In this document: positions 1 through 64,000 of the stretch, in pieces
How the letters are laid out: each line of letters begins with the position of its first letter
How positions within the stretch are numbered: position 1 is the stretch's first letter
Assembly (NCBI RefSeq): GCF_018861145.1
Contig: NZ_JAHKQT010000017.1
Coordinates: 280,557-344,556, forward strand
Reading direction: 5' to 3'
Length of the DNA: 64,000 nucleotides
Origin: Poseidonibacter lekithochrous
Lineage (GTDB): Bacteria > Campylobacterota > Campylobacteria > Campylobacterales > Arcobacteraceae
Program-made: the position numbers and the translations under genes
The notes under the pieces: generated by a model
Seen by the model: the letters and a program-made list of their open reading frames with translations, nothing else
What the model was told of the DNA's origin: nothing
Databases searched by the model: none

Positions 1-1880
1 CTTTTACAAATAAAGCAGCTTCTGAAATGCGAGAAAGAGCTTATAGTTTAATAGATCAATCATCATTAAATACTCCCCCATTATTATGTACTTTTCATAA
101 ATTTGGATTATTATTTCTAAAATTTCATATGAGTGAATTAGGAAGAAAAAGCAATTTTATAATAATTGATACAGATGATAAAAAAAGAATCATAAAGTCA
201 ATAGATAAAGAAATCACAACAGCGCTTTTAGTTTCAGAGATTTCAAAATACAAAAATACATTAATTTCTCCAACAGAAGCCATTGCTGCTGCACAGTTAA
301 AACTATATCAACAAATTGCAATTGTATATCAAAAATATCAAGAGTATTTATTAAAAAATAATTTAGTTGATTTTGATGATTTATTATTACTTCCTTATGA
401 GATTTTAAAAAAGAATGAAAAACTAGCAGCTCAAACAAGCCAAAGATATCAATATATTATGGTTGATGAGTACCAAGATACAAATGAACTTCAATATAGA
501 TTATTAAGATTATTATGTTCAACTCATAACAACCTTTGTGTAGTTGGTGATGATGATCAAAGTATTTATGGTTGGAGAGGTGCTACTATTAAAAATATCT
601 TAAACTTTTCAAAAGATTTTGATGATACAAAAGTAGTAAAACTTGAAAAGAATTATAGATCAACAGATACAATATTAAATCATGCAAATCAACTAATTGA
701 ACATAATCGTGATAGATTAGGTAAAAAACTTGTAGGTACAAGAAAAAAAGGTGATTCAATAAAAGTTTATGAATCACATGATGAAAATGAAGAAACTAGA
801 AAATTAATTGATGATATTAAATCTTTATTAGATTTGGGAACTAGTGCAAAAGATATCGCTGTATTATTTAGAGTTAATGCACTTTCAAGATCACTTGAAG
901 AAGGCTTTAATAAAGCAGGATTAAACTATAAACTTGTAGGTGGTATGAAGTTCTATGAAAGAGCTGAAATAAAAGATTTAATAGCTTTCTTTAGAATACT
1001 TACAAATTCAAATGATAACTTCTCTTTAAAAAGAATTGTAAATAAACCAAAACGTGGTATTGGTAAAACTACAATAGATAAACTTGAAGCAAAATCAATA
1101 GAAACACAAAAACCTATTTTTCAACTTATTCAAGAATTAAGTCCTGATGAATTATCTACTGTTGTTGGTAAAAAGAACTCTAGAACATTAAAGGTATTTG
1201 AAGCTTCAATAATGGATTTAAAAGATATTTTAAATGAATCAAAAATGAAATTCTTAGACTCTTTTGAAGATACTTTTGATTATAGAGCATCATATGATAA
1301 TGTTCCTGATGGTTTTGAGAGACAAGGAAATGTTGATGAATTCTATGGATATATTAGAGATTACTTTATGCAAAATCCTCATTTAGAATTAAAAGACTTT
1401 TTAAATGAAATAGCATTAGAGAGTGAAAATGGTGAATATAATAGTGAAGCTATTTCTATGATGAGTATTCATGCTTCGAAAGGTTTAGAATTTAGGAATT
1501 TATTTATTATAGGACTAGAAGAAGGCTTTTTCCCTTTAACAGGGGATGGTTCTGATATTGAAGAAGAAAGAAGACTAGGCTATGTAGCAATTACTAGAGC
1601 AATGGATAGTTTGACATTATCATTTGTTCATTCAAGATTTTACAAAGGTAAACGAGCACTTTTACAAAAAAGTAGATTTTTAAGTGAATCTGGACTTATA
1701 AAAGGTTCTTTAACAATTGAAAAACATTCAGCATACAAAAAAGGTGATTTAATTCAACATAAGATTTTTGGTATGGGAAGAGTTCAAAAAGCGAATAAAG
1801 CTGGTAAAGACTATAAACTTACTATTAATTTTGGTGGAACATCAAGAGATATCTTATCATCTTTTGTTGAAAAAATATAA
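1..1880 (+). CDS. Rep/UvrD/PcrA-type superfamily 1 DNA helicase (5' partial)
   Basis: ATP-dependent 3'-5' DNA helicase of the UvrD/Rep family, acting in repair or replication restart. The reading frame is already open at base 3 (FTNKAASEM, motif Ia), so the start codon and Walker A lie outside the window and the internal ATG at 27 is not the start. Visible motifs are MVDEYQDT (motif II), VGDDDQSIYGWRG (III), LEKNYRST (IV), SIHASKGLEF (V) and GYVAITRA (VI), in normal order and spacing. The C-terminal tail (KKGDLIQHKIFGMGRV) resembles the PcrA/UvrD tail. Campylobacterota carry a rep-like helicase beside truB, which fits the neighbour 17 nt downstream. Rep, UvrD and PcrA cannot be told apart here. 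Confidence 0.95.
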   Translation, partial: FTNKAASEMRERAYSLIDQSSLNTPPLLCTFHKFGLLFLKFHMSELGRKSNFIIIDTDDKKRIIKSIDKEITTALLVSEISKYKNTLISPTEAIAAAQLKLYQQIAIVYQKYQEYLLKNNLVDFDDLLLLPYEILKKNEKLAAQTSQRYQYIMVDEYQDTNELQYRLLRLLCSTHNNLCVVGDDDQSIYGWRGATIKNILNFSKDFDDTKVVKLEKNYRSTDTILNHANQLIEHNRDRLGKKLVGTRKKGDSIKVYESHDENEETRKLIDDIKSLLDLGTSAKDIAVLFRVNALSRSLEEGFNKAGLNYKLVGGMKFYERAEIKDLIAFFRILTNSNDNFSLKRIVNKPKRGIGKTTIDKLEAKSIETQKPIFQLIQELSPDELSTVVGKKNSRTLKVFEASIMDLKDILNESKMKFLDSFEDTFDYRASYDNVPDGFERQGNVDEFYGYIRDYFMQNPHLELKDFLNEIALESENGEYNSEAISMMSIHASKGLEFRNLFIIGLEEGFFPLTGDGSDIEEERRLGYVAITRAMDSLTLSFVHSRFYKGKRALLQKSRFLSESGLIKGSLTIEKHSAYKKGDLIQHKIFGMGRVQKANKAGKDYKLTINFGGTSRDILSSFVEKI

Positions 1881-1897
1881 AGTTAAACTAGTTAATA

Positions 1898-2746
1898 ATG
1901 CAAAAAAGACTATATAATAAAGAACAATTAAATAAATTAGTGGTTGTCAAAAAACCAATTTTTACAAGTTCAAATTCATATTTAAATAAAATCAAAAGAA
2001 AATATAAAAATAAAAAAGCAGGTTTTAGTGGAACACTAGACCCCTTTGCTTGTGGATGTTTAATAGTAGCTTTTGGACAATATTCTAAACTATTTAAATA
2101 CCTAAGCAAGACTCCTAAAACATATAAAGCAGTTATTTGGTTAGGTGTTGAGTCAGATTCTTTTGATATTGAAAATGTAACAAGCATAAATGAAGCAAAA
2201 AAATTAGATAAACAAACAATAATAAAAGAGATTGAAAAGCTAAAAGGTGAAATAGAATATACTCCACCAAAGTTTTCAGCAAAAAAAATTGATGGAAAAA
2301 GAGCTTATGATTTAGCACGAGAAGGCATTGACTTTGAGATGAAAAAATCAATAATGAATATTATTGATACAAAGTTTGTAAATTATAATCATCCTTTTGT
2401 AACTTTTGAAGCAAGTGTTAGTGAAGGTTCATATATAAGATCATTAGCTCAAATATTATGTGAAAGATTAAATACAAATGGAACTTTATCTTATCTTGAA
2501 CGATTGAATGAAGGAAAATTCTTTTATGAAAATGAAAAAGATTTAGATCCTTTAGATTATTTAGATATTCCTATTAATAAGTATGAAGGTACAAAAGAGT
2601 GGTTATTTAATGGGAAAAAAATTTCTATTGATTATTTAGAAAAAAAACAAGATGGAAAATACTTAATTATTTTTGATGATTTTTTTAGTATTGTTGAAAT
2701 TATTGACAAAGAAGTTAATTACTTATTAAATAAGGTACTTAAATGA
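1898..2746 (+). CDS. truB: tRNA pseudouridine(55) synthase TruB
   Basis: Makes pseudouridine at position 55 of the tRNA T-loop. The N-terminal catalytic block is clear: KKP at residues 18-20, then GFSGTLDPFACG with the catalytic Asp at residue 48. SEGSYIRSLAQ near residue 180 is the second conserved TruB block. Length is 282 aa, close to the short TruB form. The ATG at 1898 has no good Shine-Dalgarno sequence, but the N-terminus has the usual spacing to the KKP motif. The stop overlaps the ispE start (ATGA), so the two are probably translationally coupled. In Campylobacter and Helicobacter csrA lies in this neighbourhood; it is absent here. Confidence 0.95.
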   Translation: MQKRLYNKEQLNKLVVVKKPIFTSSNSYLNKIKRKYKNKKAGFSGTLDPFACGCLIVAFGQYSKLFKYLSKTPKTYKAVIWLGVESDSFDIENVTSINEAKKLDKQTIIKEIEKLKGEIEYTPPKFSAKKIDGKRAYDLAREGIDFEMKKSIMNIIDTKFVNYNHPFVTFEASVSEGSYIRSLAQILCERLNTNGTLSYLERLNEGKFFYENEKDLDPLDYLDIPINKYEGTKEWLFNGKKISIDYLEKKQDGKYLIIFDDFFSIVEIIDKEVNYLLNKVLK

Positions 2747-3507
2747 ATACTTTTAAATCATATGCAAAAGTTAATATTTTTCTGAAAATTGCAGATAAAA
2801 GGGAAGGATATCATGAACTCATATCACGGTTTGTACGAGTTCATAATCTTTTTGATTGTATGTCATTTGTAAAAACTAATAAGAAGGCATTTGATATTAT
2901 AGGTAATTTTGGATGTAAATTAGAATCAAATACTGTATATAAAGCATACAATTTATTAAAAAACTATAATGGGGTTGAAGAATTTTTCAATATTTATAGT
3001 GTTAAAGTTGAAAAAAATATACCAGAATTTGCGGGATTAGGTGGTGGAAGCTCGAATGCTGCTACTTTTTTGATTATGGTAAACAAATATTGTGAGTTAA
3101 ATTTATCAAAAGATGATCTTTGTAAAATTGCTGTGCAAGTTGGAGCGGATGTACCTTTCTTTATTTATGAATATGATAGTGCTAATGTTACTGGAATTGG
3201 TGAAATTGTAGAAAAATTTGATGAAGATATTTTAGATATAGAAACAATTACTCCGAATATACAATGTGATACAGGTGAAATATTTAGAATTTTTAGAGAA
3301 AAATTTTATAAACAAATTCAAAAAGATGAAGCAAAACGACTCTTATCTATGAACTCTTTAGATATTCTAAATGAGTTTAATATATATGACGCAAACGATT
3401 TATATGAACCCGCAATTACTTCAAAGCCAGAATTAAAAGCTTTTGCAAAGAAAAACTGGTATTTTAGTGGTAGTGGAAGTTCATTTTTTAAGGTAAATAA
3501 TGGCTAA
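2743..3507 (+). CDS. ispE: 4-diphosphocytidyl-2-C-methyl-D-erythritol kinase IspE
   Basis: GHMP-family kinase that phosphorylates the 2-hydroxyl of CDP-methylerythritol in the MEP isoprenoid pathway; ispH of the same pathway lies at 31359-32195. The N-terminal [12 protein letters not shown] and the ATP-binding [15 protein letters not shown] (around residues 97-111) are diagnostic, and the C-terminal [10 protein letters not shown] is the third GHMP motif. 254 aa is within the family range. It overlaps truB by 4 nt and smpB by 8 nt, which indicates one transcript. Confidence 0.95.
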
Positions 3508-3976
3508 GAAAAAAGAAGAAAAAAAGAATTTAGTATTTAAAAATAAAAAAGCTTTTCATGATTTTACAATTATGGAATCAATGGAAGCTGGTATTGTTCT
3601 TGAAGGTAGTGAAGTAAAAGCTTTAAGAGAAGGTAGAGCAAACCTAAAAGATTCATTTGTTCGTATTGTAAAAGGTGAGGTGTTCTTATTTAATATGCAT
3701 ATTTCTCATTTAAGTACAGCTCATACTACTTATCGACCTGATGAAAGAAGAGAGAGAAAACTTCTTTTACATAGTAAACAGATTGAAAAGTTATTTGTAA
3801 AAGTTACTAAAGATGGTATTTCTATTGTTCCTTTGAAAATGTATTTCAATGATAGAAATAAAGTAAAAGTACAAATAGCAACAGCTGAAGGTAAAAAACT
3901 TCATGATAAAAGAGAAGATTTAAAGAAAAAAACTATGCAAAGAGAGACTCAAATAGCTATTAAAAATTGGAAATAA
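3500..3976 (+). CDS. smpB: SsrA (tmRNA)-binding protein SmpB
   Basis: Binds tmRNA and delivers it to stalled ribosomes for trans-translation. The fold signature is complete: [29 protein letters not shown], then [10 protein letters not shown], and a basic C-terminal tail beginning [13 protein letters not shown] that enters the mRNA channel. 158 aa is normal. It overlaps ispE by 8 nt and ends the helicase-truB-ispE-smpB unit. An AT-rich hairpin about 37 nt downstream may end transcription. The tmRNA gene ssrA is not in the window. Confidence 0.96.
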
Positions 3977-4440
3977 TTATATTATATTATTACTCTACTT
4001 TAATAGCTTCTACAAGACAAAAAATAATTATTTTTTGCCTTGAATGAAATTCAAAATAAAATAAAATAAACATAGAAATATAAATTATATAAAAAAAATA
4101 GAAATTATTAACTATTTTAAATTATTTTAATTTTGATAATTAGTATGATTATACTATAGCCTGAGTATAGCTAAATAGGACAAAAAGTATCTCTTTTAAG
4201 AAAATAACTCATTTGATACATTATAAGTCTAGATTATAATTATCAGAATAATAAGAAATGATAGGATAAAAACAAAATTTATAATTATAATCATTATTTT
4301 ACTTAGCCTGATTATTATTTTTTATTAAATTTAATTCTTAAATTGTACTAAAATTAAGTAAAAATTTAGAGCACTTTAGTTAATATCAATCCATAAGTGA
4401 CGTATTGTGACTTGTATATAAAATTAGTAGGAGGAGATTG
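3977..4440. other. 464-bp gene-free region between smpB and ccoN
   Basis: Very AT-rich, with no ORF of note and no tRNA- or tmRNA-like GC stems. It holds an inverted repeat at 4013-4042, a small one at 4040-4054 (TTGAA/TTCAA) and another around 4153-4176 (CTATA/TATAG). The cbb3 promoter must lie here, but no convincing -10/-35 pair at sensible distance from ccoN could be chosen. The last 15 nt carry a strong ribosome binding site (TAGGAGGAG) for ccoN. Confidence 0.6.
4013..4042. terminator. AT-rich palindrome downstream of smpB, possible terminator
   Basis: Outer arms CAAG/CTTG enclose, after one mismatch, a perfect 20-bp palindrome at 4018-4037 (CAAAAAATAA and its complement). It lies 37 nt after smpB and has internal T and A runs on both strands. 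It could be a weak intrinsic terminator or a protein-binding palindrome. Confidence 0.45.
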
Positions 4441-5907
4441 ATGCAAAACGGTGCACAAATTGAGTACGATTACTCAGTTGCAAAAGCCTTTACATTTGCA
4501 ACAATTTTGTTTGGTATCATAGGTATGACAATTGGTGTTGTACTTGCGTTTCAATTGGCGTTTCCTGAGTTAAATAACTTAGCTGGGGAGTATGGTACAT
4601 TTAGTAGATTAAGACCTTTACACACTAATGGTGTTGCATTTGGTTTTACTTTAAGTGGTGTTTTTGCTGGATGGTATTACATTGGGCAAAGAGTATTAAA
4701 AGTTTCTTTAAAAGAATCTCCATTTTTAATGGGTGTTGCAAAATTACATTTTGCACTTTATTTTATCACTATTCTTTTAGCCGTAGTAACTCTATTTATG
4801 GGTTATACTACATCTAAAGAGTATGCTGAATTAGAATGGCCATTAGATATCTTAGTTGTTGTATGGTGGGTTTTATGGGGAGTATCAATCTTTGGACTAA
4901 TTGGAATTAGAAGAGAAAGAACTCTATATATTTCATTATGGTACTTCATTGCTACTTTTATTGCAATTGCAATGTTATATTTATTTAATAACATGGAAGT
5001 TCCAACTGCATTAGTATCAGGATATGGTTCATGGATGCATTCTGTTTCTATGTATGCAGGTACAAATGATGCGTTAGTACAATGGTGGTATGGACACAAT
5101 GCTGTTGCATTCGTTTTCACAACTCCAATTATTGCATTAATTTATTATTTCCTACCAAAAGAATCTGGTCAAAATGTTTATTCATATAAACTTTCGATCT
5201 TAGCTTTCTGGGGATTAATGTTTGTTTATTTATGGGCTGGTGGTCACCACCTTCTTTATTCAACTGTTCCTGACTGGATGCAAACTATGGGTTCTGTAAT
5301 GTCAGTTGTATTAATCTTACCATCATGGGGATCTGCTATTAATATGCTTTTAACTATGAAAGGTGAATGGCAACAGTTACAAACTAATACACTAATTAAG
5401 TTTATGGTATTAGCATCAACATTCTATATGTTATCAACTATTGAAGGTCCTATTCAAGCGATCAAATCAGTAAATGCAATTGCGCACTTTACAGATTGGA
5501 TTCCAGGTCACGTTCATGATGGTGTTTTAGGATGGGTTGTATTTATGATTATGGCTTCATTATTCCATATGGTTCCAAGAATGTATAAAAGAGAACTTTA
5601 TTCTAAATCATTAATGGATACACAATTCTGGTTACAAACTACAGGTATCGTTTTATACTTTACTTCTATGTGGATTGCAGGTATTACTCAAGGTATGATG
5701 TGGAGAGCATATGATGAATATGGTTCTTTAGTTTATTCATTCATTGATACAGTAACTGTATTACAACCATATTATACAATTAGAGCAGTTGGTGGGTTAT
5801 TGTACCTTATTGGATTCTTTATGTTTGCATTTAATATTTATAAAACTATTAAATGTGGAAGAGTACTTGATAAAGAACCAACAAACGCTACGCCTGTAGC
5901 TGCGTAA
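4441..5907 (+). CDS. ccoN: Cytochrome c oxidase cbb3-type, subunit I CcoN
   Basis: Catalytic heme-copper subunit of the high-affinity cbb3 terminal oxidase in the inner membrane; reduces O2 to water and pumps protons. 488 aa with about 12 hydrophobic segments. Heme and CuB histidines are in conserved contexts: RPLHTNG, WWYGHNAV, AGGHHLLY and GHVHDGVLGW. A TTG at 4438 directly precedes the ATG at 4441; the ATG is preferred because TAGGAGGAG lies 6-7 nt upstream. It is followed after 14 nt by ccoO. First gene of the operon after a 464-bp gene-free region. Confidence 0.98.
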   Translation: MQNGAQIEYDYSVAKAFTFATILFGIIGMTIGVVLAFQLAFPELNNLAGEYGTFSRLRPLHTNGVAFGFTLSGVFAGWYYIGQRVLKVSLKESPFLMGVAKLHFALYFITILLAVVTLFMGYTTSKEYAELEWPLDILVVVWWVLWGVSIFGLIGIRRERTLYISLWYFIATFIAIAMLYLFNNMEVPTALVSGYGSWMHSVSMYAGTNDALVQWWYGHNAVAFVFTTPIIALIYYFLPKESGQNVYSYKLSILAFWGLMFVYLWAGGHHLLYSTVPDWMQTMGSVMSVVLILPSWGSAINMLLTMKGEWQQLQTNTLIKFMVLASTFYMLSTIEGPIQAIKSVNAIAHFTDWIPGHVHDGVLGWVVFMIMASLFHMVPRMYKRELYSKSLMDTQFWLQTTGIVLYFTSMWIAGITQGMMWRAYDEYGSLVYSFIDTVTVLQPYYTIRAVGGLLYLIGFFMFAFNIYKTIKCGRVLDKEPTNATPVAA

Positions 5908-5921
5908 GAAAAGGAGAAAAT

Positions 5922-6605
5922 ATGTTTCATTGGTTTGAACAAAGACCGTTTTTCTTTGCGGTACTAGTATTCGTGTTTGTTGCATTTGCAGGTATTATTG
6001 AAATTATTCCAGATTTTGCAAAACAAAGTAGACCTACTGTTGGTACTAAACCTTATTCAGTTTTAGAACTAGCTGGTAGACAAGTTTATATTAAAGATTC
6101 GTGTAATGCTTGTCATTCACAATTAATTAGACCATTTAAATCAGAAACTGATAGATATGGTATGTATTCATTATCTGGTGAGTATGCTTATGATAGACCA
6201 TTCTTATGGGGATCAAAAAGAACTGGACCAGATTTAATGAGAGTTGGTAATTATAGAACTACTGACTGGCATGAAAATCACATGATGGATCCAGCATCTG
6301 TTGTACCTGGAACTGTTATGCCAGCATATCCTCATCAATTTGAGAATATTGTTGATTTAGATACAGCATATGCTGAAGCTTATACAGTTAAAACTGTTTT
6401 TGCTACTCCATATGATCAAGATTTAGATGGTGATGGTAAAATTGACGTTGAGCTAGGTGAGCATGCAACTGCGATTGCAAAAGCAAAAGCTGATGCACAA
6501 CTTATTGCAGCTGATATGAAAAACAAAGCTGTAAAAGATGCTGTTGCAAATGGTCAGATTCCTGAAATAGTTGCATTAATTGCATATTTAAATTCTTTAA
6601 AATAA
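5922..6605 (+). CDS. ccoO: Cytochrome c oxidase cbb3-type, monoheme subunit CcoO
   Basis: Membrane-anchored monoheme cytochrome c that passes electrons to CcoN. One N-terminal membrane anchor (about residues 9-30), heme c motif CNACH at residues 61-65, then QLIRPF and the RTGPDLMRVG and PGTVMPAYP blocks typical of CcoO, which provide the distal Met. 227 aa. A good ribosome binding site (AAGGAG) precedes the ATG. Sits 14 nt after ccoN and 11 nt before ccoQ. Confidence 0.97.
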   Translation: MFHWFEQRPFFFAVLVFVFVAFAGIIEIIPDFAKQSRPTVGTKPYSVLELAGRQVYIKDSCNACHSQLIRPFKSETDRYGMYSLSGEYAYDRPFLWGSKRTGPDLMRVGNYRTTDWHENHMMDPASVVPGTVMPAYPHQFENIVDLDTAYAEAYTVKTVFATPYDQDLDGDGKIDVELGEHATAIAKAKADAQLIAADMKNKAVKDAVANGQIPEIVALIAYLNSLK

Positions 6606-6616
6606 GAGGTTAATAA

Positions 6617-6835
6617 ATGGATTATGAAACATTATTGAACATACAAGGTTATGCAAAGTTCTTTTTAATTTTATTTGTATTTGTTGTATTTTATTCTTAT
6701 GCTTATTCAATATATAAAAGGGATAAAACTGGTGAAACAGATTTTGAGAAGTATTCGAACCTTGTTCATGATGATTCATCATCCTCTTCTCCTCTTGAAG
6801 AAAGAACAAATGATATAGATAACAAGGAGAAATAG
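6617..6835 (+). CDS. ccoQ: cbb3-type oxidase small subunit CcoQ
   Basis: 72-residue protein with one transmembrane helix (about residues 12-31) followed by a charged cytoplasmic tail containing YSIYKRDKTGETDFEKY, a typical CcoQ tail, and ending in a Ser/Glu-rich stretch. CcoQ stabilises the cbb3 complex rather than taking part in catalysis. Position between ccoO and ccoP, 1 nt from the latter, supports the call more than sequence does, because the family is poorly conserved. Confidence 0.85.
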   Translation: MDYETLLNIQGYAKFFLILFVFVVFYSYAYSIYKRDKTGETDFEKYSNLVHDDSSSSSPLEERTNDIDNKEK

Positions 6836-6836
6836 T

Positions 6837-7724
6837 ATGAAATCTATGGTTATAGGTGGAATTATTCTTGTCATCGCATTAATAGCAGGAACTTACTTTG
6901 CGGCAGGTGATGCTTTTATCGGTGACGATTATATTAATAGTTTAACAATGTTAGGTGCTATTGCGATTATTGTAATTACAGTATTCACAACACTTAAATA
7001 TGTTAACCAAATGAAAAATGATACGGCTAGTGGTGAATTAAAAGATGAAAATTGGGACGGAATTGGGGAATACCAAAATAATGTTCCAACAGGTTGGGCT
7101 ATTGCATTTATTGGAACAATTATTTGGATGTTCTGGTATATGACTATTGGTTATCCAATTAACAGCTTTTCACAAATTGGTCAATGGAATGAAGAAGCAT
7201 TAGATTACAATGCTAAGTTTGAAAAGAAATGGGAAAACCCTTCTACTGAAACTTTAGAAGCAATGGGTCAATCTACATTCTTAGTTCAGTGTTCACCTTG
7301 TCATGGTGTTGATGCTGAAGGTATTGAAGGTAAGGCACAAGATTTAACTAAAAGAATGGCAAAAGAACAAGTTATTCACATTATTAATAATGGTTCTAAT
7401 AGTTTAAAAACTGCATATCCTGGGGGAATGCCAGCTGGCATGGCTTTTGGACCCGATGTTGAAATAATTGCTGATTATGTTGCTGGTGGATTTAAAGGTG
7501 AACAACCTGCTGCTTACGCTACTTGTGCAGGATGTCACGGTGCAGATGGAAAAGGTATGCCTTATGTTGCTCCAAATATTAGAGAATATGATGATGCACT
7601 TGTAATTGCTGTGTTAAAAGATGGGAAAAAATCAAATATTGGTACAATGCCAAGTTTTGATGGAAGACTAAATGAAACACAACAAAAAGCTCTTGCTGCA
7701 TACTTAAGAAGTTTAGGAGAGTAA
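6837..7724 (+). CDS. ccoP: Cytochrome c oxidase cbb3-type, diheme subunit CcoP
   Basis: Diheme cytochrome c subunit that accepts electrons from the bc1 complex or soluble cytochromes. 295 aa: two N-terminal hydrophobic segments, a third (GWAIAFIGTIIWMFWYMTIGYP) leading into the periplasmic part, then heme motifs CSPCH at 152-156 and CAGCH at 230-234. The downstream methionines GGMPAGM and GTMPSF are probable axial ligands. The N-terminal extra helices are usual for Campylobacterota CcoP. It ends 1 nt before the DUF4006 gene. Confidence 0.97.
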   Translation: MKSMVIGGIILVIALIAGTYFAAGDAFIGDDYINSLTMLGAIAIIVITVFTTLKYVNQMKNDTASGELKDENWDGIGEYQNNVPTGWAIAFIGTIIWMFWYMTIGYPINSFSQIGQWNEEALDYNAKFEKKWENPSTETLEAMGQSTFLVQCSPCHGVDAEGIEGKAQDLTKRMAKEQVIHIINNGSNSLKTAYPGGMPAGMAFGPDVEIIADYVAGGFKGEQPAAYATCAGCHGADGKGMPYVAPNIREYDDALVIAVLKDGKKSNIGTMPSFDGRLNETQQKALAAYLRSLGE

Positions 7725-7725
7725 G

Positions 7726-7989
7726 ATGGCTGGAAATACACAAATGAACGAAAACGAAAGAGGAATCTTTAAGTTAAGTGGTATTACTGGTATGTTAATA
7801 GCAACTGTGTTATTATTAACAATATTAGTTGTATTAACTATTAGTGGTATTAAAGTACAACAAGATCAATCAACTAATTTTTATAAAATTAACCAAGATA
7901 TTAATGGTTTAACTTCAGGAAGTGTTTTCTCTGATAGAAAACAAAATACTCCAGAAGAACAAAATAAAAATTATATTAATGCTAAATAA
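7726..7989 (+). CDS. DUF4006 family membrane protein
   Basis: 87 aa with one strong transmembrane helix (around residues 21-44) after a polar N-terminus containing NENERGIFKLSGITGM, and a polar C-terminal part likely in the periplasm. The family occurs directly after ccoP in Campylobacterota; its function is not known to me. The start is 1 nt after the ccoP stop, so it is almost certainly cotranscribed and coupled. A role as an accessory subunit or assembly factor of the oxidase is an inference from position only. Confidence 0.85.
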   Translation: MAGNTQMNENERGIFKLSGITGMLIATVLLLTILVVLTISGIKVQQDQSTNFYKINQDINGLTSGSVFSDRKQNTPEEQNKNYINAK

Positions 7990-8000
7990 AAGGAGCTAAG

Positions 8001-8093
8001 ATGGAAAGAATTATAGGATTATTACTAGTAGTATCTGCAGTTATGACTTTATATTTTAGCTTTTTTAACGACGCAAAAATATTTATAGGTTAA
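8001..8093 (+). CDS. 30-residue single-span membrane protein in the cbb3 operon
   Basis: A very short ORF, MERIIGLLLVVSAVMTLYFS then FFNDAKIFIG, with a strong ribosome binding site (AAGGAG, 5 nt before the ATG). It starts 11 nt after the DUF4006 stop and ends 1 nt before the next ATG, so it fills its gap exactly. Nearly the whole chain is one hydrophobic helix with a short polar tail. Size and setting recall small oxidase subunits such as CydX or CcoM, but no homology is claimed. Confidence 0.7.
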   Translation: MERIIGLLLVVSAVMTLYFSFFNDAKIFIG

Positions 8094-8094
8094 A

Positions 8095-8730
8095 ATGAAG
8101 ACTATTAAAAATTTAAAAATGGGAGTGATTTTTTCACTCCTATTTTTTTTATCACAAAATATATTAGCAGATGAGTTTATCTTAAGTGATGATGGATTAA
8201 TTGATCCACGAGCGCAAGAAAAAATTACTCAAATAGGGTTAGAATCTAAAGAAAAATTAGGTGTAAATATTTACCTTTATGTGAAATCTACTTATGGCCT
8301 AGGTGATAAGATCAAAGGTAAAGATAAGATTATCTATCTAAAAAATCATGAATCAAAAGTATTGGAAAATTTAAAAAAACCATATGCATTAATGACTATG
8401 GCTATTGATGAGCAACATGTAAATCTGATAGTTAGTAAGAGTTTAGAAAAGATTATTGATAAAGATGATATTTTAGATGGATATGTAGTTCCTTTATTAG
8501 CATCAAAAGATAAAAATACCTTATTTGCTAAAGTAAGTGCTGCTACATTAAATGGATATGCTGCAATTGCAGATATAATTGCAGATGAAAAAAATATTAA
8601 ATTAGAAACAAGTATTGGAAGTCAAGGTAAAATAGCTAGTACAATTTGGAGAGTAATGATGTATACTCTTGTTGTAATTGGGATACTTGCTTATACTTTT
8701 GTAGTTTTAAGAGAAAAGAGAAGAAAATAG
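8095..8730 (+). CDS. TPM-domain-like periplasmic membrane-anchored protein
   Basis: 211 aa. An N-terminal signal peptide (to about residue 25, ending LADE) is followed by a domain beginning DDGLIDPRAQEKITQI that resembles the start of TPM domains (found in Psb32 and Rv0431-type proteins), including a GVNIYLYV strand. One C-terminal transmembrane helix (about 186-205) ends in basic residues RREKRRK-like. The topology is a periplasmic domain tethered by its C-terminus. It starts 1 nt after the 30-residue ORF and abuts the FixH-like gene. A function in cbb3 assembly or copper handling is plausible only from context. Confidence 0.65.
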   Translation: MKTIKNLKMGVIFSLLFFLSQNILADEFILSDDGLIDPRAQEKITQIGLESKEKLGVNIYLYVKSTYGLGDKIKGKDKIIYLKNHESKVLENLKKPYALMTMAIDEQHVNLIVSKSLEKIIDKDDILDGYVVPLLASKDKNTLFAKVSAATLNGYAAIADIIADEKNIKLETSIGSQGKIASTIWRVMMYTLVVIGILAYTFVVLREKRRK

Positions 8731-9288
8731 ATGAAAAGAAATTATTGGCCTTTATTATTTATTGCTATATTCTCATTTACATTAGGAATGATTATTTGGA
8801 CTGTTATGAGTGCCATTAAATTACCTGTTAATGAAGATGAAAGTTTTTTAAGAAGCTATCAAGATGTTGATGCTAATTATAATACAATTATGACTTCGAA
8901 TCAAATATTTTTAAAGAAATATAATTTTAACCTTAATGTTAATGAAAAGATATTTGGTTTAACAACTGAAGATATTAAATACTCTCAAAGAGTTTTAGAA
9001 AAAAAATCTGAACATAAAAACATATTAAAATATGGTTTAAATAATATCTCTTTAATAGTAAGTGATAAGAAAACAAATGAAAAAAAGAGTGTTAAAATTG
9101 CATTAAAAGTTACGAAGAGTATTTCAAATAAATTTGATATTCTTTTAAGTAATAAAAATTTCAAAAATAATGAAAATGAATATACTGCTAATTTTGAGAT
9201 ATCAGATAAAAACAATTGGAATATTACTGGGACATTCGAAGTAGATGGAGTAATTGGGTCTATTTTTATAAAGACAAATGCAATTTAA
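8731..9288 (+). CDS. FixH/CcoH-like cbb3 oxidase accessory protein
   Basis: 185 aa with one N-terminal transmembrane segment (WPLLFIAIFSFTLGMIIWTV) followed by PVNEDESFLRSYQDVDANYN, which fits the FixH pattern of a single span plus an Ig-like periplasmic domain. FixH/CcoH is needed for assembly or stability of cbb3 oxidase in other proteobacteria. It starts directly after the TPM-like stop. Its last 11 nt overlap addB. The family is weakly conserved, so the call rests on topology, the DESF motif and position. Confidence 0.7.
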   Translation: MKRNYWPLLFIAIFSFTLGMIIWTVMSAIKLPVNEDESFLRSYQDVDANYNTIMTSNQIFLKKYNFNLNVNEKIFGLTTEDIKYSQRVLEKKSEHKNILKYGLNNISLIVSDKKTNEKKSVKIALKVTKSISNKFDILLSNKNFKNNENEYTANFEISDKNNWNITGTFEVDGVIGSIFIKTNAI

Positions 9289-11638
9289 ACAAAAACTTTT
9301 AGTTTTCCCAACATCAAGAGCGGTAAGAGCTCATGTATCTTTACAAAAAAATAAAAATACTTTGCTTCCATCAATATTAACTATTGATGAATTTTTCAAA
9401 AAATCGATATCTTTTGAAAATAAAAAGTATATCGATGAAGAGCAAAGATTTTTATACTTAAAAGAATCTATCAAAAATACAGATATCAAAAAACTTGGTA
9501 TTTCAGATAATTTTACAAAATTTTTAAAACAAAATGATTATATTTATCGTTTTTTTCTAGAGTTATCAAGTGAGAAAATAGAAATAAACGATATTAGAAA
9601 TGCAGATACTTATGAGTATTTTAATGAACATTTATCTATTTTAGAAGAAATAAGAGCTAATTACATAAAAATATTAGATGAAAACTCTTGTGTTGACAGA
9701 ATAAATATGGCTATTCATTATAAAGTTAATAAAAGTTTTTTAAAAAGATTTGATTACGTTGATTTTATATTTGAAGGTTATTTTACAAAAGTTGAGTTTG
9801 ATATTATTCAAGATATAGCTTCAATTGTAGATTTAAATATAAGCTTTTATTCAAATGAGTATAATCAAAAGTCTTTAGAAAAGTTTGACTTTTTAGAAGA
9901 GAAGATAGAACTTAATAGAAAGTATGAAGTTTCACTTACAAATAAAACTTTACTAAAAAAAGAGGTGATAGAGAACAAACTTATTGCTCTTGATATAAAG
10001 GGTTTTAATTCTAGAATAAATCAAATAGCATATATAAAGTCAAGTATCACAAAAGCCATAACAAATGGAGTTAATCCTTCTTCTATAGCATTAGTATTAC
10101 CTGATGAGAGTTTTGCTTCTTGGCTTCAGTTATTTGATAATGAACAGTATTTTAACTATGCAATGGGAAGAAATATTAAAAACTATAAACTTTATCAAGT
10201 TGCTTATGCTGTGAATTCATATTTAAATGAAGATGAAGTTAAAAATATTTCAAATATTGAATATTTAAAAATTGATAAAGCATTTATAGATAAAGATATA
10301 AAAAGTATCTGGAATAAAATCTGCACTAAGAATAATTTTGACTTAATATGTACATATATAAAATCAAATGAAGATAATGAAGAAATAATAGAAAAATATG
10401 ATGAAGTGATTTATAAATTAAATATTTTATTATTTTCGGAAGAAAATAGTATTTTAGTTAAAGATTTATATAAAATATTTTTACAAAAAATTTCTAAAAT
10501 AACACTTGATGATGTAAACTCAGGAAAGATTACAGTTTTAGGTTTATTAGAAACTAGAGCGGTTAGTTTTGATACTGTAATTATTTGTGATTTTAATGAA
10601 AATTTTATTCCCAAAAGATCAATAAAAGATAAGTTTTTATCAACAAAAATTAAAAGTATGGCAGATCTTCCAACTTCTTATGATAGAGAATCTTTACAAA
10701 AGTATTATTATAAAAGACTGATTGACTCTTCCTATAATCTTTTTATCTCTTATGTAAACTCAGATACAAATCAAATCTCTAGATTTGCAAATGAATTATT
10801 TCCAGAAAAAATTGATACAAACAGAAGTGATAATTTATATAAGCATATTTTGTACAATAATCACAATATTACTCATTATGAAGGTGATATTATTGAAAAA
10901 ATTGACTTAACACAATTTGAGTGGTCAGCAACTTCATTTAAAAACTTTTTAGAGTGTAAAAGAAAGTTTTATTTTCAACATATTTTAAAAATTAAAGAAC
11001 ATACAATTTCATTAAAACCAAAAGGATTTGAGTTAGGAAGTATTGTTCATTCTATACTAGAAAAGTATTATATAAATGAATCAAATGACTTATCTTATAA
11101 AGTTATAGAAGATTTGTTTTATGAATATAGAACATCAAATCCATTCTTAGCACTTGACTTAGAAATTTGGAAAAAGAAACTTTACAATTTCTATTTATAT
11201 GATAAAGAAAGGTTAGAAAATAGAAAAATCATAGCACTTGAACAAAACTTCAACATAGTTTTTGATGATATGAAGATAAAAGGTGTGATTGATAGAGTTG
11301 ATTTATATACCGATACTTATGAAGTTATCGATTATAAAACATCATCTTCTTTAAAAATAGATTCTTTAAAGAACTATGAGAAATCAAATGACTTTCAATT
11401 AGAATTTTATTATCTTGCTATGAGTGAAATATATAAAACTGATAAAGTAAATGCTTTTTATTATGATTTAAATAATACAAAATTGGAAGAAGAAATTGCT
11501 TTAGATAAAAAACTAGAGTTATTAACACAAAAATTTTCAGATATTAAAGACTTATCAAAAGATGCAATTAATTTTGATAAGTGTGATGAGAAGGTTGTTT
11601 GTACCTATTGCCCATATTCTACAATATGTAATAGGTAA
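9278..11638 (+). CDS. addB: AddB-like recombination exonuclease subunit
   Basis: Probable second subunit of the AddAB helicase-nuclease that processes double-strand ends for RecA. The N-terminus (LLVFPTSRAVRAHVSL) corresponds to a degenerate Walker A region. The C-terminal PD-(D/E)XK nuclease shows GVIDRVDLY and YEVIDYKT (about residues 668-687). An Fe-S signature is present: Cys at about 559 (FLECKRKF) plus C775, C778 and C784 (C-x2-C-x5-C at the very end), as in B. subtilis AddB. 786 aa, shorter than Firmicute AddB. It overlaps the FixH-like gene by 11 nt, so it is translated from the cbb3 transcript or coupled to it. addA lies 41 kb away. Confidence 0.85.
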   Translation: MQFKQKLLVFPTSRAVRAHVSLQKNKNTLLPSILTIDEFFKKSISFENKKYIDEEQRFLYLKESIKNTDIKKLGISDNFTKFLKQNDYIYRFFLELSSEKIEINDIRNADTYEYFNEHLSILEEIRANYIKILDENSCVDRINMAIHYKVNKSFLKRFDYVDFIFEGYFTKVEFDIIQDIASIVDLNISFYSNEYNQKSLEKFDFLEEKIELNRKYEVSLTNKTLLKKEVIENKLIALDIKGFNSRINQIAYIKSSITKAITNGVNPSSIALVLPDESFASWLQLFDNEQYFNYAMGRNIKNYKLYQVAYAVNSYLNEDEVKNISNIEYLKIDKAFIDKDIKSIWNKICTKNNFDLICTYIKSNEDNEEIIEKYDEVIYKLNILLFSEENSILVKDLYKIFLQKISKITLDDVNSGKITVLGLLETRAVSFDTVIICDFNENFIPKRSIKDKFLSTKIKSMADLPTSYDRESLQKYYYKRLIDSSYNLFISYVNSDTNQISRFANELFPEKIDTNRSDNLYKHILYNNHNITHYEGDIIEKIDLTQFEWSATSFKNFLECKRKFYFQHILKIKEHTISLKPKGFELGSIVHSILEKYYINESNDLSYKVIEDLFYEYRTSNPFLALDLEIWKKKLYNFYLYDKERLENRKIIALEQNFNIVFDDMKIKGVIDRVDLYTDTYEVIDYKTSSSLKIDSLKNYEKSNDFQLEFYYLAMSEIYKTDKVNAFYYDLNNTKLEEEIALDKKLELLTQKFSDIKDLSKDAINFDKCDEKVVCTYCPYSTICNR

Positions 11639-11660
11639 AACTAGGTTTTTTAAATTATAG

Positions 11661-12755
11661 TTATTTTAAATTTGAGATTAAAACATCTTCTATAATTTTA
11701 GTGATATCTCCATCAAGTATTGCGTCTACATTTGAGTATCCAATATTTGATCTTGTATCTTTTACTTGTTGATATGGTTGCATTACATAAGATCTAATTT
11801 GATGTCCCCAACCAATTTCTGATTTTTCAACACCGTCTTTTTGGGCTTGTTGTTTTTCTAATTCAAATTCATATAAACGTGATTTTAACATCTTTAAAGC
11901 ACTTGCTTTATTTTTATGTTGTGATCTGTCATTTTGACATTGTACTACTATATTTGTTTCTATATGAGTTATTCTAATAGCACTTTCAGTTTTATTAACA
12001 TGTTGCCCACCAGCACCACTTGCTCTATATGTATCAATTCTAATATCTTTATCTTCTATTTCAATATCAATATTATCATCAACTTCTGGACTTACTAGAA
12101 CAGAAGCAAAAGAAGTATGCCTTTTTGAGTTTGAATCAAAAGGAGAGATTCGAACTAATCTATGAACACCATTTTCAGTTTTTAAATATCCATAGGCATT
12201 TTCACCTTTTATGATAAAAGATACATCTTTAATACCAGCTTCTTCTCCTGGTTGATAATCTAAGGGTTCAATCTTAAAGTTTTGACGCTCAGCCCACCTT
12301 AAATACATTCTATAAAGCATTGCAGCCCAATCTTGAGATTCTGTTCCCCCAGCTCCTGGATGAATAGTGATAATTGCATTTGAAGCATCATCTGGATTTG
12401 AAAGCATTACTTGGATTTCTGTTGATTTAATAAGTTCTTCTAATTCTTGGGCTTCTTCAAAAAGTAGTTCAAAAGTTTCTTCATCTCTTTCAGTTGTTGC
12501 TAACTCATAGAGTTCATTTGTACCACTTAGTGCTTCATTCGCCTTATTAAACTTACTAAGTTTTGATAATATTCTATTTTTTTCAATGCCAATCTTTGTG
12601 GCATTTGCTACATCATTCCAAAAGTCTTGGTCTGCCTCCAAGTTTATGATTTCATCTAATCTAATTTTTAATAAATCAGGTTTTAAAATACTTTCAATAT
12701 TTTCTAATTTAGTATTTAATAGTTTTAAAATTTGTGAATATTCGTATGCATCCAT
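11661..12755 (-). CDS. prfB: Peptide chain release factor 2
   Basis: Recognises UGA and UAA stop codons and triggers peptide release. Codon-recognition motif SPF occurs in [14 protein letters not shown] and the catalytic GGQ in [14 protein letters not shown]. 364 aa, full length. The frame is continuous from ATG through residue 40, so the programmed +1 frameshift (in-frame UGA near codon 26) that regulates many prfB genes is absent. It begins 3 nt after the stop of the upstream cytochrome gene and has only a weak ribosome binding site, suggesting coupling. Confidence 0.97.
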
Positions 12756-12758
12756 TAA

Positions 12759-13403
12759 TTATTTAGATTCCGATATTTTTAGTGTTTGAATATATTCATA
12801 AACTTCTTTAATTTTTTTGTCATTAAGCATACTTGCATATGGTTTCATGATTATTTCATAACCTGTAACATCATCTTCAACTGCATATTTTGTAATTGCT
12901 GATTCCATTTCTTCAAGGCTAAGATCTTTTAGTGGTCTTGAAGTATTATATGGTGTTTTTTCTCCCTTTTCACCATGACATGATTGACATTTATTCATGT
13001 ACATTTCTTTCCCTGCAATTTTTGACTTTAGTTTTTCTTCTATTTTAAGTTCTTTTTCTTCTTGAACTTTCTTAGCTTCAAGTCTATTTAAAATTTTTTC
13101 TTCCAATTGTTTTTCATTTAAGTTAGCATTTGGAGCCATGAGAGTTGGAGAGTCAGTACCTTTTTTTAGTATATAAATAAAATTGTACTTAGACTCTTTT
13201 GTTGTAATTTTTATATCATCAACACTCCAGCCTTTTGCTTTCATATCATTTATAGTAAATGTACTTTTACACTCTCCACCATCAAGTTTTGTAGCTTCGA
13301 TTGTAGACATTGAATTGTGGTTTTCTTTAAAACACATTGTTGTTTGTGAAAAAAGTGCAGTAGTTGCAAAAAGTGTTATTGTAAGAGGTGCTATTAGTTT
13401 CAT
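12759..13403 (-). CDS. Periplasmic monoheme cytochrome c protein
   Basis: 214 aa with a signal peptide (residues 1 to about 19). The N-terminal half has a domain with MCFKENHNSMSTIEATKLDG and GECKSTFTINDMKAKGWSVD, including two cysteines. A charged, probably coiled-coil linker follows (about 100-130), then a class I cytochrome c domain with heme motif CQSCH near residue 138 and distal methionine in MKPYASML. Probably an electron carrier or a sensor of unknown partner. Conserved in Campylobacterota in my recollection, but without a known name. It precedes prfB by 3 nt. Confidence 0.8.
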   Translation of the reverse strand: MKLIAPLTITLFATTALFSQTTMCFKENHNSMSTIEATKLDGGECKSTFTINDMKAKGWSVDDIKITTKESKYNFIYILKKGTDSPTLMAPNANLNEKQLEEKILNRLEAKKVQEEKELKIEEKLKSKIAGKEMYMNKCQSCHGEKGEKTPYNTSRPLKDLSLEEMESAITKYAVEDDVTGYEIIMKPYASMLNDKKIKEVYEYIQTLKISESK

Positions 13404-13460
13404 ATAAATCCTTTTAGTAAAGGATAGTTTATCATAAATATTCTTATATTTTTAATATAA

Positions 13461-13493
13461 AAAAAGGCCAGAAGATAAATCTTCCAGCCTTTT
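13461..13493. terminator. Intrinsic terminator downstream of the porin
   Basis: Stem AAAGGC/GCCTTT and GAAGA/TCTTC separated by a 2x2 CA internal loop, with loop TAAA and flanking A and T runs. It lies 29 nt after the porin stop and before the cytochrome c promoter region on the same strand, so it ends porin transcription. Confidence 0.85.
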
Positions 13494-13521
13494 ATTAAGT
13501 TTAGAAAGTACTATCTAAGAA

Positions 13522-14577
13522 TTAGAAAGTATATTTAACTTCTAGTCTTACTCTTTCTGAATCATCAGTAGCAGCAACACCATTATCATATGAAGAAGCT
13601 CTTACATATGTAAGTAAATTTTTAGACATTTTATAAGAAACTTGACCTAAAAGTTCGCTTACATCAGTAGTACCAATTTCACCATCAGCATATGCAGCTC
13701 TTAAAGAAACTTTTGGAGTAATAGCAACAGAAGCATCAACAGCGATTACATCCATATCTGCTTTTTGCCAAGTTCCTAATTGCCATAATAAGTACTCTGA
13801 AGGAGTTTCTGATGATGCATCTAATTGTCCAGATCCATTATCACCAGTTTGTGCATAAGTTACTTGTCCCGAAACGATTCCCATTTTTGCAGAAGCGTAA
13901 GCTTTAGCTGTACTTAATTCAGCTGAAGAACCATCTGGATTAACTTCAGAATATTCAACACCAACTTTTGCTGGTCCAAATGAAGCATCAGCTTTTAAGT
14001 TATATGCATCAGCAACATCATCAACGTCAACATATTGTCCTAATAATGAAACAGGTCCAACAGTTCCCATTGCAATTACAGAATTTAACATTTCAGAAGT
14101 AATAGCAGTGTTATACATTGAAGCTGCACCTACTGTGAAGTTACCAATGTTATATAATGCAACAACACCAGAACCAGTTTCAGCATCTGTTAATCTTCCA
14201 GGAATATCTTGAGTACCTAATAAAACAGTAGCTCCTCCATCAACATATTGGAAGTAATAGTTATCAAGATTGAAAGTTTTATCAGAATTACCTGCAGTAT
14301 CTCCACCAGCATTAGTAAAACCATTTTCTTGATTGTCATTATCTATGTTTAAATTAGATACGAAAGACACTTTATCATTAACTGGAACTACAACTTTTAC
14401 ATCAATATTCACATCTTGATCTTCTTGACCAGTTGAATTAAGGTGTTCCATTCTGTATCTAACTTTTCCAGAAATATCTACACCTTTAATTGATTCTTCT
14501 AAAGATGCTGCATTTACACTTGTTAATCCAGATACTGCTACTGCAGCTACTAAACTTAATTTTACTAATTTTCTCAT
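13522..14577 (-). CDS. Outer-membrane porin (Opr/MOMP-like)
   Basis: 351 aa. N-terminal signal peptide MRKLVKLSLVAAVAVSGLTS cleaved after VNA, then SLEESIKGVDISGKVRYRMEH, a typical first beta strand of Campylobacterota porins. Alternating hydrophobic/polar strands continue to the C-terminus, which ends VRLEVKYTF with the terminal Phe needed for barrel assembly. Acidic and Gly/Asn-rich loops suggest a pore. A clear ribosome binding site (AGGAG, 7 nt spacer) precedes the ATG. Codons are more biased than those of neighbours, as for highly expressed proteins. Monocistronic: own promoter region and terminator. Substrate unknown. Confidence 0.9.
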   Translation of the reverse strand: MRKLVKLSLVAAVAVSGLTSVNAASLEESIKGVDISGKVRYRMEHLNSTGQEDQDVNIDVKVVVPVNDKVSFVSNLNIDNDNQENGFTNAGGDTAGNSDKTFNLDNYYFQYVDGGATVLLGTQDIPGRLTDAETGSGVVALYNIGNFTVGAASMYNTAITSEMLNSVIAMGTVGPVSLLGQYVDVDDVADAYNLKADASFGPAKVGVEYSEVNPDGSSAELSTAKAYASAKMGIVSGQVTYAQTGDNGSGQLDASSETPSEYLLWQLGTWQKADMDVIAVDASVAITPKVSLRAAYADGEIGTTDVSELLGQVSYKMSKNLLTYVRASSYDNGVAATDDSERVRLEVKYTF

Positions 14578-14616
14578 ATGTTTGTTCTCCTAAATTTCGA
14601 AATCTTTATTTCAGTC

Positions 14617-14668
14617 TGTCGGAGCGCGCGAACTCATTCAAAATGATTTATTTGAACCTTTTCCGACA
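14617..14668 (-). promoter_or_regulatory. 5'-UTR hairpin of the porin mRNA
   Basis: Perfect 7-bp arms TGTCGGA (14617-14623) and TCCGACA (14662-14668). Within the loop, TTCAAA (14637-14642) and TTTGAA (14651-14656) form a second stem, and GCGCGCG lies beside it. If transcription starts near 14675 this structure sits close to the 5' end of the message, a position known to stabilise outer-membrane protein mRNAs such as ompA. Confidence 0.65.
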
Positions 14669-14681
14669 TCCCGTTACGACT

Positions 14682-14687
14682 ATTCTA
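14682..14687 (-). promoter_or_regulatory. Possible -10 element of the porin promoter
   Basis: TAGAAT on the minus strand, preceded by a T-rich and A-rich stretch as common in Campylobacterota promoters; no good -35 hexamer, which would fit an activated promoter. Implied start near 14675 gives a leader of about 98 nt. Confidence 0.4.
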
Positions 14688-14730
14688 CACCACTAAATTT
14701 TAAAGTTTTCTTAAAACTATAGCTTTTATT

Positions 14731-14763
14731 GTTAATTAAGTGTTAATTTAAGGTTGATTTTAG
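14731..14763 (-). promoter_or_regulatory. Three tandem 11-bp direct repeats upstream of the porin
   Basis: On the plus strand GTTAATTAAGT, GTTAATTTAAG and GTTGATTTTAG follow one another without a gap. An 11-bp period is that of OmpR/PhoB-family response regulator sites. The block is about 56-88 bp upstream of the predicted transcription start, a usual activator position. Confidence 0.5.
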
Positions 14764-14875
14764 CTAGAAAGCCGTTAATCAGGGAATATTAGTATTTATT
14801 ATTAATTAAATAGAAAGTAAAAGAATATAACTTTTGCGTTATTATCTTAAAATATATTAATATAAAAAGTATATG

Positions 14876-14894
14876 TTTATACAATTTGTATAAA
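14876..14894. promoter_or_regulatory. 19-bp perfect palindrome, possible operator
   Basis: TTTATACAA and TTGTATAAA around a single T. The same half-site TTGTATAAA recurs at 14916-14924, exactly 30 bp on. It lies between the 3' end of folB and the porin; it could be an operator or an AT-only transcription end for folB. Confidence 0.45.
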
Positions 14895-14944
14895 TGGTCT
14901 TTTTAATTAGTTATTTTGTATAAAAGTGTAGATTTTATTTTATA

Positions 14945-15256
14945 TTAATTAGAAACTGAAACAATACAGTTTTTTAAAATTTTTGGTTTTGATATCTTAA
15001 TATGTAAGTTGCTTATTTTGTACATTTTGTGTAATTTTGATTGAAAGTAGTTTATTGCATCTTCTATAAGTAGAAACTTTTTCTCTTTCATTTTAGATTC
15101 TATAAATGAAGATACTTTACTATAGTCTATAAATGTATCTTTTTTAAATTTATATTTAAATGATATATCTACTATTACTTTTTGTTTTTTTATTCTTTCG
15201 AAGTCAAGTATTCCGATTATACATTTAAAGCTTAAGTCTTTTATTTCTACTTTCAT
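14945..15256 (-). CDS. folB: Dihydroneopterin aldolase-like protein FolB
   Basis: Converts dihydroneopterin to 6-hydroxymethyl-dihydropterin in folate synthesis. 103 aa; the start MKVEIKDLSFKCIIGILDFER is the usual FolB opening with the IGIxxxER active-site strand, and IDYSKVSSFIES matches the conserved DY block. It is short by about 15 residues compared with E. coli FolB and its C-terminus is divergent, so activity is likely but not certain. It follows plsY by 38 nt in the same direction. Confidence 0.85.
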   Translation of the reverse strand: MKVEIKDLSFKCIIGILDFERIKKQKVIVDISFKYKFKKDTFIDYSKVSSFIESKMKEKKFLLIEDAINYFQSKLHKMYKISNLHIKISKPKILKNCIVSVSN

Positions 15257-15285
15257 AATTACTGTTACCTTATTTAGAGAGAAGT

Positions 15286-15305
15286 GTTGTATTATTATAC
15301 AACTC
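15286..15305 (-). terminator. Hairpin spanning the plsY stop codon
   Basis: Arms GTTGTAT and ATACAAC with a 4-nt loop; the plsY stop codon (complement of 15295-15297) lies at the loop. No strong U run follows, so it may attenuate or protect the message between plsY and folB rather than end it. Confidence 0.4.
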
Positions 15306-15918
15306 TTTTCTCTTCTCCTTTTATTACTCTTATAATATTAGGAATATGTTTGTAGTAAATAATGAATGCAATAATATACATAGGAATATTTGAGCCTATA
15401 TTTAACCCATCATTTAAAAAACTTGCCGATATTATTACTGCAGTAAGCCCAAGAAGTGAAGATAATGATGATATTTTAAGAACTTTTGCACAGATTATCC
15501 AAATAGCTGCACCTATTAAAGTTGGAATAGGTATTAGTGCAATAAATACACCAAGTCCTGTTGCAACTCCTTTTCCACCTTCAAGTCCTAAGTATATTGA
15601 ATAACAGTGGCCAAGTACAGATAAAACTGCAATTCCCCAAAGTGTAGATTCACTAGCTCCCATACTCATTGCAACAAGTAAAACAAGTGTTCCTTTAAGT
15701 GCATCAAGTATTACAGTTGCAAGTCCTAGTTTTTTTGCTAAGCTTGGATTTGTCTCTTTTACTACTCTTAGTACATTTGTTGCACCAATTGAACCACTTC
15801 CTGCACTTTTTACATCAACTCCTGCAAAAAACTTTGCAAGAAGTAATCCAAATGGAATGGAACCAATTAAGTAAGCGCTTATGTAAAATAAAATATTTGA
15901 GTTAGTGAAAAAATCCAT
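15295..15918 (-). CDS. plsY: Glycerol-3-phosphate acyltransferase PlsY
   Basis: Integral membrane enzyme that acylates glycerol-3-phosphate from acyl-phosphate, first step of phospholipid synthesis. 207 aa, about five membrane segments. Conserved blocks: AYLIGSIPFGLLLAK, GSGSIGATNVLRV (motif 1), GHCYSIYLGLEGGKGVATGLG (motif 2, glycine-rich). All three are intact. It is divergent from nadA and upstream of folB. Confidence 0.97.
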   Translation of the reverse strand: MDFFTNSNILFYISAYLIGSIPFGLLLAKFFAGVDVKSAGSGSIGATNVLRVVKETNPSLAKKLGLATVILDALKGTLVLLVAMSMGASESTLWGIAVLSVLGHCYSIYLGLEGGKGVATGLGVFIALIPIPTLIGAAIWIICAKVLKISSLSSLLGLTAVIISASFLNDGLNIGSNIPMYIIAFIIYYKHIPNIIRVIKGEEKRVV

Positions 15919-15949
15919 CTATTACCTTTATGAGTTTAATTAAATGGAT

Positions 15950-15970
15950 TATAACAAAGATTTTGTTATA
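15950..15970. promoter_or_regulatory. Palindrome in the plsY/nadA divergent region
   Basis: TATAACAAA and TTTGTTATA, 9-bp perfect arms around GAT. It ends 36 nt before the nadA start and 31 nt upstream of plsY, so it sits where both promoters should be. It may be an operator for the nadAC pair; its right arm runs into a possible -10 (TATATTAT). Confidence 0.45.
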
Positions 15971-16006
15971 TTATCATTTATAAAAACATTTAATTGAAGG
16001 TTTATT

Positions 16007-16996
16007 TTGAATTTAAAAGAAGAGATTATAAAGCTAAAAGAAGAATTAGATGTAACATTAGTAGCTCATTATTACCAAAGAGATGAAGTTTTTGAGTTAG
16101 CTGATATTACAGGAGATTCATTAGAGTTAGCAAAAAAAGCTAAAGCTACTGATTCTGAGTTTATTGTGTTTTGTGGTGTTGGTTTTATGGGTGAAAGCGT
16201 AAAAGTAATGAGTCCCCAAAAAAGAGTTCTTATGCCGAAGATCGCCTGTTGTGCAATGGCTAGAATGATTGATGAAGGATATTATGAACAAAATCTTGTA
16301 AAAATCAATGAAGCTGGAATTGCTAATGAAGATATTTTACCAATCACATATATAAACTCAAGTGCAGCTGTAAAAGCAAGAGTTGGGAAAATGGGTGGTA
16401 TGGTTTGTACGTCATCAAATGCATATAAAATTATTGAAAAAGGACTTAAATCTGGTAAGAAGATATTTTTCGTACCAGATAGATGTTTAGGTCAAAACTT
16501 TGCAAAATCCTTAAATCTAAAATCTGCAATAGTTGGAGATGGAAGTGATTTAAAAGAAGCAGATATCATTTGTTATAATGGTTTTTGTTCAGTTCATCAA
16601 CAATTTACTGTTGAAGATATTGAGTTTTATAGAGAAAAATATCCTGATATTTTAGTTGCAGTTCATCCAGAATGTGATCCAAAAGTTTGTGATGCAGCTG
16701 ATTATGTTGGTTCTACATCTCAATTAATTACATATATCAAAGAATTGCCAGTTGATCAAAAAATTGCAGTTGGTACTGAGTTTAATATGGTAAATAGATT
16801 AAGAACAAAAAATACTTATATTTTATCTTCAACAAAACCTGAATGTCCAACTATGAATGAAACTACTTTACAAGATGTTTATAATACTTTAAAATCAATC
16901 AAAGATGATAATATTATGAAAGAAACAGAAATTGTTGTATCTCCTGAGAATACAAAATATGCAAGACTAGCTCTTGAAAGGATGTTTGAAGTATGA
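16007..16996 (+). CDS. nadA: Quinolinate synthase NadA
   Basis: 4Fe-4S enzyme that condenses iminoaspartate with dihydroxyacetone phosphate to quinolinate, in de novo NAD synthesis. 329 aa, starting with TTG; the start is fixed by GAAGG 6 nt upstream and by the conserved opening KEELDVTLVAHYYQRDEV. The three cluster cysteines are in MPKIACCAMA (the first region), NGFCSVHQQF and VHPECDPKVCD-like contexts. It overlaps nadC by 4 nt. nadB is not in the window. Confidence 0.97.
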   Translation: MNLKEEIIKLKEELDVTLVAHYYQRDEVFELADITGDSLELAKKAKATDSEFIVFCGVGFMGESVKVMSPQKRVLMPKIACCAMARMIDEGYYEQNLVKINEAGIANEDILPITYINSSAAVKARVGKMGGMVCTSSNAYKIIEKGLKSGKKIFFVPDRCLGQNFAKSLNLKSAIVGDGSDLKEADIICYNGFCSVHQQFTVEDIEFYREKYPDILVAVHPECDPKVCDAADYVGSTSQLITYIKELPVDQKIAVGTEFNMVNRLRTKNTYILSSTKPECPTMNETTLQDVYNTLKSIKDDNIMKETEIVVSPENTKYARLALERMFEV

Positions 16997-17814
16997 TTAA
17001 TATCAAAAAGTTTGTAAAAAATGCTATTGTAGAAGATAATGGAAGAGGAGATTTATTCTTTGACGTTGCTCCAAAAGGTAGATTTAAAGCAAGAGCTATT
17101 TCGAAATCTGATGGAATAATTGCAGGTATTCAATACGCTAAAGTATTAGCAAGAACTGAAAAGTTTGATTGTAAGTTTTTAAAACAAGATGGTGATGTTA
17201 TTAAAAAAGGTGATGTAATTGCTGAACTTGAAGGAAAAGCTTCTATTCTTTTATCAAGTGAAAGAACATTTCTAAATATGCTTCAACACGCTTCTGGAAT
17301 TGCTACAATGGCTAATAGATATGCAAAATTAATGGAAGGTACAGGGGTTGTTTTATTAGATACAAGAAAAACAAGACCACAGCTTAGAGATTTTGAAAAG
17401 TATGCCTCAAGAGTAGGTGGAGCAATTAATCATAGACTTGGACTTGATGATTGTTTAATGTTAAAAGATACACATATGAGAACAATTAATAATCTAAAAG
17501 AGTTTATTGTAAGAGCAAGAAAAAGAATTTCTTGGGTTACAAAAATTGAAATAGAGTGTGAAACTTTTGATAATGTTAAAGAGGCGATGGATGCAGGTGC
17601 TGATATTATCATGTGTGACAATATGACTACAGATGAGATAAAAAATGTAGTTAAATTTAGAAATGAAAATTATCCACATATTTTATTAGAAGCAAGTGGA
17701 GATATTAATCTTGAAACTATAAGTAAGTATGCTAAAACTGGTGTTGATGCTATTAGTAGTGGAAGTATTATTCACCAAGCAACTTGGTTAGACTTCTCAA
17801 TGAAGTTTGACTAA
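16993..17814 (+). CDS. nadC: Nicotinate-nucleotide pyrophosphorylase (carboxylating) NadC
   Basis: Converts quinolinate and PRPP to nicotinate mononucleotide. 273 aa with the complete set: GDLFFDVAP, SERTFLNMLQHASGIAT, DTRKTRPQLRDFEKYA, VGGAINHRLGLDDCLMLKDTH and EIECET, ending with the ISSGSIIH loop. ATG overlaps the nadA stop (ATGA), so the two enzymes of consecutive steps are coupled. Confidence 0.97.
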   Translation: MINIKKFVKNAIVEDNGRGDLFFDVAPKGRFKARAISKSDGIIAGIQYAKVLARTEKFDCKFLKQDGDVIKKGDVIAELEGKASILLSSERTFLNMLQHASGIATMANRYAKLMEGTGVVLLDTRKTRPQLRDFEKYASRVGGAINHRLGLDDCLMLKDTHMRTINNLKEFIVRARKRISWVTKIEIECETFDNVKEAMDAGADIIMCDNMTTDEIKNVVKFRNENYPHILLEASGDINLETISKYAKTGVDAISSGSIIHQATWLDFSMKFD

Positions 17815-17876
17815 TCATTAACTTTTGGTTAGTTTTAATTATATAGAATAGAAAAGATAGATTATAAGGATAGGTA

Positions 17877-18863
17877 TTGAAAAAAGATTTCATAGTAAGT
17901 AATAAAATTGATATGTCAGCATATACGAAAGCTTTAGAATTAATTGAAAAAAGTAGATATATTTTGATTATTACTCATGTGAATCCCGATGCAGATAGTA
18001 TCTCTTCAGCACTTGCTTTATCAAATTTATTTTATGAGAATAAAATAAAACATAAAGTTTTTAACATAAGTTCAGATTTACCACAAAATTTAGATTTTCT
18101 TAATAGATTTGACAAAATCACAGACCAATTACCAAAATTTTTTGATTTAGCAATAAGTGTTGATTGTGGAACATATCCACGACTTGGATTTGAATTAGAT
18201 GAAAATATTCCTTTAATTAATTTTGATCATCATAAATCAAATAATAATTTTGGAATGATAAATATTGTTGACCCTATGAAAAGCTCAACTGCAGAAATTA
18301 TCTATGATTTTTTTAAGCACAATGGTTTATATATTACAAAAGATTCAGCGACAGCACTTTATGTAGGGATATATGATGATTCACTAGCTTTCTCATTAGC
18401 AAGATGTGATGAATTAACTTTTGATAAGGTTAACTTTTTAGTTCAATGTGGAGCAAGTCCATCAGGTATTGCAAATAAGCTTTTAAGAAGAGATTCTTTA
18501 GCAAAATATAGAATGATACCAAAAGTTTTAGATAGTTTAGAGTTATTTAAAGAAGGTGAAATAGCTACAATTATAGCAAAAAAAGAGTGGTTTGAAGAAA
18601 CTGGTGCACATAACAGAGATTGTGAAGACGCCTTAGATATGATTATGAGTATGTCAATAGTTAGAGTTGCTATATTTATAAGAGTAGTTTCAAACAGGGC
18701 TAGAATGTCTTTACGTTCAAAAGGTAGTTTTGACGTATCAAAAATTGCAGGACATTTTGGCGGTGGAGGTCATTTTAATGCATCAGGATGTTCAGTTGAC
18801 ACAGATGACATAGAAAAAGCAAGAGAATTAGTATTAAAGGAAATTTTTGAATTATACAAATAG
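17877..18863 (+). CDS. DHH-family phosphoesterase (NrnA-like)
   Basis: Predicted Mn-dependent nano-RNase / pAp phosphatase or related DHH-DHHA1 phosphoesterase. 328 aa. Motifs: THVNPDADSISSALAL (motif I), AISVDCGTY (II), NFDHHKSNNNFG (DHH, III), the later DDS pair, and GGGGHFNASGC of the DHHA1 domain. Start codon is TTG at 17877, after AAGGATAGG. Its 3' end overlaps the M23 gene by 17 nt. This gene precedes an M23 peptidase and lpxC in several Campylobacterota. The exact substrate cannot be told. Confidence 0.88.
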   Translation: MKKDFIVSNKIDMSAYTKALELIEKSRYILIITHVNPDADSISSALALSNLFYENKIKHKVFNISSDLPQNLDFLNRFDKITDQLPKFFDLAISVDCGTYPRLGFELDENIPLINFDHHKSNNNFGMINIVDPMKSSTAEIIYDFFKHNGLYITKDSATALYVGIYDDSLAFSLARCDELTFDKVNFLVQCGASPSGIANKLLRRDSLAKYRMIPKVLDSLELFKEGEIATIIAKKEWFEETGAHNRDCEDALDMIMSMSIVRVAIFIRVVSNRARMSLRSKGSFDVSKIAGHFGGGGHFNASGCSVDTDDIEKARELVLKEIFELYK

Positions 18864-20232
18864 AAAAAAACAAAACAAAGCGAAAATGGTATTGATATAT
18901 ATTATTATTGCAATAACAATTGGACTTGGAGCATTTGTATTCTTATCTCCTACTTTTGAAAAAAATAGTCCTAAAGTTTCATTAGAGAATGAAATTTATT
19001 GGAATTTAACATCACCTTTAAAAGTTAATTTTACAGATGATAATGAAATCGCATCATATGTAATTACATATTATGATGATAATAATGAGATTAAACTTGA
19101 TACTAAAACATTAAGTTCATCAAAAGGTTCAGTTGATTTACATATTATGGCTCCAAAGATTGAGTTAAATAAAAAGATTAATAATGCAATGTTAAAAATA
19201 GAAGTTTCAGATACGAGTAAATGGAACTTTTTTATGGGAAATAAAGCTACTAAAGAAATTAAAATAAAAGTAGATAAAAAAAGCCCTATTGCAAATGTAT
19301 TATCTAACTCATATTTGATAAAACAAGGTGGAAGTGCAGCTGTTGTTGTTGAAGTTAAAGATGAAAATTTAAAAGATTTCTATATATCTTTTAATAATAA
19401 AGAAAGATTTGAGTTATTTCCTTTTTATAAAGATAATTTCTATATAGCAATAATTGCATGGCCTATAGAAATAGAAGAATTTCAAAGAGTTAATCTTGTT
19501 GCAATTGATAAAGCAAGAAATAAAACAGTAACTAAAGTACCTTTATATATAAAAGAGTTAAAAGCTAAACCTGACAACATAAAAATATCAGATAAATTCA
19601 TTAATAAAGTAAGTAAAAATGTACTTATGAAAAGTGGATATGATATTCCAGATAATCCAGCTGAAATTTTTGTTAAACAAAATAAAGATGTAAGAAAAAG
19701 AAATATTGATACTATTAAAAGTGAAACAAGAAATAATATGAATAAAGATAAAGTTTCAAAGTTCACCATTAAAGAGTTTAAGCAATTACCCTCATCAATG
19801 ACTTTTGCAGGTTATGGTGAACGAAGACATTATACTTATAATGGTAAAAAAATTGATGAAGCATGGCATCTTGGTATGGATTGGGCTAGTGTAAAAAAAG
19901 CTAAAATCTTTACTACTAATAGTGGAAAAGTTATCTTTAATGATTATTTAGGGATTTATGGTGATACTATAATTATTGATCATAAATTTGGACTAGCAAC
20001 ATTATATGCGCATACAAGTAGATCAGTAGTAGAAGTAAATGAAGAAGTAAAAGCGGGACAATATATCGCAAATACTGGTTCATCTGGTGCTGTGTTTGGT
20101 GACCATTTACACTTTGGTGTATTAATTCAAGGGATTGAAGTTAATCCAACTGAATGGCTAAGTAAATTTTGGGTTAGAGAAAATATTACTAAAACAATTG
20201 ATAATGCAAAGAAAGTGATTAACAGTAAATGA
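18847..20232 (+). CDS. M23-family zinc metallopeptidase, membrane anchored
   Basis: 461 aa: one N-terminal transmembrane anchor (about 14-33), a long periplasmic region, then a LytM/peptidase M23 domain at about 335-430. The Zn ligands are all present: HLGMD (H and D) and HLHFG (final H), plus YAHTS. Expected to cut peptidoglycan cross-links and so affect cell shape or separation, like Csd/Pgp endopeptidases. The start is TTG at 18847, inside the end of the DHH gene, chosen because AAAGGAAA lies just upstream; the next ATG (18886) would cut into the membrane anchor. It overlaps lpxC by 4 nt. Confidence 0.9.
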   Translation: MNYTNRKKQNKAKMVLIYIIIAITIGLGAFVFLSPTFEKNSPKVSLENEIYWNLTSPLKVNFTDDNEIASYVITYYDDNNEIKLDTKTLSSSKGSVDLHIMAPKIELNKKINNAMLKIEVSDTSKWNFFMGNKATKEIKIKVDKKSPIANVLSNSYLIKQGGSAAVVVEVKDENLKDFYISFNNKERFELFPFYKDNFYIAIIAWPIEIEEFQRVNLVAIDKARNKTVTKVPLYIKELKAKPDNIKISDKFINKVSKNVLMKSGYDIPDNPAEIFVKQNKDVRKRNIDTIKSETRNNMNKDKVSKFTIKEFKQLPSSMTFAGYGERRHYTYNGKKIDEAWHLGMDWASVKKAKIFTTNSGKVIFNDYLGIYGDTIIIDHKFGLATLYAHTSRSVVEVNEEVKAGQYIANTGSSGAVFGDHLHFGVLIQGIEVNPTEWLSKFWVRENITKTIDNAKKVINSK

Positions 20233-21134
20233 AACAAAGAACATTAGCAAAAGCAGTTGAAATTGTAGGAATAGGTCTTCACAAAGGTGTTCCTGTAAAG
20301 ATGAAACTTGAACCTTTAGAGGCAGATGCAGGTATAATTTTTTATAGAGTAGATGCTGGAGTTACAATTCCCTTGTCTATTGAAAATGTAGTGGATACTA
20401 AAATGGCTACAGTAATTGGTAAAGATGGCATAGTTATTTCTACAATTGAACATTTATTATCTGCATTATATGCATATGGAATTGATAACTTAAGAGTAGT
20501 GATTGATAATGATGAAGTACCTGTTTTAGATGGTAGTTCATCAGGATATTGCATGCTTATTGAAGAAGCTGGTATTAAAGAACTTGATAAAAGTAAGAAA
20601 GCAATAAAAGTTAAAAAAGAAGTTGAAGTAACAACTGAAGATGGGAAAAGAGTAACTTTAAAACCATCAGATAGAATTATTTATGATTTTGAAATATCTT
20701 TTGATCATCCTTCAATTGGAAAACAAAATTTTCATTTTGATTATTCAATTGGAGAATATAAAGAGAATATCTCAAGAGCTAGAACTTTTGGATTCTTACA
20801 TGAAGTACAATATTTAAGAAGTATAGGATTAGCGCAAGGTGGTTCTATGGAAAATGCAATAGTACTTGATCAATCAAAAGTTTTAAATCCTGAAGGTTTA
20901 AGGTTTGATGATGAATTTGTAAGACATAAAATTCTTGATGCAATTGGAGATATGGCACTATTAGGTTATACAATGATTGGTGAATATGATGCTGTTGCAG
21001 GAAGCCATCATTTAAATCATTTATTAACAAAAGAGCTTTATAAAGATGCTTCAAATTATGAAATTATTGATTTAGAAGAAGCTAGCGAAGAGGCTGAAGT
21101 ATTTGAATTAGCATATTCAAAAGTTGAAGTATAA
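20229..21134 (+). CDS. lpxC: UDP-3-O-acyl-N-acetylglucosamine deacetylase LpxC
   Basis: Zn-dependent committed step of lipid A synthesis. 301 aa. Motifs: QRTLAKAVEIVGIGLHKG at the N-terminus, STIEHLLSALYAYGIDN (Zn His), DGSSSGYCMLIEEAGI, and HKILDAIGDMALLG (Zn His and Asp), with GSHHLNHLL supplying the general acid His. It overlaps the M23 gene by 4 nt. Ordinary in every respect. Confidence 0.98.
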   Translation: MKQRTLAKAVEIVGIGLHKGVPVKMKLEPLEADAGIIFYRVDAGVTIPLSIENVVDTKMATVIGKDGIVISTIEHLLSALYAYGIDNLRVVIDNDEVPVLDGSSSGYCMLIEEAGIKELDKSKKAIKVKKEVEVTTEDGKRVTLKPSDRIIYDFEISFDHPSIGKQNFHFDYSIGEYKENISRARTFGFLHEVQYLRSIGLAQGGSMENAIVLDQSKVLNPEGLRFDDEFVRHKILDAIGDMALLGYTMIGEYDAVAGSHHLNHLLTKELYKDASNYEIIDLEEASEEAEVFELAYSKVEV

Positions 21135-21143
21135 GGTTTATGA

Positions 21144-21596
21144 TTGATTGAAGTTTTAGTAATTAGTATTTCAAAACCATTATTAATTGGTATTTATGAA
21201 AACAAAAAATTAATAAAAGAGTATAAATTAGAAGGTAAAACTTCTGATTTATTACCTTCTCTTTTCTCTAATATTTTAAAAGAATTTGATATAAATAGAA
21301 TAAATTATGTAAATTCTCCTGGATCTTATATGGCGATAAAAGTTGCTTATATTTTTTTAAAAACTATATCTATTTCAAAAAAAATTGAATTTATGGCCTG
21401 TAATGGTTTTGAATTTAATGAAAATTCACCCATAAAAGCTTTAGGTAAAAAATATTTTATTCAAGATAAAGATAGTATTAAAGTTGATTTTTTAGAAAAA
21501 AACGATATACTTCGCGACTTTAAATTACCTAATAGTATAGATAAAATAAATTTTAATAAACAAACACTGCCAATATATAATTTACCAGCTGTTTAA
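21144..21596 (+). CDS. TsaB-like protein (short, divergent)
   Basis: 150 aa with a beta-rich N-terminus ISISKPLLIGIYENKKLI and NSPGSYMAIKVAYIFLKT, which corresponds to the GPGSFTGLRIG block of TsaB, partner of TsaD in the t6A37 tRNA modification. It lacks much of the C-terminal domain of E. coli TsaB (231 aa). Campylobacterota have a gene of this kind between lpxC and thrB. Start is TTG at 21144; the overlapping ATG at 21140 stops at once. tsaD is not in the window. A role in t6A synthesis is inferred from a weak motif. Confidence 0.6.
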   Translation: MIEVLVISISKPLLIGIYENKKLIKEYKLEGKTSDLLPSLFSNILKEFDINRINYVNSPGSYMAIKVAYIFLKTISISKKIEFMACNGFEFNENSPIKALGKKYFIQDKDSIKVDFLEKNDILRDFKLPNSIDKINFNKQTLPIYNLPAV

Positions 21597-21608
21597 ATAA
21601 GGAAATAG

Positions 21609-22490
21609 ATGAAAGTAAGTGTTCCCGCAACAAGTGCTAACTTGGGACCAGGTTTTGATTCATTAGGCTTAGCAATTGCCATGAAAAACCAAGTAATAAT
21701 TAAACCATCAAAATTTCATAGTGTATCATTAAAAGGTGAGGGTGCAAATAACCCAGTTTTAAAAGATAACAATATGTTTATTTCGATTTTTAATGATTTT
21801 TATCATAACTTAGCAGTTAGAAAAAGACATTATAGATTTGAATTCTATAATGAAATCCCTTTATCACGTGGATTAGGAAGTTCTTCTGCTGTTATTGTAT
21901 CTGCTATTGCATCTGCATATGCAATAGAAGGAATAAAATTAGAGAAATCTAAATTATTAAATTTAGCACTTGCCTATGAAAATCATCCAGATAATATTAC
22001 ACCTGCTGTTATGGGTGGATTTAATGTAGCAACAGTACAAGAAAATGAAGTAAAATTTATAAATAAATCTATTCCAAATATATTAAGAGCTGTTGTTGTT
22101 GTACCAAATAGACCAATTTCAACACAGGTATCAAGAAAAGCATTACCTTATAAATATTCAAAAGAGGATGCAGTTTTTAATATCTCACACTCATCATTAT
22201 TAACAGCTGCATTTATGAGTGAAGATTGGAAAATGCTTAGAACTGCATCCTTAGATAAAGTACATCAAAAATATAGAATGAAACAAATGCCAGAATTATT
22301 TGATGTGCAAAAAACTTCATTAAGATCAGGTTCATTAATGAGTACACTTTCAGGTTCTGGTTCTACACTGTTTTCTATTTGTTTTGCAGAAGATGCAAAA
22401 AAAATAGAAAAATCGCTTAAGAGTAAATTTCCACATTTTAAAGTGTTCATAAGTGACTTTGATAATAATGGTGTTCGAGTTGAAATTTAA
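21609..22490 (+). CDS. thrB: Homoserine kinase ThrB
   Basis: GHMP kinase that phosphorylates homoserine; its product is the substrate of ThrC at 48211-49692. 293 aa with [18 protein letters not shown] at the N-terminus, [16 protein letters not shown] (ATP loop), and [11 protein letters not shown] near the C-terminus. A GGAAA ribosome binding site precedes ATG. It starts 12 nt after the TsaB-like gene. thrB and thrC are 26 kb apart here, not an operon. Confidence 0.96.
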
Positions 22491-22527
22491 GTTAGTTTTG
22501 ATATTAAGTAAATTTTAGGTATAATCA

Positions 22528-22803
22528 TTGGCTAATTTGAAATTAACACTTCGAACATGTATTGTTTGTAGGAAAAAAACAGAACAAAAAGAACTTTTTA
22601 GATTAAAATGTGAAGATAAAAAACTTGTACCCTATAACAATTATGGTAGAAGTTTTTATATCTGTAGGGATTGTATTAATTTATTGCAATCAGATATTAA
22701 TCAAAAAGCCTATAAAAAAATAGAAAAGTCACTTTTTAGAGAGTGCAAAAATAAAGATAAATATGTTGAACAACTTAAGGAGATGCTAACAGATGTCAGA
22801 TAA
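22528..22803 (+). CDS. YlxR-family (DUF448) RNA-binding protein
   Basis: 91 aa. The start of the conserved part, [21 protein letters not shown], and [10 protein letters not shown] are typical of YlxR proteins, small RNA-binding or nucleoid-associated proteins encoded before infB. The four cysteines form two CxxC-type pairs. Start at TTG 22528 with AGG 8 nt upstream; TTG 22537 is an alternative. It overlaps infB by 11 nt, so expression is tied to IF2. Confidence 0.88.
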
Positions 22804-25522
22804 AGTAAGAGTTTATGAAATTGCAGAAGAGGCAGGAGCTTCTAGCTCAGATGTAATTGCAAAAGCAAAAGATTTAAAAATAGAACTAAAATCACCACAA
22901 AGCGCAGTATCATATGAAGATGCTGAAGAAATCACAAAATATATAATGACTGGAAAAAGTTCTAAATTAGTGAAAAAGAAACCAGTAAAAGTAGAAAAAG
23001 CAGTAGTGAAAAAAGTAGTAGAAGAGACTAAAGAAGAAATTTCTGAGTCAAAAGTAGAAGAAAAAGAAGAGATTACAAAAGTTGAAAGTAAAACAGCTGT
23101 TAAAAAAGTTGGGATATCAAAACCTAAAACTCTAGATAGCAAAGCATCTCCAAAAGAAAACATAGAAGAAGTTAAAATAGCACCTGAAGTTAAAGAAACA
23201 AAAGAAGTAAAAACAGATGAAACAGCTAAAAAAGTTAATGATGAAGATTCTGAAGCTCCAAAAATTAAAAAGATTATTCCTAAAAGAAGAGGTCTTAAAA
23301 TAGTTAAGAAGAAAAAGCCTAGAGAAGTTGAAACTCCAAAAGTAGAGTTCAATACTCCAATAGCCGGTGCTCCTAAAAAACAAATGAAATCACTTAGTGA
23401 AATTTTAGGAAATAATTCTGATGAGAAAAAAGATATAACTGACAATAGATCTAAACCAAAAAAAGAAAAAAAGAAAAGTAGCGTAAGAGCTCAAGATCAT
23501 GGTAGAAGACTTGATGTTGAAAGAAAAACTCCAGATGAGTTCTCTAATAGTACAGATTCAATTTTAGGTGAAGAAGTATTTTTACTTGATTTAGGATTAG
23601 CAGATAAATCTAAATTACTTGAAGAAACAAAACCTCAAAAACAGAATAAACAATCTAGATCTTCTAGACCAGCCGCATTTGGAAATAGACCACAAGGTTT
23701 AAAAAGAGGTAAGAGAAAGAAAAGATTTAAAAGAGAAGAAGAAGAAGTTGAAATTACTGAAGTTTCAATTCCTGAAGAATGTAGAGTATATGAATTTGCT
23801 GAAGCTTGTGGGAAAACTGCATCTGATGTAATTTCAGTATTATTTGGTTTAGGAATGCTTGTTACTAAAAATGACTTTTTAAAACAAGATGAATTAGAAA
23901 TTCTTGGTGAAGAGTTTGGTATTGAAGTAACAGTAAGAGATGCTTTAGAAGATGTAAATTATGTTGAAGATTATGCTGATGAAGATATTGATGAAAGTAA
24001 TTTCGTAACTCGTCCTCCAGTTGTTACAATTATGGGACATGTTGATCATGGTAAAACTTCATTATTAGACAAAATTAGATCAGCAAAAGTAGCTTCAGGT
24101 GAAGCTGGTGGGATTACTCAACATATTTCTGCATATACAGTTGATCAAAATGGTCAAAAAATTACATTTGTAGATACACCAGGACATGCCGCTTTCTCTG
24201 AAATGAGATCAAGAGGTGCTGATGTTACTGATATTATTATTATTGTTGTTGCCGCTGATGATGGTGTTAAACCACAAACTGAAGAAGTGATTTCACATGC
24301 AAAAGCATCTGGATGTCCAATTATTGTTGCAGTTAATAAAATTGATAAAGAGTCTGCTAATATGGATATGGTTAAAGCTCAAATGGCAGAGAGAGAAATG
24401 ACTCCTGTTGATTGGGGTGGGGATGTTGAATTTATTGGAGTATCTGCTTTAAATGGTACGGGTATTGATGATTTATTAGAAAATATTTTAATTCAATCTG
24501 AAATGTTAGAACTTAAAGCTGATCCTACTGCAAAAGCAAAAGGTGCAGTTGTTGAATCACTACTTGAAAAAGGTAGAGGTCCAGTTGCAACTATTATTGT
24601 TCAAAATGGTACATTAAGAGTTGGTGATAATATTGTTTGTGATACTACATACGGTAGAGTAAAAGCAATCACTAATGACCAAGGTAAACCAGTAAAAGAA
24701 TTAGGACTTTCTGAAACAGGTAATGTTTTAGGTTTAAATGAAGTTCCAGTTTCTGGTGCTGTAATGGTTGCACAAGATACAGATAAAGAAGCTAAAGATA
24801 TTGCAACAACTAGAGCAGAACATGCCAGAGCTAAAGAATTATCTAAATCTACTAAAGTAACTTTAGAAGAGATGAGTGGATTAATTGCAGAAGGTAAGAT
24901 TAAACAACTTCCTGTAATTATTAAAACTGATGTTGGTGGTTCTTTAGAAGCTATTAAAGGTTCATTAGAAAAAATTGCTAATGATGAAGTAAAAGTTAAA
25001 GTTATTCATGCAGCAGTTGGTGGGATTACTGAGTCTGATTTAGTTCTTGCAGGTGCATCTGAAGGGTGTATTATTTTAGGATTTAATGTAAGACCTACTG
25101 GTTCTGTTAAATCAAAAGCAAAAGCTGATGGTGTTACTATTAATACTTATACTATTATTTATGATTTACTTGATGATGTTAAAGATGCATTATCTGGAAT
25201 GATGAGTGCAGTAATTAGAGAAGAAAACACTGGTCAAGCTGAAGTTAGAGATACATTCGTTGTTCCTAAAGTTGGAACAGTTGCAGGATGTTTAGTAACT
25301 GATGGCAAAGTAATCAGAGGTGGTCATGCAAGAATTATTAGAGATGGAGTTGTTACTTATACTGGTAAAATTTCATCATTAAAAAGATTTAAAGATGATG
25401 CTAAAGAAGTTGCTAATGGTTATGAGTGTGGTATTATGTTTGATAAATTTAATGACATTAAAGTTGGAGATTTTATTGAAACATTTATTCAAATTGAAGA
25501 AAAAGTTTCGATTGACGATTAA
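22793..25522 (+). CDS. infB: Translation initiation factor IF-2
   Basis: GTPase that places initiator tRNA on the 30S subunit. 909 aa: IF2_N module at residues 1-55, a long Lys/Glu-rich low-complexity linker (about 55-320), a second IF2_N-like module ([16 protein letters not shown]), then the GTPase domain with [21 protein letters not shown] and SALNG, and the two C-terminal beta-barrel domains. Start ATG at 22793 after AAGGAG. The linker explains a long artificial minus-strand ORF here. Confidence 0.99.
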
Positions 25523-25524
25523 TT

Positions 25525-25881
25525 ATGAAAAGTGTTAATTTACAAAGAACAGAATCTTTATTAATGGAGTTAATTCCTGAAGCATTATCTGATTTAGCAG
25601 ATGCAAGAATTAACTCTTTGGCTATCACAGGTGTAAACTGTAAAAATGGTAAATATGATGCCTTAGTTTATTTTGATGGCTCAGATCTTGAAAAAAAAGA
25701 GATTACACAAGTTGTATCATTATTAAACAAAGCAAATGGAAGATTAAAGTCTCATATCCTTGCAAGTACTGGTTGGTATAAATGTCCTGACTTTAAATTT
25801 GTTAATGATACTTCTTTAGAAAAATCAAGAAATATTGAAGCATTATTTGCACAAATTAATAAAAATAAAAGTGAAGACTAA
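25525..25881 (+). CDS. rbfA: Ribosome-binding factor A
   Basis: Small KH-like protein that assists 16S rRNA 5' end maturation and 30S assembly. 118 aa with the motif [20 protein letters not shown]-like end (residues 74-94: RLKSHIL, CPDFKF), the usual RbfA signature. It lies 2 nt after infB and its stop overlaps the rimP start by 1 nt. Confidence 0.93.
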
Positions 25882-26309
25882 TGAATTTAGAAGAATCAAT
25901 AAAATTAGCAGTTGAAAGTTTAGGTGTTGAATTATATGATATTACAACAGCTAGAGAACATAGTGACACTATTTATAGAGTTAGTATAACTCATAAAGAT
26001 GGTGTAAATCTAGATAAATGTGCTGAAGTTTCAAGAATGATTTCACCAATATTGGATTTAGATGAACCTCTAGGTGGAAATTATAAACTTGAAGTTAGTT
26101 CTCCTGGAATTGAAAGAAAACTAAAATCTACTAATCATTTTATCGCTTCAGTTGGTGAAAATATTAAAGTAAAAGATATTGCAACAGAAGTTTACAAAGG
26201 TAAATTAACTAGTGCAGATAAAGAAAAAATCACAATAGAAACTGAATTTGGAGATGAGACTATAGAATATGGTTCTATATTATCAGCTTCAACTTATTTT
26301 GAATGGTAA
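25881..26309 (+). CDS. rimP: Ribosome maturation factor RimP
   Basis: Assists 30S subunit assembly. 142 aa; [10 protein letters not shown], the central [20 protein letters not shown] block and [13 protein letters not shown] are the RimP signature. Last gene of the lpxC-infB-rbfA-rimP run; a hairpin overlapping its stop codon ends the unit. Confidence 0.96.
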
Positions 26310-26326
26310 TAGAGCAAAGCTCTATT
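26308..26326 (+). terminator. Terminator overlapping the rimP stop
   Basis: Arms AATAGAGC and GCTCTATT with loop AAA, followed by ATCTTTT. The first arm begins inside the TAA stop codon of rimP. Confidence 0.7.
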
Positions 26327-26403
26327 ATCTTTTAACTCCTAATTAATTACTCTTTAAATATACTAAGCCTCAAAAAACATACTATTTACGAAAGATTTAA
26401 CTA

Positions 26404-27414
26404 ATGAAAATAAATGACGAATTTTTTATGAAATTAGCCCTTGATGAAGCATGGAAATACCAACTTTTAACTTATCCAAATCCTGCCGTTGGGTGTGTTG
26501 TTGTCAAAGGTGAGAGTGAGATCTTAGCTATTGAAGCACACAAAGAAGCTGGAATGCCACATGCTGAAATTAATGCCCTTAAAGCAGCTTTTTTAAAATA
26601 TCATCCAAATAATATATTGAAAACAAAAAGTTCTTCAGATGAAATACATGAGTATTTAATAAATAATCATGAAGATTTTTTTAATGATTGTACTATTTAT
26701 GTAACATTAGAACCTTGTAATCATATAGGAAAAACACCAGCATGTGCAAATTTATTGAAAAGCATAAAACCCAAGAAGGTAATTATTGCACATGAAGATA
26801 TAAATAAAGCTGCATCAGGTGGCTATAAAAGCTTAAAAGGTGCAGATATTGATGTTAGCCTTGGATATATGAAAAAGGAAGCTTATAACCTTTTATATCC
26901 ATTTATAAAATGGAATAGTGGAAGTTTTATTTTTTATAAAATGGCACAAACCTTGAATGGTTCAATTGATGGAGAAATATCTGAAAATAGAGCTAAAGCT
27001 TATGTTCATACATTAAGAGATAAAAGTGATTTAATGTTAATTGGTGGAAATACAGTGAGAATAGATAGACCAACATTAGATGCTAGATATATCGCAGGAC
27101 AAGCACCTGATATTATGATCTACTCAAAAAATAAAATCTTTGATAATAAAATACCACTTTTCCATGTACCAAATAGAGATGTAATAATTAGTGATGATTT
27201 ATTTAAATTACTTGATTATAAACTTATTATGGTTGAAGGTACTTATACTTTACTTGAGATATTAAAAGAAAAACTTGATTTTATAATTTTACTTATTAAT
27301 CCAAAAATAAAAAAAGGTATAAATGCTTTAAATGAAATAGATTTAGATTTTGAAATAATACATGAAAATTATATAGGAAATGAGAAAATAGTATTTTTAA
27401 AGAGAAAAAATTAA
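26404..27414 (+). CDS. ribD: Bifunctional riboflavin deaminase/reductase RibD
   Basis: Two-domain enzyme of riboflavin synthesis. Deaminase domain (about 1-150): PNPAVGCVVVK, PHAEINAL (zinc His and Glu) and LEPCNHIGKTPAC (two zinc cysteines). Reductase domain (about 160-336): FYKMAQTLNGSIDGE and MLIGGNTVRIDRPTLDAR. 336 aa. The deaminase carries an extra stretch of about 25 residues (LKYHPNNILKTKSSSDEIHE) between HAE and the Cys pair. 94 nt upstream are free of genes and contain a possible -10 (TATACT, 26359). Confidence 0.94.
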   Translation: MKINDEFFMKLALDEAWKYQLLTYPNPAVGCVVVKGESEILAIEAHKEAGMPHAEINALKAAFLKYHPNNILKTKSSSDEIHEYLINNHEDFFNDCTIYVTLEPCNHIGKTPACANLLKSIKPKKVIIAHEDINKAASGGYKSLKGADIDVSLGYMKKEAYNLLYPFIKWNSGSFIFYKMAQTLNGSIDGEISENRAKAYVHTLRDKSDLMLIGGNTVRIDRPTLDARYIAGQAPDIMIYSKNKIFDNKIPLFHVPNRDVIISDDLFKLLDYKLIMVEGTYTLLEILKEKLDFIILLINPKIKKGINALNEIDLDFEIIHENYIGNEKIVFLKRKN

Positions 27415-27424
27415 ACATAAAAAA

Positions 27425-27447
27425 ACCTATATCAAAATGATATAGGT
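27425..27447. terminator. Bidirectional terminator between ribD and efp
   Basis: Perfect 9-bp arms ACCTATATC and GATATAGGT with a 5-nt loop, with A run before and T run after, so it works for the convergent genes ribD (+) and efp (-). Confidence 0.92.
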
Positions 27448-27470
27448 CTTTTATTATGAAGAAAAGTTAA

Positions 27471-28031
27471 TTACTTAACTTTTTCAATATATTCACCAGT
27501 CTTTGTATCACATTTAATAATGTCACCTTCAATTAAATGAAATGGAATTTGAACAACAGCACCACATTCTAGTGTTGCTGGTTTTCTTCCACCTTGTGAA
27601 TCACCTTTAAAGTTTGGTGGTGTTTCAACAATTTTCATTTCAACAGTTGCTGGTGGCTCAACAGTAATTGCTTCACCTTTGAAGAACATCATATCAACAT
27701 TCATACCATCAATAATCCATTTTTCAGTATCCCCAACTTGTTCATATGTTAAACCAATTTGTTCATATGATGTTGTGTCCATAAATTGTAACATTTCACC
27801 ATCATCATATAAAAACTGCATAGTTTTTTGTTCTAAATCAGGAATTTCGAATTTATCACCCGCATGAAAAGTTTTTTCAATAGTTTTTGCATTTAAAAAG
27901 TTTTTGATTTTACATCTTACAAATGCAGCACCTTTACCAGGTTTTACATGTGCATAATCTGTAATTCTATATGGAATACCATCCACTTCAATCTTCATAC
28001 CTTTTTTTAAATCACTCATCCCTAAAGCCAT
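27471..28031 (-). CDS. efp: Elongation factor P
   Basis: Relieves ribosome stalling at polyproline stretches. 186 aa; the loop [12 protein letters not shown] carries the lysine (residue 33) that is modified in many bacteria. C-terminal [14 protein letters not shown] is typical. Start ATG 28031 after AAGGAG. It follows serA by 9 nt. Confidence 0.98.
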
Positions 28032-28040
28032 AAGTTCTCC

Positions 28041-29624
28041 TTAAATTTCTGCGTAAGCAACAGATCTTGCTGCTTCTAAATTTTCTAATCTTTTTAATGT
28101 ATTACTACAGATTTTCTCATCAACAAGAATTACAGCTAAAGCACCATCTTTCCCTCTAGATAATCTAAAGTCGGCAATATTAATATTTTCATCACCTAAA
28201 AGTTTTCCAACTTCTCCAATAACACCAGGAATGTCATTGTTTCTCATGATAATCATTTTACCTTTTGGTTCAATATCGAATACAAAATTATTGATTTCTA
28301 CTATTCTTTGAACATTTTCATCAAATACAGTTCCAGAAATTGTATTTACACCTTTTTCAGTTGTAATTTTTACTGTAACTTTATTACTGTATCCGCTATT
28401 GTTAGTTAATTCACACGTATCAATAGTAATACCTTTTTCTTCAGCCCAAAATTTTGCGTTAACATAATTAACTTCATCTCCTGAAGAAACTGTAAGTGCT
28501 CCTACTGTTGCAAAAGTATTTAAAGAATCTAAGTACTCAGAGATTTCACCTTGTGCACAAACAGAAATTGATCTTATTGCAGATTTATCAATTTGTGCAG
28601 TTAGGAAAGCCATTTTTTGAGTTAACTCAATATATGGTTTTACAAATGATGGAATTTTACTTTCATCTATTGGTAAATTTAAAGCATTAGGGTAAGCAAT
28701 CCCACGTGCAGATTCAATAGCATTTTCAGCAGCTTGAATAGCAATTTGCTTTTGTGATTCTTTTGTATTTGCACCTAGGTGTGCAGTTACAGTAATATTT
28801 GGTAAATCTAATAGTGGGTGATCAGTTGCTGGTTCTTTAATAAATACATCAATTCCAGCCATTGCAATTTTCCCAGATTTTAGGTTGTTAAATAATGCAT
28901 CTTCATTATATAATCCACCTCTTGCACAATTAATTAAAATTACGCCATCTTTCATTTTTGCAATTTCTTCTTCACCTATCATATTTAAAGTTTCTTGATT
29001 TTTTGGAGTGTGAATAGTGATAATGTCACAATCTAAAATATCTTGAAAATTATTAGTATAGTTAATACCTAAATCAGTTGCTTTAGTTGAAGGAATATAT
29101 GGGTCGTATGTTACTACGTCCATTTCAAATGATTTAGCTCTTAATGCAACTCTATGTCCAATGTTACCAAAACCAATAACACCAAGTTTTTTACCATAAA
29201 GTTCGTTTCCATACCAATCTTCTCTTTTCCAGATTCGATCTTGTTTTAATTGGTTATGAGCATATGGGAATTTTCTCATACAAGATAACATATGTGTCAT
29301 TGTTAATTCGACAGCTGCTATCGTATTTGCAGTTGGAACATTCATAGCAATGATTCCTCTTTTGCTACAACCTTCCATATCTACATTATCATAACCAACA
29401 CCAGCTCTAATAATAGCTTTAAGATTAACAGCTGCATTTAAAAATTTCTCATCAACATTTGTTGATGATCTAGTAATTGCTACATCTGCGTCTTTAATTA
29501 CATTTAAAAGTTCAGTTTTATCAATATCTGCTGCATATACATAATTTACATCTTCTGTATTTTGAAGAATATTTAATCCATCTTCATGTATATGATCACA
29601 AACTACGATTGTGTGTTTACTCAT
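28041..29624 (-). CDS. serA: D-3-phosphoglycerate dehydrogenase SerA
   Basis: First step of serine synthesis. 527 aa, the long form: substrate and NAD domains (GVIGFGNIGHRVALRAKSF, catalytic His in TAHLGANTKES), an intervening ASB domain, and a C-terminal ACT domain (MIIMRNNDIPGVIGEVGK) that usually binds serine for feedback inhibition. Start taken as ATG 29624 with AGGA 10 nt upstream; a TTG two codons earlier (29630) has AGGA only 4 nt away and is possible. Between rpsA and efp on one strand. Confidence 0.97.
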   Translation of the reverse strand: MSKHTIVVCDHIHEDGLNILQNTEDVNYVYAADIDKTELLNVIKDADVAITRSSTNVDEKFLNAAVNLKAIIRAGVGYDNVDMEGCSKRGIIAMNVPTANTIAAVELTMTHMLSCMRKFPYAHNQLKQDRIWKREDWYGNELYGKKLGVIGFGNIGHRVALRAKSFEMDVVTYDPYIPSTKATDLGINYTNNFQDILDCDIITIHTPKNQETLNMIGEEEIAKMKDGVILINCARGGLYNEDALFNNLKSGKIAMAGIDVFIKEPATDHPLLDLPNITVTAHLGANTKESQKQIAIQAAENAIESARGIAYPNALNLPIDESKIPSFVKPYIELTQKMAFLTAQIDKSAIRSISVCAQGEISEYLDSLNTFATVGALTVSSGDEVNYVNAKFWAEEKGITIDTCELTNNSGYSNKVTVKITTEKGVNTISGTVFDENVQRIVEINNFVFDIEPKGKMIIMRNNDIPGVIGEVGKLLGDENINIADFRLSRGKDGALAVILVDEKICSNTLKRLENLEAARSVAYAEI

Positions 29625-29640
29625 GTTCAATTAATCCTAA

Positions 29641-31293
29641 TTACTTAATTTGATCTTTTAATAAATCACCTAAAGTCATAGATGAAGTATCATTAACTGA
29701 TTTAAGAACTTCTCTTTCTTGTTGTTGTTCTAATCTTTTAACAGATAATCTAACTCTATTTCTTTTAGTATCAATATTAACAACTACAGCTTCAATTTCA
29801 TCACCACTTTTGATTTCTTCAATTACTAATGGTTCTACATCTTCATTTCTGATTAAACCATCAAGGTTATCTTCTAATTTAATGAAAACACCGAAATCTT
29901 TTGCATCTTTAACAGTTCCTTTAACAATATCACCAATTTTGTGAGTGTCTTGGAATTTTTTTGCAGGAGAATCAGCAATTTCTTTTACTGATAATGAAAT
30001 ATTTTCTTTTTCTCTATCAATTTTGATAATTTTAACTTCTACTTCATCACCTTTTTTGAATAATGCTTTACATTTAGCATTAGTTTCCCAAGATGATTCT
30101 TCATTATGTAGTAATCCATCAACATCACCAATGCTAACAAATGCACCAAAATCAGTTAGTGTAGCTATTTTACCAGTAATTATATCACCAACTTTATGCT
30201 CTTTTGTAAATTTTGCAAATGGTTTTTCTTGTAAGTTCTTTAAAGATACTCTTAATCTTTTAGCTTCAACATTAAGTTCAATTACTTCAACGTTAACTTC
30301 TTCACCTAAAGTTAATAATTCTTTTGGGTTTTTAACGTTTTTATTCCATGAAATTTCAGAGATATGTAATAAACCTTCAATATCATTTCCTAAATCTACA
30401 AATGCACCATAAGATTCAAAGTTAGAAATTGTAACAGTAATAGTATCACCAACTTCTAATTCATCTTTAATTTCTTCCCAAGGGTTAGAAAGTGCAGCTT
30501 TAATTGATAATGATAAGTGTTGTTTTGCTTTATCATAAGATAATACAACTACAGTAACTTCGTCACCTTCGTTGTAATAATTTGCAGGATTTACAGGACC
30601 TTTATAAGAAATTTCATTGTAGTTTACTAAACCATCAATTCCATCTAAATCTACAAACATTCCATAAGAAGTAATTTTTTTAATAATACCATTAACTGGT
30701 TCAGCTTTTTCTAAGATATCTGCAACTCTAGAATCTTTAATTGCTTTACCTTCTTCAATTAATTTCTTTCTAGAAACAATAATTGAATTTTGTGCTTCGT
30801 TTACTTTTAAAACTTTCGCTTTAACTTTTTTACCAACAGCACCAATTGCTTTTAAGTAAGACTGAGCCATAGGCATGAAATATTCACAGCCTTCTTCGTC
30901 TTCAATAATAAATCCACCTCTTTGCTTAACAGAAATGATTTTACCTTCAATTGTTACATTCTCAACATCTTCACCATGTTTTTTTACAAATTCGTCAAAT
31001 TTTAATTTTTGAAGAACTTTTTTATGTGAAATATTAGGTCTTTCCCCTCTACTTCCCATTAACATAACAGGGATTGTATCACCCTCTTTAAATGCAACTT
31101 CACCATTAATTGTAATTTCAGATAAATAAATCTGACCTTCAACTTTTTGACCAACATCAACTAAAACTCTATCACCAGAGATTTCAACAATTACACCATC
31201 AACTACAGAGTTGTTTTCCGCATTCTCAAAAGACTCGTTAAGCATTTGCTCAAAATCAAAATCTTCGCCTAAATCAATATCATCGATACCCAT
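29641..31293 (-). CDS. rpsA: 30S ribosomal protein S1
   Basis: RNA-binding protein that brings mRNA to the 30S subunit. 550 aa with six S1 repeats; repeats 3-6 are the clearest, each with GxVxxxxxFGAFV and DGLLHxxE-type elements (SYGMFVDLDGIDGL, SYGAFVDLGNDIEGL, DFGAFVSIGDVDGL, DFGVFIKLEDNLDGL). The acidic N-terminus DDIDLGEDFDFEQML fits the ribosome-binding end. TATAAT promoter upstream and good ribosome binding site. Confidence 0.98.
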   Translation of the reverse strand: MGIDDIDLGEDFDFEQMLNESFENAENNSVVDGVIVEISGDRVLVDVGQKVEGQIYLSEITINGEVAFKEGDTIPVMLMGSRGERPNISHKKVLQKLKFDEFVKKHGEDVENVTIEGKIISVKQRGGFIIEDEEGCEYFMPMAQSYLKAIGAVGKKVKAKVLKVNEAQNSIIVSRKKLIEEGKAIKDSRVADILEKAEPVNGIIKKITSYGMFVDLDGIDGLVNYNEISYKGPVNPANYYNEGDEVTVVVLSYDKAKQHLSLSIKAALSNPWEEIKDELEVGDTITVTISNFESYGAFVDLGNDIEGLLHISEISWNKNVKNPKELLTLGEEVNVEVIELNVEAKRLRVSLKNLQEKPFAKFTKEHKVGDIITGKIATLTDFGAFVSIGDVDGLLHNEESSWETNAKCKALFKKGDEVEVKIIKIDREKENISLSVKEIADSPAKKFQDTHKIGDIVKGTVKDAKDFGVFIKLEDNLDGLIRNEDVEPLVIEEIKSGDEIEAVVVNIDTKRNRVRLSVKRLEQQQEREVLKSVNDTSSMTLGDLLKDQIK

Positions 31294-31331
31294 TTTATTC
31301 CTTCATATTAACCGTTTTTATTTAATGCACG

Positions 31332-31337
31332 ATTATA
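31332..31337 (-). promoter_or_regulatory. -10 element upstream of rpsA
   Basis: TATAAT preceded by TTTTTG on the minus strand, 39 nt before the rpsA start. It lies just after the end of ispH. Confidence 0.6.
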
Positions 31338-31358
31338 CAAAAAGAATACTTAAATTAC

Positions 31359-32195
31359 TTAATTATAACTTTCTACAGAGTTTACTACTTGTTGAATAAT
31401 CCAATCAGGAGTCGATGCTCCCGCTGTTATACCACATAATACTTTGTTTTCAAACCATTTAGGATCTAAATCATTTTCATTTTCAATTAAGTATGAATCT
31501 TCACAATTCTCCTTACAAATAGAGTGAAGTTGTTTTGTATTTGAAGAATTTTTTCCACCAATTACAATCATTACATCAACTTCTACTGATAGTTCTCTAG
31601 CTGCATCTTGATTCTCAAATGTTGCATCACAAATAGTATTAAAGACACGAACTTCTTTATTCTTTAAAATTAATGCATTGACAATTTCAAGATATTTTTC
31701 TTTCTTTTTTGTAGTTTGCGCAATAGTTGCTACTTTCCCATATTTAAAGTTTAGCTTCTCCAAGTCAGATGGTTCTAATACTATATGAACATCTTCTTGA
31801 TCATGTCCATAAGACTGAACTCCTTTAACTTCAGGATGATTTTCATCTCCAAATATTAAAATTGAGTACTCTTCTTTTGACATTTTTTTAACTATTTGTT
31901 GTGGTGTTGTAACAAATGGACATGTCGCATTTATTACTTTAGCATTTTGTGCTTTTAGATTTTTTAAATCATTTTTTGGAATACCATGAGTTCTGATAAT
32001 AATAGTATCATTATCTTTTACTTCTTTTAAATTCTCATAAAGACCAACATTATAATCATTTTTCAATCTATTTATTTCATCTTGATTATGAATTAAAGGC
32101 CCCATTGTTGAAGCATTTTCATAAGACTCTGCTATTTTAATAGCTCTTTTAACACCAAAACAAAATCCATAATTTGAAGCTAATTTAACTTTCAT
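31359..32195 (-). CDS. ispH: 4-hydroxy-3-methylbut-2-enyl diphosphate reductase IspH
   Basis: Last step of the MEP isoprenoid pathway. 278 aa, with the three Fe-S cysteines in NYGFCFGVKRAI (Cys 12), NATCPFVT and FNTICDATFENQ, plus catalytic TCPFVTTPQ and GGKNSSNTKQL. Starts 16 nt after aroA. Confidence 0.97.
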   Translation of the reverse strand: MKVKLASNYGFCFGVKRAIKIAESYENASTMGPLIHNQDEINRLKNDYNVGLYENLKEVKDNDTIIIRTHGIPKNDLKNLKAQNAKVINATCPFVTTPQQIVKKMSKEEYSILIFGDENHPEVKGVQSYGHDQEDVHIVLEPSDLEKLNFKYGKVATIAQTTKKKEKYLEIVNALILKNKEVRVFNTICDATFENQDAARELSVEVDVMIVIGGKNSSNTKQLHSICKENCEDSYLIENENDLDPKWFENKVLCGITAGASTPDWIIQQVVNSVESYN

Positions 32196-32211
32196 CGAAT
32201 TCCTTTTTCAA

Positions 32212-33492
32212 TTATTTATATAAAGAGTCTAAAATCTCTTTAAAGTTTGGAAAAGAAGTATCTATACATTGAGTATCTTCAATTTCCATATTACTATTTA
32301 ATCCGGCAATTGCAAAACTCATTGCAATTCTATGGTCACCACATGAATTAATAACAGCTTTTTGAATTTTTCCACCTGTTATTTCATAACCATCTTCAAA
32401 CTCTTTATAATCAACGCCACAAAGTTTTAAGTTATCAATTACTGCTGTAATTCTATCTGATTCTTTAACTCTCAATTCTTGAGCATTTGATACTTTTGAT
32501 GTTCCTTTTGCTAAACTCATTGCAATTGATAAAGCAGGAAGTTCATCTATTAACCAAGAAATGTTCTCATCTACGTTAACTGCATTTAACTCATTATTTA
32601 TAACTTCAATATCTCCTATTGGTTCATAAATATTCTCTTTTTCTATAAAATTAACTGTAACACCCATTCTTTTTAATACATGATAAGCACCAATTCTTGT
32701 TGGGTTTAAAGTAACATTTTTTATTAATACTCTTGCATCTTTTGTAATAGCAGCTGCTAGTGCAAAGAAAAATGCAGATGAAGGATCCGTAGGAACTGTA
32801 ATATTTAGTGGTTTTAGCATTCCTTCTAAAGGATGAATATTTATAAAACCATCTTTATCTGTAGTTAAATTTGCACCCATACCTTTTAACATTCTTTCAG
32901 TATGATCACGTGTTAGTTCATTTTCTTTATATCTTGAAATTCCAGTTGCTCTTAAAGCTGCTAAAATCATTGCTGATTTTACTTGTGCTGAATCAACTGG
33001 AGAGTGGTATGTAAAAGGTTTTAACTCTTTTACTCCTCTTATAAATAAAGGAGCTTTATTCCCATGTTCTCTTCCATCAATTAAAGCACCTATGCTTCTT
33101 AAAGGTTTAGCAACTCTATTCATTGGCCTATTCATTAAGTATTTATCACCAACTAAAGTAAAAGCTCCATCAATAGAAGCTAATAAACCACAAAATAATC
33201 TCATTGCAGTTCCTGAATTTCCACAATCTAAAATATCTTTTGGTTCTGTTAAAAGTGCAGTAGGAGTTATTTCTACAGTCCCACCATCTCTTTTTATTGT
33301 TGCACCTAATTGCTCTACAATACTTAGTGTATTTAATGTATCTTCAGCAGTTAAATAATTTTTGATATAAGATGTTTTATCAGAAAAAAGTGAAAACATT
33401 GCACATCTATGAGATATTGATTTATCACTTGCTATTGAATCAATTTCAATATTAAATGCTTTGTCTAATTTCTTTATACTAAATTTTTCCAC
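32212..33492 (-). CDS. aroA: 3-phosphoshikimate 1-carboxyvinyltransferase (EPSP synthase)
   Basis: Sixth step of the shikimate pathway. 426 aa. [34 protein letters not shown] and the [12 protein letters not shown] block are the diagnostic EPSP synthase motifs. GTG start at 33492 with AAAGGA 7 nt upstream. [11 protein letters not shown] (with Ala where class I enzymes have TAMRP) suggests the class II type, which tends to be glyphosate tolerant; this is an inference. Confidence 0.97.
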
Positions 33493-33522
33493 TTTTTTAT
33501 CCTTTAAATACTCATTAATTTC

Positions 33523-35841
33523 TTATCTTAAGCCAATAGATAATTTTGATTCTAAAGCTTCTAATATATTATTCATTGAAGCTGTAATATCTTCTTCTTC
33601 CATTGTTTTTTCATCGTTTTGTAAAACAAATCTAATTGTTAGACTCTCACTTTCACCTAAGCTTTCATCACTATATACATCAATTAAATTATATTGTTTA
33701 ATATTTACATCATCTAATGAGTTAATTACCTCTTTAATATCTTTATATGCCAACGTTTTTGGTGTTATAATACTTAAATCTTTTTTAGATGCTTGGAATT
33801 TTGAATAAGATTTTGTTGTAACTAAATCATTTTTAATTGCATCAAAATCAATTTCAGCAATAAATGTATCTGATAAATCATAATCTTCACAAGCACTTGG
33901 ATGAACTTTTGAAATATAACCAATTACTTTTCCATCAACAATTACATTTGCATTTTGGTATGGGTGAATAAAGTCATTATATATATTTGTCATTGGCTCT
34001 AAATCAAACTTACCAATAGTATTTAAAATCTTTTTTGCAAATTTAAATAAGTCTATATTTTCTGGTTTTCCAGAATTTGCAACATCTTCAAGTTCATCTG
34101 CTCCTGTTTGAATAAAAGATATTTTCCTAGATTCATCTCTATTCTCATCAAAAATTGTTCCTATTTCGAAGAATGACGTTGATTTTGCACCAATTTTATA
34201 ATTACTAGCACAAGCTTCTATTAAATTTAAAACTATAGTTGTTCTGTATGTATTTAATTCTTTTACAATAGGATTTAATATTTCTAATTCTTCTTTAACT
34301 ACTGGAAATGAGTATTTTTTTAAACTTTCTCTTGATGCAAATACATAAGTTAATGTCTCATTAAATCCATTTTCACAAGCTTTTGCTCTTAATTTATTCT
34401 TCTTAATTAAATCATATGTAGTATGGTTAATTCTATTTACTTCATCAATTGCCATAGGTTTTGCTTGAATATTATCAATACCAATTATTCTTACAATCTC
34501 TTCAGTTACATCAGCAATATTTTTAATATCATGTCTAAAGAATGGAATCTTTACATTTAAAATATGGTTTAGTGTATCTTTAACTTCAAATCCTAATGAA
34601 CTTAAAATTTTTTCAACCTCTAACTCAGGAATATCTTGACCAATAATTGCATTTACTTTTGCAATTGCAATATCAAGTGTTGCTTTTTGGCTATCTTCTA
34701 TAAAAGACTTTCTTCCTTTATAAATTTTTGCTCCAAATGATGAAAGAAAAGTTGTTAAGTAATCTATTCCATAAGAAATATCTGGTTCTGAACCTCTAGA
34801 AGATTTATAATAAACTTCTCCTGTAGTTATCTTTGTTTCAAATACTTGCATACAAAGTTTTTCAGGATTTAAGTATGAAGCTTCTATAATAAAAGTAGTA
34901 TCTGTATTATCTATTTTTTTATGTTCAATACAAACTGTACTCAAATCTTCTTTTCCATAAACAGTATCAAAACCATTTTCATCTTTTTTAATTTCTAAAA
35001 GACTTAAATTATTTTCTTCTTTTGCTTTATTTTTTTCGTATGCATTTAATAGTACACCTGTACAATGAGTTGCATAAGTTAATGCATTTTTAATGTCATT
35101 ATTCTCTTCAAATTTTCCAATAAGTGCAATTCTTAATTTTGCCATAATATCTAATTTAAAATCTTTTAAATCAACAATTTTAAAAATTAAAGATGAATCA
35201 ATATCACTTGATTGAACATCAAGTATTTGACCAATTCCTAAATCAGTATGAATTACTTTTTTCTCAAAAGTATTTAATGGAATATTATAATAAGCACTTA
35301 ATTCTCTAGCAACTCCATTTATACTTAAACAGTCACCTCTATTTGCTGTTAATTCAATTTCAATAATAGAATCATTTAAAAGTTTGTACTCAGATAACTC
35401 TTTTCCTATGATTAGTTCACCTATTGAATCATCAAGTTCTAAGATCCCATCATTAAGTTTTGCTAATCCTAATTCAGTTGAAGAACAAATCATTCCATTT
35501 GATTCAACCCCTCTTAATTTTGCTTTTTTAATTTTGAAATCAGGTGATAATTTACATCCAACAGTTGCAACTGGTACAAATTGTCCTGCATCAACATTTT
35601 TTGCTCCGCAAACGATTTGAACAGTTTCCTTCCCAATATCTACTTGACAAATATTTAATTTATCAGCATCTGGATGCTTAACTTTTTCTAAAACTTTTCC
35701 TACTACAACTTTAGGTGCAATTGAAACTTGTTCTAAACTATCTACTTCTAAGCCAATAGAATTTAGTGTTTTGCAAATATCATCAGTTGATATTTCACTA
35801 ATATCAATAAATTCTTCTATCCAAGTTCTTGTAATAATCAT
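33523..35841 (-). CDS. pheT: Phenylalanyl-tRNA synthetase beta subunit
   Basis: 772 aa. Domain order: N-terminal EMAP-like tRNA-binding domain (about 40-150, [16 protein letters not shown]), B3/B4 editing region, B5 domain (about 395-465), catalytic-like core, and a C-terminal FDX-ACB anticodon-binding domain (from [14 protein letters not shown]). ATG overlaps the pheS stop by 4 nt. The B3/4 region is somewhat reduced in length compared with E. coli (795 aa). Confidence 0.97.
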
Positions 35842-36830
35842 CTAAATTGTCCTAATAGTCTTGTATCACTTTCAAATAGTGATCTTAAATCTCCAATATT
35901 ATGAATAAGCATTGCAAATCGCTCTACACCTAATCCAAATGCATAACCAGATTTGTTTTCATATCCAACTGCTTTAAATACATTTTGGTCAACAACACCA
36001 CAACCTAATACTTCAAGCCATCCTGTGTGTGAACAAACTCTACAACCTTCACCTTTACAAAATACACATGAAATGTCTACTTCTGCAGAAGGTTCCGTAA
36101 ATGGGAAAAATGATGGTCTAAATCTAACTTCAACATCTCCAAACATATGATGTAAAAATTCAACTAATACATGCTTTAAATTTGCAAAAGAAATTTTATC
36201 TGCATCATCAACTACTAAGGCTTCAATTTGATGAAACATTGGCGTATGAGTAATATCGAAATCACGTCTAAATACAGTTCCTGGTGCTATCATTCTAATA
36301 GGAGTATTTTGTTTTAGCATTGTTCTAATTTGAACTGGAGATGTGTGTGTTCTTAAAAGAGTATAATCTTTATTATAAAAAGTATCTTGCATATCTCGTG
36401 CTGGATGATATTTTGGCAAATTTAATGCTTCAAAGTTATGAAAGTCATCTTCAACTAAAGGACCCTCTTCAACAGCAAAATTTAAATTTTGAAAGTAAGT
36501 TACAATTCTATCCATTGTTTCAACAACTGGATGAGTAGCTCCACAAGAAAGTGTGTTATTAAATCTTGTTACATCAATTTTTTCATTTTCTAATTTTTTA
36601 TTTAATGCGATTTTTTCTAAGATAACTTTTCTATCTTCAATTGCATTTGTAACTTTTACTTTTTGTTCATTTAAATTTTGTGCAAATGCCTTCTTCTCTT
36701 CATTTGGAATAGTTTTCATTTTTGCAAACTCTAAAGTTAAAATACCTTTTTTACCTAATATATCAATTCTAAGGTTTTCTAACTCTTCTAGAGAGGCTGC
36801 GTTGTTTATATTTTCAATCAACTCTGTCAC
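35838..36830 (-). CDS. pheS: Phenylalanyl-tRNA synthetase alpha subunit
   Basis: Catalytic class II subunit. 330 aa: N-terminal coiled coil (1-85), then motif 1 ([14 protein letters not shown]), motif 2 ([10 protein letters not shown] and [21 protein letters not shown]) and motif 3 ([14 protein letters not shown]). GTG start at 36830 with AGGAG 6 nt upstream. No Phe-rich leader peptide was found in the 130-nt gap upstream. Confidence 0.98.
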
Positions 36831-36897
36831 TTACAACTCCTATTTTTTTAAGAACAATATTAAATTATTCTAATTGTTATATATCTATATTCTTGCG

Positions 36898-36903
36898 ATT
36901 ATA
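36898..36903 (-). promoter_or_regulatory. -10 element of pheST
   Basis: TATAAT on the minus strand in the divergent gap, followed by a leader of about 60 nt to the GTG start. Confidence 0.5.
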
Positions 36904-36927
36904 CTTAAAGATTTATTAGAGTTTGGT

Positions 36928-36933
36928 TATAAT
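36928..36933 (+). promoter_or_regulatory. -10 element of the HIT gene
   Basis: TATAAT preceded by TTTGGT on the plus strand, 30 nt before the ATG; divergent from the pheS element about 30 bp away. Confidence 0.55.
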
Positions 36934-36962
36934 TATTTACGATTTAAATTCAAGGAAAAACA

Positions 36963-37292
36963 ATGTGTATATTTTGTAAAATTGTAAAAGGTGAAATACC
37001 AAATCAAACTATATTAGAGGATGAGAACTTTTTAGCATTTAATGATATTAATCCTTCTAGAAAAATTCATGTTTTAATTATCCCAAAAGAGCATTATGAT
37101 TCATTTGATGTAATTCCTCCAAAAATTATGGCAAGTATGACAGAGTTTATTCATAAAGTAGCTGCAAAATTAGAGATTAGAAAAAGTGGATATAGATTAA
37201 TTACAAATATCGGTGATGATGGGGGACAAGAAGTCCATCATTTACATTTTCATTTATTAGGTGGAGAGCCAGTAGGGCGATTAGTTAGATAG
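36963..37292 (+). CDS. HIT-family nucleotide hydrolase/transferase
   Basis: 109 aa. MCIFCKIVKGEIPN at the N-terminus (CxxC zinc site found in Hint-type proteins) and the catalytic histidine triad in VHHLHFHLLGG. Likely an HinT-like purine nucleoside phosphoramidase; the true substrate is unknown. AAGGAAA ribosome binding site. Single gene, convergent with accA. Confidence 0.95.
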   Translation: MCIFCKIVKGEIPNQTILEDENFLAFNDINPSRKIHVLIIPKEHYDSFDVIPPKIMASMTEFIHKVAAKLEIRKSGYRLITNIGDDGGQEVHHLHFHLLGGEPVGRLVR

Positions 37293-37303
37293 TAAGTTTC
37301 AAA

Positions 37304-37324
37304 AGAAGGTATTATTTACCTTCT
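37304..37324. terminator. Terminator shared by the HIT gene and accA
   Basis: Arms AGAAGGTA and TACCTTCT with a 5-nt loop that contains the accA stop codon; TTCAA/TTGAA extend the stem after a bulge. It can serve both convergent genes. Confidence 0.65.
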
Positions 37325-38253
37325 TGAAAAGATCCTAAAGCCATAATTTTTTCATATTTCTTTTGGTATCTTTGTGCGGGTGTTAATTGTTTTAATTCAT
37401 TAACAGAAGTAACAAAATATTCACCTAAAGCTTTAATTGCCTCATCTTTTTGTCTATGTGCACCAATTAGTGGTTCATTAATAATATCATCAACTAAATT
37501 TAAGTCTTTTAAATTATCAGAAGTAATTCTTAATGCATTTGCTGCAGTTTCAACTTTTGTAGGATCGTTCCATAAAATTGCAGAACAACCTTCTGGTGAT
37601 ATTACTGCATAAACTGAATATCTCATCATTGCTAATTTATCTGCTACTGAAATAGCTAATGCTCCACCTGAACCACCTTCACCAATTACAACTGATACAG
37701 TTGGAGTTGTTAAATCAGCAAATTCATATAAGTTTCTAGCAATTGCTTCAGATTGATTTCTTTCTTCAGCTCCTAATCCTGGATATGCACCTGGAGTATC
37801 CACAAGCATTAAAATAGGAATTTGGAACTTTTCTGCCATTCTTGCAGCTCTTAGTGCTTTTCTATATCCTTCAGGATTTGGCATACCAAAATTTCTATAT
37901 AATTTATCTTTAGTACCTCTTCCTTTTTGCTCTCCAATAACCATAACTTTTTGCTCACCTATATATCCTAGAAAACAAACAATTGCTTTGTCATCTACAT
38001 AGTGTCTATCCCCATGAATTTCATAAGCATCTGTTAATAAGCCAGAAATATAATCCATAGCATAAGGTCTGTCTGGATGCCTTGCTAATTGAAGTTTTTG
38101 ATAGTCACTTAAATTTTTAAAAGTTTTTTCTACTTCTTTTTCAAGTTTTTTTTCTAAGATTTCTACAGCAGGTTCATCTGCTTTAGTTCTTGCAACTATG
38201 ATATCTTCTTCTATTTTTTTGATTTTATCTTCAAATTCTAAGTAAGTTGCCAA
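37312..38253 (-). CDS. accA: Acetyl-CoA carboxylase carboxyltransferase subunit alpha
   Basis: Half of the carboxyltransferase of acetyl-CoA carboxylase, first step of fatty acid synthesis. 313 aa. N-terminal [17 protein letters not shown] helix, [38 protein letters not shown] and [14 protein letters not shown] are the family signature. Located after the terminator that follows fabF; the gap holds no separate gene. Confidence 0.98.
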
Positions 38254-38275
38254 GTTTTCCCCTTTTATATCAAAA

Positions 38276-38304
38276 AAAAAGAGTTAGTAGAACTAACTCT
38301 TTTT
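38276..38304 (-). terminator. Terminator downstream of fabF
   Basis: AAAAAGAGTTAGT and its exact complement around a 3-nt loop (13-bp stem), 22 nt after the fabF stop and just before accA on the same strand. Confidence 0.9.
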
Positions 38305-38325
38305 TAATTTAAGTATATTTTATTT

Positions 38326-39582
38326 TTATGCTTCGAATTTTTTAAAAATAACAGAACCGTTAGTTCCACCAAATCCAAAGTTATTACTCATAACTGTAGT
38401 TAAGTTTACTTTTCTAGCAGTATTTGGAACATAGTCTAGTCTACATTCAGGATCTTGATTTTCTATATTAATTGTTGGAGGAATGATTCCTTCATTTAAT
38501 GATTTAATAGCAAAAATAGCTTCAATAGCTCCAGCTGCTCCTAAACAATGTCCAATTTGACCTTTTGTTGAAGTAACAGGAGGACAATTTTCTAATCCAT
38601 CAAATGCCGCTTCAATTGCTTTTGATTCATTTACATCACCAACTGGAGTTGATGTTCCATGCGAATTGATATAATCAATTTTAACATTTTCTCCTAAGTG
38701 TGATGTAGCCATCGCAAGTGCAGCATTCATAGCTCTTAATGGACCATCCATTACAGGAGAAGTAATATGATTCGCATCAGCTGATTCACCAAATCCTATA
38801 ATTTCACAATAGATTTTTGCATTTCTTTCAAGTGCTGATTCTAAAGTTTCAACAACTAAAGCTCCTGCACCTTCACCCATTACAAATCCATTTCTATCTA
38901 CATCAAATGGTCTTGAAGCAGTTTTTGGATCATCATTTCTATTTGAAAGTGCTTTCATTGAGGCAAATCCACCCATTCCTGCACCACATATAGCACTTTC
39001 AGCACCAACAACTAAAATTCTATCTGCACCATTTGTAACAATTGTTTTTACTGCATCATTTATTGCATGTGTTGAAGCTGCACAAGCAGTTACGTGAGAT
39101 AAAGAAGGACCTTTTAATCCATGTTCAATTGAAATAAATCCACTTAACATATTTACTAAAGATGATGGAATAAAGAATGGAGAGATTTTTTTAGGACCTC
39201 TTTTATCACATACAACTGAATTTTTTTCAATAGTTGATAATCCACCAATACCAGATGCTGAAATAATTCCAAATCTATTAGAAATACTTTCATCAACTTT
39301 TCCATCTTCACCTACTAATCCACAATCAAACATTGCTTCTTTTGCTGCTTTAATCCCTAGTTGAATAAATCTATCAGCTTTTTTAACTTCTTTTTTGTCC
39401 ATTACAGTTGTAGGATCAAAATCTTTTACTTCTCCTGCAATTTTTACAGGGAAGTCAGTTATATCAAATAATGTGATAGTATCAATTCCACATTCACCAG
39501 CAACTACAGCTTTAAATGAATCTTCAACATTATGTCCTATTGAATTGATAGTTCCTAATCCTGTTATTACTACTCTTTTCAT
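38326..39582 (-). CDS. fabF: 3-oxoacyl-ACP synthase II
   Basis: Elongating condensing enzyme of type II fatty acid synthesis. 418 aa with the Cys-His-His triad: VTACAASTHAIND (Cys about 164), NSHGTSTPVGD and GHCLGAAGAIE. It follows acpP by 122 nt with a hairpin in between. Confidence 0.98.
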   Translation of the reverse strand: MKRVVITGLGTINSIGHNVEDSFKAVVAGECGIDTITLFDITDFPVKIAGEVKDFDPTTVMDKKEVKKADRFIQLGIKAAKEAMFDCGLVGEDGKVDESISNRFGIISASGIGGLSTIEKNSVVCDKRGPKKISPFFIPSSLVNMLSGFISIEHGLKGPSLSHVTACAASTHAINDAVKTIVTNGADRILVVGAESAICGAGMGGFASMKALSNRNDDPKTASRPFDVDRNGFVMGEGAGALVVETLESALERNAKIYCEIIGFGESADANHITSPVMDGPLRAMNAALAMATSHLGENVKIDYINSHGTSTPVGDVNESKAIEAAFDGLENCPPVTSTKGQIGHCLGAAGAIEAIFAIKSLNEGIIPPTINIENQDPECRLDYVPNTARKVNLTTVMSNNFGFGGTNGSVIFKKFEA

Positions 39583-39660
39583 GAAATATACTCCGTCTAA
39601 TTAATTATTTATTCAAATTATTCAATTCTTATATTAAAAAATTCAATAATTAAAATTAAA

Positions 39661-39690
39661 AATAGAATACTAGTCTTCTAGTCTTCTATT
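39661..39690 (-). terminator. Hairpin between acpP and fabF
   Basis: Nested stem AATAGAA/TTCTATT and ACTAG/CTAGT with one mismatch and a 4-nt loop, followed on the minus strand by a T-rich stretch. It begins 15 nt after the acpP stop and probably ends most acpP transcripts, giving more ACP than FabF. Confidence 0.8.
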
Positions 39691-39704
39691 TTTTAGCGTT
39701 AAAA

Positions 39705-39935
39705 TTACGCGTTATTTTCGATGTATTTTAAAGCATCTGCTACCGTTAAAATACCTTCTGCATCTTCATCAGGAATTTCGATATCAAATTTTTCTTCTAA
39801 AGCCATAACTAACTCAACAACGTCAAGTGAATCTGCACCTAAATCTTCAATAAATTTTGAATCTTCTTTTACTTCTGCCGCATCACAATCTAATTGCTCA
39901 ACTACAACTTCTATTACATCTTCTAATAATGCCAT
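39705..39935 (-). CDS. acpP: Acyl carrier protein
   Basis: 76-residue acidic protein; the Ser of [12 protein letters not shown] receives phosphopantetheine. All four helices of a standard ACP are recognisable. Own TATAAT promoter 30 nt upstream and a hairpin just after the stop, so it can be made as a short abundant transcript between fabG and fabF. Confidence 0.98.
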
Positions 39936-39965
39936 ATTTAAATCCTTTTATAAAATTGTCAAAGC

Positions 39966-39971
39966 ATTATA
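39966..39971 (-). promoter_or_regulatory. Extended -10 promoter of acpP
   Basis: TGCTATAAT on the minus strand, implying a start near 39959 and a leader of about 24 nt with an AAAGGA ribosome binding site. Confidence 0.65.
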
Positions 39972-39974
39972 GCA

Positions 39975-40013
39975 AAAAAGATTTTAAAAAGTCTTTTAAA
40001 TTATAATCTTTTT
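39975..40013 (-). terminator. Terminator downstream of fabG
   Basis: Arms AAAAAGATT (39975-39983) and AATCTTTTT (40005-40013) with a second stem TTTAAAA/TTTTAAA inside. On the minus strand it ends in a T run just before the acpP promoter. Confidence 0.7.
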
Positions 40014-40030
40014 AAAATACGTAAATTATA

Positions 40031-40774
40031 TTATACGTACAACCCACCATTAACTTTTAAAATTTCACCTGTGATATATGATGAATGATCACTTAAAAGA
40101 AAAGCAACTGCATCAGCAATTTCACTTGGTTGTCCAAATCTTGATAAAGGTATATTCTTTTCATATTCAGCTTTAACTTCATCTTTTAATTCATGAGTCA
40201 TATCAGTTTGAATGAATCCAGGAGTAACTGCATTATATCTAATACCTCTAGCTGCTGCTTCTTTTGCAAAAGCTTTAGTCATAGCATTTACTCCACCTTT
40301 AGATGCAGCATAATTTGTTTGTCCAGGATTTCCCATTTCTCCAACAATTGAAGAAATATTTACGATAGAACCAAATCTTTTTTTACCCATGAATTTTAGT
40401 GATGCTTTACATCCAATAAACGTTGATGTTAAGTTTGCAGAAATAACATCATTAAAGTCTTCAACAGACATTCTTAATGCTAGTTTATCTTTTGTAATTC
40501 CAGCATTATTAACTAAGTAAGATAACTCTCCATCTGCATCTACTATAGTTTTAATTGCAGCTACAAACTCTTCTTCACTTGTAACATCAGCTTTTATTAT
40601 TGCAGCTTTTCCACCAGAGGCTTCAATCTCTTTTTGAATTTCTTCAGCAGCTTGGGCTCCACTTCTATAATTTATCCATACTTTTAATCCATATGATGCT
40701 AATGTTTTAGCAATTTGTGCACCAATTCCTCTACTTGCACCTGTAACTAATACGTTTGAACCTGTAAAATTCAT
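40031..40774 (-). CDS. fabG: 3-oxoacyl-ACP reductase FabG
   Basis: NADPH-dependent short-chain dehydrogenase of fatty acid elongation. 247 aa: nucleotide site VTGASRGIGAQ, NNAGIT, catalytic Ser in NISSIVG and YAASK (Tyr and Lys), and PGFIQTDM. Followed by acpP after a terminator. Confidence 0.98.
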   Translation of the reverse strand: MNFTGSNVLVTGASRGIGAQIAKTLASYGLKVWINYRSGAQAAEEIQKEIEASGGKAAIIKADVTSEEEFVAAIKTIVDADGELSYLVNNAGITKDKLALRMSVEDFNDVISANLTSTFIGCKASLKFMGKKRFGSIVNISSIVGEMGNPGQTNYAASKGGVNAMTKAFAKEAAARGIRYNAVTPGFIQTDMTHELKDEVKAEYEKNIPLSRFGQPSEIADAVAFLLSDHSSYITGEILKVNGGLYV

Positions 40775-40835
40775 TTTTATCCTTTATTAAAATTTAATAG
40801 TTGTAAGATTATTCTTACATAATTGCATATTATAG

Positions 40836-41600
40836 CTATACGCCCCTTTTATTATCCCAAACTCGTATATGTAATCTATCACAATATTTATATCCATTAT
40901 CAATTGCCATTTGAATTACTTTTTCACAATTTTCATTTATACTTTCTGTTGTATCACCTAAAGGCATTAGATATACTTCAACTTTTGGGATATTTTTTAA
41001 AATTGTTTCTATTTCATTTTTTGCTTCATGTACTAAATCTTTATTTATTACAAACTTTAAATAAGAGCTTGAATTATTTGTTAAAATCTTATTTAAAGTT
41101 TCATAATTTACTCTTTTTTTTAGTGATTCAAGTGAATTGCTTAATTTTACACTCATTGAAAAAATGATTTCTTTTTGATATGCTTTTGTAAAATTAAGAT
41201 TTAAAGAGGCATTTGTTTCAATAGTTATTTGATGTCCTTGAGTTATATAGTGTTCAAGAAGTTTTTGGAATTCTACTTTATTCCAATATAATAATGGCTC
41301 ACCACCCGTTATTACAATATCCATTTTATAAACACTTGAGGATTTTGTTGTTAATTTATCAACTTCTTTTACTATTTCTTCATAAGATTTATAGTTTGTC
41401 CATGAGTTTTTAAACTCTTTATCAACTGCATAAAATGAATCGCATCCGCATTTTTTAATTCCACTTGGAGTTTCATACTCAACATTAAAACCCACACAGT
41501 TAAAATTACATTTTCCAAATCTAATAAAAACAGAAGGAGTACCAACTAGTTTTCCTTCACCTTGAATAGTTGGTCCAAATATTTCATTTATTTCAAGCAT
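40836..41600 (-). CDS. queE: 7-carboxy-7-deazaguanine synthase QueE
   Basis: Radical SAM enzyme that forms the 7-deazapurine ring in preQ0/queuosine synthesis. 254 aa. The start EIFGPTIQGEGKLVGTPSVF and ITGGEPLLYW are QueE hallmarks. The cluster motif is unusual: C31, C35, C51 and C53 followed by Asp, instead of CX3CX2C; position 38 is Phe where the third Cys is expected. The family is known for non-standard motifs (CX14CX2C in Burkholderia). It overlaps queD by 8 nt, and the neighbours queD and queC confirm the pathway. Confidence 0.93.
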   Translation of the reverse strand: MLEINEIFGPTIQGEGKLVGTPSVFIRFGKCNFNCVGFNVEYETPSGIKKCGCDSFYAVDKEFKNSWTNYKSYEEIVKEVDKLTTKSSSVYKMDIVITGGEPLLYWNKVEFQKLLEHYITQGHQITIETNASLNLNFTKAYQKEIIFSMSVKLSNSLESLKKRVNYETLNKILTNNSSSYLKFVINKDLVHEAKNEIETILKNIPKVEVYLMPLGDTTESINENCEKVIQMAIDNGYKYCDRLHIRVWDNKRGV

Positions 41601-42126
41601 AAAAAGTGCTCTTACTTTTAGGTGTTTCTAAAAATTCTATATGAGAAACTTTTACATTTAATTTACTCATTTTATTTTGAACGATTTTTAAAAACCATGC
41701 AGATAAATTTTCACTTGTAGGAATAAAATCTACTATTATATAACCTTCATAAAGCTCTTTTAAATGTATTGCTTCATTTGCAAATTTATTTAAATCAATA
41801 ATTGAATAACCTTCTTCAAAATGGATTAACTCATCTTTTTGTACATTTGGAATTAGAGTTTGAAATAAAGGGTCGTTTATATCTAAAATAAATTTATGAT
41901 CAAGTACATCATCTATAAAAGCTTTAAACCAATTTAGATGTTTAAAATCTGTAACCATTCCATCTTTTAATTCTTCTGCTTCTAGATAAACTAATATTTT
42001 GCCTTGATGACCATGTAAGTGTCTACATTTTAAACATGAATCTAGTGAAAACTCAGGATTTAAAGTTTGTGACCAAACTCTATGTCCATAACAAAAATCG
42101 AATTCTTTTGATATTTTCCAATGCAT
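41593..42126 (-). CDS. queD: 6-carboxytetrahydropterin synthase QueD
   Basis: Converts dihydroneopterin triphosphate to 6-carboxytetrahydropterin. 177 aa, longer than the typical 120-130 because of an insertion of about 40 residues after DHKFILDINDPLF. Zinc site: His in CYGHRVW plus HLHGHQG; catalytic Cys in DSCLKCRHLHGH; late TSENLSAWF Glu. 1-nt overlap with queC. Confidence 0.95.
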   Translation of the reverse strand: MHWKISKEFDFCYGHRVWSQTLNPEFSLDSCLKCRHLHGHQGKILVYLEAEELKDGMVTDFKHLNWFKAFIDDVLDHKFILDINDPLFQTLIPNVQKDELIHFEEGYSIIDLNKFANEAIHLKELYEGYIIVDFIPTSENLSAWFLKIVQNKMSKLNVKVSHIEFLETPKSKSTFYA

Positions 42127-42809
42127 TATTGTACTCTATAAGGAATGGGATCTTTAATATTAGCAAGCCTAAATCCATTTAATCTAAGTCTACATGAATC
42201 ACAAACACCACAAGCAAAGTCACTTTCTTTATAACATGACCATGTATGTTCTAAGGGAACATTTAACTCTTTTGCATATTGAACAATTTCTTGTTTACTT
42301 AAATGTACTAAGGGTGTAATAATTTCAATATTTGTAGTCTCTTTTGTTCCTTGATTAATTGCTTTTGTAATATCGTCTATAAACTCGTCCGTACAATCAG
42401 GATATCCAGAACTATCTTCCTGAACAACACCTATATACATAGCTTGTGCTTCTTCTTTTTCCGCAATTGCTGCAGTAATTGAGAGAAAAATACCATTTCT
42501 AAAAGGTACATAAGTAACTGGCACTCCACTTTCAACTCCATTTACAGGAATATCTATACTATCATCTGTTAATGCAGATGCCCCAATTTGCGTAAAAAAT
42601 GGAATATCAATTTCATATTTATTTGTTATTTCTAAGTCATTACAGATATCTCTAAATGCTTTTAATTCTCTTTGTTCTGTTCTTTGTCCATAATTAAAAT
42701 GAACAGCTATTATTTCATAACCATCTTTCTTTGCAATATATGAAGATAAAGTAGAGTCCATCCCTCCACTTAAAATACATATTGCTTTTTTAGTTGATTT
42801 TTTACTCAT
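42126..42809 (-). CDS. queC: 7-cyano-7-deazaguanine synthase QueC
   Basis: ATP-dependent step from carboxydeazaguanine to preQ0. 227 aa; PP-loop LSGGMDSTLSSYIA at the N-terminus and a zinc site C-x8-CGVCDSC near the C-terminus (TWSCYKESDFACGVCDSC). Overlaps moeA by 8 nt. queF, tgt and folE are not in the window. Confidence 0.97.
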   Translation of the reverse strand: MSKKSTKKAICILSGGMDSTLSSYIAKKDGYEIIAVHFNYGQRTEQRELKAFRDICNDLEITNKYEIDIPFFTQIGASALTDDSIDIPVNGVESGVPVTYVPFRNGIFLSITAAIAEKEEAQAMYIGVVQEDSSGYPDCTDEFIDDITKAINQGTKETTNIEIITPLVHLSKQEIVQYAKELNVPLEHTWSCYKESDFACGVCDSCRLRLNGFRLANIKDPIPYRVQ

Positions 42810-44025
42810 TGCTTAAAAAGTCCTTTTTTTCTTTACTAAAGAATTTCCAATTTATTGGTAATATTTTTACTTTTGAATTTTTTTCTAATAGGGATACATT
42901 TTCATCTAAAACAATTAAAGAATTACACTCTGCTAAAATTGAAACCATCCCAGGTGATCTTTTCTTTGATACAGAAAAACAAACTCCATCAAATGTTCCA
43001 GGAATTATAGTAATTCTTCCTTTTCTTGTTTTAAATTCTTCTTTAATTTTTGCTTCAATATAAGCTGGATTTATTTCATTTGATCCTAGTAGTTTTTGAA
43101 TTAGTATTTTCCCAAATATTTCAAAAATTAAAGCAGATGCAAGAGGGTTTCCTGGAAGATTTAAAATATATGTATTATTTATTTGTCCAAATATTGTAGG
43201 CTTACCAGGTTTTATCATTATTCCATCAATTAAAATTTTTAAATCTAAGTCATTAAAAGCATCCCTTGTAAAATCAGCATCTCCAACTGATACTCCTCCT
43301 GAAGTTATAATTAAATCTGCATCTAAAGAATTTAAAACTAATCTTTTAATATCTTCAATTGTATCTTTTGCTTGTCCAATAAATGTCACATCACAACCTA
43401 ACTCTTTAGCACGTGCTATTAAAGTTGGAGTATTTGAATTATATATTTGATGATCTTCTATTCTTTCATAATGAAGTTTTAATTCCTCACCACTTGAAAA
43501 TACCACAATTTTTGGTTTTTTATAAACTTTTATATGTGAAATTCCCTGACTTGCAAGTAGGGTGATTTTTGCAAAATTTAATTCATCTCCAATATCAATA
43601 AGTTTTTCGCCAGTTTTTATATCTTCACCAATAAATCTTATATGTTGAAATTCTTTTACATTTTCTAATATTTTTATATTTTTATCATTTATAGTTTGTA
43701 TATCTTCTTTAGGAATAATTGCAGTTGTGTTTTTAGGAACTCTAGCACCTGTCATTATTTTAATACAAGTGTTTTCTTTTAAAACTGTATGATTATTGTC
43801 CCCTGCAAAAATAGTATCAATTATTTCTAATTCTTTATTTTTGTCATTATATATAATTGCATAACCATCCATTGCAGAATTGTCAAATTTTGGTAATGAA
43901 CTTGTTGCTATTACTTCTTGGGCACAAATTCTATTTTGAGCATCTTCAATCGCGATAATTTCGAATTTTAATAAAGGTTTGATATTTGAAATAATATCTA
44001 TTGCAGTTTCTACACTAATAGCCAT
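42802..44025 (-). CDS. moeA: Molybdopterin molybdenumtransferase MoeA
   Basis: Inserts molybdate into adenylylated molybdopterin. 407 aa: N-terminal domain with LPKFDNSAMDGYAI, MTGARVPKNT, central ITSGGVSVGDADF and LPGNPLAS, then the C-terminal beta-barrel domain IV. Lead gene of moeA-queC-queD-queE, all overlapping; moa genes are elsewhere. Confidence 0.97.
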   Translation of the reverse strand: MAISVETAIDIISNIKPLLKFEIIAIEDAQNRICAQEVIATSSLPKFDNSAMDGYAIIYNDKNKELEIIDTIFAGDNNHTVLKENTCIKIMTGARVPKNTTAIIPKEDIQTINDKNIKILENVKEFQHIRFIGEDIKTGEKLIDIGDELNFAKITLLASQGISHIKVYKKPKIVVFSSGEELKLHYERIEDHQIYNSNTPTLIARAKELGCDVTFIGQAKDTIEDIKRLVLNSLDADLIITSGGVSVGDADFTRDAFNDLDLKILIDGIMIKPGKPTIFGQINNTYILNLPGNPLASALIFEIFGKILIQKLLGSNEINPAYIEAKIKEEFKTRKGRITIIPGTFDGVCFSVSKKRSPGMVSILAECNSLIVLDENVSLLEKNSKVKILPINWKFFSKEKKDFLSNE

Positions 44026-44071
44026 TTTATTCCTTTGTTTGATTTAAGATAAAAACTTATGACAAGTTAGA

Positions 44072-44077
44072 TATAAT
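44072..44077 (+). promoter_or_regulatory. -10 element for the 44110 gene
   Basis: TATAAT after TTAGA on the plus strand, 33 nt before the ATG, in the gap that separates it from divergent moeA. Confidence 0.5.
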
Positions 44078-44109
44078 AGCGAAAATTTTTAAAAGTGAGA
44101 TAAACAATA

Positions 44110-44514
44110 ATGGAATTAATGCAAAGCGCAATTGATACACACGTCTATGCAATATATTTTTTCTTAGCAATTATGCTATTTAATTTATATTCAGTACTAA
44201 CACAAAAAGAGTTCATAAGATTGGCAAAAAGATTAAGAGCAATGACTCCTTTATATCATGTAACTAATGCAATAGTAATTTACACAGGATCAATAGTTGC
44301 TTTTTATGCTCATGCAATGAGTATTACAATCTTTTTAATGATACCTGCTTCAATCTTTTTATTAGTAATTGAAATTAAAAGATATAAGAAAATGAGAGTT
44401 ATTAAGTTTGAACAAGTTGAACTTCAAGAAGAGTTTTACAAATATGCAAGAAAGATTTATACAATAGAAATTTCTGTTATAGTTGTAATTTATATTATAA
44501 GTAAAATATTTTAA
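44110..44514 (+). CDS. Small integral membrane protein, function unknown
   Basis: 134 aa with four hydrophobic segments (about 12-29, 52-70, 73-90, 115-133) joined by short basic loops such as KRLRAMTPLYHV and IKRYKKMRVIK. No motif recognised. Histidines at 11 and 50 and two more near 67 lie at membrane borders, which could suit a heme or metal site but this is only a remark. The stop overlaps the rsmE start by 1 nt. Confidence 0.8.
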   Translation: MELMQSAIDTHVYAIYFFLAIMLFNLYSVLTQKEFIRLAKRLRAMTPLYHVTNAIVIYTGSIVAFYAHAMSITIFLMIPASIFLLVIEIKRYKKMRVIKFEQVELQEEFYKYARKIYTIEISVIVVIYIISKIF

Positions 44515-45185
44515 TGCAATTTACATACGATATTAATTGTGGGTCTTCAAGCTTAGAAATAAGTGAAGATACATATAAATATTTAATAAAAGCAAGACGT
44601 CATAAAATTGATGATAAAATTTATTTTAGAAATTTAAAAGATAATTCTATATATTTATATAAACTTATTTCTATTTCTAGAAGATCTGCACTTTTATCAT
44701 TAATTTCTAGTGAAGAAAAAGAAGTTGAAAATAAAAACGATTTACATTTGGGCTGGTGTTTGGTTGATCCAAAAACAGTAGAAAAATACTTAGCTTCATT
44801 AAATGAACTAGGTGTTAGAAAAATAACATTTATTTTATGTGAATATTCTCAAAAGAATTTTAAATTAAATATTGAAAAATTAGAAAAAATACTTATTAAT
44901 TCTTCATCTCAATGTGGAAGATCTAGTATTATTAAACTTGAAACATCTGATAGTTTAGAGCAGTTTGTAAAACAGAATGAAGATACATATTTTTTAGATT
45001 TTTGTGAAACTTCAATAGACGATAAAAAAAGTGATATTAAAACATTAGTTATTGGATGTGAGGGTGGTTTTTCAAGTGATGAAAGATTTACTTTTAATAA
45101 AGATAATATAGTTGGATTTAATTCATCTTTAATCTTACGAAGTGAAACTGCAATCTTAAGTGCAAGTTCTAAAATACTTATTTAG
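44514..45185 (+). CDS. rsmE: 16S rRNA (uracil-1498-N3)-methyltransferase RsmE
   Basis: SPOUT methyltransferase. 223 aa. The N-terminal PUA-like domain has YLIKARRHKIDDKIYF; the knot region is VIGCEGGFSSDER and LILRSETAILSAS, the SAM-binding signature of RsmE. Coupled to the preceding membrane protein gene. Confidence 0.95.
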   Translation: MQFTYDINCGSSSLEISEDTYKYLIKARRHKIDDKIYFRNLKDNSIYLYKLISISRRSALLSLISSEEKEVENKNDLHLGWCLVDPKTVEKYLASLNELGVRKITFILCEYSQKNFKLNIEKLEKILINSSSQCGRSSIIKLETSDSLEQFVKQNEDTYFLDFCETSIDDKKSDIKTLVIGCEGGFSSDERFTFNKDNIVGFNSSLILRSETAILSASSKILI

Positions 45186-45203
45186 TATAAATTTTTAAGA
45201 GTA

Positions 45204-45239
45204 AAAAAAAGCTTAGAAATTAATTTCTAAGCTTTTTTT
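45204..45239. terminator. Bidirectional terminator between rsmE and petC
   Basis: 36-bp perfect palindrome: seven A, GCTTAGAAATTA, its complement and seven T. Serves the convergent genes rsmE (+) and petC (-). Confidence 0.95.
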
Positions 45240-45259
45240 ATGTCTTATAAAAAGAAGTT

Positions 45260-46288
45260 CTAGTGAACTTCTCTCCATTTAGAACCTTTCCAAAGGAAAG
45301 CAAATATAGCAAAGATAACCATATAAATTAAGAACTTAGGTCCTAATTCTTCTCTTTGTGCTTTACTTGTATCTCCAACTTCTTCAAGATAAGTAACAAC
45401 TTGAGCTTGAGATTCTTCTGTTAAACCAACTCTAGGCATTGCTGTACCTTCAAGATGTTTTTGAGGATTATTAATAAATGTTTCTAAGTATTCATGACCT
45501 CTTGATTTAATATATTGAGATAAGTCAGGTGGTAATTTACCCATGTAATCTTTAATATTATCATTAGGTGTAAATGCTGCCATTGTCCCTTTTTTCATAT
45601 CTGCATATTTAATAGAGTGACATCTTTGACAAGCGTCTGTAAATACTTCTTTATTTGACATTTCTTTTGGAGCAATAGATTGTAAATATGCTACCATATC
45701 TGCAATTTCTTGTGGTTGCATCCAAGAGTAACCTGGCATTGGATGAGCACGTCCATCTACAAATTTATGTGATACATCTGAAGCTTTTGCAGGATCATTA
45801 ATAAATGCAGATAAATATTCTTTAGAATATAACTTACCAGCAGATCCTAAATCAGGAGGTGTTACACCATAAGCTGCTGCAGCACTCGCATGATCCATAA
45901 CTTCAGGGAATCCCTTAGATTTAATAGAGTGACAAGCCGTACAGTTAGCAGTTACAAGAGCTTCTCCAGCTACTGCATTTCCTTTTGCATCAATTGATGG
46001 TTGAATTGAAGCCCAAAAATCATTTTTTGTTTTCTCTACAGCTTTAACTTCTTCTAAAGCTACAGTTGCAGAATGGATTTTTTTAGCATCTTTGTTTTTA
46101 TTTGCTTCATCTAAAGCAGCACTTGCTTCTTTAACTGATTTTTCAGATGATTCTTTATCTGCTTTCGCAAAATTATAATCAGCAGGATGAACATGTGGAT
46201 GCATTTGAGAGTGAGCAAATGGCTCAACTCCCCAGTATGTAATAAGCGTTAAAGCTACTACTACTGCTAGTATTTTTAATTCTCTCAT
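45260..46288 (-). CDS. petC: Ubiquinol/menaquinol-cytochrome c reductase, diheme cytochrome c subunit
   Basis: Electron output subunit of the bc1 complex. 342 aa: N-terminal anchor (about 5-22), a Lys/Glu/Ala-rich probable coiled coil (about 36-95), heme motif CTACH at 116-120 and second CQRCH at 220-224, MPGYSW and AMPRVG methionine ligands, and a C-terminal membrane anchor (about 317-336). Diheme c1 subunits are normal in Campylobacterota. It overlaps petB by 1 nt. Confidence 0.95.
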   Translation of the reverse strand: MRELKILAVVVALTLITYWGVEPFAHSQMHPHVHPADYNFAKADKESSEKSVKEASAALDEANKNKDAKKIHSATVALEEVKAVEKTKNDFWASIQPSIDAKGNAVAGEALVTANCTACHSIKSKGFPEVMDHASAAAAYGVTPPDLGSAGKLYSKEYLSAFINDPAKASDVSHKFVDGRAHPMPGYSWMQPQEIADMVAYLQSIAPKEMSNKEVFTDACQRCHSIKYADMKKGTMAAFTPNDNIKDYMGKLPPDLSQYIKSRGHEYLETFINNPQKHLEGTAMPRVGLTEESQAQVVTYLEEVGDTSKAQREELGPKFLIYMVIFAIFAFLWKGSKWREVH

Positions 46289-47538
46289 TATAATGATCCC
46301 CTTCTCTTAGCGTCTATTTTTGTTACAATAGGTAAAACTAGGAACAGTACGATAAATGCTACTGCTGCAAAGAATCCAACCCATGCATTTGTACCAGTTG
46401 GTGGTAATTTACCATATACAGTAAGTACAATTAAATCGGCCATTAATACCCAGAACCAGATAAAGAATAATGGTCTTTTATGTGCAGGTAAAATAGCAGG
46501 ATCTCTATCTAACCAAGGTAATACAAGGAAAATACCATTTGCGAATGCAAATGCAATTAATCCAATATCAAAGGCTTTAAAACCAGCTATATCAAAGAAG
46601 AAACCTCTTAATACTTCATATGACCATAAGAAATACCACTCAGGATAAATGTGAGCTGGTGTTACCATACTGTCAGCTGGATCAAAGTTAACTGGATCCA
46701 TTGCAAAGTTATAGTGGAAGAATACTAAATAGAAGTAGAAGATTAAGAAAATACCTAATACAGCTAAATCTTTAGAAATAAATACAGGCCAGAAAGGAAT
46801 AACTTTTGACTCTTTTTTATTTCCAGCTAAATATTTTTCAGCTTCTTCATCAAAATCAAACTCTTCAGATGACTGATTATTAACATGGGGAATTCTTAAC
46901 GTATAGAAGTGTAATGCAATAATACCCATAATTGTAACAGGTAATAAGAATACATGTAACATAAAGAATCTAGTTAAAGTTGCATCTGCAACGTTAAAGT
47001 CACCTCTAATCCATACAACTAAAGCATCACCAATTACAGGAACTCCACCAAATAAGTTAGTAATAACCATAGCAGCCCAGTAAGACATTTGTCCCCATGG
47101 TAACATATATCCAGAGAATCCAGCAGCAGAGAATGTCATAAATAATAACATACCTGAAATCCAAATCATTTCTCTACCTTGTTTGTAAGAACCATAGTAA
47201 ATTCCTGTAAACATGTGAATATAAATAACTAAGAATACAACAGAAGCTGCAACACCATGCATATGTCTAAATAACCAACCAAATGCAACTTCTTGCATAA
47301 TTGTGTAGTTAACTGAATCAAATGCTAAATTAATATCTGGTTTATAGTACATCATTAAGAAAATACCAGAGATGATTAAGATTGTAAAAGTAGTAGCTAA
47401 TAATACACCCATAGCCCATAAGAAGTTAATATCCTTTGGAATCCAGTATTCAGTCATCATAACTTTGTTAAAAGTTGTAGTATTTAACCTTTGGTCTAAC
47501 CATTCACCAACAGAGTTAGCTTTTTCGAATTTTGCCAT
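46288..47538 (-). CDS. petB: bc1 complex cytochrome b
   Basis: Quinol-oxidising membrane subunit with two b hemes. 416 aa, eight or nine membrane segments. Heme histidines in FRHMHGVAASVVF (helix B) and LHVFLLPVTIMGIIALHFYTLR (helix D), and the quinone-site PEWY in IYPEWYFLWSYEVLRGFF. One fused cytochrome b, not the split b6/IV form. Between petA and petC. Confidence 0.97.
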   Translation of the reverse strand: MAKFEKANSVGEWLDQRLNTTTFNKVMMTEYWIPKDINFLWAMGVLLATTFTILIISGIFLMMYYKPDINLAFDSVNYTIMQEVAFGWLFRHMHGVAASVVFLVIYIHMFTGIYYGSYKQGREMIWISGMLLFMTFSAAGFSGYMLPWGQMSYWAAMVITNLFGGVPVIGDALVVWIRGDFNVADATLTRFFMLHVFLLPVTIMGIIALHFYTLRIPHVNNQSSEEFDFDEEAEKYLAGNKKESKVIPFWPVFISKDLAVLGIFLIFYFYLVFFHYNFAMDPVNFDPADSMVTPAHIYPEWYFLWSYEVLRGFFFDIAGFKAFDIGLIAFAFANGIFLVLPWLDRDPAILPAHKRPLFFIWFWVLMADLIVLTVYGKLPPTGTNAWVGFFAAVAFIVLFLVLPIVTKIDAKRRGSL

Positions 47539-47548
47539 TGCTTACTCC

Positions 47549-48049
47549 TTATGCCATCATCGCAGCAGCGATTTTTTTGTATTCAGGACCTTCTTCACCT
47601 AAAGTGATAGATGTTCCTTTTACACTAAATGGAGGTAGGTCAAGAGGTCTTGGTGGTGGTCCAAATACGTTTGTTGCATTTGCATTGAACTCCCCCCCAT
47701 GACATGCACATTTCCACATATCTTTCTTCCATGCAGGAATACAACCTAAGTGAGTACATAATCCAATAGCAACAGTAAATCTGTCAGAACCGATTATTAA
47801 ATCTCTAGGAGCTTCCCCCATTTCAGCAGTTTTCTTAAGTAAGAAAATTGGCTTCCCTCTCCATGAAACAGTTACTGGAGTTCCAGCTTTTAAACTTCCA
47901 AGTTCTACATCAGTAAAACCTCCAGCTAAAACGCTAGGAAGTGGATCCCAGGCTCTTTTCATACCAACAAGTGACGCAGCACCACCTACTGCAGCAACTG
48001 CAGCAAATGAATAACCAAGAAAATCTCGTCTATTAGTTTCTTTAGACAT
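47549..48049 (-). CDS. petA: Rieske iron-sulfur subunit of bc1 complex
   Basis: 166 aa. Tat-type N-terminus with RRDFLGYSF followed by a hydrophobic helix; 2Fe-2S ligands in CTHLGCIP and CACHGGEF, and the proline loop GPPPRPLDLPPF. An in-frame ATG 11 codons earlier (48082) exists, but ATG 48049 is preferred: AAGGAAG lies just before it and a TATAAT promoter at 48085-48090 would start transcripts near 48078, downstream of the earlier ATG. Confidence 0.96.
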   Translation of the reverse strand: MSKETNRRDFLGYSFAAVAAVGGAASLVGMKRAWDPLPSVLAGGFTDVELGSLKAGTPVTVSWRGKPIFLLKKTAEMGEAPRDLIIGSDRFTVAIGLCTHLGCIPAWKKDMWKCACHGGEFNANATNVFGPPPRPLDLPPFSVKGTSITLGEEGPEYKKIAAAMMA

Positions 48050-48084
48050 ATTTGGCTTCCTTTTTTTTAAATTAAAATCCATTT

Positions 48085-48090
48085 ATTATA
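48085..48090 (-). promoter_or_regulatory. -10 element of the petABC operon
   Basis: TATAAT on the minus strand, giving a leader of about 30 nt to the chosen petA start. Confidence 0.55.
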
Positions 48091-48199
48091 TTGTGTTTTC
48101 TCTTAAAATTAATTGACTTATGTCACGTTATGTTATGTTAATGCTACTATTTGGGAAATTTATACTCACATATTAAGATAATGTGTAATTGTAGTAATT

Positions 48200-48225
48200 A
48201 TTAGAGAGGCTTATGACTCTCTAAT
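48200..48225 (-). terminator. Hairpin around the thrC stop codon
   Basis: 9-bp arms ATTAGAGAG and CTCTCTAAT with an 8-nt loop that contains the thrC stop codon (complement of 48211-48213). Confidence 0.6.
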
Positions 48226-49692
48226 AAATTTTACTATTTCAGATTCAATATTTTCTTTATTGATAATTGAATCATGATTTATTTTTGAGTTAAATAAATC
48301 TTTTATACTTTCAGGTAAATTTGCATTGTATTTTGATGAAATTTCATCTAAGGCTTCTTTATCTGAATATTTAATATCATCTTGATTTAATGAGTTTAGA
48401 ACTGTTGGTGAAAATTTTGTCCATTCTGCAGTTGAATAGATTACAGTTTTTAAATCTTTTTGTCTTAACTCTTCATAGGCTTTTAAACATGTAGCTGTAT
48501 GAGGATCCATTAAATATCCATCATCTAAAAAGTCTTTAATTACTTTTTGACCATATTCATCATCTGAGTTAACAGCTGAAAATTCTTCTTGAAGTTTTAA
48601 TGTTTCCTCTTTTGTCATTGTAAAGATATTGTTTTTATTTAAATTTTCTAATAATTCTTTTGTTCTTTGTGCACCATAAAGTGAGTACATTACCCTTTCA
48701 ATATTTGATGATTTTAAAATATCCATCGCTGGAGATTTTGTAAGTTTTAATTCTTTGCCCCTAATATCATAAATACCTGTATTAATCCATTGTGTTAAGA
48801 TATTATTTTCATTTGATGCTACTAAGAATTTTTCAACAGGAACTCCCATTGCTTTTGCATAAAATCCACCTAATACATTCCCAAAGTTTCCAGAAGGTAC
48901 AACTAAATAGATTTTTTCATCCATTTTGATTTCTTCTTGTTTTAGTAATTGAATATATGACCAGAAGTGATAAATTATTTGAAATATAATTCTTCCAAAG
49001 TTTACAGAGTTTGCAGCTGATAGTTTAATTCCATCTCTTTGTAACTCTTCTTTGAAACTTTTTGAAGCAAGAAGTTTTTTAAGGGCAGACTGTGCATCAT
49101 CAAAGTTACCTTTTATTCCAATTACTTTTAAGTTATTTCCATCTTCGCAAACCATTTGTAATCTTTGAACATCTGATGTTCCACCTTCTGGGTAAAGACA
49201 AGCTACTTGAATATTCTCTTTATTTCTAAAAGTATTTAAAGCTGCTGGTCCTGTATCTCCAGATGTTGCTGCTAAAATTAAATAGTTTTCATTTCTTTTT
49301 TTTGCAATTGAAGAAAGAATTGAACCAAAAGGTTGCAATGCCATATCTTTAAAAGCCCGTGTTGGACCATGATATTGTTCATGTACAAATAAATCATCTT
49401 TTACTTTAATCACCGGGCAAGGATTTGATGCATCATCGAAGTTATCATAAAGATTAAGAGCTTTATTTATTTCTTCTTCATCTATATCAATTTGGAAAGC
49501 TTTTAAAATATCATATGCTAATTCTTTATAACTTTTGTCAATATGATTTTTTATGAAATCTTTTTCTAATTTTGGTAATTGTTTTGGTACATATAATCCA
49601 CCAAAAGAAGCACTAGGATTTAGTATTGCTTCACTAAAGGCAACTTCTTTTGGCATAAGACCATCATTTCCTCTTGTTTCAATAAAGTTCAT
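48211..49692 (-). CDS. thrC: Threonine synthase ThrC
   Basis: PLP enzyme that converts phosphohomoserine to threonine. 493 aa, the long form. FIETRGNDGLMPKEVAFSEAI at the N-terminus, PLP lysine in HGPTRAFKDMALQP, ATSGDTGPAAL and phosphate-binding VPSGNFGNVLGGFYA are all typical. Pathway partner thrB is at 21609-22490. Confidence 0.97.
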   Translation of the reverse strand: MNFIETRGNDGLMPKEVAFSEAILNPSASFGGLYVPKQLPKLEKDFIKNHIDKSYKELAYDILKAFQIDIDEEEINKALNLYDNFDDASNPCPVIKVKDDLFVHEQYHGPTRAFKDMALQPFGSILSSIAKKRNENYLILAATSGDTGPAALNTFRNKENIQVACLYPEGGTSDVQRLQMVCEDGNNLKVIGIKGNFDDAQSALKKLLASKSFKEELQRDGIKLSAANSVNFGRIIFQIIYHFWSYIQLLKQEEIKMDEKIYLVVPSGNFGNVLGGFYAKAMGVPVEKFLVASNENNILTQWINTGIYDIRGKELKLTKSPAMDILKSSNIERVMYSLYGAQRTKELLENLNKNNIFTMTKEETLKLQEEFSAVNSDDEYGQKVIKDFLDDGYLMDPHTATCLKAYEELRQKDLKTVIYSTAEWTKFSPTVLNSLNQDDIKYSDKEALDEISSKYNANLPESIKDLFNSKINHDSIINKENIESEIVKFIRES

Positions 49693-49723
49693 TGTTATCC
49701 TTGTTTTTTAATTTCTTTATATT

Positions 49724-50623
49724 TTAGTCATTTAATAGTTTATCTATATCAATCCCATTATTAGGATTATCTTTTCTTAAAAATTGTGTTCCAATACCAT
49801 CACTTGTAAATAACTCTAGTAAAATTGAGTGTTCAACTCTTCCATCAATAATATGAGCTTTATTTACTCCATCATGTATTGCATCAATACAGGCATCAAC
49901 TTTAGGAATCATACCTCCTGCAATTGTTCCATCTTTTTTATAACTATCAACATCTTGTTTATCTAAAGATGTAAGAAGTTTTCCTTCTTTATTTAAAACA
50001 CCCACTGTATCCGTTAAAAATAAAACTTTTTGAGCTTTAACAGCAGCTGCTACTTTTGAAGCTGCAAAGTCTGCATTTATATTAAATCCTGGGTGATTTG
50101 GTTCTGCACTATCTGCAATTGGAGCAATTACTGGAATAAAACCTTCATTTAAAAGGTTATTAATAAGTTGTGCATTAACGTCAGTGATTTCACCTGTATA
50201 ACCAAACTTTCCACCATCTTTTGGTTTAGCTTCAATTATTGCAGAATCTTTCCCTGAAATACCAATAGCTTTTGCACCATGATGATTTAATAAAGAAGTT
50301 AGGTTTTTATTTATTTCACCTGATAATACCATTTCTACTACTCTCATAGTTTCTTTTGAAGTAACTCTATGACCATCAATAAATTCAGATTTAATTTCAA
50401 GTTTTTCTAATAACTCAGAAATCCTTGCTCCTCCACCATGAACAATTATTGGTTTTATTCCAACAAGAGAAAGTAGAACAATATCTTGAGCAAATTTTTC
50501 TTGTAATTCTGGACTAGTTTGTGCTGAACCGCCATATTTAATTACAATAGTTTTTCCATTGAATTTTTTAATATAAGGAATTGCATCAAGTAAAATCTGT
50601 ACTTTTTGATGTTTTTTCTGCAT
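49724..50623 (-). CDS. argB: Acetylglutamate kinase ArgB
   Basis: Second step of arginine synthesis. 299 aa. KTIVIKYGGSAQ, VGIKPIIVHGGGARISELL, GISGKDSAIIEA and KVDACIDAIHDGVNKAHIIDGR are the family blocks. The N-terminal helix (QKKHQKVQILLDAIPYIKKF) is that of hexameric, arginine-inhibited enzymes, so feedback control is likely. Good ribosome binding site (AGGAAA). Confidence 0.97.
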   Translation of the reverse strand: MQKKHQKVQILLDAIPYIKKFNGKTIVIKYGGSAQTSPELQEKFAQDIVLLSLVGIKPIIVHGGGARISELLEKLEIKSEFIDGHRVTSKETMRVVEMVLSGEINKNLTSLLNHHGAKAIGISGKDSAIIEAKPKDGGKFGYTGEITDVNAQLINNLLNEGFIPVIAPIADSAEPNHPGFNINADFAASKVAAAVKAQKVLFLTDTVGVLNKEGKLLTSLDKQDVDSYKKDGTIAGGMIPKVDACIDAIHDGVNKAHIIDGRVEHSILLELFTSDGIGTQFLRKDNPNNGIDIDKLLND

Positions 50624-50655
50624 TTTATTTCCTGTAAATGTTATTTAATTTTGCG

Positions 50656-50661
50656 ATTATA
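50656..50661 (-). promoter_or_regulatory. -10 element of argB
   Basis: TATAAT on the minus strand, 33 nt before the argB start, following TTTTAGA. Confidence 0.5.
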
Positions 50662-50699
50662 TCTAAAATTGACTTAATGAGATAGAAAGAGTTAATATT

Positions 50700-52490
50700 T
50701 TAAATAGACTCTTTTTTATTTAATTCTTTTTTATATCTAACAGTTTTATTTCTTCCTGTCTTTTTAGCTTCGTATAGTGCAGTATCTGAATATTTTATAC
50801 ATTTTATTAAATCTTTATTATCTTGAGGAAATATTGAGGTTCCAATACTTATAGTTTTAGTAATTATTTCATCACCAGCTGGTATTTTTTGTTCTGAGAA
50901 TGAGATTCTTATCTTTTCAGAAATCTCTAATAAACTTTCTTCTTTACAATTATATAAAAGAACAAGAAATTCCTCTCCTCCAAATCTTACAATAATATCC
51001 GAGTTTCGAGTATTTTCTCTTAATGTACTAGCAATTCTTTTTATTGCAATATCTCCAACATCATGGCCATAAGTATCATTAACCATTTTAAAGTGGTCAA
51101 TATCTAACATTAAAACACCAAATGACAATGATGCTCTATTAGCTTGTTCTGTAATTTTAGGCATTTGATCTTCTAAATGTTTTCTATTATATAGTTTTGT
51201 AAGCGGATCAGTAATAGCATTTTCTTTTAATATTTGCATCAGTTTATAACTAATAATTACTGTTTTACTAGCTTCTACATAATCTTTTATAAAATTAATA
51301 TTTTCTCTTAATGCTGGAATTTCAGAACTATTGTCTGTATATATTGAGATGATTAAATCTAAATCGTTTGAAATAGAATAGGGAAGACAAAGATAGTTTG
51401 AATCTTTTTTTCTACACGAAGGACAAATATTTTGAAATTGGCTTGAATCTACAATTTCATTGGTTTTATCTGCTCTGCAAATTGTATTTTCTAAATCACA
51501 AAAGTCTTCTTTATTTATATATACATAATTAAGATTTCCATTTTTTGTATTTGCTTCTATAATATTTATATCTGTTACATTTAAATTTGATTTAATTATA
51601 TGTGCAAGTCTTATATATATATCTTCAAGTTTTTCATCATGTTCTATTGTTCTTCTAAATTTATATATTGCAGAAATTCTGTCAATAAGATTTTCTGCAT
51701 TAATTAATGGATCTTTTGTTTTTGTTTCTTCTGCAGATAAAAAGATAGAAATTTTAGAATCTATATTATCTAAAGCAGTTTGAAGTTTTTCTAGTAGTAT
51801 ATTTATCCATAAAGACACATCTTGAGCTTCTTTATTTTTTGAAGGTTCAATTCTTTTTGAATAATCGCCATCTTGTGCTTTACCCATAACTTTTTTAATA
51901 GAGTCAAATAATATTAAAAATGGAGAAATTAAATAATTGATTAAAAAACCTATAATAATAATTAAAATTAATGCAATAATCGTGGTATTAGATATAGTTG
52001 TAATTCCTGTTTGTTTTACATCATCAATTGGGAAAATAATAGAAATAGCTCCTAAAGTATCTCCTTCTTTTGCATTTGTATGACAGTTCATACAATTAAT
52101 TACACCAGTTGAAGTTGCTTTATATGGAATTGTAATTCTATAAGTACTATTTGAAAATAAAGATTCTTGTATATGTTTTTCTGCTATTCCTGTTTCTAAA
52201 ACTCTTTTATCAATATCATCTTTAATTGTTTGATTACTTAATCCATTACCGTATAGTTCAATAACTTTTTGTTGTCTATTTAACCATATTTTATTTATAT
52301 TTGGTAAATCTTCTAATTGTTTTAGAAATATTTCTCTTTTATTAATCACATCATTAAGCATTTGATTTGTGAGTGAATGTTCAATTGTTTTTGCAAGAAC
52401 TAGAGCTTTATTATCAATATTTTTAATTCCATAATCTCTAAAATTATAGGTAAAATTCAGAATCATTAAAATAAACATGATAAATATCAT
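50700..52490 (-). CDS. Diguanylate cyclase with periplasmic heme-c sensor
   Basis: Membrane-bound GGDEF protein predicted to make cyclic di-GMP. At least 596 aa: N-terminal membrane helix, periplasmic sensor with a heme c motif CMNCH (133-137), second helix (about 169-190), HAMP-like linker (about 191-245), a GAF-like region with five cysteines (331, 338, 356, 359, 368), and GGDEF domain with active-site GGEEF (504-508) and inhibitory I-site RNSD (495-498). The ATG at 52490 has no ribosome binding site and lies within the helix; the frame is open further upstream and an ATT at 52529 has AAAAAGGA 6 nt before it, adding KTNNK-type basic residues. Signal probably redox or a small gas ligand. Confidence 0.9.
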   Translation of the reverse strand: MIFIMFILMILNFTYNFRDYGIKNIDNKALVLAKTIEHSLTNQMLNDVINKREIFLKQLEDLPNINKIWLNRQQKVIELYGNGLSNQTIKDDIDKRVLETGIAEKHIQESLFSNSTYRITIPYKATSTGVINCMNCHTNAKEGDTLGAISIIFPIDDVKQTGITTISNTTIIALILIIIIGFLINYLISPFLILFDSIKKVMGKAQDGDYSKRIEPSKNKEAQDVSLWINILLEKLQTALDNIDSKISIFLSAEETKTKDPLINAENLIDRISAIYKFRRTIEHDEKLEDIYIRLAHIIKSNLNVTDINIIEANTKNGNLNYVYINKEDFCDLENTICRADKTNEIVDSSQFQNICPSCRKKDSNYLCLPYSISNDLDLIISIYTDNSSEIPALRENINFIKDYVEASKTVIISYKLMQILKENAITDPLTKLYNRKHLEDQMPKITEQANRASLSFGVLMLDIDHFKMVNDTYGHDVGDIAIKRIASTLRENTRNSDIIVRFGGEEFLVLLYNCKEESLLEISEKIRISFSEQKIPAGDEIITKTISIGTSIFPQDNKDLIKCIKYSDTALYEAKKTGRNKTVRYKKELNKKESI

Positions 52491-52603
52491 AAAAGTAACA
52501 ATAAAAATAATTTTATTATTTGTTTTAATAATGAGTCCTTTTTGCTTTAATAATAAAAGTATATCAAAAAATTTAATAATATATAAGGTTTTATATAGTG
52601 AAT

Positions 52604-52609
52604 TATAAT
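52604..52609 (+). promoter_or_regulatory. -10 element of addA
   Basis: TATAAT on the plus strand, 22 nt before the addA ATG, in the divergent gap with the diguanylate cyclase. Confidence 0.4.
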
Positions 52610-52631
52610 TTTTACTGTTGTATCATTCATT

Positions 52632-55364
52632 ATGAAAAAATTTTTAGCACTTAAAGCCAGCGCTGGTTCTGGAAAAACATTTGCATTAACAGTAAGATAT
52701 ATTACATTATTACTTTTAAATGCAAAACCAAATGAGATACTAACACTTACATTTACAAATAAAGCTGCAAATGAAATGAGTGAAAGAATATATAAAACTC
52801 TTCTAACATTAGGAGATGATGAAGCATATTTAAATGCAATTATAAAGGAATCTGAATTAAGTAAAGAAGAAATATTAGGTAAGAAAAACTTTTTAATTAA
52901 ATCTTTTACAAATGCAAATTTGACAATATATACTATTGATAAATTTATTAATAGTATATTACGAGAGTTTTGCGGATATATTGGAATATCAGATGATTTT
53001 GAAATTAAAGAAGATGATATAGAATCTCTTTCTATGAAATTTTTACAGTCACTTGATGCAAGACAGTTTGATTCTTTGATTGATTTTTCACTATATGAAA
53101 AAAAGAAGTTTAATTCGATTTTTGATTTATTTAAAAATTTATTAGAAAAAAATGAAAATATAGAAATAGTTAATATTGATTCAGAGTTAATAAATGTACA
53201 AAAAGAACAAGTTTTAAATAGTTCTTATAAAATAAAAGAAGCAATATTAAATTGTGAGCTTGCAAGTAATTCTGCAAAAAAAGCAGTAGATTTTGAGAAC
53301 TTTGATGAGTTGTTTTCCAAAACATGGCTTACAAAAGAAAGTTTGAGTGAATATTCATATTTTAAAAAATGTTCAAATGAAATTCTAGAGTCATATTTTA
53401 TAAAAGTTAAAGAAGAAGTTGCTTTATATTATAAGCTTCGTGCGGGATATAGTTTAAGTAAACTTTTTGAACTTTATTTAATGTTTAAAAACTTTAAACT
53501 ATCATTTAATAAAAATAAAAACTATTTAGAATTTAATGATATTTCAAATTTAGTATATGAGTTATTATCAACAAAAATTGATAAAGAGTTTTTATATTTT
53601 AGATTAGACTCAAAATTCTCTCATATTTTAATGGATGAATTTCAAGATACTTCTCTTTTACAATATAAAATTTTAGAACCACTAATAAAAGAAGTTTTAT
53701 CAGGAGATCAAACTAAATTTAAAACATTTTTCTATGTAGGAGATACAAAACAATCTATTTATAGATTCAGAGGTGGGAAAAGAGAACTTTTTGATTATGT
53801 AGCAAATACAAATGAAGCTTTAGAAGTTGAAGTATTAAATACAAATTATAGATCATGTGAAAATGTTATAAATTTTGTAAACTCATTATTTGTAAATTTA
53901 CCTTCATACGAATATTATGATCAGCTCTCAATTAGAAAAGGTGGTTATGTTGAGGTTATTGAAGATAAAGAGTTAGTTGAAGAAGATAAGTTCTCTACAG
54001 TTGCTTCAAGAATTGCATCCTTAATAAAAGAAGGTGTTAACTCAAACGATATAGCCATATTAACATATACAAACTCTGATGTATTAAATATTTATAACTA
54101 TTTAAAAGATAAGTTCCCAAGTTTGAAAATTTCTACAGAGATGACATCAAAACTAATTAATCAAGAAAATGTAAAAGCAGTTATAAATGCAATAAAGTAT
54201 ATATATTTTAGAGAAGATATTTATAAAGAGAATTTAAATGCTTTAGTGGGGAATAAAGTACTAACAAATCTTGCTATAAATTTTGAAGTTGGTAAAAAGT
54301 CTGTTCAAGAATTAATAAAAGAAGTAGCAACTAGTTTAAAGATTATTGATGAAAATGTTGTTAAATTTATTGAGTGTAGTACTATATATAATAATATTGT
54401 TGATTTTGTTTATGAAATAGATAAACTTGATGCAGTTATGGAAAATAGTGAATCTTCAGGTTTGCAAATACTTACAATCTTTAAATCTAAAGGTTTAGAG
54501 TTTAATACAGTAATTTTATTAGATAGAATAAAAAGAAAGAACAGTGATAAAAGTTCATTACTATTTGAATATGATAGTGTGGAATTAAAAAATATATTTT
54601 ATAAAATAAAAGGGTATGAAAACTACAATAAACAGTACTCAAATGCAATTGCAAAAGAAAAAGCTTTAAGTTTAGAAGATGAAATAAATATTTTATATGT
54701 AGCATTAACTCGTGCTAAAAATAATATGATTATCTTTAAAAAAGAGAAATCTTCGGTTTTTGATATTTTAAGTATGAAGACTTTAAAACTTGGTCAAGTT
54801 ATACAAAGTACAAATACTTCAATAAATTATGAGAAAAAAGAAAAAGTTGAATATATTCCTATGGATTTAGGATTACAAGAAAAACAAATTACAAAAGAAA
54901 AAGATTTAGATGATAATAGATTACATTCTAAATATTTTGGAATCGCAACGCATTTTTGTTTAGAGATGATGAATGATTTTACTTCAAGTGATTTAGACTA
55001 TTGTTTAAATCTTGCAAGAACTAGATATTCAAACTACTTAAATGAGAGTGATTTTATAAATATAAAAAATAGAATTAGAATACTTTTAGAAAATAAACTA
55101 TTTAATGAATTAGTAAGTGATGCAAAGTTTATAAGTGAGCAAGCTTTAGTTTACAATGGTGAGATTAAAATTATAGATTTACTTTTATATAAAGAAAATA
55201 AGTATTATATTTTTGATTATAAAACAACTAAGGAAAAATCTCAGGAACATATTACTCAAGTTGAATATTATAAAAAAGCTATAAAAGAGATAGTTAAGAG
55301 TGAAGATGTCTTTTCTTATTTAGTATATTTAAAAGAGAATGAAGTTTTAATTGATGAGGTTTAA
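52632..55364 (+). CDS. addA: AddA/RecB-like helicase-nuclease
   Basis: Superfamily 1 helicase with C-terminal nuclease, partner of AddB in double-strand break end processing. 910 aa. Walker A ALKASAGSGKT (7-17), LTFTNKAANEM (Ia), HILMDEFQDTS (II), VGDTKQSIYRFRGGK (III), NTNYRSCENV (IV), ILTIFKSKGLEF (V), YVALTRAKN (VI), then nuclease motif YIFDYKT with upstream IDLLLY Asp. Shorter than Firmicute AddA (about 1200 aa), as usual for Campylobacterota. Confidence 0.92.
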   Translation: MKKFLALKASAGSGKTFALTVRYITLLLLNAKPNEILTLTFTNKAANEMSERIYKTLLTLGDDEAYLNAIIKESELSKEEILGKKNFLIKSFTNANLTIYTIDKFINSILREFCGYIGISDDFEIKEDDIESLSMKFLQSLDARQFDSLIDFSLYEKKKFNSIFDLFKNLLEKNENIEIVNIDSELINVQKEQVLNSSYKIKEAILNCELASNSAKKAVDFENFDELFSKTWLTKESLSEYSYFKKCSNEILESYFIKVKEEVALYYKLRAGYSLSKLFELYLMFKNFKLSFNKNKNYLEFNDISNLVYELLSTKIDKEFLYFRLDSKFSHILMDEFQDTSLLQYKILEPLIKEVLSGDQTKFKTFFYVGDTKQSIYRFRGGKRELFDYVANTNEALEVEVLNTNYRSCENVINFVNSLFVNLPSYEYYDQLSIRKGGYVEVIEDKELVEEDKFSTVASRIASLIKEGVNSNDIAILTYTNSDVLNIYNYLKDKFPSLKISTEMTSKLINQENVKAVINAIKYIYFREDIYKENLNALVGNKVLTNLAINFEVGKKSVQELIKEVATSLKIIDENVVKFIECSTIYNNIVDFVYEIDKLDAVMENSESSGLQILTIFKSKGLEFNTVILLDRIKRKNSDKSSLLFEYDSVELKNIFYKIKGYENYNKQYSNAIAKEKALSLEDEINILYVALTRAKNNMIIFKKEKSSVFDILSMKTLKLGQVIQSTNTSINYEKKEKVEYIPMDLGLQEKQITKEKDLDDNRLHSKYFGIATHFCLEMMNDFTSSDLDYCLNLARTRYSNYLNESDFINIKNRIRILLENKLFNELVSDAKFISEQALVYNGEIKIIDLLLYKENKYYIFDYKTTKEKSQEHITQVEYYKKAIKEIVKSEDVFSYLVYLKENEVLIDEV

Positions 55365-55381
55365 AAATAGTATCTACGCAT

Positions 55382-55417
55382 AAAAAAAGGGATGAGTAAA
55401 AACTCATCCCTTTTTTT
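55382..55417. terminator. Bidirectional terminator between addA and atpB
   Basis: Seven A, GGGATGAGT, loop AAAA, then the exact complement and seven T. Serves addA (+) and atpB (-). Confidence 0.95.
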
Positions 55418-55439
55418 ATTATTAAGTGATTACTCAGAA

Positions 55440-55469
55440 CACTTAAAGAGATACTTAATCTCTTTAGTG
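55440..55469 (-). terminator. Hairpin spanning the atpB stop codon
   Basis: Stem CACT-AAAGAGAT/ATCTCTTT-GTG with a one-base bulge and a 5-nt loop; the atpB stop (complement of 55464-55466) is in one arm. It precedes the stronger terminator at 55382-55417. Confidence 0.5.
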
Positions 55470-56150
55470 GTCTTCCTCTGCCATCATAACAGATCCTGCG
55501 ATATATACATATGTTAAGATCATAAAAATGAATGCTTGTAATACTCCAAAAGCTGTTAACATAAAGAAACCAGCTAAAGGTATAAACCAAGGTACTAACA
55601 TTAAAAGTACCATTAAGAACATTTCATCACCTCTAATAGATCCAAAAAGTCTAAAAGACAATGAAACTATTCTTGAAAAATGTGAAATAAGTTCAATAGG
55701 AAACATTAATGGTGCTAATATAGGCATTGGTCCCATAAAATGTTTAAAATAGTTAACAAAACCATTTTCTTTAATACCAACATAGTTATAGTAAATAAAT
55801 ACAATAATTGCTAGTGATAAAGTTAAGTTAATATTTGCAGTTGCAGATTCAAAACCTGGGAAAATCCCTGTCATATTTGCAACAAAAATAACTAATCCTA
55901 ATGTACCAATTAATGGTAAAAATCTTCTTGCATTAGCTTCACCCATTGTATCCGCACCCATTGCAATTACTCCGCTAATGTATGCTTCCATTACGTTTTG
56001 TGAACCGCTTGGTACTAACTGTAGTCTTTTTGTAGCTGCTCTTGCTATTAAAAATACTATTCCAATTGTTAGGACTAAGTGTGATAACAGAATCCAGTCT
56101 TGGCCGTGACCACCAATTGATCCCAAGAATGTAAATAGTCTTCCTTCCAT
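55464..56150 (-). CDS. atpB: ATP synthase F0 subunit a
   Basis: Proton channel subunit of F0. 228 aa, six hydrophobic segments. The essential Arg is in LSFRLFGSIRGDEM and the preceding ELISHFSRIVSLS helix; the C-terminal helices follow. ATG 56150 is preferred over the upstream ATG 56177 because AAGGAAG lies just before it and a TATAAT at 56195-56200 gives a sensible 38-nt leader. As in other Campylobacterota, atpB stands apart from the rest of the atp genes, none of which is here. Confidence 0.97.
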   Translation of the reverse strand: MEGRLFTFLGSIGGHGQDWILLSHLVLTIGIVFLIARAATKRLQLVPSGSQNVMEAYISGVIAMGADTMGEANARRFLPLIGTLGLVIFVANMTGIFPGFESATANINLTLSLAIIVFIYYNYVGIKENGFVNYFKHFMGPMPILAPLMFPIELISHFSRIVSLSFRLFGSIRGDEMFLMVLLMLVPWFIPLAGFFMLTAFGVLQAFIFMILTYVYIAGSVMMAEEDH

Positions 56151-56194
56151 TTTCTTCCTTTTTTGTTTGTTTCTCAATACTAAATTATTGATGT

Positions 56195-56200
56195 ATTATA
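56195..56200 (-). promoter_or_regulatory. -10 element of atpB
   Basis: TATAAT after TCC on the minus strand, about 45 nt before the chosen start. Confidence 0.55.
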
Positions 56201-56242
56201 GGATTTGTTTTCTAAAAAACAAATAAAGATTTTATATTAAAT

Positions 56243-57463
56243 TTAGATTTGCTTAAATCTATAACCACTTTGTTTCAAATTTTCACGTATGAGTTTTTGA
56301 TGTTCTTCACCTTTAGTTTCAACTGAAACTGTAACATGAGCCTCGCCAAACTCAAGCTTAACAGAGTTTCTATCATAATCAATTTGAACTATATTTGCAT
56401 CACTTTTTTGTAATACATTAGTTAAATTCTTTAAGGCACCTGTTTTATCCATTAGTGTTACGATAAGATTCATTTTACGTGCAGATTTTACTAGACCTTT
56501 TTCAATAATCAAAGATAACATAGTTACGTCAATATTTCCACCACTTACTATTGAGCAAGTATTTGTCCCTTCAACATCTATTTTGTTATGCATAATGGCA
56601 GCTGTAGAAACTGCTCCTGCACCTTCAACTACTAATTTATGATTTTCTAATAAAAATAAAATTGCGTTTGCTATTTCATTATCAGTTACTTCAACAATAT
56701 CATCTACATACTCTAATATAATATCAAGTAATTTTGGTGTTACATCACGAACTGCAATTCCATCTGCGATAGTTTTAACTGAAACAGAATCAATTGGCAT
56801 ATGTGATTCAAAAGATTCTTTCATCCCTTTTGCTCCACTTGCAACTACACCAATTATTCTAATATCTGGATTTATTATTTTGGCTGCAATAGCAATTCCA
56901 GAAATTAAACCACCTCCACCAATTGGTACTACAATTTGTTCCATATCTTTGATTTCATCGAAAATCTCTAAAGCAATAGTTCCTTGTCCTGCTATTACTT
57001 TATCATCAGCAAAGGGATGAATAAATTCTTTATTATTTTCTTCTGCAAATTTCGTAGCTTTTTCATATGCTTCATCAAAATTTGCTCCAGTTAATACTAC
57101 ATTTGCACCATATGAACGTACTCCAGATACTTTTGTAAGGGGAGTGGCTTCTGGCATATATATAGTAGCTTCACAGTTAAATTGTTCTGCTGAATAGGCT
57201 AAACCTTGTGCATGATTACCTGCACTTGCTGCAACTACACCTTTTTCTCTTGTCTCTTTAGATAATTGTGCAAGTTTATTGTAAGCACCTCTTAATTTAA
57301 AACTTCCTGTTAGTTGTAAATTCTCTTTTTTTAAATAAATATTTGCATTAAGCTTCTTACTTAAAATTGGAGCTAGGGCAAGAGGTGTATTTATAGTTAT
57401 GCTATCTAAACTTTTTCTTGCTTCTTTTATATCATTTAATGTTATCATTTTTTTTTCTTTCAT
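56243..57463 (-). CDS. ilvA: Threonine ammonia-lyase (biosynthetic/catabolic IlvA)
   Basis: PLP enzyme giving 2-oxobutyrate, first step to isoleucine. About 401-406 aa. PLP lysine in TGSFKLRGAYNKL, AASAGNHAQGLAY, VPIGGGGLISGIAIA and a single C-terminal ACT domain (about 330-406). One short ACT domain fits the form often annotated as catabolic or as IlvA of this lineage. Start is ATG 57463 or ATG 57448 (MITLNDIKEARK); neither has a strong ribosome binding site. Confidence 0.94.
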   Translation of the reverse strand: MKEKKMITLNDIKEARKSLDSITINTPLALAPILSKKLNANIYLKKENLQLTGSFKLRGAYNKLAQLSKETREKGVVAASAGNHAQGLAYSAEQFNCEATIYMPEATPLTKVSGVRSYGANVVLTGANFDEAYEKATKFAEENNKEFIHPFADDKVIAGQGTIALEIFDEIKDMEQIVVPIGGGGLISGIAIAAKIINPDIRIIGVVASGAKGMKESFESHMPIDSVSVKTIADGIAVRDVTPKLLDIILEYVDDIVEVTDNEIANAILFLLENHKLVVEGAGAVSTAAIMHNKIDVEGTNTCSIVSGGNIDVTMLSLIIEKGLVKSARKMNLIVTLMDKTGALKNLTNVLQKSDANIVQIDYDRNSVKLEFGEAHVTVSVETKGEEHQKLIRENLKQSGYRFKQI

Positions 57464-57481
57464 ATTTGTTATTTGGAATAG

Positions 57482-57525
57482 TATCTAAAAATAGTTTTTA
57501 GTCTAATGAAAACTATTTTTAGATA
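57482..57525 (-). terminator. Long hairpin downstream of metE
   Basis: 17-bp perfect arms (57482-57498 and 57509-57525, beginning TATCTAAAAATAG) with a 10-nt loop, between metE and ilvA. No T run follows directly, though the arms are T-rich. Confidence 0.7.
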
Positions 57526-57541
57526 GAGCCCTAGGCTCTAT
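57523..57541 (-). terminator. GC-richer hairpin overlapping the metE stop
   Basis: Arms ATAGAGCC and GGCTCTAT with a 3-nt loop. The metE stop codon (complement of 57538-57540) is within an arm, and three bases are shared with the adjoining long hairpin, so the two cannot both form fully. Confidence 0.6.
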
Positions 57542-59808
57542 CCTTCTTCTTTACGAATTTTCTTTACTGCTTTTACCATGTTTTTTAAACTAGGTATTAC
57601 TTCTTCCCATTTTCTTGTTTTTAGTCCACAATCTGGGTTAATCCATAATTGTTTTTTAGGTAAAACTTCTAAAAGGAGTCTAATTTGTTTTTCAATCTCT
57701 TCAACACTTGGAATTCTAGGGCTATGAATATCATAAACACCTGGGCCAACCTCTTGTTTATATCCAACTTTTGCAAATATTTTAAGTAGTTTATTCCCAC
57801 TTCTTGCTGTTTCTATTGAAATTACATCTGCATCCATATTTTCGATTGTTTTTATAATATCATTAAAATCACTATAACACATATGTGTATGAATTTGTGT
57901 TTTAGCATCAGCACTTGCTACTGATAATTTAAAACTTTCAAGGGCCCATTTTTCATAAATAACTCTTTTATCATCTCTTAAAGGATAACCTTCTTTAAAT
58001 GCAGCTTCATCTACTTGAATAATTTTAATGCCATTTTTTTGTAAGTCATCTATTTCATCACTTATTGCTAATGCAATTTGTAATGCAACTTCACTTTTTT
58101 CTTTATCATCCCTAACAAAAGACCAGTTTAAAATTGTAACAGGTCCTGTTAACATTCCTTTAACAACTTTAGAAGTTTTACTTTGAGCATATTTTAACCA
58201 TTCAACTGTCATAGCTTTTGGTCTAGAAATATCTCCATAAATAAAAGGTGGTTTTACACATCTACTTCCATAACTTTGAACCCATCCATTTTGGCTGAAG
58301 CCATAACCTTTTAATTGCTCTCCAAAATATTCAACCATATCATTTCTTTCAGGTTCACCATGAACTAAAATATCTAAGCCTATTTCTTCTTGAATTTCAA
58401 TTGAATAATCAATATATTCTTTCATTTTATTTTCATAAGAGTCTTTGTCTATTAAGTTGTTTTTGTATTCTCGTCTTGCTTTTCTAATCTCTGGTGTTTG
58501 TGGAAAAGAACCAATTGTAGTTGTAGTAAGTTCAGGATATTGTAAAATATCTTTTTGAATTTTTATTCTTTCTTCAAAGCTTTCATTTCTAGAAAACTTA
58601 TTGTTTTCTTTTATTCTGTTTTGAGTAGATAAATCATGAATTTTATTTGAATGTTTTCTATTTTCATGTATCTCTTTATTTTTTTTGATTGCATTATTAT
58701 CAGCATCATTTAAACTCTGATTGAAAAAGATTTTACTTAAAATACTAACTTCTTCTAATTTTTCATTTGCAAAACTTAACCATGATTTTATTTCTAAATC
58801 TAACTTTTCTTCATATTTTAGAGAATAAGGTACATGTAACAATGAACAAGATGTAGAAATAACAATATTGTCCTTTTTTATAAAGTTAGAAATATTATTT
58901 AATACTTGAAGTGTTTTTTCAAAATTATTTTTCCAAATATTTCGTCCATTTACGACTCCTGCAAATAACTTTTTATTGGATTTCTCAATAATTTCTAAAC
59001 TTTTAAGATTCTCAATTCCTGATACAAAATCTAATCCAATCCCATAAATTGGAGTATGAACTAAAACTTTTGTAGCTTCGTTTGAGTGGTCAAAGTATGT
59101 TGTTACGATAATTCTTATATTTGATGAAATTTGAGAAAAGTCATCGTAAGTAGTTTTTAATAAGCTTAAAAGTTCTGCACTTTTATCTGTTGCAAAGATT
59201 GGTTCATCAATTTGCACAAAAACTTCATCATCATAAGTTGATATTTCTTTTAGTAATTCTTCGTATAAAGGTTTGATTTTATTAAGTAATTCAATAGAAT
59301 CTTTACCATCAACTCTTTTTGCTAAACTTAAATATGTAAGTGGTCCAATTAAATTAATCTTAGTTTTTATTCCTAGTTGTTTTGCTTCTTGGTATTCTTT
59401 TTTGATTTTTAAACTATTCAGTTTATATTCATCTTCTATTGAAAGTTCTGGAACTATATAGTGATAATTTGTATTAAACCATTTAGTCATTTCCATTGCT
59501 ACAGCATTTTTATTTCCTCTAGCCATTGCAAAATAAAGTTCTTCATTTTCTAAGTCTTTAAATCTTTTTGGTATTGCTCCTAAAAGAATTGAAGTATCTA
59601 AAACATTATCATAATATGAGAAATCATTAATACTAATTAAATCTATTCCACTGTTTTTTTGATAGTTCCAGTGTCTTTGTTTTAATTCTGTTGCTTTTTC
59701 TTCAAGCTGTTTAAAATCTATTTCTTTATTCCAAAAAAGCTCTAATGCTTTTTTTAACTCTCTTTGTTCACCAATTCGTGGGTATCCTACTACTGTATTT
59801 CTTATCAT
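57538..59808 (-). CDS. metE: Cobalamin-independent methionine synthase MetE
   Basis: Transfers methyl from methyltetrahydrofolate polyglutamate to homocysteine. 756 aa in two similar barrels: N-terminal half from NTVVGYPRIGEQRELKKALE, and C-terminal catalytic half from TTTIGSFPQTPEIRKARREY. Zinc ligands: HTHMCYSDF (His, Cys), ISIETARSG (Glu) and PDCGLKTRKWEE (Cys). No metH or metF nearby. It starts 34 nt after a Cys-rich unknown gene. Confidence 0.97.
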   Translation of the reverse strand: MIRNTVVGYPRIGEQRELKKALELFWNKEIDFKQLEEKATELKQRHWNYQKNSGIDLISINDFSYYDNVLDTSILLGAIPKRFKDLENEELYFAMARGNKNAVAMEMTKWFNTNYHYIVPELSIEDEYKLNSLKIKKEYQEAKQLGIKTKINLIGPLTYLSLAKRVDGKDSIELLNKIKPLYEELLKEISTYDDEVFVQIDEPIFATDKSAELLSLLKTTYDDFSQISSNIRIIVTTYFDHSNEATKVLVHTPIYGIGLDFVSGIENLKSLEIIEKSNKKLFAGVVNGRNIWKNNFEKTLQVLNNISNFIKKDNIVISTSCSLLHVPYSLKYEEKLDLEIKSWLSFANEKLEEVSILSKIFFNQSLNDADNNAIKKNKEIHENRKHSNKIHDLSTQNRIKENNKFSRNESFEERIKIQKDILQYPELTTTTIGSFPQTPEIRKARREYKNNLIDKDSYENKMKEYIDYSIEIQEEIGLDILVHGEPERNDMVEYFGEQLKGYGFSQNGWVQSYGSRCVKPPFIYGDISRPKAMTVEWLKYAQSKTSKVVKGMLTGPVTILNWSFVRDDKEKSEVALQIALAISDEIDDLQKNGIKIIQVDEAAFKEGYPLRDDKRVIYEKWALESFKLSVASADAKTQIHTHMCYSDFNDIIKTIENMDADVISIETARSGNKLLKIFAKVGYKQEVGPGVYDIHSPRIPSVEEIEKQIRLLLEVLPKKQLWINPDCGLKTRKWEEVIPSLKNMVKAVKKIRKEEG

Positions 59809-59842
59809 TATTTTATCCTTGAAATTTATATGTAATTTGTAT

Positions 59843-60193
59843 TTATTGAAATGATAATGATAAAGGTGGATGTATTCCAGTTCGTCTAAATGCGAAACAA
59901 GTTTTGTAAAAAGGACATCTTGGAATAAATTTGAAATGTAGAATTGCTAGTTTAGTTTTTAGTTTAAAGAAACAATCACAATGACAAGGTTTAATACTAT
60001 TTACGCAAAATGTATTTATTAATAAGAGCTCTTCTTCAATAGGAGGATCTTCTTCCTCATTTGAATAATTTGAAAAATTAAAAGAGATTTTTTTAGACAA
60101 TACTTCATTGTCATGCAATTTTTTTGCAGTAGCATGCATTGTAATTGACATTAATGAAAAATATTTTTTACCAAAACCTTTTAGGGATTTCAT
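59843..60193 (-). CDS. Cys-rich protein of unknown function upstream of metE
   Basis: 116 aa. Not recognised. The start is credible: AAAGG lies 7 nt before the ATG. The N-terminal third is basic (KGFGKKYFSLMSITMHATAKK), the middle acidic (EEEDPPIEEEL), and the C-terminal third has Cys at 63, 70, 72, 74, 93 and 99, including CHCDC and RCPFYKTC, a pattern that could bind a metal. Codon use resembles the neighbours. It runs in the same direction as metE with a 34-nt gap, so the two may share a transcript. Confidence 0.6.
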   Translation of the reverse strand: MKSLKGFGKKYFSLMSITMHATAKKLHDNEVLSKKISFNFSNYSNEEEDPPIEEELLLINTFCVNSIKPCHCDCFFKLKTKLAILHFKFIPRCPFYKTCFAFRRTGIHPPLSLSFQ

Positions 60194-60313
60194 CTATAAA
60201 CCTTTATTAAAAAAAAGAATATATTTGATATATGCTTAATATAAAATAAAAAGGATTATGTTAAACTACGAAAAATAAAAGGATATATGCATTTTATATG
60301 TATAGGAGTTAAT

Positions 60314-60991
60314 TTGAAATTTACATTTGTGACACTTTTCCCTAATTTAATTGAACCATATTTTCAAGATTCAATTTTAAAAAGAGCTGTTGATTCTGGT
60401 TTTATTAACTATGAGTTTTATAATCCAAGAGATTTTACAGATAACAAACATCAAAAAGTTGATAAACAAATGATAAGTGGAGGAGCAGGAATGCTTATGA
60501 CTTGTCAACCATTATTTGACTGCTTAGATAAAGTTAAAGAAGAAAATGAAGATGTTTATATTATTTTTCCTTTAGCTGCTGCAAAACCATTTAGACAAAA
60601 TGATGCAAAGCGATTATCAAAGAAAAAAAACATAGTTTTTGTAAGTGGAAGATATGAAGGAATTGATGAAAGAGTTATCGAAAAATATGCAAATGAGGTT
60701 TTTTCTGTTGGAGAATTCGTTTTAACAGGTGGAGAATTACCATCTTTAACAATGTCTGACGCAATTTCTAGAAATGTTGAAGGAGTTCTTGGGAATGCCC
60801 AATCCTTGGATGTTGAGAGTTACGAAAACCAACTTTTAGAAGCTCCATCTTTTGCTAAACCTGAAGTTTTCCAAAAATTAAGTGTAGTTAAAGAATTTTT
60901 AAAGGGAAATCATAGTAAAATTTCCGACTTAAAAAACCAGATGTCAATTTGTAAGACAAAATATTATAGACCTAACAAGGAAAAACAATGA
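60314..60991 (+). CDS. trmD: tRNA (guanine-N1-)-methyltransferase TrmD
   Basis: Methylates G37 of tRNA. 225 aa. Start at TTG 60314 is preferred to the upstream ATG 60287: GGAG lies 5 nt before the TTG, and the protein then begins [16 protein letters not shown], as TrmD does. [24 protein letters not shown] and [14 protein letters not shown] with FVLTGGELP form the knotted SAM site. It overlaps rplS by 4 nt; rpsP and rimM are not upstream here. Confidence 0.97.
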
Positions 60992-61344
60992 AAAACAGAT
61001 ATATTGCTAGTTTCGAAACTGCACAAACAGAGTCAAAAGAGATCCCATTATTTAGAGCTGGAGATACAGTAAGACTTGGTATTGAGATTAAAGAAGGTGA
61101 AAAAAAGAGAGTTCAAACTTACGAAGGTATCGTAATTGCAAGACACGGTGAAGGTGTTTCTGCTACATTTAATGTAAGAAAAATTGGAGCTAACTCTGTT
61201 GGTGTTGAAAGAATTTTCCCATTATACTCTGATTCAATCAAATCATTTGAAGTATTAAGAAGAGGTAGAGTAAGAAGAGCTAAATTACATTACTTAAGAG
61301 GATTAAGAGGAAAAGCTGCAAGAATTAAAGAACTTAAAAGATAG
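60988..61344 (+). CDS. rplS: 50S ribosomal protein L19
   Basis: 118 aa; [31 protein letters not shown]-type N-terminal half and the end [19 protein letters not shown] are unmistakable. AAGGA ribosome binding site within trmD. Confidence 0.99.
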
Positions 61345-61380
61345 TAAAACTTTAGAGTTTAGGCTCTATTGTTGATTAAT

Positions 61381-61902
61381 ATGTCAAAAATATTAATTCA
61401 CACTACTTCTTTAATAGAAGCACAACCTATAGTTGATTTCTTTAATTTAGAGAAATTAACTAATCCAATTAAAAATACAATTTATTCTAATGATGATTTA
61501 ATACTTATAGTTTCTGGTGTAAGTAAAGAACAGATATTAGACTCTTTAAATTATATTTTTAAAAACTTCGAAATATCTAAAGCCTTTGATTTAAGTATTG
61601 CTTCTTGTAGTGATGGATCAATTGCTTTAGGAACACTTTTTTGTACTAACCGATTTATCAATGGACTTAATTTTGCAAATGTTACTACTGTAGAAAAGCC
61701 ATTAGAAACAGATAAAGATTTAGAAACATTACTTGTTGATAAACAAGCAGAATTTTTTAGACAAACATGCAAAGAGAATATTCAAGATTTTTATATATTA
61801 AAAATAGTTTCTGATTATTTTGATGAAACAGCTCCAAGCGAAAAGAAAATCTTCCAACTTATAAATGATTCAATATTAAAGTGGAAAAACTTAATTAAAT
61901 AA
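61381..61902 (+). CDS. Nucleoside phosphorylase-like protein
   Basis: 173 aa, resembling a shortened MTA/SAH nucleosidase or purine phosphorylase fold: SKILIHTTSLIEAQPIVDFF opening, LIVSGVSKEQI, DLSIASCSDGSIALGTLF, LLVDKQAEFFRQTC (at the place of the VDMEAAA block) and LKIVSDYFDE (at the ISD block). It is about 50 residues shorter than E. coli Mtn and the catalytic Asp of ISD is kept as SD. ATG 61381 is used; a TTG four codons earlier is possible. Substrate unknown. Confidence 0.65.
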   Translation: MSKILIHTTSLIEAQPIVDFFNLEKLTNPIKNTIYSNDDLILIVSGVSKEQILDSLNYIFKNFEISKAFDLSIASCSDGSIALGTLFCTNRFINGLNFANVTTVEKPLETDKDLETLLVDKQAEFFRQTCKENIQDFYILKIVSDYFDETAPSEKKIFQLINDSILKWKNLIK

Positions 61903-61911
61903 GGGTATTTC

Positions 61912-62517
61912 ATGCTTCATGATATTGTAAACTTTGTCGTAGATACAGTAGGTAGCTTAGGCTATATTGGTATTTTTATTATGATGTTTCTTGAGAGCTC
62001 ATTTTTCCCATTTCCTTCTGAAGTTGTAATGGTTCCAGCTGGTTATTTAGCATATAAAGGCGAAATGAATATATATTATGCAATTTTTTCAGGAATTGCA
62101 GGATCACTTACTGGTGCACTTTTCAATTACTTTTTAGCTGTAAAATTTGGAAGAACTTTTTTAGTTAAATATGGAAAATATTTTTTTATAAAAGAAGAAA
62201 CTATTACGAAAATGGAAGAGTTTTTTAAATCTCATGGGCATATTTCTACTTTTTCAGGACGATTAATTCCTGCTGTTCGCCAATATATTTCATTTCCAGC
62301 AGGACTTGCTAGAATGAATTTATTAACTTTTTCAATATATACTACTTTAGGTGCTGCTATTTGGGTAGTTATCCTTACTCTATTAGGATATTATTTAGGC
62401 GATAATGAAGCTTTAATTAAAGAGTATTTACGATATATAATTGTAGTTATTTTAATTTGTTTAGCAATTATCGGATTTTGGTATTATAAAAAAATCAAAA
62501 AGACTCAAAAGATTTAA
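61912..62517 (+). CDS. DedA-family membrane protein
   Basis: 201 aa, several membrane segments. [22 protein letters not shown], the [14 protein letters not shown] block and [20 protein letters not shown] are DedA/VTT hallmarks. DedA proteins take part in membrane lipid (undecaprenyl phosphate or phosphatidylethanolamine) translocation and proton motive force maintenance. AAGGGTATTTC precedes ATG. Confidence 0.93.
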
Positions 62518-62518
62518 A

Positions 62519-63400
62519 ATCAAAACTCAAAAACTAGCATATAAATATGCCTTAATCGCTATTTTCTTTTGGTCTACTGTTGCTACTGCTTTTAAAGTTG
62601 CACTTGAATATCTTAAACCTTTTGAGTTAGTATTTTATGCATCAATTACTTCTACACTAATTTTACTAATAATAATTCTTTATCAAAATAAAACAAACGA
62701 AGTTATATTACATGTAAAAAAGAATTTTAAAACAGTTCTAATCTTGGGAAGTATTAATCCTTTTTTATATTATCTAGTACTATTTAAAGCTTATGATATT
62801 TTACCAGCGCAAGAAGCACAGGCTATAAATTATACTTGGGCATTGATGCTTGCTTTTCTATCTGTGATATTTTTAAAACAGAAATTAACACTTTCAGATA
62901 TAGTAGCTGGAATAATTTGTTACTTTGGAGTTTTAATTATCTCAACAAAAGGTGAGCCTTTTTCTTTAAATTTTTCTAATATGGATGGAGTTGTTTTAGC
63001 ACTTCTTTCTACTGTTTTATGGTCTATGTATTGGATTTTTAATACTAAAGCAAAAGTAGATCCTGTGGTTGGTTTATTTTCAAACTTCTTAATTGCTGTT
63101 CCTATTTTAATTACTTATTTCATTTTTACACAAGATTTAACAGTCCCTAGTATATCTGGTTTAGGAGCTGCAATTTATGTTGGTTTTTTTGAGATGGGTT
63201 TTACTTTTCTTTTTTGGTTAAAAGCAATGCAAAGTGCAGAGTCTACATCTAAAATTGCAAATCTTATTTTTATTTCTCCTTTTGTTTCCTTAATATTTAT
63301 TTACTTTATATTAGACGAACAAATTTATATCTCTACAGTAGTTGGATTAACTACTATTATTGTTGGATTAATAATCCAACAAGCTAAATTTTCTAAATAA
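62519..63400 (+). CDS. EamA/DMT-family transporter lacking a normal start codon
   Basis: Ten-helix drug/metabolite transporter. The frame is open from 62465 and encodes the family opening KLAYKYALIAIFFWSTVATAFKVALEYLKP, but there is no ATG, GTG or TTG in frame until TTG 62744, which is in the third helix. The best candidate is ATC at 62519, one base after the dedA stop, which gives 293 aa, the full family length. Either translation begins at a non-AUG codon, or a start-codon mutation has silenced the gene. The rest, including the second EamA repeat (IYVGFFEMGFTFLFWLKAMQ), is intact. Confidence 0.8.
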   Translation: MKTQKLAYKYALIAIFFWSTVATAFKVALEYLKPFELVFYASITSTLILLIIILYQNKTNEVILHVKKNFKTVLILGSINPFLYYLVLFKAYDILPAQEAQAINYTWALMLAFLSVIFLKQKLTLSDIVAGIICYFGVLIISTKGEPFSLNFSNMDGVVLALLSTVLWSMYWIFNTKAKVDPVVGLFSNFLIAVPILITYFIFTQDLTVPSISGLGAAIYVGFFEMGFTFLFWLKAMQSAESTSKIANLIFISPFVSLIFIYFILDEQIYISTVVGLTTIIVGLIIQQAKFSK

Positions 63401-63436
63401 ATAAATTTTTTATAAATTTTCTAAAATTTTATAGTT

Positions 63437-63457
63437 AAATAGCATTAAAATAGCATT
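63437..63457 (+). repeat. Two 10-bp direct repeats upstream of the RHH gene
   Basis: AAATAGCATT at 63437-63446 and 63448-63457 (period 11 bp), about 85 bp before the 63540 start. Possibly an operator for the ribbon-helix-helix protein. Confidence 0.4.
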
Positions 63458-63539
63458 TTTACTATATTTATTAAATTGGTTGTTTTTTAAACATTTTATG
63501 TCTAAAAATTAAGTTTTATTTAAGTTTAACTTTGAAATA

Positions 63540-63845
63540 ATGACTAAAGAAAAAAAGGTAGTACTAAAAGTAGTACCTTTAAATTATTATAAAAAAGTTA
63601 TTAAAATGGCAAAACAAAAAAACAAAAGATCGGTTATCCAAAAAGTTATAAACAATCATTTAAAGAGTAATAAAAGGGAAGTCTCTCAACTTACTGTTAA
63701 GATTGATAAAAGATTAGATACTGCACTTTTAGTTTTAAGTACATCGTTAAATATTTCTAAAAATAAACTAATTGAAGATATTTTATTTGAAAGTGGTATA
63801 TTAGATGAAGTAGATGAAAATTTTATTGGAGATGAAAATGCATAA
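63540..63845 (+). CDS. Ribbon-helix-helix domain protein
   Basis: 101 aa (or 79 aa from ATG 63606). The segment EVSQLTVKIDKRLDTALLVL followed by STSLNISKNKLIEDIL fits an Arc/MetJ/CopG ribbon-helix-helix domain: one beta strand, helix, turn, helix. A basic N-terminus (KQKNKRSVIQKVINNHLKSNKR) precedes it. Neither start has a ribosome binding site; an imperfect hairpin at 63555-63579 within the first codons might be a terminator, which would favour 63606. It overlaps the next ORF by 8 nt, as in antitoxin or partition operons. Confidence 0.7.
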   Translation: MTKEKKVVLKVVPLNYYKKVIKMAKQKNKRSVIQKVINNHLKSNKREVSQLTVKIDKRLDTALLVLSTSLNISKNKLIEDILFESGILDEVDENFIGDENA

Positions 63846-64000
63846 TTTTCCTTCACAAGATGAAGTTGTTGATTCTGTCTTAAGGGGAATCACAACTGCA
63901 AAGTCAAACTATAGTTTTTGGACTGCTGATGATATTTACCTTTCATACGCACCTCAGAAGTTTTTGACTATTCATGTCTCTCAGGAAATTGCAAAACTTC
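63838..64000 (+). CDS. Unknown protein, 3' partial
   Basis: ATG at 63838 inside the end of the RHH gene; 54 codons are open to the window end. The visible N-terminus, HNFPSQDEVVDSVLRGITTA then KSNYSFWTADDIYLSYAP, matches no family I recognise. The 4+4-nt overlap with the RHH gene suggests coupled translation. It could be a toxin, a partition-type protein or an unrelated enzyme. Confidence 0.65.
   Translation, partial: MHNFPSQDEVVDSVLRGITTAKSNYSFWTADDIYLSYAPQKFLTIHVSQEIAKL

Follow-up and report, generated by a model that had tools for sequence, protein, structure and literature searches.

The 30-codon ORF at positions 8001–8093 of the window, the 64,000-nucleotide stretch of Poseidonibacter lekithochrous DNA that was analysed, is on the basis of sequence comparison almost certainly ccoY, the orthologue of Campylobacter jejuni Cj1485. 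As a whole, the data were best explained, with good confidence, by a ccoY orthologue whose product is an accessory protein with a single helix in the inner membrane, serving the cbb3 cytochrome c oxidase of Campylobacterota. In microaerophiles such as Campylobacter and Helicobacter, this oxidase is a main enzyme for consuming oxygen with high affinity. CcoY itself has been known since 2021 from one species, C. jejuni, and in the literature searched the name was found together with cytochrome c oxidase in a single report (Garg et al., 2021, PMC8267372). The present analysis adds that CcoY accompanies the oxidase almost universally across the order, that its tail comes in lineage types, that in duplicated operons it is linked to CcoX and not to CcoZ, and that neither Pfam nor NCBIfam has a model for it; the outcome is an annotation fix together with a ready profile for CcoY. 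As parts or helpers of the oxidase, CcoX and CcoY are both known from Campylobacterota only.

The oxidase genes and the ORF under study were located in the window as follows.

4441–5907, plus strand: ccoN, catalytic subunit, ATG at 4441 (Pfam COX1, 6e-107; matches to cbb3 CcoN in the PDB)
5922–6605, plus strand: ccoO (Pfam FixO, 5e-82)
6617–6835, plus strand: ccoQ, 72 aa (Pfam FixQ, 4.9e-8)
6837–7724, plus strand: ccoP (Pfam FixP_N and Cytochrome_CBB3; 46% identity to C. jejuni CcoP)
7726–7989, plus strand: ccoX, DUF4006 single-span protein, 87 aa (Pfam PF13179, 1.8e-24)
7990–7995, plus strand: Shine-Dalgarno sequence of ccoY, AAGGAG, read from the sequence directly 3′ of the ccoX TAA stop
8001–8093, plus strand: ccoY, 30-aa single-span membrane protein, in the same position as C. 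jejuni cj1485c
8095–8730, plus strand: ccoZ, TPM-like, 211 aa (blastp E 7e-22 to C. jejuni CcoZ)
8731–9288, plus strand: ccoH homologue, 185 aa (blastp E 1.7e-10 to C. jejuni CcoH/Cj1483)

The ccoY ORF runs from ATG to TAA over 30 codons and encodes MERIIGLLLVVSAVMTLYFSFFNDAKIFIG. Its AAGGAG is separated from the ATG by 5 nt, the stop of the DUF4006 gene lies 11 nt before the ATG, and 1 nt separates the ccoY stop from the start of the TPM-like gene. The first-pass annotation, which had placed a 30-residue ORF with a strong ribosome binding site in the gap between these two genes, was thus accurate in its coordinates and description, in the well-placed AAGGAG, and in the statement that the ORF fills the gap. 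Among the neighbours, window CcoX and C. jejuni CcoX shared 49% identity across 68 aa, and the nearest named relative of the window protein was from Poseidonibacter ostreae (98% identity). Window CcoZ and CcoH gave no Pfam or NCBIfam match over the cut-off, though both could be aligned to their C. jejuni counterparts; C. jejuni CcoZ is itself a weak TPM_phosphatase match.

In C. jejuni, ccoNOQP was described as being followed by ccoX (cj1486c, DUF4006), ccoY (cj1485c), ccoZ (cj1484c), and ccoH (cj1483c), with a 33-residue CcoY having one central transmembrane helix, named in 2021, and a 200-residue TPM protein as CcoZ (PMC8267372). The gene order in the window was the same, ccoN-O-Q-P-X-Y-Z-H. 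The cj1485c gene was located through the published NCTC 11168 primers, and locus L184, which carries all nine of the primers checked as exact matches, encodes at this position the 33-residue MSKALEYLIVIGLVAAAAITAWSVLTVNHLHIG, in agreement with the published length, alongside a 200-residue CcoZ. A profile made from Arcobacteraceae sequences only found the L184 CcoY with a local E of 1.6e-8, and CcoP, CcoX, CcoZ, and CcoH were all alignable between the window and L184. Compared pairwise by blastp, the window peptide and C. jejuni CcoY gave no match, and the link of orthology therefore rests on the profile, the intermediates, and the position. Taken together, the gene order, the profile match at the primer-located cj1485c, and the alignable neighbours identify the window ORF as ccoY.

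For both proteins, the gene is flanked by ccoX (DUF4006) and ccoZ (TPM) within the ccoNOQP-ccoH locus; also shared are one central helix in about 30 residues, a C-terminus ending in [IV]G, and profile homology via intermediates. They differ in length (30 residues in the window, 33 in C. jejuni) and in their tails, FFNDAKIFIG versus SVLTVNHLHIG, with one more residue and a Lys/Arg in the tail of the window protein. The earlier proposal of a candidate new cbb3 subunit or assembly peptide accordingly stood insofar as it described a real and conserved small protein with one membrane span, linked to the cbb3 operon, and fell in its novelty, since the C. jejuni orthologue had been named in 2021 (PMC8267372).

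To establish protein-level conservation, the same gap was read in Arcobacteraceae, as the first-pass annotation had proposed along with a check of synonymous-site bias. DUF4006 was present in 98 of 104 genomes of the family, giving 101 distinct loci, all of which were read. An ORF of 30–31 codons lay directly 3′ of DUF4006 in 101/101 loci (98 genomes), including one that runs into the contig end after codon 28 and two, with starts overlapping the DUF4006 stop, that were read by eye; the gap between the DUF4006 stop and the ATG was mostly 9–11 nt. A lack of such an ORF in relatives, or frameshifts and stops among homologs, had been named as grounds for abandoning the gene; with the ORF found at every locus, the gene stands. 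Among 92 distinct 30-codon nucleotide sequences the median dN/dS was 0.34, dN was below dS in 99.7% of the pairs at moderate divergence, and column entropy peaked at codon position 3 and was smallest at position 2. Stops interrupted the two alternative forward frames in 90/92 and 83/92 sequences, and a Shine-Dalgarno-like core was present within 18 nt upstream of the ORF in 100/100 family ORFs. When the window ORF was subjected to simulated random substitution to the same distances, start, open frame, and stop survived together in 3% of the trials. The window ORF is under protein-level selection.

Instead of a protein gene, the stretch separating ccoX from ccoZ could be imagined to be a leader, an RNA element, or a translational coupler, given the 1-nt distance of the ccoY stop from the ccoZ start and a predicted pairing at 7989–8070, in which the ccoY ribosome site pairs with ccoY codons ~18–23 (z −2.15). 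The same pairing is likely in close relatives (P(paired) 0.8–0.97); it does not extend across the whole family (median z −0.73). This alternative was judged highly implausible, because the amino acid conservation, the dN/dS, the codon-position pattern, and sequence conservation over an order all speak against it, as does the retention of ccoY where ccoZ is missing, and it was rejected on the coding statistics and the absence of family-wide RNA structure.

The reach of ccoY beyond Arcobacteraceae was assessed by score and by position. Profile A1, built from 29 Arcobacteraceae CcoY sequences, matched 283 of 397 genomes of the phylum (E ≤ 0.05 per genome). In a position test independent of the score, DUF4006 loci from 49 representative genomes over other families and genera were inspected, and 45 of the 49 carried a 29–41 codon one-helix ORF directly 3′ of DUF4006; among them are Helicobacteraceae, which score poorly with the profile owing to their divergent sequences. 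The remaining four had a different gene directly after DUF4006. In one of these (G456), ccoY was found elsewhere, at a contig end just 5′ of ccoZ-ccoH; in two relatives of another (G241, G294), ccoG (FixG_C) lies between ccoX and ccoY, with ccoZ-ccoH following; and in the last two (G157, G115), matches to the CcoY profile were present in the genome. The inserted ccoG occupies 3504–4958 in locus L188 and 3512–4957 in L189, just 5′ of ccoY-ccoZ-ccoH. In G128, a Campylobacteraceae genome that the profile did not match, the ORF was in place right after DUF4006, and the four genomes checked on all three proteins (G052, G107, G109, G130) were without CcoY, DUF4006, and FixO together. Hence, ccoY is near-universal beside cbb3 oxidase genes and absent in the tested genomes without the oxidase.

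Duplicated operons further separated the partners of ccoY. In the second oxidase copies of three genomes (G026, G030, G092; loci L013, L026, L034), ccoP-ccoX-ccoY are kept and ccoZ-ccoH are absent behind them; it is thus the oxidase and CcoX that CcoY accompanies, rather than the TPM gene. The assignment of the peptide to the TPM gene was for this reason rejected. In two of these copies (L026, L034), tblastn found no ccoQ, and ccoO and ccoP lie ~20 nt apart.

The description of the product as one hydrophobic helix was supported by an AlphaFold2 single-sequence prediction, which gave window CcoY a single continuous helix over residues 2–29 (mean pLDDT 96), and the best 18-mer hydropathy of CcoY averaged 2.26 in the family. 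Outside Arcobacteraceae, CcoY carries 1–2 Lys/Arg per protein on the N side and 0–0.03 on the C side; under the positive-inside rule, this distribution favours an N-in orientation with a periplasmic C-terminal tail. In Arcobacteraceae these charges are balanced on both sides and give no topology decision. The tail itself falls into lineage types, namely TPNHL[FY][IV]G in most families (e.g., TPNHLFVG), FFDS[TA][RK]VFVG in Arcobacteraceae (e.g., FFDSTRVFVG; FFNDAKIFIG in the window), and a PN.FL...-type in Helicobacteraceae (PNLFLHLV-like). Most likely, the window helix would lie in the inner membrane with its short N-terminus cytoplasmic and the tail FFNDAKIFIG at the periplasmic face.

As to function, deletion phenotypes have been described for C. 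jejuni: loss of ccoX or ccoH abolished oxidase activity, and loss of ccoY or ccoZ reduced without abolishing it, with no rescue by copper, unlike the defects of ccoI or ccoS (PMC8267372). In the available part of that report, genetic complementation is not described for the ccoY mutant; polar effects were said to be minimised by the cassette, yet ccoZ and ccoH lie downstream of ccoY. The requirement of the C. jejuni counterpart for full activity agrees with the oxidase function proposed in the first-pass annotation (PMC8267372), and window CcoY very probably supports oxidase activity in this organism. Alongside CcoX, it would pack onto the oxidase, and thus placed could stabilise the cbb3 complex or help its maturation, leading to full activity.

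Regarding the form of this support, we lean toward a stable subunit over a transient assembly factor. The latter, acting for example by inserting heme or copper into CcoN or by joining CcoNO to CcoQP and being absent from the finished enzyme, seems rather unlikely: although ccoY sits among the assembly-linked genes ccoX, ccoZ, ccoH, and in some genomes ccoG, its defect was not relieved by copper as those of ccoI or ccoS were, its deletion merely lowered activity (PMC8267372), and Arcobacteraceae CcoY has no conserved Cys, His, or internal Met that might form a metal-ligand motif. The absence of CcoY from the nine oxidase and Qcr proteins detected by mass spectrometry in C. jejuni complexes (PMC8267372) would fit an assembly factor as well, although so small a hydrophobic protein is easily overlooked.

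A role in docking the oxidase to the Qcr (bc) complex, with CcoY and CcoZ as supercomplex factors, was considered improbable. CcoZ was detected with Qcr and oxidase proteins in C. jejuni (PMC8267372), and ccoZ adjoins ccoY in 91 of 97 family loci, as such a role would have it; the second oxidase copies of G026, G030, and G092 nevertheless have ccoY without ccoZ. The C. jejuni ccoY defect was apparent in the ascorbate/TMPD assay (PMC8267372). In this assay electrons are donated below Qcr, which likewise argues against docking.

Within the subunit reading, a stronger version is offered tentatively and is itself doubtful: the cbb3 oxidase would have a phylum-specific form that always includes CcoX and CcoY, CcoY would be one of its obligatory structural subunits, and the lineage tail types would be matched to a partner surface. 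From the near-universal presence of CcoY comes the prediction that its helix will be present in, or required by, every Campylobacterota oxidase whose structure is solved. Among PDB sequences, no solved structure had a relative of CcoX or CcoY detectable by sequence, and a PDB search with CcoX and CcoZ found no relative of either.

Finally, CcoY was compared with other small oxidase proteins and with family models. Against Pfam and NCBIfam, no family scored over its curated cut-off for the window ORF, and other members gave weak, scattered matches. CcoM of Pseudomonas stutzeri (36 aa, PMC10433244) is, like CcoY, a small single-span protein of a cbb3 oxidase and was described as required for stability (PMC8267372); CcoY is tied to CcoX in Campylobacterota, whereas CcoM was described from Pseudomonas. 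The CcoY profile found no CcoM-like chain among all PDB chains at E ≤ 10, the query being this profile and not the CcoM sequence itself. CioY of the C. jejuni CioAB bd-type oxidase (34 aa, PMC11955535) and CydX of E. coli are likewise single-span helices encoded beside a terminal oxidase. These two bind the large subunit of an oxidase that differs in type from cbb3, and CioY has conserved Trp, Pro, and Tyr, a pattern that differs from that of CcoY. In CcoY, the NCBIfam CydX model had no match and CydP touched 1 of 29 members (E 0.0066), and ccoY is encoded among cbb3 genes, not after cydAB or cioAB. CcoQ (FixQ) resembles CcoY in being a small one-helix cbb3 protein of the same gene run, but in the window it is a separate gene at 6617–6835 and is not replaced by CcoY.

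Follow-up and report, generated by a model that had tools for sequence, protein, structure and literature searches.

A diguanylate cyclase of Campylobacterota with a putative periplasmic heme c sensor and a cysteine-bearing cytoplasmic GAF domain

The window analysed here is a stretch of 64,000 nucleotides from Poseidonibacter lekithochrous (contig NZ_JAHKQT010000017.1, positions 280,557 to 344,556), and its minus strand encodes a diguanylate cyclase whose layout is given in Table 1. Rieske/bc1 genes, a threonine synthase-like gene, an acetylglutamate kinase-like gene, the cyclase and a divergent helicase-like gene follow one another (names assigned by eye), in an order that is identical around the cyclase in the loci L001 and L002; PADLOC returned no match. 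Nothing besides the GGDEF domain was reported when the window protein was compared with Pfam. Transmembrane helices were recognized by eye on both sides of the periplasmic, CxxCH-bearing Cache domain, and the linker at residues ~186-236 looks HAMP-like by eye, with G208 present in 141/141 and N230 in 138/141 relatives; Pfam reports no HAMP domain for this linker. A previous sequence-only reading of this DNA had described a periplasmic CMNCH motif, a cytoplasmic cluster of five cysteines and a cyclase with intact active site and I-site. The latter two sites are indeed intact, the RxxD motif (R495-D498) lying five residues upstream of GGEEF.

Table 1. Features of the diguanylate cyclase gene (positions in the window)
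Feature	Position	Strand	Basis or remark
Whole diguanylate cyclase gene	50700..52529	-	609 aa from probable ATT start
Open reading frame from first ATG	50700-52490	-	596 aa
Met44 codon	52359..52361	-	aligned with Met60 of GSU0935; Met in 135/141 relatives
Periplasmic sCache_heme-type sensor domain	51981..52400 (approximate limits)	-	profile comparisons
CMNCH heme c attachment motif, residues 133-137	52080..52094	-	CxxCH in 137/141 relatives
Cytoplasmic GAF domain with cysteine site, residues ~284-420	51231..51641	-	Pfam match in relatives, and model
Cysteine loop C331-X6-C338-X17-C356-X2-C359-X8-C368	51387..51500	-	alignment of relatives
GGDEF domain	50745..51218	-	PF00990, E 8.5e-47
I-site RNSD (495-498) and active-site RFGGEEF (502-508)	50967..51008	-	sequence

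Because conservation of the frame extends further upstream than the first ATG at 52490, translation probably starts at the ATT codon at 52527-52529 (AUU in the mRNA), which is preceded by a Shine-Dalgarno-like AGGA at 52536-52539 of the minus strand. The aligned codon is ATT in the window gene (L003) and L002, ATA in L001 and L084, and ATC in L006 and L007, five of these six AUH-start orthologs belonging to the genus of the window and one to another genus; all have a Shine-Dalgarno-like AGG or GGAG a few bases upstream, and the other relatives printed in the comparison show ATG at the same place. In a tally of 139 sequences, leaving out L161 and L167, the scanned stretch contained ATG in 121, GTG or TTG in 13 and none of these in 5, among them L062, which is cut there; L006 and L007 enter the group of 13 solely because a TTG of theirs touches the Shine-Dalgarno-like GGAG. 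Apart from the six AUH orthologs and L062, all 132 others thus have a usual start codon (AUG, GUG or UUG). Differences in the 12 codons after the start site are mostly synonymous (window versus L007: 6 synonymous, 2 not), whereas those in the 12 codons before it are mostly nonsynonymous (window versus L002: 0 synonymous, 9 not), which argues that translation probably begins at the AUH codon. As a control for AUU starts in the same genome, infC offered TTG and ATG candidates with no evident AUU, and so gave no support. In L084, an out-of-frame ATG upstream of the AUA opens a very short frame that overlaps the start region.

Genome searches were centred on the phylum of the window. The sensor part is matched in 8/10 genomes of the genus, with an ortholog of 66-100% identity in five of them and a second type, 26-31% identical, in several; the genome of the window carries both types, the second copy being L013 (G000:C9). 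The family and phylum searches used a profile restricted to the cytoplasmic domain (A1, 9 rows), which matched 89/104 genomes of the window's family and 127/397 of the phylum Campylobacterota. Most of the matches listed lie in open frames of ~600-650 aa, which suggests a single architecture. One hundred fetched stretches (1 unusable) together with the earlier loci yielded 163 open reading frames with the domain, 148 of them non-identical and 141 full length after 7 cut-short frames had been dropped. These relatives were taken mostly from the better-scoring of the matches listed, and since the A1 profile also includes the cysteines, distant members without them could be missed. The window's GAF part found no match when searched in plasmids, and the cysteine GAF domain occurred in none of the open reading frames of 76 viral-contig loci.

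Alignment of the 141 relatives upheld the observation of a periplasmic heme motif and a cytoplasmic cysteine cluster ahead of a GGDEF domain. CxxCH is kept in 137, C338, C356 and C368 are each present in all 141, exactly 17 residues separate C338 from C356 in every member, and RxGGEEF is found in 140. Conservation of this extent exceeds what a chance occurrence of the motifs would give. The claim of five cysteines stands in part. Cysteine conservation in orthologs, named beforehand as the point on which it could be refuted, favours it for four of the five residues (C331, C338, C356 and C368, in 130-141 of 141, with C331 in 130), while C359 is not a family feature, as its column holds Cys in 37/141 and elsewhere most often F. 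The loop contains 4 cysteines in 35 members, 5 in 78, 6 in 21 and 7 in 7, and fewer in none. The four members without CxxCH fall into two pairs. L009 (CINCI) and L014 (CISCN), close relatives that belong to the second type of the genus, keep both the cysteine loop and the GGEEF domain intact; in L161 and L167 the same cysteine GAF-GGDEF part follows another N-terminal half, which lacks a heme motif and shows, by eye, a HAMP-like stretch. Heme loss amounts to two changes on the tree. Since the cysteine site outlives heme loss in one pair and N-terminal replacement in the other, evolution can separate the two modules. The sequences show the domain kinds, the predicted ligand residues, the intact active site and I-site, their conservation, and a long-term pairing of heme motif and cysteine loop in a large Campylobacterota family.

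A profile of the periplasmic domain (A3, 44 members) finds the structure 3b42, the heme c sensor of GSU0935, with E 9.8e-5 over 125 columns. Met44 of the family aligns with chain position 26 of 3b42 and, as C106 and H110 of that chain correspond to Cys140 and His144, position 26 is Met60. In GSU0935 and GSU0582 the heme is reported to be ligated by His144 and Met60; in GSU0935, Met60 is described as occupying the distal position of one heme in the dimer, CO and NO as replacing it in the reduced form, and a redox-linked switch has been proposed (PMC8396549). The family members with a residue other than Met at this column are L009 and L014, which have Asn and have lost the heme motif too; L054, L073 and L074, with Val or Ile and the heme motif retained; and L161, in which the domain is absent (the Met of L167 is an alignment accident). 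PF21563 matches 14/44 members (E up to 0.1, best 1.7e-6), L013 scoring 21.4 bits against a gathering cut-off of 27, and PF11845 is reached weakly (10/44 members, best E 0.012); for the heme domain of the window protein itself, neither these two nor any other Pfam family gave a match. An hhalign comparison reached 99.1% (E 2e-18) against heme Cache domains that occur, within the genus, in chemoreceptors and in an EAL protein. The 3b42, PF21563 and PF11845 matches and the hhalign result place the periplasmic part in the sCache_heme/Mcp40H-20 group, as a distant member that lies under the Pfam cut-offs. GSU0935-type ligation with a distal Met is indicated by alignment alone, and the earlier proposal of heme c attachment gains support from a profile match that extends to this ligand. 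A structure model of the heme domain reached a pLDDT of 42 and was set aside. The chemoreceptors and EAL protein of the genus with heme Cache domains are L018, L019 and L022, PF11845 lying just under its cut-off in L018 and L022; with such proteins in one genus, signals sensed by heme c may reach several outputs.

The cytoplasmic part of the window protein has no GAF Pfam match of its own, GAF_2 matches 2/45 family members (best 7.4e-6), no Pfam family specific to the cysteine GAF motif was matched, and a PDB sequence search with the GAF profiles returned no match. An AlphaFold2 model of residues 240-425, built on a three-row alignment, is of middling quality (mean pLDDT 63, core blocks up to 86, cysteine loop ~50), and compared with GAF and GAF-like chains it gave VIA Z values of 9.5-11.4; Foldseek by itself put mainly GAF and GAF-like chains at the top, yet none with E < 0.001. 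The GAF_2 matches and the model together identify the cytoplasmic part as a GAF fold. In the model, the cysteines fall in a long loop that leads from the second strand to the next long one, presumably near the place where GAF ligands bind. The 10/141 members that lack an upstream cysteine all have a middle one, and this exchange, which involves only two changes on the tree, suggests a ligand swap. It was rejected as a case of covariation: Fisher's p is 1.7e-4 uncorrected, and with two tree changes a sign test cannot reach significance.

Structural zinc is typically bound by four-cysteine sites with CxxC, a motif that some members contain. Were the cysteines to bind Zn(II), they would stabilize the GAF loop only and the heme would be the single real input, a reading that also accommodates the persistence of the site in L009 and L014, where the heme is lost, and in L161 and L167, where the N-terminal region is another one, as expected of a structural part. 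This reading is nevertheless judged less likely: in the model the site lies in a GAF loop close to the region in which such domains bind their ligands, and the nearest precedents, by analogy, hold Fe-S clusters. AirS carries a [2Fe-2S] cluster on Cys-X7-Cys-X-Cys-X17-Cys and is described as reacting with oxidants and a nitrosating agent (PMC4601167), and a [3Fe-4S] cluster has been suggested for the GAF domain of VnfA (PMC9542535). Conserved cysteines in a cytoplasmic sensor could also form a metal-free thiol/disulfide switch for oxidants or NO, and redox cysteines are listed among the inputs of c-di-GMP proteins (PMC8846402), but three invariant cysteines plus at least one further cysteine in 141/141 members, with an invariant X17, exceed the need of a disulfide pair and make this very improbable.

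On the periplasmic side, the heme might be an NO sensor in the narrow sense rather than a redox sensor, a role already proposed for sCache_heme domains fused to signalling outputs, which is compatible with any reading of the cysteines and is quite possible, though the odds lean against it. A signalling-type sCache_heme domain is reported to bind NO tightly and to form no stable O2 complex (PMC12889525, preprint), but that domain is thought to be water-ligated at the sixth position, whereas Met is conserved here, as in GSU0935. Cytochrome cd1-type genes in the window's own genome (G000:C2:47693-51918) suggest nitrite reduction to NO, so that NO may be made in the cell. At phylum scale, cd1 genes occur in 47/127 genomes with the GAF domain versus 30/270 without. 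Within the window's GTDB family (threshold E below 1e-40), however, they occur in 16/36 genomes with the domain versus 4/7 without, that is, with no association. The link to cd1 was therefore rejected, the phylum-wide excess following phylogeny and being absent within the family, and this lack of coupling also counts against a narrow NO sensor.

The reading preferred here, with a probability of roughly 0.55, is that of a diguanylate cyclase which is bound to the membrane, subject to feedback inhibition and equipped with two sensors that each bear a cofactor, a heme c outside and a metal-cysteine GAF domain inside. For the identity of the cofactors, the signals, the coupling to the cyclase, the sign of regulation and the product inhibition, we infer the following scheme. 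Briefly, the sCache_heme-type domain would bind a c-type heme covalently, ligated proximally by His137 and, when reduced, distally by Met44, and oxidation, NO or CO would free or displace Met44 from the heme. Inside, the GAF domain would bind a metal centre via C331, C338, C356 and C368, while C359 would add a fifth ligand or stand in for another, and an Fe-S cluster appears likelier for this centre than structural zinc. The signal would pass through the transmembrane helix and the GAF domain to the GGDEF dimer, and the cyclase would be inhibited by its product at the I-site. As both sensors are aligned with the helices that arrange the GGDEF dimer, heme state and cluster state would jointly determine the c-di-GMP output. 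A bolder and rather doubtful extension would make this a transmembrane c-di-GMP synthase family, widespread in one phylum, that integrates a Met-switched heme c with an Fe-S GAF domain and, in the clade of the window, has its synthesis further throttled by a conserved AUU, AUA or AUC start.

The protein combines known kinds of sensor in a conserved way, and the pairing of heme Cache and cysteine GAF domains is itself undescribed in the literature searched, most subscription papers lying outside its reach. The accessible text of a 2022 review of c-di-GMP inputs (PMC8846402) contains neither 'iron-sulfur' nor 'c-type heme'. Because many related bacteria retain the pairing, a single protein may serve to compare chemical conditions on the two sides of the membrane. 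If the cofactor sites do sit on both sides, the cyclase would directly link respiratory or nitrosative state through c-di-GMP to the biofilm and motility decisions of Campylobacterota, and the natural variants that keep the cysteines with a lost heme or another N-terminal region separate the two inputs without mutagenesis.

Among known systems, plasmid-borne GAF-GGDEF diguanylate cyclases are alignable over the GAF and GGDEF parts, with 25-39% identity among the matches listed and no record covering 80% of the query. As a putative analogue of the inner site, AirS, a sensor kinase of Staphylococcus aureus, shares a cytoplasmic cysteine cluster with Cys-X17-Cys but differs from the window protein in the other spacings and in its kinase output, and the VnfA and AnfA GAF domains likewise have conserved cysteines and a suggested Fe-S cluster but belong to transcription activators. 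The sCache_heme domains (DUF3365/Tll0287, PF11845) are likewise heme c Cache domains fused to a signalling output, and the preprint describing them mentions GGDEF fusions, while its accessible text uses 'GAF' nowhere and 'cysteine' once, for a heme ligand (PMC12889525). Closest on the periplasmic side are the chemoreceptor heme c domains of GSU0935 and GSU0582 (PF21563), which share with the window protein the CxxCH motif, a Met at the distal place and alignability over the domain; their output is that of a chemoreceptor, whereas the window protein, itself below Pfam detection, ends in a GGDEF domain.
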